Below, in pieces: positions 1 to 27,465 of a stretch of DNA of 27,465 bases. The stretch is taken from positions 1 to 27,465 of the IMG/VR virus record IMGVR_UViG_3300034375_002770, one strand, 5' to 3'. Position 1 is the first letter of the stretch. Every line of letters starts with the position of its first letter. Below the pieces are notes generated by a model. That model saw nothing but the letters and a program-made list of their open reading frames with translations. It had not been told where the DNA came from and did not search any database. The translations under genes were made by a program, and so were the position numbers. This stretch comes from a virus.

Positions 1-372
1 CGCCTTGAGGATGCTGAAATCATTGCCGGACACAACGTTATCGGCTATGACATACCTGTGCTCCGTAAGATTTACGCGTGGTTCAGCCCCACCGCCTTGG
101 TTGTAGACACACTGCTTCTGTCACGCCTGTTCCACACCGACATGCTTGATGTGGATCGCAAGCACAAATGGAAGCACATGCCTCTGCAACTGCAGGGACG
201 GCACTCACTCGAAGCCTACGGCTATCGCCTGGGCGAGTACAAGGGCAGCTTCGGTAAAGAGGCTGACTGGAAAGAGTGGAGCCAAGAGATGCAGGACTAC
301 TGCATCCAAGATGTCAACGTTACAGTAAAACTATGCGACCATTTCCACCCTTACCTGACTGGGTCGCGCTAG
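1..372 (+). CDS. T7-type DNA polymerase, 3'-5' exonuclease part (5' end cut off, frame ends early)
   Basis: The frame is open from base 1, so the N terminus with exonuclease motif I lies outside the window. The visible 123 codons match the proofreading domain of T7 gp5. The segment GHNVIGYDIPVL is the Exo II motif, DTLLLSRLF follows, then LEAYGYRLGEYKG. DYCIQD is the Exo III YxxxD motif with its Tyr and metal-binding Asp. The frame stops at 372, just after the exonuclease domain. The polymerase domain resumes in the -1 frame (see 333-1598). The break is therefore at a domain boundary. It could be a genuine two-subunit polymerase, a recoding site or an indel error. Family identity is secure; the nature of the break is not. 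Confidence 0.88.
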   Translation, partial: RLEDAEIIAGHNVIGYDIPVLRKIYAWFSPTALVVDTLLLSRLFHTDMLDVDRKHKWKHMPLQLQGRHSLEAYGYRLGEYKGSFGKEADWKEWSQEMQDYCIQDVNVTVKLCDHFHPYLTGSR

Positions 373-1598
373 AACATCAAGTTGCACAGATCCTCACCCA
401 ACAACAACTGCATGGATGGTATTTTGACACAGAGGCTGCATGGAAACTTGCATCTTCTCTCAGAACAGAACTTGAAGAAACTTATCAGTTACTACGCGAC
501 AGGCACCCTTTCGTCTTTGGATCAGAGTTCACTCCTAAACGAAATAACAAAACATCTGGATACGTCGAAGGATGCTCATTCACAAAGCTCAAGGAACTAA
601 ATCCTACTTCACGAGACCATATTTCATGGATCCTGCAAACATTTCATGGCTGGAAGCCGAAGGAACTGACACCTACTGGGAAGCCCATCATCGACGAAGT
701 GATTCTCAAGGATATTGGGACACCGATTGCGATGGATTTTCTGAAGTGTCTCGATATTACGAAGAGCTTGGGGATGATCTCGGAAGGCACGAACGCATGG
801 CTGAAGCTATGTACGAGTGCTAATCGTATACATCATCACTGCTCAGTAGCTACAAACACACACAGATGTGCACACCGTAAACCAAACCTGGGGCAGGTAA
901 AAAGTGACCAAGAATTCAGACAACTATTTCAAGCATCCCCTGGTCAAGTTATGGTGGGTGCCGATCTTAGCGGTATCGAGCTTCGGATGCTCGCACATTA
1001 CCTCGCTAAATATGATGCGGGACGCTACGCGGATGTACTACTCAACGGAGACATCCATCAAGTCAACGCAGACCGAATTGGAATCAGCAGGCGCCAAGTT
1101 AAAACAGTCACTTACGCCTTCCTCTACGGTGCAGGTGACGCCAAAATTGGACACTCCTTTGACTCTTCCTTAAATGATCGCGATGCGAAACTACACGGCA
1201 AGGAGATCAGGCAGGCGTTTGTTTCTGCTATTGATGGACTTGCGGAACTTTTGGAGGCAATCAAAGCGGCGGCTCAGAAGGGCTCTGTCAAATCTATAGA
1301 CGGACGCAGGATCGCTGTTGATAGTCCACACAAAGCTTTGAACTACTTGCTCCAATCAGGAGCTGGTGTGGTTGCGAAGCGTTGGATGGTCATCAACCAC
1401 GACAACATCAAAGAGTTGTGTTGTTCACAGCTCGCTTTCATACATGACGAATTACAATTTGAATGCCACCCCGACCATGCCGCAGACCTATCAGCATCCC
1501 TGGTACGCTGCGCTGAAGAGGCTGGCAGATACTACAACATGCGACTCCCAATCGCAGCCGAAGCCACCAGCGGTAAGACCTGGGCAGATACACATTGA
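333..1598 (+). CDS. T7-type DNA polymerase (family A), polymerase part
   Basis: This is the 5'-3' polymerase domain of a T7 gp5-like replicative enzyme, which in T7 uses host thioredoxin as processivity factor. Homology starts at PDWVALEHQ (about 351), collinear with T7. Motif A is DLSGIELRMLAH, with the metal Asp at 963-965. Motif B is KTVTYAFLYGAG near 1100-1136 and keeps the Tyr that favours dideoxynucleotides in T7. Motif C is IHDE at 1440-1451. The protein ends GKTWADTH, like the T7 C terminus. ATG 333 is the first plausible independent start. A GTG at 276 is in frame, but its first 19 codons only shadow the exonuclease Exo III region. No clear Shine-Dalgarno precedes either start, so the domain may be made by frameshifting. 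The stop overlaps the exonuclease start (ATGA). Confidence 0.9.
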   Translation: MRPFPPLPDWVALEHQVAQILTQQQLHGWYFDTEAAWKLASSLRTELEETYQLLRDRHPFVFGSEFTPKRNNKTSGYVEGCSFTKLKELNPTSRDHISWILQTFHGWKPKELTPTGKPIIDEVILKDIGTPIAMDFLKCLDITKSLGMISEGTNAWLKLCTSANRIHHHCSVATNTHRCAHRKPNLGQVKSDQEFRQLFQASPGQVMVGADLSGIELRMLAHYLAKYDAGRYADVLLNGDIHQVNADRIGISRRQVKTVTYAFLYGAGDAKIGHSFDSSLNDRDAKLHGKEIRQAFVSAIDGLAELLEAIKAAAQKGSVKSIDGRRIAVDSPHKALNYLLQSGAGVVAKRWMVINHDNIKELCCSQLAFIHDELQFECHPDHAADLSASLVRCAEEAGRYYNMRLPIAAEATSGKTWADTH

Positions 1599-2380
1599 TG
1601 AAGTTACTTATTGACGCAGACTACATTGTCTACAAAAGCTGCGCTGGAGCTGAAGAGGACTACGATTGGGGCGATGATGTCGTCATGGTCGTTAGTCGGT
1701 TCTCCGATGCGATGAAGAACGTACAGCGAGAGCTGACGAAGATTAAAAATGAGTTTATGTGGGACACACCTGAACTGGTGCTGTTCTTTTCCGACTCTAA
1801 AAATTTCCGCAAAAAAATTTACCCCGATTACAAGGGACATCGGAACAGAAAAAAGCCCTGCGCTTACAAACGTGTCATTGACGCACTACGAGATCAGTAC
1901 AAGGTCATCCGTATGGCCGAGCTGGAAGCAGATGACGCCATGGGAATTTATGCTACGGCTAATCCTGGTAACATTATTGTATCTCCTGATAAAGATATGC
2001 GTCAAATCCCTGGTAGACTATTCAACCTTGATGAAATGGTTGAAGTTACTGCAGAGGAAGGACGACGTTGGCACCTGATACAGACACTTGCCGGTGACCA
2101 GACTGATGGTTACAGTGGCGTGCCTGGTATTGGAGTCAAGCGTGCTGTGTCTTTGTTTGAAGAGCACGGTTACAACTGGGACACCGTAGTCACTGCCTTT
2201 GCTGACAAAGATCTAGATGAAGATGTTGCACTCACCAATGCAAGACTTGCTAAGATTCTCACTTGTGACGATTATGACACCACACGAAACAGGGTCATAC
2301 CCTGGACCCCCACCTCCGGTGATCGACCTGACGATGGAGCAGCAGTTCAAGCTACGGAGGATCAAAGACCTGCTGCCTGA
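1598..2380 (+). CDS. 5'-3' exonuclease (T7 gp6-like, flap-endonuclease family)
   Basis: A 260-residue PIN/FEN-like nuclease that in T7 removes RNA primers and degrades host DNA to nucleotides. Metal-binding acidic residues are visible: D6 and D8 in LLIDADYIVY, E110-D112-D113 in ELEADDAMG, D131 and D133 in SPDKDMRQIPG, and D167 and D170 in LAGDQTDGYSG. The following GVPGIGVKRAV is the helix-three-turn-helix DNA-binding element. The T7 protein is slightly longer. ATG 1598 is chosen because it forms an ATGA overlap with the polymerase stop. The TTG three bases upstream only adds one residue. Its 3' end overlaps the NblA-like gene in another frame. Confidence 0.9.
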   Translation: MKLLIDADYIVYKSCAGAEEDYDWGDDVVMVVSRFSDAMKNVQRELTKIKNEFMWDTPELVLFFSDSKNFRKKIYPDYKGHRNRKKPCAYKRVIDALRDQYKVIRMAELEADDAMGIYATANPGNIIVSPDKDMRQIPGRLFNLDEMVEVTAEEGRRWHLIQTLAGDQTDGYSGVPGIGVKRAVSLFEEHGYNWDTVVTAFADKDLDEDVALTNARLAKILTCDDYDTTRNRVIPWTPTSGDRPDDGAAVQATEDQRPAA

Positions 2381-2510
2381 AGCTGACAAAGAGGACATCA
2401 TCACCCTCTTTGAAGCATTGCAGCATCAGAACTTTGTTCTTTCCAACACTGTCTCTAACCTAGTCAAACAATGGCCGACTCACCCGCCCACTACACACGA
2501 GGATCCATAG
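2319..2510 (+). CDS. nblA: NblA-like phycobilisome degradation protein
   Basis: A 63-residue protein from GTG 2319. NblA is a small helical adaptor that directs the ClpCP protease to phycobiliproteins. Residues 4-10 (LTMEQQF) fit the family's L-S-x-E-Q-x-F signature. Against Anabaena NblA as I recall it, residues 4-50 align without a gap. Residues L48 and K50 then fall on L51 and K53, which are implicated in phycobiliprotein binding; R13, Q37 and V40 also coincide. Expected length is about 60 residues. The frame is open from ATG 2217 inside the exonuclease gene. GTG 2319 is the shortest start that keeps the signature; ATG 2334 would remove it. No good Shine-Dalgarno is visible, so coupling to the overlapping exonuclease is likely. 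NblA is known from some cyanophages and implies a phycobilisome-bearing host. The alignment is from memory. Confidence 0.72.
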   Translation: MIDLTMEQQFKLRRIKDLLPEADKEDIITLFEALQHQNFVLSNTVSNLVKQWPTHPPTTHEDP

Positions 2511-2758
2511 AAGTCTGGGACTTCATACGGGATCAAGAACTAAACTATCACCTCGGCAATGCTATTAAATATATTTGCAGAGCCGGTTACAAAGGTGATA
2601 ACACAAAGGCTCAAGACCTTAAAAAAGCTATCCACTATCTTGAAAATGAACTCCTACATACACACGAGCCTCATGGACCAAGCGGAGCAGTTCCGATCCG
2701 CCTACTCACTGACGACTGGGAAGGACCGTCGGACTGGTCAGAAAGCTTTGATCGATGA
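2471..2758 (+). CDS. DUF3310 protein (phage nucleotide-metabolism-associated)
   Basis: A 95-residue protein with the DUF3310 pattern: HYTRGSIEVWDFI near residue 7, then LGNAIKYICRAGYKGD, then DLKKAIHYLENEL ending near residue 62. DUF3310 is widespread in phages, is sometimes annotated as nucleotide-kinase-like, and has no established activity. The domain occupies residues 1-62. The last ~33 residues are non-conserved-looking and overlap the MazG-like frame, so the functional protein is probably the N-terminal two thirds. The ATG at 2471 lies inside the NblA-like 3' end (40-base overlap). The position between the exonuclease and the MazG and nrd genes suggests a nucleotide-pool role, which is inference. 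Confidence 0.82.
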   Translation: MADSPAHYTRGSIEVWDFIRDQELNYHLGNAIKYICRAGYKGDNTKAQDLKKAIHYLENELLHTHEPHGPSGAVPIRLLTDDWEGPSDWSESFDR

Positions 2759-3020
2759 AGAGTGGTCAGAGTTCCATGAAGCCTTCCACATGAAGGATGA
2801 GTGTGAACAACTGAAGGAGCTGGCTGACTTGGTGTACGTGTGCTTCCAGTTTGCTGCTTCTCAAGAGTGGGATCTGGATGAAGCTATGCACCGCATCCAC
2901 GAATCTAATATGTCTAAGCTCGGTGAAGATGGTAAGCCCATCTACCGAGTTGATGGCAAGGTCCTCAAAGGACCAAACTATAAACCACCTGTATTGAACG
3001 ACCTTATCATCGAAGAATGA
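2673..3020 (+). CDS. MazG-like nucleotide pyrophosphohydrolase
   Basis: A 115-residue protein of the all-alpha NTP pyrophosphohydrolase type. These enzymes hydrolyse NTPs or dNTPs to NMP and pyrophosphate using Mg2+ held by ExxE and ExxD motifs. Both are present: E30-W-S-E33 in LIDEEWSEFHEA and E49-L-A-D52 in LKELADLVYV. The tail has a Gly/Lys-rich segment, GKVLKGPNYKPP, common in phage members. The frame opens far upstream. ATG 2673 (MDQAEQF) is preferred because it starts just before the first helix and limits overlap with DUF3310; ATG 2646 would add nine residues. The stop overlaps the nrdA start as ATGA. Substrate is unknown; dNTP-pool or alarmone control are possibilities, not shown here. 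Confidence 0.8.
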   Translation: MDQAEQFRSAYSLTTGKDRRTGQKALIDEEWSEFHEAFHMKDECEQLKELADLVYVCFQFAASQEWDLDEAMHRIHESNMSKLGEDGKPIYRVDGKVLKGPNYKPPVLNDLIIEE

Positions 3021-4390
3021 CCACCTCTTATATTTCTCGAACCGGACGTGTCCAGTCTTGGCTGGATGATCCCACCTCACGCCTGCCTGTTAGCTGTACC
3101 GTCTTTGTAGTTGAAGACTCAATCACTGGAGACAATGGCATTGAAGCATCCTGGAAATTTGTATCACACGCTCTACGATATGGAGCAGGCTGCGCGGTTC
3201 ACCTGTCGAAGCTGCGACCCCGTGGAACAGAAAACGATAAGGGATTGGTCGCAAGCGGTCCAGTCTCGTTTGCAAAAATCTATTCGACACTAAATGAAAT
3301 CCTCCGTCGTGGGGGTGTCTACAAGAACGGAGCTGTGGTTTGTCATATCGATCTCAGCCATCCTGACGCTTTGGAGTTTATCGAAACTCCCCGTCACGAA
3401 CTCCCTTGGGTTAAGCGATGCATCAACATCACTCCCGAATGGTGGGAGAAGTGCACGTTTAAGGAGGCACTACTACAGGGTATCCGGTCTGGTGACATCT
3501 GGCTTAACAAAGTAAAGTATGACAATGAAGGAAAACGAATCCGAGGAAATGTATGCCTGGAAGTATACCTGCCCTCACGCGGAACTTGCCTGTTGCAACA
3601 TGTCAATCTCTCTGCCTGTGAGTTCGGAGACATCGAACAAGCTTTCGTTGAAGGTATGTCGCAACTGTGTAGCCTCCACGCTAAAACTGGCGTGGGTGAT
3701 TCAGGAGAATATCTTCCAGCAGAAACCGATCGACAAGTCGGTCTTGGAATGCTTGGACTCGCCAACCTCCTTCGGAGGTACGGAGTAACCTATGAGCAAT
3801 TCGGGGCTGCTTTGGACCAGTACAATGCAGGAGAAGTGGTACGCACACCAGCCTTTGAACTGGTGTCTGCCATTGGCTCTGGCGTTGATGCTGCCGCCCA
3901 GGTGGCTCGTGCTAATGATATGGTTCGAGCCTTTGCTATCGCACCCACTGCCTCCTGCAGTTATCGAAGCAAGGATCTGGATGGTTTTACTAGCACACCA
4001 GAAATCGCTCCGCCTATCAGCCGGACGGTAGACCGTGACAGCGGTACGTTCGGGGTACAAACATACAATTATGGCGACGTAGAGATCGCCTCAGAAGTTG
4101 GTTGGGACAACTACAAGCGTGTTGCTGATGGCATCATGACGTTGCTCAATCGCACGGGACTTCTTCATGGGTATAGCTTCAACAGTTGGAGTGATGTCGT
4201 CACATATGACGAAGCCTTTATCGAAGAGTGGTTGGATTCTCCGCAGACCTCCCTATATTATAGCCTGCAGGTCATGGGCGATGTCCAAGATAAGTCAAGT
4301 GCGTACGCTGCTATTGATGAAACGGAAGTCGATGACTATTTGGCAGGCATCTTAAATGAAGAAGAACTTACTTGCGACTGCCAAGAATGA
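3017..4390 (+). CDS. nrdA: Ribonucleotide reductase large (alpha) subunit, short class I-type
   Basis: A 457-residue catalytic subunit that reduces ribonucleotides to deoxyribonucleotides. The active-site triad N178-C180-E182 lies in GNVCLEVYLPS. C27 in PVSCTVFVVED fits the first redox cysteine. The tandem tyrosines Y414-Y415 in TSLYYSLQV match the radical-transfer pair of class I enzymes. The C-terminal TCDCQE (C453, C455) looks like the shuttle cysteine pair. It is much shorter than the roughly 750-residue E. coli protein and has no room for an N-terminal ATP cone. The usual second redox cysteine before NLSA appears to be V196, with C191 and C201 nearby. Cyanopodovirus RNRs were long annotated as class II and later reassigned to class I. 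The tyrosine pair and the adjacent beta gene support class I here. Confidence 0.87.
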   Translation: MTTSYISRTGRVQSWLDDPTSRLPVSCTVFVVEDSITGDNGIEASWKFVSHALRYGAGCAVHLSKLRPRGTENDKGLVASGPVSFAKIYSTLNEILRRGGVYKNGAVVCHIDLSHPDALEFIETPRHELPWVKRCINITPEWWEKCTFKEALLQGIRSGDIWLNKVKYDNEGKRIRGNVCLEVYLPSRGTCLLQHVNLSACEFGDIEQAFVEGMSQLCSLHAKTGVGDSGEYLPAETDRQVGLGMLGLANLLRRYGVTYEQFGAALDQYNAGEVVRTPAFELVSAIGSGVDAAAQVARANDMVRAFAIAPTASCSYRSKDLDGFTSTPEIAPPISRTVDRDSGTFGVQTYNYGDVEIASEVGWDNYKRVADGIMTLLNRTGLLHGYSFNSWSDVVTYDEAFIEEWLDSPQTSLYYSLQVMGDVQDKSSAYAAIDETEVDDYLAGILNEEELTCDCQE

Positions 4391-5100
4391 ACCCGTATCA
4401 AAAACTACTCAATCGAAAAAGAAAATGGACACCTGTCCAGACAACTGCCGGTACATGCAAAGAGGGCGCGGAGGAGGCAATCTTCCGTGCTCTTGCATTG
4501 AGGCATATGGAACTACCTGTGGGAGATTTTATCAATGACGCTCTCGCCTCTGACGTACCGGCAAATGCAAGGGACGTCCTACTGTCCAATGTCAAGGACG
4601 AAGAGAATCACGACCTCGCACTTGGTTACATCGCCAATGCTTACGGTGTTGATGAACAAGCTGAAGCGGAAGCCCTACGGCTTAAGTCCGCGTGGGAGGC
4701 ACATCCAGATCACACGATTACCAAGGCACTTGTTGCCGAACGTGCGATCTTCTTCGTTCTTCTACCATTCTTTCGCTTTAATGGTGACGCTGGTATGAGG
4801 ACCGTTTCAGCGGACATCAGCCGAGACGAACAAATCCACGTAGCGGTCAACTCACTGGCACATGCCGAGCTGGGTTATAACATCAGCCCCTCCCTGGACA
4901 AGCTCCGCAAAGCTACAATTAACTGGGTGATGCAGCCCCTGGGCGAGCACACCGATAAGTATTTGAACAAAAAATTTTGGCTGGAATCTAGCGACCGCTT
5001 GATGTACGAAGGCAAAGCTCCACAGCTTGCCGAAACAAAAGCTGCTAGGATGCCAGCGTTCTTTGAACATAGCAATGTCAATCTCCCCCAGTATGCTTGA
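4387..5100 (+). CDS. nrdB: Ribonucleotide reductase small (beta) subunit-like, lacks the usual radical tyrosine
   Basis: A 237-residue ferritin-like protein coupled to nrdA by an ATGA overlap. Metal ligands are recognisable: a helix with E29/E30, the first ExxH as E72-E-N-H75, E118 in VAERAIFFVLLPFF, and the second ExxH as E148-Q-I-H151. In classical class Ia enzymes a tyrosine sits four residues after the first ExxH histidine; here that residue is L79. It would therefore have to use a metal-centred or other cofactor, as in tyrosine-independent subclasses. It is also well short of E. coli NrdB (about 375 residues). ATG 4387 is preferred over the in-frame TTG 4372. Assignment rests on motifs and on the position beside alpha. 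Confidence 0.82.
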   Translation: MNPYQKLLNRKRKWTPVQTTAGTCKEGAEEAIFRALALRHMELPVGDFINDALASDVPANARDVLLSNVKDEENHDLALGYIANAYGVDEQAEAEALRLKSAWEAHPDHTITKALVAERAIFFVLLPFFRFNGDAGMRTVSADISRDEQIHVAVNSLAHAELGYNISPSLDKLRKATINWVMQPLGEHTDKYLNKKFWLESSDRLMYEGKAPQLAETKAARMPAFFEHSNVNLPQYA

Positions 5101-5257
5101 AGTCAGTGGGATGCAAGCACGTGCGCTTGTGTCTCAGCTTGAAGAAATCTTTCCACCCACCAACCCTACACCTGACGATACAATGGAAAAAATTATGTAC
5201 CGATCTGGTCAACGTAGCGTCGTTGAGTGGGTCATTAAATATATGGAGGATAACTAA
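5093..5257 (+). CDS. Small protein of unknown function downstream of nrdB
   Basis: A 54-residue protein beginning MLEVSGMQARALV. It contains FPPTNPTPDDTMEKIMYRSGQRSVVEW and ends KYMEDN. I recognise this as resembling small hypothetical proteins of T7-like cyanophages, but know no function or domain name. It is predicted helical, with one Pro-rich turn and no membrane segment. The start overlaps the nrdB 3' end by 8 bases; ATG 5075 would add six residues. Its stop shares bases with the next ATG (TAATG), so it sits in the coupled chain that links the nucleotide genes to the structural block. Confidence 0.7.
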   Translation: MLEVSGMQARALVSQLEEIFPPTNPTPDDTMEKIMYRSGQRSVVEWVIKYMEDN

Positions 5258-5994
5258 TGGCTAATAAATATTATACAAATTTACGTAGGACCGCCCGTGC
5301 AACAAGCGCAGATTTTGCAAGCGGAGCCACTTTGTATGGTAAAGGAGCTGCTCCAGAAGGTTATTTTGGTGCTGGAACTGCTTCTTATACTAACAAAGCT
5401 GGTAAACAGACATTTAATGTATTCAAACCTACACCAACACCACAACGTATTGAGTATCAAAAAGATCCTGAATACGAAACCCGCCTTGAGCAACTAGCTG
5501 CACAGATCCAAGAAATCGGATCACGTGGTCAAGGGTTTACTGGTCAGCAGCTAACACAAGCTGGTGGTCTAACTTCTGAACAAGTCAGCCAGTTAATCAG
5601 CCAATCAGCGGCGAGCACTCAAGAACAATTTGCCCCATTGACTGAACAAATCAGTTCACTGTCTGCCTCTTTGGCAGCACAGCAACAGGCTGCAGAACAG
5701 TCTATGGCAAGCCAGCAAGAACGTTACGCTACCCTGCAGCAACAGCTGTACGGTCAACAGCAAGCTGCTGCTCAGACTCAATCGGCTTTGCAACAGCAAC
5801 TTGCCTCACAACAGCAAGCTACTCAGACACAACTGGGTAAGCTCAGCGCATCCATGTATAGACCTGAACAGCCTGGCGGTAGATCTGCTATGGGTGTTAA
5901 GACTGCTAGGCTACCAAGCCGCGCCTTTGCTGGTGGCGGCGTAGGTGGTGCGTTCGGTCGCCAAGGTCTACGTATCCAATCTATTAACGTCTAA
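5257..5994 (+). CDS. Gln/Ala-rich coiled-coil protein upstream of the portal gene
   Basis: A 245-residue protein of unknown function. Residues 1-65 hold a Gly/Tyr/Thr-rich segment. From about 70 to 205 the protein is dominated by Gln, Ala, Ser and Leu with heptad-like spacing, including EQISSLSASLAAQQQAAEQS and several QQ runs, which suggests a long coiled coil. The last 40 residues are Gly/Arg-rich and basic. There is no signal peptide or membrane helix. The place immediately before the portal gene and the Gln-rich composition fit a virion or assembly protein, but this is inference. The start is fixed by the TAATG overlap with the previous gene. The end is five bases before the portal ATG. 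Confidence 0.75.
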   Translation: MANKYYTNLRRTARATSADFASGATLYGKGAAPEGYFGAGTASYTNKAGKQTFNVFKPTPTPQRIEYQKDPEYETRLEQLAAQIQEIGSRGQGFTGQQLTQAGGLTSEQVSQLISQSAASTQEQFAPLTEQISSLSASLAAQQQAAEQSMASQQERYATLQQQLYGQQQAAAQTQSALQQQLASQQQATQTQLGKLSASMYRPEQPGGRSAMGVKTARLPSRAFAGGGVGGAFGRQGLRIQSINV

Positions 5995-5998
5995 TTAA

Positions 5999-7570
5999 AT
6001 GTCAGCACGTACACGCTATGACTATTTGTCAAGCGACCGTTCTCAGTTTCTTGAAGAAGCTAGGCAAGCAACAGAGCTGACTCTTCCATACTTGATCCGT
6101 GGTCATGAAGAATATGTCACGGGTATGAAAAATCTTAAGACACCGTACCAGAGCGTTGGTGCTAAAGGTGTAGTGACCCTGGCATCAAAGTTGATGTTAG
6201 CTCTCCTCCCTGTGCAGACTTCGTTCTTCAAACTGCAGCTTGACGAAAGTCAGTTGGGTCAAGAGTTTGGGCCTGAAATTAGGTCTGAGCTTGACTTGTC
6301 TTTTGCAAAGATTGAACGTATTATTCTTGAGTCCATTGCTGCATCTGATGATCGCGTTGTCGTTCACCAAGCACTGCAGCACCTGGTCGTAGGTGGTAAT
6401 GCTTTGATCTTTATGTCCAAGAATGGATTGAAGTTATACCCTCTGAACCGCTTCGTAGTGGATCGAGACGGGAACGGTCAAGTGATTGAAATAGTCACAA
6501 AGGAACGTATCTCTAAAAAACTTATTGAAAATCAAATTGATCTAGACGGTCAGCCTAACACGGTTGCTGGTGATCAAGTTTATCATGATGATGTAGATGT
6601 CTATACGCATGTGCGTCGAGACAACAACCGCTTTATCTGGCACCAAGAGGTGTACGACAAAGTCGTTAAAGGTTCACAAGGTAAAGCACCAGTTGATGTA
6701 AACCCTTGGATTCCTCTTCGGTTTAACACAGTGGATGGTGAGTCCTACGGTCGTGGTCGTGTGGGTCAGTTCATTGGTGATCTTAAGTCGCTTGAAGGGC
6801 TGTCACAAGCTTTGGTCGAAGGGTCAGCAGCGGCTGCTAAGGTAGTGTTTACTGTCAGTCCGTCCAGCACCACTAAACCAAGCACATTGGCTGCTGCAGG
6901 TAATGGTGCTATTATTCAAGGACGACCTGATGACATTGGCGTCATTCAGGTAGGCAAGACTGCAGACTTCCGAACTGCATATGAGATGACTCGTACGCTT
7001 GAAGCTCGTCTGAGTGATGCATTCCTTATCATGAATGTTCGTGATAGCGAGCGCACCACAGCAGAAGAAGTTCGGATGACACAGATGGAGCTAGAGCAGC
7101 AGCTAGGTGGGTTGTTCTCCCTGCTGACTGTTGAGTTCTTGGTACCATATCTTAACCGTAAACTGAGCCAAGCTCAAAAGACCGGTGAGATTCCACGCAT
7201 TCCTAAGGACATTGTCAAACCTACTATCGTAGCAGGTATCAATGCACTGGGTCGCGGTCAAGACCGTGAAAGCTTGGGTCAATTCTTAGGCACCATTGCT
7301 CAGACACTTGGTCCTGAAGCCATTGCTAACTTTATCAACACTGATGAGGTTATCAAGCGACTGGCTGCTGCACAAGGAATTGATGTACTGAACCTTGTAC
7401 GTTCTATGCAAGACGTACAGGCTGAGCAGCAGGCTATCCAACAGCAACAACTTGCTATGCAACAACAACAGATGGAGATTGAAGCTATGAAGACTCCAGC
7501 AATGGATCCTTCTAAGCAACCTCAAGCACCTCCAGAAGAGTATGTTGCAACACCTAACACCCCTATCTAA
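5999..7570 (+). CDS. Portal (head-tail connector) protein, T7 gp8-like
   Basis: A 523-residue protein, close to the 536 residues of T7 gp8. It forms the dodecameric ring at the capsid vertex through which DNA is packaged and ejected. It begins MSARTRYDYLSSDRSQFLEE and continues with the family-like segments TPYQSVGAKGVVTLASKL, LVVGGNALIFM and NPWIPLRFNTVDGESYGRG. ERTTAEEVRMTQMELEQQLG comes at about 355. The C terminus is a Gln-rich helix (QAEQQAIQQQQLAMQQQQ) with a Pro-rich tail, as in other portals of this group. The neighbours (scaffold, then capsid) are as in T7. No Shine-Dalgarno is evident before ATG 5999. Confidence 0.95.
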   Translation: MSARTRYDYLSSDRSQFLEEARQATELTLPYLIRGHEEYVTGMKNLKTPYQSVGAKGVVTLASKLMLALLPVQTSFFKLQLDESQLGQEFGPEIRSELDLSFAKIERIILESIAASDDRVVVHQALQHLVVGGNALIFMSKNGLKLYPLNRFVVDRDGNGQVIEIVTKERISKKLIENQIDLDGQPNTVAGDQVYHDDVDVYTHVRRDNNRFIWHQEVYDKVVKGSQGKAPVDVNPWIPLRFNTVDGESYGRGRVGQFIGDLKSLEGLSQALVEGSAAAAKVVFTVSPSSTTKPSTLAAAGNGAIIQGRPDDIGVIQVGKTADFRTAYEMTRTLEARLSDAFLIMNVRDSERTTAEEVRMTQMELEQQLGGLFSLLTVEFLVPYLNRKLSQAQKTGEIPRIPKDIVKPTIVAGINALGRGQDRESLGQFLGTIAQTLGPEAIANFINTDEVIKRLAAAQGIDVLNLVRSMQDVQAEQQAIQQQQLAMQQQQMEIEAMKTPAMDPSKQPQAPPEEYVATPNTPI

Positions 7571-7586
7571 TTCACCCTTTTAATTC

Positions 7587-8336
7587 ATGGCAGAAGTAAT
7601 GTCTATGATCTCGGAGGATAACTCTCCGGGAGAACTTAATTCAGATGAACAAGAGTCTCTTCAAATTGGTGAAGAGATGGAGCAACAGCAAGAGAAGATG
7701 CTTGCTGGTAAATACAAAAGTGCAGAAGAACTTGAGTCTGCATATCTAGAACTGCAAAAGAAACTAGGTGAAGGCTCTGAAGAACAAGAAGAGCAATCAG
7801 AAGAGGTTGAGGAAGAGGCTGAAGGTTCTTTGTTTGACCGTCTTTGGGAAGAGTCAAAGAACGAAAAGCTTTCCGATGAGCTAGCTAAATCTATTGCAGA
7901 AGCAAACCAGGGTGACCTGGCAAAGATGTATCTAGATTATCGTACAGAAGTTGAGAGTCAACAACCTGCTCAGCTTACTGAGGAGGACGCTACCAACCTT
8001 AAAAATGCTGTTGGTGGTGACAAAGTATATACTGAGATGATGGGCTGGGCAAGTCAAAACCTGCCGGACCATGAGGTCGAAATGTATGATGCTATCATGG
8101 ACTCTGGTAACTCAGCCGCTGCGTACTTTGCAGTACAAGCTCTTGCCATGCGTTATCAAGATGCGAACGGTGTAGACGGTGAGTTGCTTCAAGGCAAAGC
8201 ACCTGTCAATACTAACGACACATTCAAAAGTCAAGCAGAACTTGTCGAAGCAATGGGTGACCCACGCTATTCACGTGACCCGGCGTACCGACAAGAGATC
8301 ATGCGTAAGCTTGAACGTTCTGACATTGACTTTTAA
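7587..8336 (+). CDS. Capsid assembly scaffold protein, T7 gp9-like
   Basis: A 249-residue, strongly acidic protein in the scaffold position directly after the portal. Residues 10-90 are very rich in Glu and Gln (EELESAYLELQKKLGEGSEE) and predicted helical or disordered. The C terminus ends with a basic helix, YRQEIMRKLERSDIDF. An acidic body with a basic C-terminal helix that binds coat protein is typical of scaffolds, which guide procapsid assembly and then leave. Sequence similarity to T7 gp9 is weak by eye, so position and composition carry much of the call. The stop shares bases with the hli start (TAATG). Confidence 0.88.
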   Translation: MAEVMSMISEDNSPGELNSDEQESLQIGEEMEQQQEKMLAGKYKSAEELESAYLELQKKLGEGSEEQEEQSEEVEEEAEGSLFDRLWEESKNEKLSDELAKSIAEANQGDLAKMYLDYRTEVESQQPAQLTEEDATNLKNAVGGDKVYTEMMGWASQNLPDHEVEMYDAIMDSGNSAAAYFAVQALAMRYQDANGVDGELLQGKAPVNTNDTFKSQAELVEAMGDPRYSRDPAYRQEIMRKLERSDIDF

Positions 8337-8527
8337 TGACTACTACTATTGAAGACCGAGGTCGTCTAAACCTCTACGCAAAAGAACCACCTATGACAAT
8401 CATGGACGTAACTGAAACCCACAACGAAAAGGCTGAAAAGCTTAACGGTCGCCTGGCTATGCTGGGCGTCATGGCTGCGCTCGGAGCGTATGCAATCACT
8501 GGTCAAATTATCCCTGGTATCTGGTAA
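8336..8527 (+). CDS. hli: High-light-inducible protein (chlorophyll-binding, one helix)
   Basis: A 63-residue Hli protein. Host relatives bind chlorophyll and carotenoid and protect photosystem II during stress. The diagnostic chlorophyll-binding segment EKLNGRLAMLGVMAALGAY (E34, N37, R39) starts a single transmembrane helix at about 36-55, and a short hydrophobic tail (GQIIPGIW) follows. Length is as expected for phage hli. ATG 8336 overlaps the scaffold stop by one base. An internal ATG at 8393 would still keep the helix. As an auxiliary metabolic gene it pairs with psbA about 1 kb downstream, with five small genes in between. Confidence 0.96.
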   Translation: MTTTIEDRGRLNLYAKEPPMTIMDVTETHNEKAEKLNGRLAMLGVMAALGAYAITGQIIPGIW

Positions 8528-8691
8528 TGCCTCAAGGTCCTGGAACTTACGGCTCCAAAGTTGGACGCCCTCCAAAAAAGAAAAAAAAGAAAATGTCTTC
8601 TGGTCAAAAGAGGATCGCTGGTCAAGCTGGTGATCCTAACAAGATTGAAGCAGCAGACTTCATGAAACTCCGTCGTCGTCGGATGGGCTGA
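8527..8691 (+). CDS. Small basic protein with a lysine run
   Basis: A 54-residue protein, MPQGPGTYGSKVGRPP, followed by six lysines, then MSSGQKRIAGQAGDPNKIEA and a tail ending KLRRRRMG. It is very basic at both ends. I believe similar small proteins occur in T7-like cyanophages, but know no function; nucleic-acid binding is plausible from charge only. The start is in the TAATG overlap with hli and the stop in a TGATG overlap with the next small frame. The lysine codons create two A-AAA-AAG heptamers (8574-8580, 8583-8589), the classic bacterial -1 slippery sequence (see findings). Confidence 0.75.
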   Translation: MPQGPGTYGSKVGRPPKKKKKKMSSGQKRIAGQAGDPNKIEAADFMKLRRRRMG

Positions 8692-8759
8692 TGCATAAAG
8701 GCAAAGGTTCGTGCGGCTCCTATAAAGGAGGCAAGAAAGGTGGCGGTAAAAAAAAGTAG
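8691..8759 (+). CDS. Possible 22-residue Gly/Lys-rich peptide
   Basis: A very short frame, MHKGKGSCGSYKGGKKGGGK plus two lysines. It starts in the TGATG overlap with the preceding gene and runs through the Shine-Dalgarno and start of the next gene. Coupled starts in this cluster make translation plausible, but composition is low-complexity and length minimal. It could be a translated leader that feeds ribosomes to GTG 8740. No family is recognised. Confidence 0.35.
   Translation: MHKGKGSCGSYKGGKKGGGKKK
8724..8731 (+). promoter_or_regulatory. Strong ribosome binding site for the GTG start at 8740
   Basis: AAAGGAGG lies 8 bases before GTG 8740. It is one of the few strong Shine-Dalgarno sites in the window and decides the non-ATG start of the DUF6321-type gene. 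Confidence 0.8.
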
Positions 8760-8997
8760 TACCAAGTCCGTCAGTCTAAAAATTGGTAAACACAAATCCC
8801 GTTCCGGTGGCTTGACAAAAGCCGGGCGGGAAAAATACAATCGAGAGACCGGTTCCAACCTGAAGGCACCACAACCAGGAGGAGGTCCGCGTAAGCGTTC
8901 CTTCTGTGCTAGGATGTCTGGGGTCAAAGGACCGATGAAAGATTCAAAAGGTCGTCCTACAAGGAAGGCACTTGCCCTACGTAAATGGAAATGTTAA
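8740..8997 (+). CDS. Small basic DUF6321-type protein
   Basis: An 85-residue protein starting at GTG. It reads MAVKKSSTKSVSLKIGKHKS, then GGLTKAGREKYNRETGSNLK, then PRKRSFCARMSGVKGPMKD, ending RKALALRKWKC. I recognise the SNLKAPQP...FCARMSG...KGRPTRKALALRKW pattern from cyanophages of both T7-like and T4-like types (I believe Pfam DUF6321). No function is known to me. Lys and Arg are very frequent and two cysteines are present, so a nucleic-acid-binding or packaged small protein is a guess. A strong Shine-Dalgarno (8724-8731) supports the start. The next gene begins directly at base 8998. Confidence 0.85.
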   Translation: MAVKKSSTKSVSLKIGKHKSRSGGLTKAGREKYNRETGSNLKAPQPGGGPRKRSFCARMSGVKGPMKDSKGRPTRKALALRKWKC

Positions 8998-9147
8998 ATG
9001 GCTAAACGAGGTCTCTACGCTAACATTCATGCTAAACGCATGAGAATCAAAAAAGGCTCTGGTGAAAAGATGCGGAAGGCTGGTGCACCTGGTGCTCCTA
9101 CCGCTGCTAACTTCAAACGAGCCGCTAAAACTGCTAAAAAAAAGTAA
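8998..9147 (+). CDS. Small basic protein of unknown function
   Basis: A 49-residue protein beginning MAKRGLYANIHAKRMRIKKG, then SGEKMRKAGAPGAPTAANFK, then RAAKTAKKK. The GLYANIHAKR...GSGEKMRK pattern is familiar from cyanophage small proteins, with no known role. It is almost all helix-forming and basic, with about 15 Lys/Arg residues. Its ATG immediately follows the preceding TAA. It is the last member of the tight hli-led cluster; an 11-base CA repeat then separates it from the secreted protein gene. Confidence 0.75.
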   Translation: MAKRGLYANIHAKRMRIKKGSGEKMRKAGAPGAPTAANFKRAAKTAKKK

Positions 9148-9158
9148 CACACACACAC
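9148..9158 (+). repeat. CA dinucleotide repeat directly before a start codon
   Basis: CACACACACAC fills the whole spacer between the TAA ending at 9147 and ATG 9159. It replaces any Shine-Dalgarno. It may act as an unstructured CA-rich leader that helps initiation, or be a length-variable tract. Confidence 0.8.
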
Positions 9159-9512
9159 ATGAAATCTATTATCGCTTCCGGTCTCCTCCTCGGCATGGCA
9201 CATGGTGCCGCTATTGCTGGTCCCTACGTGAATGTTGAGAACAACGCTGGCTTTACCGGCTCCGACTTCACCAGTCAGACTACCGACTTTCATGTCGGCT
9301 ATGAGTCTGAAGGTCCTTTCGGTTCTTGGGGAGTCCAAGGCGGTCCTTCCGTTGTCGTGCCTGATGGTGGCGAACAAGAGACCGTGCTGACTGGCAAGAT
9401 CTTTGGCTCCGTTGCCGCATCTGAAAAGCTCTCCGTCTATGGTGAGCTGTCGGCTGCGTTCGATGACACCAATACCTATGGCACCAAGGCTGGTCTGAAG
9501 TATAGCTTCTGA
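9159..9512 (+). CDS. Secreted outer-membrane beta-barrel-like protein
   Basis: A 117-residue protein with a clear signal peptide: MKSII, a hydrophobic core [12 protein letters not shown], and a likely cut after AIA at residue 20. The mature part ([14 protein letters not shown] onward) alternates polar and hydrophobic residues in short strands rich in Gly, Tyr and Thr. It ends with Phe in AGLKYSF, the signature of outer-membrane barrels. I recall very similar proteins in T4-like cyanophages, so it may be shared across phage types. Location in the host outer membrane, or in the virion, is inferred. Codon use is rich in C-ending codons, like the capsid gene, suggesting high expression. No Shine-Dalgarno is present. 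Confidence 0.78.
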
Positions 9513-9519
9513 TTCATAC

Positions 9520-9552
9520 AGCCCGCCACTGGATGTGAGCCTTGGGCGGGCT
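9520..9552 (+). terminator. GC-rich hairpin upstream of psbA, possible terminator or processing site
   Basis: AGCCCGCC (9520-9527) pairs perfectly with GGCGGGCT (9545-9552) around a 17-base loop. It is followed by TCATT rather than a T run, so it is a weak intrinsic terminator at best. It could attenuate transcription into psbA or protect the 5' end of a psbA mRNA. Confidence 0.5.
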
Positions 9553-9603
9553 TCATTAAAGTGCTCAAATACATACCCTTGTAAAAACAACACCGCACTT
9601 TTA

Positions 9604-10683
9604 ATGACCGCTATTCTTTCACAGAGGCAGTCTCGTTCTACTTGGGAAGAGTTCTGCCAGTGGGTGACGTCCACTAACAACCGTCTGTACGTTGGCTGGT
9701 TTGGTATCCTTATGATCCCAACCCTGCTGGCTGCTACTATTTGTTTTGTAACTGCCTTTGTGGCAGCACCACCTGTAGACATCGATGGAATTCGAGAACC
9801 AGTCGCAGGCTCCCTCCTCTACGGAAACAACATCATATCGGGAGCCGTCGTTCCGAGCAGCAATGCCATCGGACTACACTTCTACCCAATTTGGGAAGCT
9901 AGTACACTTGATGAATGGCTCTACAACGGGGGACCGTTCCAGCTCGTCGTGTTCCACTTCCTCATTGGTATCTATTCTTACATGGGACGAGAGTGGGAAC
10001 TTAGCTATCGACTAGGTATGCGCCCCTGGATCTTCGTCGCTTACTCTGCACCTGTTGCAGCAGCGAGTGCCGTCTTTCTGGTGTATCCCTTCGGACAAGG
10101 ATCCTTCTCTGATGCAATGCCACTCGGCATTTCAGGTACCTTTAATTATATGTTTGTCTTTCAGGCAGAGCATAATATCCTTATGCATCCATTCCATATG
10201 CTGGGAGTTGCTGGAGTCTTCGGTGGCTCTCTGTTCTCTGCTATGCATGGTAGCCTGGTTACCTCCTCACTTATCCGTGAGACAACTGAAGAAGTAAGTC
10301 AGAACTATGGTTACAAATTCGGACAAGAAGAAGAGACTTATAACATTGTTGCCGCTCATGGCTATTTTGGTCGTCTTATCTTCCAGTACGCCAGCTTCAA
10401 CAATAGTCGTAGTCTGCATTTCTTCCTGGCTGCTTGGCCTGTGGTTGGCATCTGGTTCACTGCGCTAGGTGTTAGCACCATGGCTTTCAACCTAAATGGA
10501 TTTAACTTCAACCAATCCATCCAAGACCGTGAAGGTCACGTTATCAATACGTGGGCAGACATCCTGAACCGAGCTGGTCTCGGCATGGAGGTCATGCACG
10601 AACGCAATGCCCACAACTTCCCGCTGGATTTGGCAGCTGCTGAGACAACTCCTGTTGCTCTGACTGCACCAGCAATCGGCTAA
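9604..10683 (+). CDS. psbA: Photosystem II D1 protein
   Basis: A 359-residue, full-length D1 reaction-centre protein. Phage-encoded D1 replaces the rapidly damaged host D1 in thylakoid photosystem II and keeps electron flow going during infection. Key sites are intact: Y161-region helix, H198 in HPFHMLG, the QB pocket [13 protein letters not shown] with S264, iron ligands H215 and H272, and the C-terminal processing site after DLA344. Position 130 is Glu (GREWELS), as in high-light D1 forms. ATG 9604 gives canonical numbering; upstream in-frame codons to 9535 cross a hairpin and are not part of D1. There is no intron. Hairpins flank the gene on both sides, so it may form its own expression unit. 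Confidence 0.99.
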
Positions 10684-10687
10684 TCAA

Positions 10688-10759
10688 TTCGTACGTTCAT
10701 CCCTAACGGGACGCATGTTGCCTAACCATGGAACGGGGGTTAGGTTTATCCTGTACGAA
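10688..10759 (+). terminator. Nested inverted repeats after psbA, terminator-like
   Basis: CCTAACC (10721-10727) pairs with GGTTAGG (10738-10744) around a 10-base loop, followed by TTTATCC. An outer pair, TTCGTAC (10688-10694) and GTACGAA (10753-10759), encloses it. An extra CCTAAC at 10702-10707 could compete for the same arm. This may be a psbA transcript terminator or an mRNA-stabilising structure; it ends two bases before the next ATG. Confidence 0.5.
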
Positions 10760-10761
10760 CT

Positions 10762-10878
10762 ATGTCTGATCTCGAAAAGCGCTTCATCATCAAAGAGTAT
10801 AACAAAATGCTCCGTCAAGAAAAGGAAGTCGCACTGTGCTACCGTGGCACAGCTTACAAGAAAACTGTTTTTAACTAA
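10762..10878 (+). CDS. Small DUF4278-like protein
   Basis: A 38-residue protein: MSDLEKRFIIKEYNKMLRQE, then KEVALCYRGTAYKKTVFN. The segment LCYRGTAY matches the L-x-YRG-x-x-Y core of DUF4278, a short family common in cyanobacteria. The N-terminal half is a charged helix. Function is unknown. It sits alone after psbA, inside a region of hairpins, with its ATG immediately after the outer arm of the nested inverted repeat. The YRG motif suggests cyanobacterial origin, which is inference from a short match. Confidence 0.62.
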   Translation: MSDLEKRFIIKEYNKMLRQEKEVALCYRGTAYKKTVFN

Positions 10879-10886
10879 ACCTACTC

Positions 10887-11033
10887 ATGCCACATCAATC
10901 TAAAAAAGTCCAAACATCAATCACAAAGATGACACCTGACACTGGTGATGTGGTTTTCAAAAGATGTGGTCATTGTGGTGATAAAAAACCGCAATGTCGG
11001 AAACAAAAGAAGTGCCTTAAGGGTCTTCTGTAA
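10887..11033 (+). CDS. Small four-cysteine, zinc-ribbon-like protein
   Basis: A 48-residue protein. The N-terminal 24 residues are polar. The C-terminal half has RCGHCGDKKPQCRKQKKC, with cysteines at 27, 30, 37 and 43. A CxxC followed by two more cysteines in a basic context suggests a small zinc-binding or nucleic-acid-binding fold; no named family is recognised. It starts 8 bases after the DUF4278-like gene and ends just before the palindrome-rich capsid leader. Codon-by-codon reading is clean, with no internal stop. Confidence 0.6.
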   Translation: MPHQSKKVQTSITKMTPDTGDVVFKRCGHCGDKKPQCRKQKKCLKGLL

Positions 11034-11189
11034 AAAGCTTGGGAGGCACCTCAGAGTCGGACCTCCCTTGCATTGGCACGAGCCGGGTACGCCCGACACC
11101 TCGCGCCGTCTAGACGGTGGGATAGACCACAAAAAATTTTTGATCGATCAAGAAACCTGTAAATACTTTTTTATTTTTAATCCATAACA
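11034..11189 (+). promoter_or_regulatory. Palindrome-rich leader of the capsid gene
   Basis: This 156-base non-coding stretch contains a hairpin GGGAGG (11041-11046) with CCTCCC (11062-11067) and a small CGGG-TACG-CCCG hairpin near 11094. It also has a perfect 12-base palindrome CCGTCTAGACGG (11106-11117), then CAAAAAATTTTTG (11130-11142) overlapping another perfect 12-base palindrome TTGATCGATCAA (11140-11151). An A/T-rich leader follows, without a Shine-Dalgarno. It is the largest non-coding gap in the window and precedes the most abundant virion protein. A late promoter and/or RNase-processing site is likely, but I cannot identify a promoter consensus. Confidence 0.55.
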
Positions 11190-12326
11190 ATGGCACATCA
11201 GTCTTCTACTTTGACCACTAGCCTTACACGGCCTGGTCAATCTAACGCTGCGGGTGACGCCCGCGCTCTTTACCTGAAGCTCTTCTCAGGTGAAATGTTC
11301 AAAGGGTTCCAATACAATGCAATCGCTCGTGACCTGGTCATGAAGCGTACCCTTACCAACGGTAAGTCCCTTCAATTCATTTATACCGGTCGGACCACGG
11401 CTGAGTTTCACACCCCCGGTAACGCCATTCTTGGCAACACCGATGGTGCACCGCCAGTGGCCGAGAAGACCATCACGGTTGATGACCTGCTGATCTCCAG
11501 CGCCTTCGTCTACGACCTTGATGAGACCCTTTCTCATTACGACCTGCGGAGCGAGATCTCCCGTAAGATCGGCTACGCTCTTGCTCAGAAGTATGACCGT
11601 CTGATCTTCCGTGCTGTCACTCGTGGCGCACGTGCTGCATCTCCGGTTACCAAGTCTAGCTTCGTTGAGCCCGGCGGCACCCAGATCCGTGTCGGTACTA
11701 CCGCCAACGCTTCTGACGCATATGACGCTCAGAAACTGACCACCGCCTTCTTCGACGCCGCTGCTGCGATGGACGAAAAGGGTGTGTCCTCTGAAGGACG
11801 TGTGGGCATCCTGAACCCCCGTCAGTACTACGCTCTGATCCAAGAGGTCGGCAACAATGGTCTGATCAACCGTGACGAGCAAGGCGCTGCCCTGCAGTCC
11901 GGTCAGGGCATCGTTGAGATCGCTGGTATCAAGATCTACAAGTCCATGAACATTCCGTTCTTCAGCCAGTATGGCACCAAGTACGGTACCGGTTCTGCGA
12001 CCAACCCTGGCACCACCTCTCCTGGTAACACCGGCTCCTTCGTTGGTGAAGCTCTGGAAGATGCTGCTAACGATGTCACTGGCATCAACAACGAGTACGG
12101 TGAAGAAACCGAATTCGCAAACTCCTGTGGTCTCATCTTCCAGCGCGAAGCTGCTGGTTGTGTTGAAGCCATCGGTCCCCAGGTGCAAGTCACCTCGGGT
12201 GACGTCTCCGTGGTTTACCAGGGTGACGTGATTTTGGGTCGTCTCGCCATGGGCGCAGACTACCTGAACCCTGCTTGTGCTGTTGAGCTGTACGCTGGTA
12301 CCGCTACTGCACCTGCTGCATTCTGA
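11190..12326 (+). CDS. Major capsid protein, T7 gp10-like (HK97 fold)
   Basis: A 378-residue coat protein that builds the icosahedral head. Family-like segments include ALYLKLFSGEMFKGFQYNAI, KSLQFIYTGRTTAEFHTPG, KTITVDDLLISSAFVYDLDE and GRVGILNPRQYYALIQEV near residue 206. The length is close to T7 gp10A. Codon use is strongly biased to C-ending and GGT/CGT codons, unlike the tail genes, as expected for the most expressed protein. A Gly/Thr/Asn-rich insertion (GTGSATNPGTTSPGNTGS) near residue 265 may be a surface loop. A strong terminator follows 14 bases after the stop, leaving no room for a gp10B-like frameshift extension. Confidence 0.97.
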   Translation: MAHQSSTLTTSLTRPGQSNAAGDARALYLKLFSGEMFKGFQYNAIARDLVMKRTLTNGKSLQFIYTGRTTAEFHTPGNAILGNTDGAPPVAEKTITVDDLLISSAFVYDLDETLSHYDLRSEISRKIGYALAQKYDRLIFRAVTRGARAASPVTKSSFVEPGGTQIRVGTTANASDAYDAQKLTTAFFDAAAAMDEKGVSSEGRVGILNPRQYYALIQEVGNNGLINRDEQGAALQSGQGIVEIAGIKIYKSMNIPFFSQYGTKYGTGSATNPGTTSPGNTGSFVGEALEDAANDVTGINNEYGEETEFANSCGLIFQREAAGCVEAIGPQVQVTSGDVSVVYQGDVILGRLAMGADYLNPACAVELYAGTATAPAAF

Positions 12327-12340
12327 TTTATTCAATTCTG

Positions 12341-12368
12341 GGGGATCCTTCGGGGTCCCCTTTTTTTT
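12341..12368 (+). terminator. Intrinsic terminator after the capsid gene
   Basis: GGGGATCC pairs with GGGTCCCC (8 bp including one G-U) around a TTCG tetraloop (12349-12352). A run of eight T follows at 12361-12368. It lies between the capsid and tail tube A genes, exactly where T7 has T-phi. There it lowers transcription into the tail genes relative to capsid. Confidence 0.95.
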
Positions 12369-12374
12369 ATCTAT

Positions 12375-12989
12375 ATGGCTTTTCCTACCACTAACTCGCA
12401 GCAAGAGCTGCCTGCTGTCAATCAAATCCTGCAGTCATGTGGTCAAGCGCCTGTGACTACCCTAGATCAAACCAACCCGGACGTTGCGATTGCCTATCAG
12501 ACTTTGCTCGAAGTCTCTCGGGAAGTACAGGCGGAAGGATGGACGTTTAACAAAGAGTCACATTACACGATGACTCCTGACATTAACAATGAAATCTTGA
12601 TTCCTAACAACGTTCTTCAGATCGATTTGACTGATAACGCTGCTAATGTTGAGAAAGATGTTATTCGTCGAAGCGGTAAGCTGTACGACAAAGTCGAGCA
12701 TACTTATACCTTTACTCAAGCTGTAGAATGTGACATTGTCTGGCTGTTTGACTGGGTTGACTTGCCTAAACCTGTCGCTGATTTCATCACTGCTAGAGCG
12801 GCTTCTATTACCTCCAGCCGCATCGTTGGTGACAACAGTCAATATCAAATCCTACAACAGAAAGAAGCATTCACCAGGGCTATGGCTATGGAGTATGAAT
12901 GCAATCAAGGTGACTATACTTTCTTTGGTCACTCTAACGAAACTAATCACTATCAAAGCTACAAACCTTATCACGCACTTTATCGGTAA
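12375..12989 (+). CDS. Tail tubular protein A, T7 gp11-like
   Basis: A 204-residue protein, close to T7 gp11 (196 residues), that forms the gatekeeper ring between portal and nozzle. Typical segments are ELPAVNQILQSCGQAPV, the EVQAEGWTFNKE turn, IIPNN-like ILIPNNVLQID, and PVADFITARAA near residue 135. The ATG follows the capsid terminator by only six bases and lacks a Shine-Dalgarno. Its stop shares bases with the tail tube B start (TAATG), so the two tail-tube proteins are likely translated together. Confidence 0.95.
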   Translation: MAFPTTNSQQELPAVNQILQSCGQAPVTTLDQTNPDVAIAYQTLLEVSREVQAEGWTFNKESHYTMTPDINNEILIPNNVLQIDLTDNAANVEKDVIRRSGKLYDKVEHTYTFTQAVECDIVWLFDWVDLPKPVADFITARAASITSSRIVGDNSQYQILQQKEAFTRAMAMEYECNQGDYTFFGHSNETNHYQSYKPYHALYR

Positions 12990-15619
12990 TGGCAGCAGTA
13001 ACTCAACGGATCCCAAGCTACCTAGGTGGCGTATCACAACAATCAGATCACAAAAAGCTACCAGGTCAGGTCCGTGAGTGTTACAACGGGTTTCCTGATG
13101 CAACCTACGGGTTGACTAAACGACCTGGTTTTGAGCACATTATCAACCTAAGCACAGGTACCACATACGATGATGGTAAGTGGTTCTTTATTAGGCGTGA
13201 TGATGACGAAGAGTATATCGGTGTTATCAAAGGCACTGATATTGACATTTGGAATGCAAAAACAGGTGTTGCAGCTACTGTTACATTTCCTGATGGTACT
13301 GGTTACCTGACTGGTACAAAAGATAATTACAAAATTATTACGGTACAAGATACCAGCATCATTGTTAACACAAGTAAAACAGTTAATGCACTAGCAGCTC
13401 CCACTGGTTACCACCCTAACCGGCAGGCAACTGTTGTCATTAACAGTGTTGTGTCTGGACAAACTTACACCGTAGAGATCACTGTAAATAGTACAACTCA
13501 AACAGCAACCTTTACCACATCATCGTCTAGCACAGTTGATGATATTCTTAACAACCTAAAAACAGACATTGAAGCATTTACTGGTGACCACGCTAACATC
13601 AGCGTCACTAAGCTTAGCAATGAGTTGGAGCTTACTCACACTGCTGACATGGAAGTCCATGCTGAAGGTGGTATCAACAATCTTGCAATGTTTGCATTTG
13701 AAGAATCAGTAAACAACATTTCTGATCTTCCTATTCAAGCTGTGCATGATCGTAAAGTTAAGATCATCAACACCGCTGCAGATGAAGATAATTATTGGGT
13801 TAAATTTGTAGCACATGACGGTACGTCTGGTGAAGGTTTCTGGGAAGAAACTATTGACCCTACCGTTTCTACTGGTTTAGATGACAGCACAATGCCGCAC
13901 GAGCTGGTTAACACTGCTGCTAATACATTCATCTTCCGTGAGATTGACTACACGTCACGTTTGGTTGGTGACAATGTAAGTAATCCACATCCTAGCTTTG
14001 TAACTAAAAAAATCAGTGCTGTGTTTTTCCATAATAACCGTCTGGGATTTTTGTCCCAAGACAACGTTATTATGAGCCAGTCTGGTGAGCAGTTTAACTT
14101 CTACCACCTTACTGCACAAACTGTTGTTGATTCTGATCCTATTGATATTAGTTGTTCGTCTATTCGACCTACAGCACTTCATGCGGTTATTCCTACACCT
14201 CAGGGTGTTGTGTTGTTTTCAGAGAATCAGCAATTCATTATGTTCTCTGATACAGGTGTGCTTACTCCTGCGCTGGCTACCATCCGTACACTTTCTAACT
14301 ATGAGTTGGATAGTCAAATTGAACCAGTTGACGCCGGTACAAACATCAGCTTTGTAAGTAAAACCCCTGGTTACAGCCGTGTGTTCAGTATGGTAACCCG
14401 TGGTCAGCAAGAAAACCCCCAGGTGCTTGACCTGTCACGTGTTGTCAAAGAGTGGATCTCACCAGATGTAGATTCTATTATCGCTAGTCCGCAGAACTCT
14501 TTGGTTGCTGTAAGCGGTCAAAGTCTAAACGAAGTGTTTCTATATCGTTATTACAACGACGGTAAAGAAAACCTTATGGAGTCGTGGGTTAGCTGGTTAA
14601 TGCCTGGTACTGTACAGTTCCTAGCTACTAGCTCTGACGATATGTATGCTGTAACTAAACAAGGTAACCAGTTTACCATTACTAAAGCAGCACTAAGTCA
14701 AAGCCCTGAGCAAGCTATTATTGTCAACAACGAAGGTGAAAAAGTTAACCCTTGTGTTGACCTGTACAAAAACATTGCTTCTAGTGCTGTTGTGTACGAC
14801 GCTACTAACAACCGTACTAAGTGTTACATCCCTTACAACGATGTTTCAGGTTTGACACCTATCATCGTTATCAAAGGTGACACCAGTGCTGGTACGTTCG
14901 TGGAATCTGGTTTTACTATTACACCAGAACGAGGGTCTGATACCAACGGTCCGAACTCACCTGCTACTGAGACGTTCTTTATTGTACCTAATAAGAATCT
15001 AACCAACAGTGGTGAAAAACCACTTAATGTTGCTGGTGATGTTATTGTTGGATTTAAGTACGACTTCGACGTTACACTGCCTAAGACCTATTTCCGTCCT
15101 GAAAGAGCGGCTACTGATTTTACAGCTAATCTTACTATTGCACGGATGAAGTTTGCAGTTGGTTTGTCTGGTGTAATGAGTTTCAAACTACAGCAGACTG
15201 GACGCCGTCCTTACAGCGTAGAGTTCACAGGTGATGGTAGTACCACAACCTACACCTTTAACAAACGAGATCTAGACTACGTTACTAGGTCTGATGTTAA
15301 AGTGACAGTCAACGGTGTAAACGAGACTGGTTTTACTTTTAGTAATGACACCACGATTGTTTTTACCACTGCTCCGGCAAACAATGCGGAGATCGTTCTT
15401 TTTATTGAAGAGTGGTTTACTGTTCAGCCCATTGCTGACGCTAACACTTATCTAGCTAACGACGTTCCTCTTGCTAACGACACTGTATTTACCATTCCAA
15501 TCCATCAACGCACAGAAAATTTTAGAGTTAGAATGTTTAACAATTCACCGTTCCCGGTTGCGGTCAATTCAATGATGTGGGAAGGTAACTACACACCACG
15601 TTTCTATAGGAGGGTCTGA
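12989..15619 (+). CDS. Tail tubular protein B (nozzle), T7 gp12-like, with a fiber-type domain near the C terminus
   Basis: An 876-residue nozzle protein, somewhat longer than T7 gp12 (794). The start MAAVTQRIPSYLGGVSQQSD is the family hallmark, followed by KRPGFEHI, IEPVDAGTNISFVSK and VVKEWI. A Thr/Ser-rich insertion at about 148-195 (TYTVEITVNSTTQTATFTT) looks like an extra beta domain. Residues about 745-806 (VEFTGDGSTTTYTF to AEIVLFIEEW) closely resemble the N-terminal domain of the tail fiber encoded at 23256. T7 fibers attach to the tail through that type of domain. The C terminus (FRVRMFNNSPFPVAVNSMMW, then RFYRRV) is again typical. Confidence 0.95.
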   Translation: MAAVTQRIPSYLGGVSQQSDHKKLPGQVRECYNGFPDATYGLTKRPGFEHIINLSTGTTYDDGKWFFIRRDDDEEYIGVIKGTDIDIWNAKTGVAATVTFPDGTGYLTGTKDNYKIITVQDTSIIVNTSKTVNALAAPTGYHPNRQATVVINSVVSGQTYTVEITVNSTTQTATFTTSSSSTVDDILNNLKTDIEAFTGDHANISVTKLSNELELTHTADMEVHAEGGINNLAMFAFEESVNNISDLPIQAVHDRKVKIINTAADEDNYWVKFVAHDGTSGEGFWEETIDPTVSTGLDDSTMPHELVNTAANTFIFREIDYTSRLVGDNVSNPHPSFVTKKISAVFFHNNRLGFLSQDNVIMSQSGEQFNFYHLTAQTVVDSDPIDISCSSIRPTALHAVIPTPQGVVLFSENQQFIMFSDTGVLTPALATIRTLSNYELDSQIEPVDAGTNISFVSKTPGYSRVFSMVTRGQQENPQVLDLSRVVKEWISPDVDSIIASPQNSLVAVSGQSLNEVFLYRYYNDGKENLMESWVSWLMPGTVQFLATSSDDMYAVTKQGNQFTITKAALSQSPEQAIIVNNEGEKVNPCVDLYKNIASSAVVYDATNNRTKCYIPYNDVSGLTPIIVIKGDTSAGTFVESGFTITPERGSDTNGPNSPATETFFIVPNKNLTNSGEKPLNVAGDVIVGFKYDFDVTLPKTYFRPERAATDFTANLTIARMKFAVGLSGVMSFKLQQTGRRPYSVEFTGDGSTTTYTFNKRDLDYVTRSDVKVTVNGVNETGFTFSNDTTIVFTTAPANNAEIVLFIEEWFTVQPIADANTYLANDVPLANDTVFTIPIHQRTENFRVRMFNNSPFPVAVNSMMWEGNYTPRFYRRV
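15608..15614 (+). promoter_or_regulatory. Strong ribosome binding site for the TTG start at 15622
   Basis: AGGAGGG lies 7 bases upstream of TTG 15622, inside the last codons of tail tube B. It supports the unusual TTG start of the gp14-like gene. Confidence 0.75.
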
Positions 15620-15621
15620 CG

Positions 15622-16683
15622 TTGTTCAATCCAAAAGAAAATATCCTTGATGAGCAACTAGCTGTATCAGGTATTGAAAATAACATTTTTGGTTTTGTTG
15701 CTGACATTTTTACTGGTGGCGCTTACTCAGCTAATAAACAAGCTAGAAAGCAAGCTGCTAGTGTAAATGAATACAATCACCAGATGTGGGAGTTCGATAA
15801 CGAACAAGCACTTCGTTCTTACAACTACGCTGTTGACGGGCTTAAAATACTTAAGCGCAACACCGAAGCTAATATCTTAGCTCAAGAGGCTGATCTAAAA
15901 CAAAAATATGATTACGGAATGGCTATCCGTAATTATGAGTTTAGTGAAGAGTTGCGGGAGTACAATCAATCTCAAGCACAAGCACAGGGTCAATTTAGTT
16001 TTAACGATATTGCCCTGCGTCAAGCTAACATCGAACAAGATCGATATTTAGCAGAACAGCAAGCTAGCCTTGATATTCAAGGGGATCAAACCTTAAAGGA
16101 ATATACGATTGCTGCTGCCGGTCTTGATCTAAAACAACGTAGGATTAAAGCAGAATCAGACATCAAACTTCGTGAGTCTCGTATTGAAGCTTTGAAACAA
16201 GCTGGTCAAGTCCGAGCAAGAGGTCAGGCTGGTGTTTCATCAACCAAAGCCTTGCAAGCTGTTTTTGCTGAACAGGGTGCTCGTCAACAGGATATTGTAC
16301 GACAAACGTTGTTTGCTGGTGAAGAGCTTGAGATTGACTTTAAGTCACTTAGCGATCAACTGCTTTTGGATCAAGCATCTCTAGACTTTTCACGGGCTAG
16401 TTTGTTGGCTTCTGACGTTGATAAACGTCGTAAGTTTGATATGCAAAAACTTCAAGCTGATCTAAATGCTGAAGCACAGATGATGCTAAGACCTGAACTA
16501 GCACCGCCTCTGCCTGCACCGTTCGCACTGCCGCGTCCTGAATATCAAGACATCTTTGAACCGAAGGTACCGCCTCAACCTAGAGAAGTCTATGCTCAAA
16601 CTAGAAGTCTGGCTAGCGCATTTGTTAGTAACACTTTGGGCTTGGCCGCTACCGCAGCTGGTGCGGGGATAATTAAATTCTAA
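15622..16683 (+). CDS. Internal virion protein, T7 gp14-like
   Basis: A 353-residue protein in the gp14 position, expected to be ejected from the core and to act at the host outer membrane. Residues 20-40 (NIFGFVADIFTGGAYSANKQ) form a short hydrophobic, Gly-rich segment. Then a long Ala/Gln/Glu-rich helical region runs to about 290, followed by a Pro-rich stretch (PPLPAPFALPRPEYQ). The C terminus is hydrophobic (SNTLGLAATAAGAGIIKF), possibly membrane-active. T7 gp14 is shorter (196 residues), so homology is positional plus N-terminal pattern. The start is TTG, supported by AGGAGGG seven bases before it; the first internal ATG would remove the N-terminal segment. Confidence 0.82.
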   Translation: MFNPKENILDEQLAVSGIENNIFGFVADIFTGGAYSANKQARKQAASVNEYNHQMWEFDNEQALRSYNYAVDGLKILKRNTEANILAQEADLKQKYDYGMAIRNYEFSEELREYNQSQAQAQGQFSFNDIALRQANIEQDRYLAEQQASLDIQGDQTLKEYTIAAAGLDLKQRRIKAESDIKLRESRIEALKQAGQVRARGQAGVSSTKALQAVFAEQGARQQDIVRQTLFAGEELEIDFKSLSDQLLLDQASLDFSRASLLASDVDKRRKFDMQKLQADLNAEAQMMLRPELAPPLPAPFALPRPEYQDIFEPKVPPQPREVYAQTRSLASAFVSNTLGLAATAAGAGIIKF

Positions 16684-16691
16684 ACTCTCTT

Positions 16692-19340
16692 ATGGCACAA
16701 TTTAGAAGTTACGCACAGCAAGGGAGTTTTAGCGACAACCAGCTACAAGCCCCCGATCAAACACAAAAAATTAGGAGACGTAAAGAAAGCCGTTTGCGTG
16801 GTATGCAGGCGGCTCAAGCTTTTCTTGAAGAAAACCGAAACGTCTATCTTAACTCACAAAAGCTTGCTCAACAGCAAGAATCTATAAACAGAGAAACAAA
16901 CAGAAAGCTTGAACAAGAGAATCGCCAAAGGTATCGCGATGCTCTGACTCGGGATTTCAAGATTGAGCAGCAAAACATCCAAGGTCAAGCTCAAAGAACT
17001 GAAGATCTGATGAAGTCGATTGGTTCGATTTCTCAGAGTGCAATGCAGTTGTATGGGCAAATTCGAGAAAGCAGGCAAAAAGATAGGATTGCTGAGTCTA
17101 CTTACATTATTGATCGTACTGGTCTAACCTATAACCAGCTTCAAGAGATCACAAAACTTGACGATAACCTCAGTCAAGCCGAGTTTGCACAGCAAGACAT
17201 TATCCGTAACCTTATTGGTGAAGGCGATACTGATAAGTTAAACTTATTTTATAAGTACTATCAGAACAGAGGAACTAAAGAGTATGCTGAAAACGCTGGT
17301 CTTTTCCTCAAAACAGTTGATACGTATGCACCGTTTCTTGACGAAGCGTTGAGACGACTGCCTGTTGAGGCTACATCACAAGATAAACAAGATGCGTTAG
17401 AGCAAGCTCACCAAGACTTTCTTCGTGTTAATTTCTCTGAAAAAGGTGTACGTCCTGAATTGGTTTCGACGATTGTCAGCCCAAAGCTGCGATCAATTAG
17501 AAACGTATTCAATCAAAACCTGTTGCAACAACGGCTAACCGAAGCTGCTAAAACACAGAAACTTGATACCTTTAATTCACTTAACTTAGCGTGGAATAAA
17601 GGTGGCGTGTCTGAAATTATTAAGTTCAACAGTACAAACCCTTCAAGCCAAAAACGAGAGCAGATGCTTGAGTGGGCTGTTAACGCCTCTTATGGTAACG
17701 GTCCTAATGCATTGACCGGCAGTGACTTGAAAGAGCTGTTAGACTATGAATATGAGTTTAACGGTAAAACCACGACACTTGGTCAGCAATTCAGAGGCAC
17801 CGAAGCTATTGGAAAAGTACACCAACGTATGCGTGCTTACAGGCGCGAAGAAACGATTGAATTTCAACAGAGAGAATCTGCAGAAAAAGATCGTATCAAC
17901 AGTGGTGTTCGTGATCTATTTAGCCAGCTTAATTCAGACGGTTACTTGACTGATGCTGAGTACCGGCAAATGGAACAATATGTAGAGGATGAAGGTGGGT
18001 TTGGTATGAACATCCCGTTCCTTGACTCTGCTAAGAATCTAACTCTTACAAAACGTGCAGAAGTTGATGCTCAAAGAGAGCTTGACCGTTTGTATCGTAA
18101 CGGTAACCTGACCGAAGAAAGAGTCAAATCTATGCGGTTAAGTCCTAACCTTGCTTCTCAATACTTGGGATACGCACGGGCACAGGACACGCTTCGTAAT
18201 GGTGAAGAGTATAAGTCAGCTATTGAGCAAGTTAAGGCTTCTGTTCTTAACGATCAAGGTATTGCTGTTGCTTATACATCTAAGCGTAACGTCGCTAACG
18301 TTACCGCTATGCAAAACAAACTTGTAAGAGAGTTTAAGGCAAACCTAGCAGCAACTGGTGACATCCAACAATCCTTGGCGTTGAACAATCAACGTGTTGC
18401 ACCGTTGTTGTCTAACTTGGCAAACCGTGATAAAAACGGTAATTTTTTAGAGATCATCAACGATCAAAAGAACTTGTTAGGTAAAGCTCAGCAAAGTATT
18501 GCTGATTTCACAGCCGTGAATAAAGTTATGCTTGACAACCCTAACGTGTTGACTGATCCTAAATTTATTGTTAATGCAATGAGTGAATCTATGGAAGCTG
18601 ATGTAGTAAATTATTTTGACAAGATTGGTAACCCAGGTGCTCAAGAGCCTGCTATCATTCGTCATATTGGTGATCGATTTAATATGGACCGGTTGCAGGT
18701 CATGAATTTCATTGCTCCTGCTATTGGTAAAGAGCCTATTAAATTGAAAGATATGACTCTTGCCGAACGTAAAGCACAGCTGCCTCCTAGGTTTATTCGT
18801 GCGTTTAACGTTAACAGAACTAATGAACGTGTACAACGTGCTGGTGTAGCCCTTGCTAACGCTGGCAGCACTGCTCAACTGCGTGGACGTTTTAACGTAC
18901 CTATGTCTGACAAAGCTGTGCCTGGTGCACGTGCTTTGGTTGGAATGGGTCTCCCTCCCCGTAGTGCTGCATCTTTGGCAGGTACGATTGAACAAGAATC
19001 GACTTGGCAAGGTCAGCGTAGTTGGGGTGAAGTAATGAACGATACCTCTGAAAGGAATTATGGTCTTTTGTCTTGGGCTGAGTTCCAAGGTGATCGTGCA
19101 CGTGTTGCACGTATTGAAGGTTATCTAGGCAAATCTATTGATCAAGCTACTGACAACGAGCAACTTGGTGCTATCCTACGTGAGATGCAAGAGGTCTACC
19201 CACAAACCTATAAGGTTATGATGGATTCTTCTTCAACTCAAATTGAGATTGACCAAGCCCTCAAAGATTATGTAGGCTACGGTCATGCTGGTAACCGATA
19301 CAGGTTTGCTAACCAGATTTTTAATCAATTAAATGAATAG
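16692..19340 (+). CDS. Internal virion protein, T7 gp15-like, with C-terminal phage tail lysozyme domain
   Basis: An 882-residue core protein in the gp15 position (T7 gp15 is about 747). Residues 1-720 are mostly charged helices and coiled coil. From about 743 to 881 it changes to a peptidoglycan-hydrolase pattern: LVGMGLPPRSAASLAGTIEQ, ESTWQGQRSW, NYGLLSWAEFQGDR and KDYVGYGHAGNRYRFANQIF. This resembles the phage tail lysozyme family, with E769 of the ES pair as likely catalytic Glu. It would open the cell wall during DNA ejection. The extra length over T7 gp15 is about the size of this domain. The gene overlaps the next by 8 bases. Confidence 0.87.
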   Translation: MAQFRSYAQQGSFSDNQLQAPDQTQKIRRRKESRLRGMQAAQAFLEENRNVYLNSQKLAQQQESINRETNRKLEQENRQRYRDALTRDFKIEQQNIQGQAQRTEDLMKSIGSISQSAMQLYGQIRESRQKDRIAESTYIIDRTGLTYNQLQEITKLDDNLSQAEFAQQDIIRNLIGEGDTDKLNLFYKYYQNRGTKEYAENAGLFLKTVDTYAPFLDEALRRLPVEATSQDKQDALEQAHQDFLRVNFSEKGVRPELVSTIVSPKLRSIRNVFNQNLLQQRLTEAAKTQKLDTFNSLNLAWNKGGVSEIIKFNSTNPSSQKREQMLEWAVNASYGNGPNALTGSDLKELLDYEYEFNGKTTTLGQQFRGTEAIGKVHQRMRAYRREETIEFQQRESAEKDRINSGVRDLFSQLNSDGYLTDAEYRQMEQYVEDEGGFGMNIPFLDSAKNLTLTKRAEVDAQRELDRLYRNGNLTEERVKSMRLSPNLASQYLGYARAQDTLRNGEEYKSAIEQVKASVLNDQGIAVAYTSKRNVANVTAMQNKLVREFKANLAATGDIQQSLALNNQRVAPLLSNLANRDKNGNFLEIINDQKNLLGKAQQSIADFTAVNKVMLDNPNVLTDPKFIVNAMSESMEADVVNYFDKIGNPGAQEPAIIRHIGDRFNMDRLQVMNFIAPAIGKEPIKLKDMTLAERKAQLPPRFIRAFNVNRTNERVQRAGVALANAGSTAQLRGRFNVPMSDKAVPGARALVGMGLPPRSAASLAGTIEQESTWQGQRSWGEVMNDTSERNYGLLSWAEFQGDRARVARIEGYLGKSIDQATDNEQLGAILREMQEVYPQTYKVMMDSSSTQIEIDQALKDYVGYGHAGNRYRFANQIFNQLNE

Positions 19341-22300
19341 CTATGATCCATCGATGATGGGAGGTACGCCTAGTCTAAGTGAGGAAGACCGTGAAGAGAT
19401 GCTTAAGGAGCAACAGCGCCTTCAAGGTCTCATCACGCCTCCAGACGAAACCCAAATCGATCCCCAGGCTCAAACACCCGAAGCTACGGCTGAGGCTGTC
19501 CCTGAGCCTCAAGCTCCAGTAACAGAACAAGTTACACCTAATCGATATAGGGATGCCCAAGGCAATGTTGACATTGAAAAACTACGCCGTGAAGGTGCTG
19601 AGTTTGATATGGCTGCTGCTACAGGCGTCCTTGATTTTGGTGTTGACCTACTAAATCTTATTCCCAACGTTGACATTCCCAAAGTATCACCTTATGAAAA
19701 CGAGGTTGCTCAGAGTGTCCGTGAACTTTCGTCTATTTTAATACCTACTGTTGCGCTTGGCGGTGTTGCCGGTGCTGCAGTCAAAGGATCTAAAGCCGTA
19801 CAAGCATCTAAATTCCTTAATGATCCTCTTGTCAAACATATCGGCCAAACTGCATTAAGTGCTGGTACTGGTGCGTTTGTTGACTACACTGTTGAAATTA
19901 ACCAAGAGGACGACAACCTATCTGGTAGTCTGCGAAAACAGTGGCCTAGATGGTTTGGTTGGATTCCTGAGGATGTTGCTACATTGGATAGCGACAGTCC
20001 TGAAATTAAACGTGCTAAGAACGTTACCGAAGGTGCTTACTTAGGTGTTGGCACTGACTTGCTGCTTGGTCTAAACAAACTGTTTAAGGGTGTACGTGGC
20101 ATTGACAGGGCTACACAGTGGGTACCTGAATCTGAAAAAGCAACAGCTTGGTTCAGTAAAAACCTAGAGATTGACGCTACACCTGAAGCTGTAATTGAAC
20201 GCTCTGCAGGCAAACGCTCCGATGCTCTTGATGAAATCGGTTCTTACAACTTAGATAAATCTACTAACCTAGATCAACCTATTTTTGGTGTACACGATCT
20301 TTATGGGTACCAAGAGCAAGGTGTTAGATCTGCTGATGACCTTGGTGTGATTGGTGCTTCTGTTGACGTTGTACGTATTAACAAAGACATTGAAACGGTC
20401 TACGGTCGTGTAGGTAGTGTTGTTACTGAAGGTGCTCTTAAGTTTGGTTTAGAGACTGCTGATAATCAAGAAATGGTTATTCGTGGGATTGCTAGCCAAC
20501 TGCAAGACGCTGGGGAGTATGGATACAACACAGCAGGTGGTCGTTATATTAGCCACAAAGAAGTTGTAGAAGAAGGTGAAGCACTTGCTGCTCAATTCTA
20601 TGATATGGATTTGCCGCAACTCAAACGTGCAATATCTAAACTACAACGTCCTGATCCTGACACTAACGTCATGGTGCTTCGTTCAGAAGGCTATGCAGGT
20701 GTTATGGGTGCTATTAAGAAGTATATGGATGACTTTGTCAACATGGATTACATGCGGGCACAGGCATACGTCGGTACTTCTATGGCTGGTCAGGTATCTG
20801 ATATGGCTCAAGGTATGCGCCTTACTGAAGGCACACCTGCCATTGAACGTGCACAAGAACAGATCCTTGATCGTGTTGAGTTCCTAATGGCACAAAAGGG
20901 CATGACGTCGTATGCACGAGGCCGTGCTCTTAACATGCTTAACCTTTGGAACCGCATGACTGTTAAGGGTACTAAAGCGTTTGACATGGCTGAGGCTAAG
21001 CGCCTTGAAGGTCTTATCAAAAACGAAGGCAACGCCACGCTTCGTACTATGGAGCGTATCAAACAAGAAGCTAAGTCTACTGTTGACAACCTGCGTGTCA
21101 TCAAAGAAGAGCAGCCTGAAATGCTTGCTCCGTTGATGATGGCATATGAATTGACTGACGGCAATGTCAAAACTATTGCCCGCCTAAATGATTATATTCG
21201 TAACTCTACTGGTGTTTTAAGTAAAGCGTTTATTGATTTGAATCCTGAAATCCCTTCTGTGGTTCTTCGTGGGTTCTTCTCTAACCTTTACAACTCTACG
21301 TTGAGTGCATTTGCAACTCCCATCAAAGCTGGTCTATCTAACGCATACCTGTTAGCTGAAAAGCCTGTGCGTACCATGGCTGGTGGTTTGATGAATGGTG
21401 ACCTGAAAACAATCCGACGTGGTTGGTATCAATACAACGCTGCTCTTGAAACGCTGCAAGATTCTTTTGGTTACATGAAAGAAATCTTCAAACGTAGTGG
21501 TACTGACCCTTATGTGGTTGCTGCACGTGATGATATTGGACTGCGTAACGAAGCACAGATGGACGTGCTGCGAGCCTTTGCAAACGCTAAAGCTGCAGAA
21601 GGTGAGTACGGTCCACAAGTCATGTTGCAGATGGTTGAAGACATGAATGCGTTGGCTGATCATCCTTGGTTGCGTTTTGGTAACCGTTCTATGCAGGCGC
21701 TTGACGGCTTTACACAGTCTATGATTGCCACTGCAGAAGCCAAAGGGCGTGCATACGACATGGTAACTAACGGCGGTAAAGAAGCGTTTGATGCAGACAA
21801 AGCTCAAGCACTTTACACAAAAGTGCGTGACGGAATGTTTGATAAAAACACTGGTCTAATTACTGATGACGCTGTAAAACATACAACCGGTGAGATTGCT
21901 TTGAACTTGGACAACGCAGCTAACGATGCGTTTTCTTCAGCAATCCGTAGATTTCCTGTTCTTAAACCGTTCCTGTTGTTTACTAAAACACCCCTAAACG
22001 ATCTAGCTTTGTCAGCTACTTATACTCCTTTGGGTGTCTTTTCTAAAACTCGTAAACAGTTTTCTTTGCCGTTTGAAGAAATGGCAGGAGAAGAGGTTGA
22101 ACGGTTGCTTGTGTCTCGTGGTGTTGATCTTGAAAATACACCATCTATTAAAGCTAAGTACGACGAAATTCGTGCTGACATAAAAGGACGCGAAGCTATC
22201 GGTAACCTGGCTGTAACCGGTGCTGTGGGTCTTTTCTTAAATGATAGGATTACTGGCAACGGACTTTACGACAAACAAAAACAAGCTCTTCGACGGGAAA

Positions 22301-23241
22301 TTAACTGGAAGCCCCGTTCTATTCGTTTGCCTGGTGGTGAATGGGTTAGCTACGATAACCTTGGACCTATTACTAACTGGTTAGCTTTGACTGTTGATGT
22401 CATGGATAACTTTGGCAGCTTGGCACCAAACGACATCGGTGAACAGCTTCATAAACTAGGCTTTGTTATGGCTTCTTCTATTACAGAAAAGACTAGCACT
22501 TCTGGTTTGGAAGCCTTCTTTGATGTACTTAGAGGTGATACCGGTACTATCAACAAATGGACTGCTAGTTTCTTGACCAGCGCAACTGTGCCTGGTTCTA
22601 GTCAACTCGCAGAGATCTCTCGACTTATGGACCCAGGTCTAAAGGAAGTTGAGATGAGTGTGTTTGATTTGATGCGTAACCGCAACCCAATGACAAAAGG
22701 TCAACTTCCTGCTGTCTACGATTGGATTGACGGTGGTGAGGTTGGTATTCCTGATACCTTTATGGCACGTGTATGGAATACCTATATGCCTTGGAAAGTT
22801 AGTGGCAGCATGAGCGATGAAAAACAATTCCTTATGGACATTGAATACGATGCTCGTCCTACTCTGCGTACCAACGGCAAAGGTATTGAATACACTAAAG
22901 ACGAACGTTCTGAGATTACTAACATCATGGGACGTGATGGGTTGTTCAAAGATGGCATTAAACGTGTCATGCAAACTACACAAGGTAGAGAATTTAGACG
23001 TCGTTACAAAGAGGCAGTGGATGCAGGTCTAGAGCCTGATCTTAGCATCTTTGAAGATCTACACATCATGCTAGATCGTGAACTGCGTTATGCTATGAAG
23101 ATGGCATCTGCCAAATCTTCTAGCCGCGATTCTGTATCTAGAAAAATGTATATTCAAGAAACTGTTGGTGGTTACTTACGTTCTGGTATGAAGAACGAAG
23201 CCGAACGGTTCTTGCAATACATGGGTGAATACTCTTATTAA
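19333..23241 (+). CDS. Internal virion protein, T7 gp16-like (ejected channel protein)
   Basis: A 1302-residue core protein, near the 1318 residues of T7 gp16, which extends through the cell envelope during ejection. The N terminus is acidic and Pro/Gln-rich (about 1-75, with PEPQAPVTEQ). It lacks the lytic transglycosylase domain of T7 gp16; the wall hydrolase is instead on the preceding gene product. A hydrophobic Ala/Gly stretch at about 135-160 (SILIPTVALGGVAGAAVKGS) could contact membrane. The rest is mainly helical, including LRGFFSNLYNSTLSAFATPI. The C terminus is charged (NEAERFLQYMGEYSY). Assignment is by size, order and general character; direct similarity to T7 is slight by eye. 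Confidence 0.88.
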   Translation: MNSYDPSMMGGTPSLSEEDREEMLKEQQRLQGLITPPDETQIDPQAQTPEATAEAVPEPQAPVTEQVTPNRYRDAQGNVDIEKLRREGAEFDMAAATGVLDFGVDLLNLIPNVDIPKVSPYENEVAQSVRELSSILIPTVALGGVAGAAVKGSKAVQASKFLNDPLVKHIGQTALSAGTGAFVDYTVEINQEDDNLSGSLRKQWPRWFGWIPEDVATLDSDSPEIKRAKNVTEGAYLGVGTDLLLGLNKLFKGVRGIDRATQWVPESEKATAWFSKNLEIDATPEAVIERSAGKRSDALDEIGSYNLDKSTNLDQPIFGVHDLYGYQEQGVRSADDLGVIGASVDVVRINKDIETVYGRVGSVVTEGALKFGLETADNQEMVIRGIASQLQDAGEYGYNTAGGRYISHKEVVEEGEALAAQFYDMDLPQLKRAISKLQRPDPDTNVMVLRSEGYAGVMGAIKKYMDDFVNMDYMRAQAYVGTSMAGQVSDMAQGMRLTEGTPAIERAQEQILDRVEFLMAQKGMTSYARGRALNMLNLWNRMTVKGTKAFDMAEAKRLEGLIKNEGNATLRTMERIKQEAKSTVDNLRVIKEEQPEMLAPLMMAYELTDGNVKTIARLNDYIRNSTGVLSKAFIDLNPEIPSVVLRGFFSNLYNSTLSAFATPIKAGLSNAYLLAEKPVRTMAGGLMNGDLKTIRRGWYQYNAALETLQDSFGYMKEIFKRSGTDPYVVAARDDIGLRNEAQMDVLRAFANAKAAEGEYGPQVMLQMVEDMNALADHPWLRFGNRSMQALDGFTQSMIATAEAKGRAYDMVTNGGKEAFDADKAQALYTKVRDGMFDKNTGLITDDAVKHTTGEIALNLDNAANDAFSSAIRRFPVLKPFLLFTKTPLNDLALSATYTPLGVFSKTRKQFSLPFEEMAGEEVERLLVSRGVDLENTPSIKAKYDEIRADIKGREAIGNLAVTGAVGLFLNDRITGNGLYDKQKQALRREINWKPRSIRLPGGEWVSYDNLGPITNWLALTVDVMDNFGSLAPNDIGEQLHKLGFVMASSITEKTSTSGLEAFFDVLRGDTGTINKWTASFLTSATVPGSSQLAEISRLMDPGLKEVEMSVFDLMRNRNPMTKGQLPAVYDWIDGGEVGIPDTFMARVWNTYMPWKVSGSMSDEKQFLMDIEYDARPTLRTNGKGIEYTKDERSEITNIMGRDGLFKDGIKRVMQTTQGREFRRRYKEAVDAGLEPDLSIFEDLHIMLDRELRYAMKMASAKSSSRDSVSRKMYIQETVGGYLRSGMKNEAERFLQYMGEYSY

Positions 23242-23255
23242 CTTACTAAAGCGTA

Positions 23256-26200
23256 ATGGCTGTAACTCAAAACTCATTCACAGGAAATGGCTCCACCACC
23301 AATTTCTCTTTTACATTCCCCTATATTAAAGAAGCGGACGTCAAAGCTAAAATTGACGGCGTAAACACAACTGCATTCACACTAGCCAACGCAACAACGG
23401 TATCGTTTACTACAGCTCCGTCTAACGGGGCTGCTATTATCATTTTCCGTGATACCGACAACGACGAAAAAACAGCTACGTTCTTTGCTGGATCGGCTAT
23501 CAAAGCAGAGGACTTGAACAACAACTTTGATCAGGTGTTGTTTACTGCACAAGAGGTTGACAACAACGCTTTGCAGACCCTTGGTGGCACCATGTCTGGT
23601 GATCTGAACTTTGGTCAGAACGCTAACATTGTCTTCGAAGGTGCAACAGATGATGCAAATGAAACAACTCTGACGGTTGCAGATCCTACTGCTGACCGTA
23701 CGATCACCTTGCCCGACGTAACTGGTACTGTTGTCACGACTGGTGACACAGCAACTGTTGCTACAGCAATGGTAGCCGACTCTGCAATTACTAGCGCAAA
23801 AATTTCTGACGGTACTATTGCTACAGGCGACATTGCAAACGACGCAATTACTACCGCAAAGATTGCTGACGCAAACGTTACCACGGCACTGATTGCAGAT
23901 GCCAATGTGACCACTGCAAAGCTTGCTAGCGATGCTGTTACCACGGCTAAGATCACTGATGCCAACGTAACCACCGCTAAGATTGCAAACGACGCAATTA
24001 CTGCCGCAAAAATTGCAGCAGATGCTGTTGGATCTAGCGAGATTGCAGCTAATGCAGTTACTTCAAGTGAGCTGGCTGACGCTTCTGTTGATACTGCAGC
24101 TATTGTTGACGCAAATGTCACTACTGCAAAGGTAGCTGACTCTGCAATCACCACTGCAAAGATCAACGACAGCGCAGTTACCAGTGCAAAGATTGGTTCT
24201 AACCAAGTAACTGAAGCAAAGATTGCAGATAACGCAGTCACTACCGCTAAAATTCCTGATAGTGGTGTAACTACACCTAAGATTGCTGACAATGCTGTCA
24301 CAAACGTCAAGCTTGCTGATGCTGAGCTGCGTGAACTGGCAACTATGGGGTCTACCACTGCGTCTGCACTGGCTGATCTTACGCAAGCTGAGGTTCAAAT
24401 CCTAGACGGTGCGACTGTTAGCACCAACGAACTCAATATCTTGGATGGTGTCACTGCTAATGCAACTGAAATCAACCAGCTTGACGGCAATACGCTGACT
24501 AATAGCTTTACTGCTAGCAGCACAACCCAATATCCGTCGTCTAATGCCATCAGCGGCTACGTTCTTGGCCTGATGGACAACCTCGGTGGCTTTGTTGCCA
24601 TCGCAAACGAGAACAGCTTCCCCACTACCAACCCTGATCCCTCTGATGATGCAGGCACTGTTGTGTCTATCTCTGATGCAGGTGGTCTGGTAGTCAGTGC
24701 ATCTGGCACTGCAAGTGGTCAAACCACTGGTGGTACTGCTGTAACCATCACAGGCTTCCCGTCTGCACTGCAAAGCAGCACCCTGCCTGCAGGTCAAGGC
24801 TTGCAAGTTGTTTCTACTTCCACGCTCAACACCTATACGTACCACAAAGTCCTTGGTACAGACGCTGACATTGCACAACTGAACGATGATGTCAATGATT
24901 TCTTTGCCCGGTATCGTATTGGCACGACTAATCCTACCACAGATCTAGACGCTGGTGACCTGTTCTTCAACACGTCCACTGGCAAGATGCTGGTGTATGA
25001 CTCCACTACGTCTGCATGGGAGGAGGTACAGGCTGTTGGTAACTACTTCATCAACACTCTAAGCTCCTCAGGAGGCACTGGAGGCGGCTCAGCGACGTTT
25101 AACGGCTCTGCTTATAGGTTTACCCTCAGCAACCCTGGAAGTGTCGCACAGCAGCATATCGTAAGCATTAACGGTGTCATTCAAAAGCCTAACAGTGGCA
25201 CGTCACAACCGTCTGAAGGCTTTGCTATCGACAATGCTGACATCATTCTTGCTGCAGCTCCTGCTACTGGCTCTGAGTTCTTCATTGTCACTGTAGGTAC
25301 TTCTGTCAATATCGGTGCTCCTAGCAACGATACCATCAATAATGCGATGGTTAAGGCTGATGCAGCCATTGCTGGCACCAAGATCAGCCCAGACTTTGGT
25401 AGTCAAAACGTTGTAACGACTGGATCGGTTGGTGTTGGAACGACGTCGCCACTTGCTTTATATCGCAGCTTGTCTATTCACGGACCAGCCAATGATCAAG
25501 GTGGTGTTCTTGATTTAGCAACAGCTAATCAGTCTTCAAGAGCATACGTATTTAACGATTCCAACGGCTTGAGCGTTCAAACCGCAACGTCTCACCCCAT
25601 TCTGTTTAAGCCTAACAGCACCGAGCGCCTGCGTATAGACAGCTCTGGGCGTGTAGTTATTGGCGCAACTTCAACTCCAGTTCAATTTTCAGTTCAAAAC
25701 GCCTCAACTTCGCTTGGGATTGAAGTTGACACGGCTAGTGGGTTTGCGTCTGGTCCTACCTTGCGTGGTTACCACCGTCCTGGAAGTGCCTACAAAAACT
25801 TAGGCATTACTGGTGCACAAATTATGTTTGGCATCAATGATGTAGAGAAAGCACGCATCGACAGCTCGGGGCGGTTGTTGCTGGGCCATAGCAGCAGCGT
25901 GGGTGATGACAACAACCTGCAACTTGTTGGGTCAACGGCTGATGGATCTTCAGCGACATTTTGGCGCTCTAGTTCGGATTCAGGCAATCCCCAGCTCAAC
26001 TTTGTAAAAACTAGAGGTTCTGTAGCTTCTCCCTCAATTGTTTCTAGTGGCGACACTTTAGGACGCATTCGGTTTTATGGCTGGGATGGTCTTGACAGTG
26101 ACAGTAGAGCCGCAGAAATTATCGCGCAAGTAGACGGAACACCTGGCGGGGATGATATGCCAGGAAGGCTCATCTTCAGCACCACAGCTGACGGCTCACG

Positions 26201-27374
26201 CGTCGTGACTGAGCGGATGCGAATCGACAGCTCTGGAAATGTTGGCATCGGAACCACATCCCCGTCAAAAAAGTTACACATCGATTCAAGCTCAGATCAA
26301 ATACGTTTGTCCGATGGATCTGGCGGTTTTGAGTTGAGAGCTGGCAACGTATTTAAGATTTCTGATGATGGTACTGAGCGGGTGCGGATCGACAGCTCTG
26401 GGAATGTTGGCATCGGAGTGTCGTCGCCGCGTGGACTTCTTCACTTACATTCTTCTAGTGCTCCTCGGCTTGATTTTACAAACGCAACTACAGGCACAGC
26501 AAGCACAGATGGAACAACTATTTCTGTTGATAGCTCAACAGGCGCGTTAAATATCATTCAAAGAGAGTCGCAACCAATCCAGTTTTATACCAATAATACT
26601 GAGAAAGTGCGTATTGATACTGACGGTCACCTGCAGATTCGCCGTGAGGGCGTTTCAAGTATGCCAGGTGTTGATACACGGCACACTCGCTATATTATCA
26701 AGCAAACTAATGGTCAAGAAGCAATTCTTGGCGCAGTTTATGCACAAGGTCAATCAGCTTGGGGCGGCGATTTAGTCTTCGCAAGTAAAAGTGCAACCGG
26801 CAACCCAGCTACTGGATTGGCGGAGCGGATGAGGATTGGTGATAGTGGGTATGTAGCCACTCACATGAGCAGCACCCTTGGGCTTGTTCTTGGCACAGTA
26901 GGTAATGCAACAAATTACACCATAATTAAAGGTAGAAGTTCTTCTACGGGCATTAACACTGGAAACGATGTTTTCTATGTTTATGGCAACGGCAACGTTC
27001 AAAACAGTAATAACTCTTACGGGCAAATTTCAGATGTCAAGCTAAAAGAAAACATTGTTGACGCGAACTCGCAGTGGGACAACATAAAAGGTGTAAGAGT
27101 CCGCAACTTTAATTTTATTGAAGGACAAACTCATACGCAAATTGGTGTTGTTGCTCAAGAGCTTGAGGCAGTATCGCCTGGTCTTATTGATGAAGCACCT
27201 GATCGCGACGAAGACGGCAACGATCTTGGTACTGTCACTAAATCAGTCAAGTATTCAGTGCTTTATATGAAAGCAGTCAAAGCACTTCAAGAAGCAATGG
27301 AGCGCATCGAAACCCTAGAAACACAAAACGCCTCCCTTGAGGCAAGACTAACCGCTCTTGAAGGAGGATCTTAA
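23256..27374 (+). CDS. Tail fiber with T7-type N-terminal domain, decapeptide repeats and S74 chaperone
   Basis: A 1372-residue receptor-binding fiber. Residues 1-115 (NSFTGNGSTTNFSFTFPYIK, ending NNNFDQVLFTAQE) are a T7 gp17-type tail-attachment domain. Residues 177-356 hold eighteen 10-residue repeats (ITTAKIADA type), followed by ILDG-type repeats near 385-410 (VQILDGATVSTNELNILDG). Six RIDSSG-type repeats lie between about 792 and 1200. The C terminus from S1259 is an intramolecular chaperone of the peptidase S74 type: SDVKLKENI, with S1259 and K1264 fitting the self-cleavage dyad, then IGVVAQELEAV and a terminal coiled coil. It likely trimerises and sheds the chaperone. Repeats suggest growth by duplication. 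No Shine-Dalgarno precedes ATG 23256. Confidence 0.95.
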   Translation: MAVTQNSFTGNGSTTNFSFTFPYIKEADVKAKIDGVNTTAFTLANATTVSFTTAPSNGAAIIIFRDTDNDEKTATFFAGSAIKAEDLNNNFDQVLFTAQEVDNNALQTLGGTMSGDLNFGQNANIVFEGATDDANETTLTVADPTADRTITLPDVTGTVVTTGDTATVATAMVADSAITSAKISDGTIATGDIANDAITTAKIADANVTTALIADANVTTAKLASDAVTTAKITDANVTTAKIANDAITAAKIAADAVGSSEIAANAVTSSELADASVDTAAIVDANVTTAKVADSAITTAKINDSAVTSAKIGSNQVTEAKIADNAVTTAKIPDSGVTTPKIADNAVTNVKLADAELRELATMGSTTASALADLTQAEVQILDGATVSTNELNILDGVTANATEINQLDGNTLTNSFTASSTTQYPSSNAISGYVLGLMDNLGGFVAIANENSFPTTNPDPSDDAGTVVSISDAGGLVVSASGTASGQTTGGTAVTITGFPSALQSSTLPAGQGLQVVSTSTLNTYTYHKVLGTDADIAQLNDDVNDFFARYRIGTTNPTTDLDAGDLFFNTSTGKMLVYDSTTSAWEEVQAVGNYFINTLSSSGGTGGGSATFNGSAYRFTLSNPGSVAQQHIVSINGVIQKPNSGTSQPSEGFAIDNADIILAAAPATGSEFFIVTVGTSVNIGAPSNDTINNAMVKADAAIAGTKISPDFGSQNVVTTGSVGVGTTSPLALYRSLSIHGPANDQGGVLDLATANQSSRAYVFNDSNGLSVQTATSHPILFKPNSTERLRIDSSGRVVIGATSTPVQFSVQNASTSLGIEVDTASGFASGPTLRGYHRPGSAYKNLGITGAQIMFGINDVEKARIDSSGRLLLGHSSSVGDDNNLQLVGSTADGSSATFWRSSSDSGNPQLNFVKTRGSVASPSIVSSGDTLGRIRFYGWDGLDSDSRAAEIIAQVDGTPGGDDMPGRLIFSTTADGSRVVTERMRIDSSGNVGIGTTSPSKKLHIDSSSDQIRLSDGSGGFELRAGNVFKISDDGTERVRIDSSGNVGIGVSSPRGLLHLHSSSAPRLDFTNATTGTASTDGTTISVDSSTGALNIIQRESQPIQFYTNNTEKVRIDTDGHLQIRREGVSSMPGVDTRHTRYIIKQTNGQEAILGAVYAQGQSAWGGDLVFASKSATGNPATGLAERMRIGDSGYVATHMSSTLGLVLGTVGNATNYTIIKGRSSSTGINTGNDVFYVYGNGNVQNSNNSYGQISDVKLKENIVDANSQWDNIKGVRVRNFNFIEGQTHTQIGVVAQELEAVSPGLIDEAPDRDEDGNDLGTVTKSVKYSVLYMKAVKALQEAMERIETLETQNASLEARLTALEGGS
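23784..24323 (+). repeat. Eighteen tandem 30-base units encoding a decapeptide repeat in the tail fiber
   Basis: The protein register is A/N-V/I-T-T-A-K-I-A-D-A/N, repeated 18 times without a gap. Units differ by substitutions at DNA level, and some pairs are nearly identical. The regular spacing suggests a repetitive beta structure in the fiber shaft. Confidence 0.9.
25629..26850 (+). repeat. Dispersed RIDSSG-type repeats in the tail fiber
   Basis: Six copies of an (L/M/V)RIDSSGxVxIG-like unit begin near 25629, 25851, 26217, 26382, 26606 and 26829. The last two are degenerate. The copies at 26217 and 26382 are nearly identical for about 35 bases, through GTTGGCATCGGA, indicating recent duplication or gene conversion. 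Confidence 0.8.
27361..27368 (+). promoter_or_regulatory. Strong ribosome binding site for the gene starting at 27377
   Basis: AAGGAGGA lies 8 bases before ATG 27377 and overlaps the last codons of the tail fiber gene. It supports a new gene there. Confidence 0.75.
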
Positions 27375-27376
27375 TT

Positions 27377-27465
27377 ATGGCACTTACACAAATTACAACT
27401 GGTGGTCTTGATGACAATATCAACATCGGCAGTAATACTCTGAAGATTGACAGTACTAATAACCG
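27377..27465 (+). CDS. Start of a further gene, possibly a second fiber or tail-associated protein (cut by window end)
   Basis: Only 29 codons are visible: MALTQITTGGLDDNINIGSN, then TLKIDSTNN. The frame is open to the window edge, so the gene is partial at its 3' end. The Thr/Asn/Gly/Asp-rich, beta-type composition and the LKIDS segment resemble fiber sequences of marine phages, and the position after the tail fiber fits a second adhesin or accessory fiber. The start is well supported by AAGGAGGA eight bases upstream. No specific family can be named from this fragment. Confidence 0.65.
   Translation, partial: MALTQITTGGLDDNINIGSNTLKIDSTNN

Follow-up and report, generated by a model that had tools for sequence, protein, structure and literature searches.

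Does a short open reading frame wedged between an exonuclease gene and a DUF3310 gene in an uncultured T7-like virus encode a genuine NblA, the adaptor that bridges phycobilisome proteins and ClpC (PMC7966870)? The window, meaning the whole stretch of DNA analysed here, comprises 27,465 nucleotides (IMG/VR record IMGVR_UViG_3300034375_002770, positions 1 to 27,465). The frame at 2319-2510 (+) encodes VIDLTMEQQFKLRRIKDLLPEADKEDIITLFEALQHQNFVLSNTVSNLVKQWPTHPPTTHEDP, the 63 residues originally predicted, and the same frame is open from position 2217.

The frame is preceded by a T7-like 5'-3' exonuclease gene (gp6-like; 1598-2380, +; PF02739, 3.3e-12; PHROG 107, 2.4e-62), which shares its last 107 bases with nblA, counted from an ATG at 2274, and followed by a DUF3310 gene (2471-2758, +; ATG at 2471; PF11753, 8.3e-16), whose 5' end overlaps it by 40 bases; the overlaps anticipated at both ends are therefore present, with the exonuclease ending at 2380 and DUF3310 starting at 2471. 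A MazG/PRA-PH-type nucleotide pyrophosphohydrolase (2559-3020, +; PF01503, 8.2e-9; PHROG 671, 2.8e-35) and a ribonucleotide reductase large subunit (3017-4390, +; PF02867, 2.4e-19; PHROG 367, 2e-54), class II according to the S-TIP37 annotation (L082), come next. Both photosynthesis genes that had been reported alongside were recovered further downstream, namely a high-light-inducible protein gene (hli; 8336-8527, +; 92% identical to the annotated stretch of S-SBP1; PF00504 at 19.8 bits, under the cut-off of 22.3) and psbA, encoding the photosystem II D1 protein (9604-10683, +; PF00124, 7.1e-88; start taken at MTAILSQ). A promoter and terminator scan around the cluster returned promoters at no more than chance level. 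Two further observations concern gene calling in the window. The DNA polymerase lies in two overlapping frames, 1-372 and 276-1598 (exonuclease and polymerase parts), and the S-TIP37 and P-SSP7 records mark the split polymerase as a split gene or frameshift. A 379-codon open frame (11286-12425, -) is antisense to a 378-codon open reading frame (11190-12326, +) that is a probable capsid gene, and the antisense frame is probably a compositional artefact.

The exonuclease and DUF3310 genes share one reading frame and nblA occupies another. The coding status of the frame was examined over codons 2381-2470, a stretch free of any other called gene. Relatives were encoded on 382 viral contigs, 80 of which were kept for analysis and combined with fifteen annotated-phage records (95 homologs in total). 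Pooled pN/pS was 0.21 in the nblA frame, against 1.6 and 3.3 in the two alternative frames, which carry stops in 95 of 95 and 92 of 95 sequences; selecting homologs on protein similarity does tilt the sample towards conservation, yet it cannot yield a contrast between frames, and the contrast stands. That the frame is a chance opening between two real genes might be suggested by its missing annotation in S-TIP37, S-SBP1, S-CBP3 (NC_025461) and S-RIP2 (NC_020838). The pN/pS values speak against this, as does synonymous codon choice in the overlapping exonuclease gene, which protects the nblA start codon, and a chance frame was rejected on both grounds as vanishingly improbable.

The same codon choice bears on the limits of the gene. 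The original prediction began translation at GTG 2319; this was not borne out, as an ATG about 14 residues ahead of it is kept in most homologs. In the window this ATG, at 2274, is made by a tyrosine-aspartate pair of the exonuclease (TAT GA), and the tyrosine codon is TAT rather than TAC in 86 sequences to 6 (n = 92), compared with 307 to 565 (35% TAT) for tyrosine elsewhere in the exonuclease gene. All six TAC exceptions have an in-frame ATG one codon downstream. From the TAT bias, the rescue by an in-frame ATG in every TAC case and the conservation among homologs, ATG 2274 emerges as the most probable start; the gene then spans 2274-2510 (+) and encodes 78 amino acids. GTG 2319 and ATG 2334 were considered and are less likely starts, several homologs having none there or anywhere else ahead of the conserved core except near residue -14. 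S-SBP1 has TTG in place of the conserved ATG, and no clear ribosome-binding site was found ahead of any candidate start. In KBS-P-1A, S-CBP1, S-CBP4, S-B28, S-SRP01 and P-SSP2, the gene calls begin downstream (3') of the conserved ATG; the equivalent of ATG 2274 offers a simple rule for re-annotation.

Family membership was assessed with the Pfam NblA profile (PF04485; curated gathering cut-off, 25 bits). The 63-residue protein scored 30.1 bits, bearing out the NblA signature first proposed from the letters, the 78-residue protein 29.2 bits and the whole-record search 29.4 bits, with Pfam positions 1-49 of 50 matched at 2325-2471 (+). One reversed and nine shuffled copies gave no NblA match, and 43 of 48 diverse homologs matched PF04485 at E <= 0.01. 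A phage-family profile built from these 48 homologs and searched against 177,635 PDB sequences recovered all four solved NblA structures: 3cs5 ranked first (3.8e-4) and 1ojh, Anabaena NblA, second (0.025), the only two of the four with E < 0.1, and 2q8v (0.27) and 2qdo (0.44) were also found. A profile trimmed to the core was weaker (3cs5 at 0.14). Matches to SpoVIF, Cnl2_NKP2 and uteroglobin were discarded, as they fell below cut-offs and covered only part of a helix.

The phage-family core aligns without gaps to both 3cs5 and 1ojh. The gap-free alignment to Anabaena NblA that had been put forward holds over 49 residues (1ojh residues 5-53) and places L51 and K53, the residues that reportedly contact phycobiliproteins (Bienert 2006), on L63 and K65 of the 78-residue protein. 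The claim that this L-x-K pair is kept is right for the window copy and, for its leucine, in all 95 homologs; the lysine is present in 86 of 95, and the S-TIP37 protein has threonine at its place. Besides these positions, the phage protein shares with cyanobacterial NblA (PF04485; 1ojh, 3cs5, 2q8v, 2qdo) an N-terminal L-[ST]-x-E-Q motif and a helix-loop-helix; it differs in a longer, proline-rich N-terminal part (residues 1-17), a P-H-P-x-T-T-type tail and a distant sequence, which scores 21.4 bits (E = 2.1e-4) against the cut-off of 100 for the cellular NblA equivalog NF045916 (NCBIfam).

AlphaFold2 modelled the 53-residue core as helices of 16 and 27 residues (core residues 6-21 and 24-50; mean pLDDT, 92), and the full-length model has the same helix pattern; the prediction agrees with the helix-loop-helix of about 60 residues expected of NblA. 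Foldseek searches of the PDB with the full-length or core model returned no NblA match, the query being a 53-residue helix pair run without a positive control. This result, and the assignment of the window protein (1.1e-20) and all 48 homologs to PHROG 27006, which is filed as of unknown function, would suit a short helical protein of the phage that shares no ancestry with NblA and is like it only by coincidence; judging from its placement between exonuclease and DUF3310, it would serve replication or dNTP supply. Such an origin is very improbable given the curated Pfam match (6.8e-7), its loss on reversal and shuffling, and the retrieval of all four NblA structures by the family profile; descent from NblA is preferred.

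The same locus was then compared across related cyanophages. The order exonuclease, nblA, DUF3310, MazG, ribonucleotide reductase and R2-like protein is conserved with few changes in S-TIP37, S-SBP1, KBS-P-1A, S-CBP1, S-CBP3, S-CBP4, S-B28, S-SRP01, DSL-LC07 and NATL1A-7, with DUF3310 annotated in some but not all; the order recurs in P-SSP2 and P-SSP7, where no MazG gene is annotated, and S-RIP2 also has nblA between exonuclease and DUF3310/MazG. The S-TIP37 homolog, which occupies the same locus as the window copy, is from the phage said to have been used in the 2025 work of Nadel. No family-profile match was found at the locus in the more distant T7-like phages 9515-10a, Syn5, P60, S-CBP42, S-TIP28 and SS120-1, which indicates that nblA belongs to one clade. 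The viral nblA frame is coding, under purifying selection, a member of the Pfam NblA family and fixed in position in one T7-like cyanophage clade. Across the cluster, the window is 82.7% identical in DNA to S-SBP1 and 81.3% to S-TIP37; both infect Synechococcus, and this kinship supports marine Synechococcus as the putative host, in line with the phycobilisome-bearing host first proposed. KBS-P-1A and S-B28, which have the gene at this locus too, are likewise Synechococcus phages.

Annotation of the gene in these relatives is poor, as the original prediction had expected. It is unannotated in S-TIP37, S-SBP1, DSL-LC07, S-CBP3, NATL1A-7 (NC_016658) and S-RIP2 and labelled "hypothetical" in others. 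Because overlap with two genes leads annotation to miss or trim nblA in most relatives, its abundance is probably undercounted. In S-RIP1 (L093, about 2430-2919), the nblA homolog is split over two reading frames, either through decay of the gene or through a sequencing error, and an open reading frame for an HNH endonuclease lies between it and DUF3310.

Viral nblA itself is not new. As summarized in PMC9602691, Nadel in 2019 predicted nblA in 15 isolates, of which 14 were cyanopodoviruses, and the window copy resembles these genes of marine and estuarine phages, as far as that summary describes them, in family, phage group and size. The same source outlines a reduction in phycobilin when a marine viral nblA is placed in S. 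elongatus PCC 7942, and PMC12892361 refers to a 2025 Nature paper by Nadel in which an oceanic cyanophage NblA degrades host antennae. The proteins of S-TIP37, S-SBP1, S-RIP2, KBS-P-1A and S-CBP1/3/4 sit at the same position and are 61-77% identical to that of the window, which represents a separate, uncultured member; among named phages the highest identity is 77%. In the freshwater cyanophages Ma-LMM01, MaMV-DC and PaV-LD, NblA is likewise phage-borne, and heterologous expression of freshwater cyanophage NblA makes phycobilins drop (PMC9602691), but their NblA forms a separate branch of the published tree and they belong to other phage families (PMC9602691). Embedding in the replication cluster had been offered as the novelty; since nblA was listed in 14 cyanopodoviruses in 2019 and the survey of the locus shows this to be its standard position in the T7-like clade, the window nblA is a further member of a known viral gene in an already known location.

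Taken together with family knowledge, this is very probably a true nblA, carried by a T7-like phage that infects marine Synechococcus, and the gene product would deliver antenna proteins to a host protease. A small helix-loop-helix NblA would be made while the phage infects a marine Synechococcus that has phycobilisomes and, by analogy with its family, would dimerize into a four-helix bundle, bind antenna proteins and hand them to the host ClpC-ClpP/R protease. Stripping of the antenna would release amino acids, presumably to the benefit of the phage, and phage D1 (psbA) and Hli would keep photosystem II working meanwhile.

Homologs from Prochlorococcus phages complicate the choice of target. 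A diverged nblA is present at the same locus in these phages and in related metagenomic contigs (L092 and L091, both 2456-2764; L090, 2456-2728; and L118-L197), with a pN/pS of 0.26 in the unique stretch across 69 distinct sequences that are mostly metagenomic, their hosts being assigned from kinship to P-SSP7. The tested examples score under the PF04485 cut-off, and at the position equivalent to K53 E or D predominates. Prochlorococcus has neither phycobilisomes nor nblA (PMC7439483). As these copies are selected despite falling below the Pfam cut-off, the phycobilisome may not be the target in every phage; they might act on remnant phycoerythrin or on another protein. Carried over to the window, this would mean a protein of NblA fold and ancestry that brings ClpC different substrates, from host or phage, with the phycobilisome not its main target. 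We consider this unlikely, since the window copy retains both L and K and scores above the Pfam threshold, and since the phages closest to it have Synechococcus, a genus with phycobilisomes, as their host. A broader proposal, in which the NblA-like protein encoded here serves one clade of T7-like cyanophages as a general adaptor for ClpC and is not dedicated to phycobilisomes, is doubtful but somewhat less so; if true, further host proteins would be channelled to the protease. For the window, antenna delivery remains the preferred reading.

Host genomes were also searched for NblA and a possible donor. A scan with conserved peptides found only five stretches (L097-L100 and L101), and these match the phage-family profile at 113-135 bits and therefore have the appearance of phage sequence carried along in bins or single-cell assemblies. 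With PF04485 at E <= 0.001, matches were obtained in only 4 of the 201 genomes of the Prochlorococcus W8 assembly (G003) family, one of them in a T7-like phage stretch. The Pfam profile seems to miss most host copies (L114, L116 and L117; W8 family), while many phage copies pass. The T7-like phage stretch in a genome of the W8 family (L115; 1420-1707, -) carries a distant NblA-like open reading frame (23.1 bits) between exonuclease and MazG.
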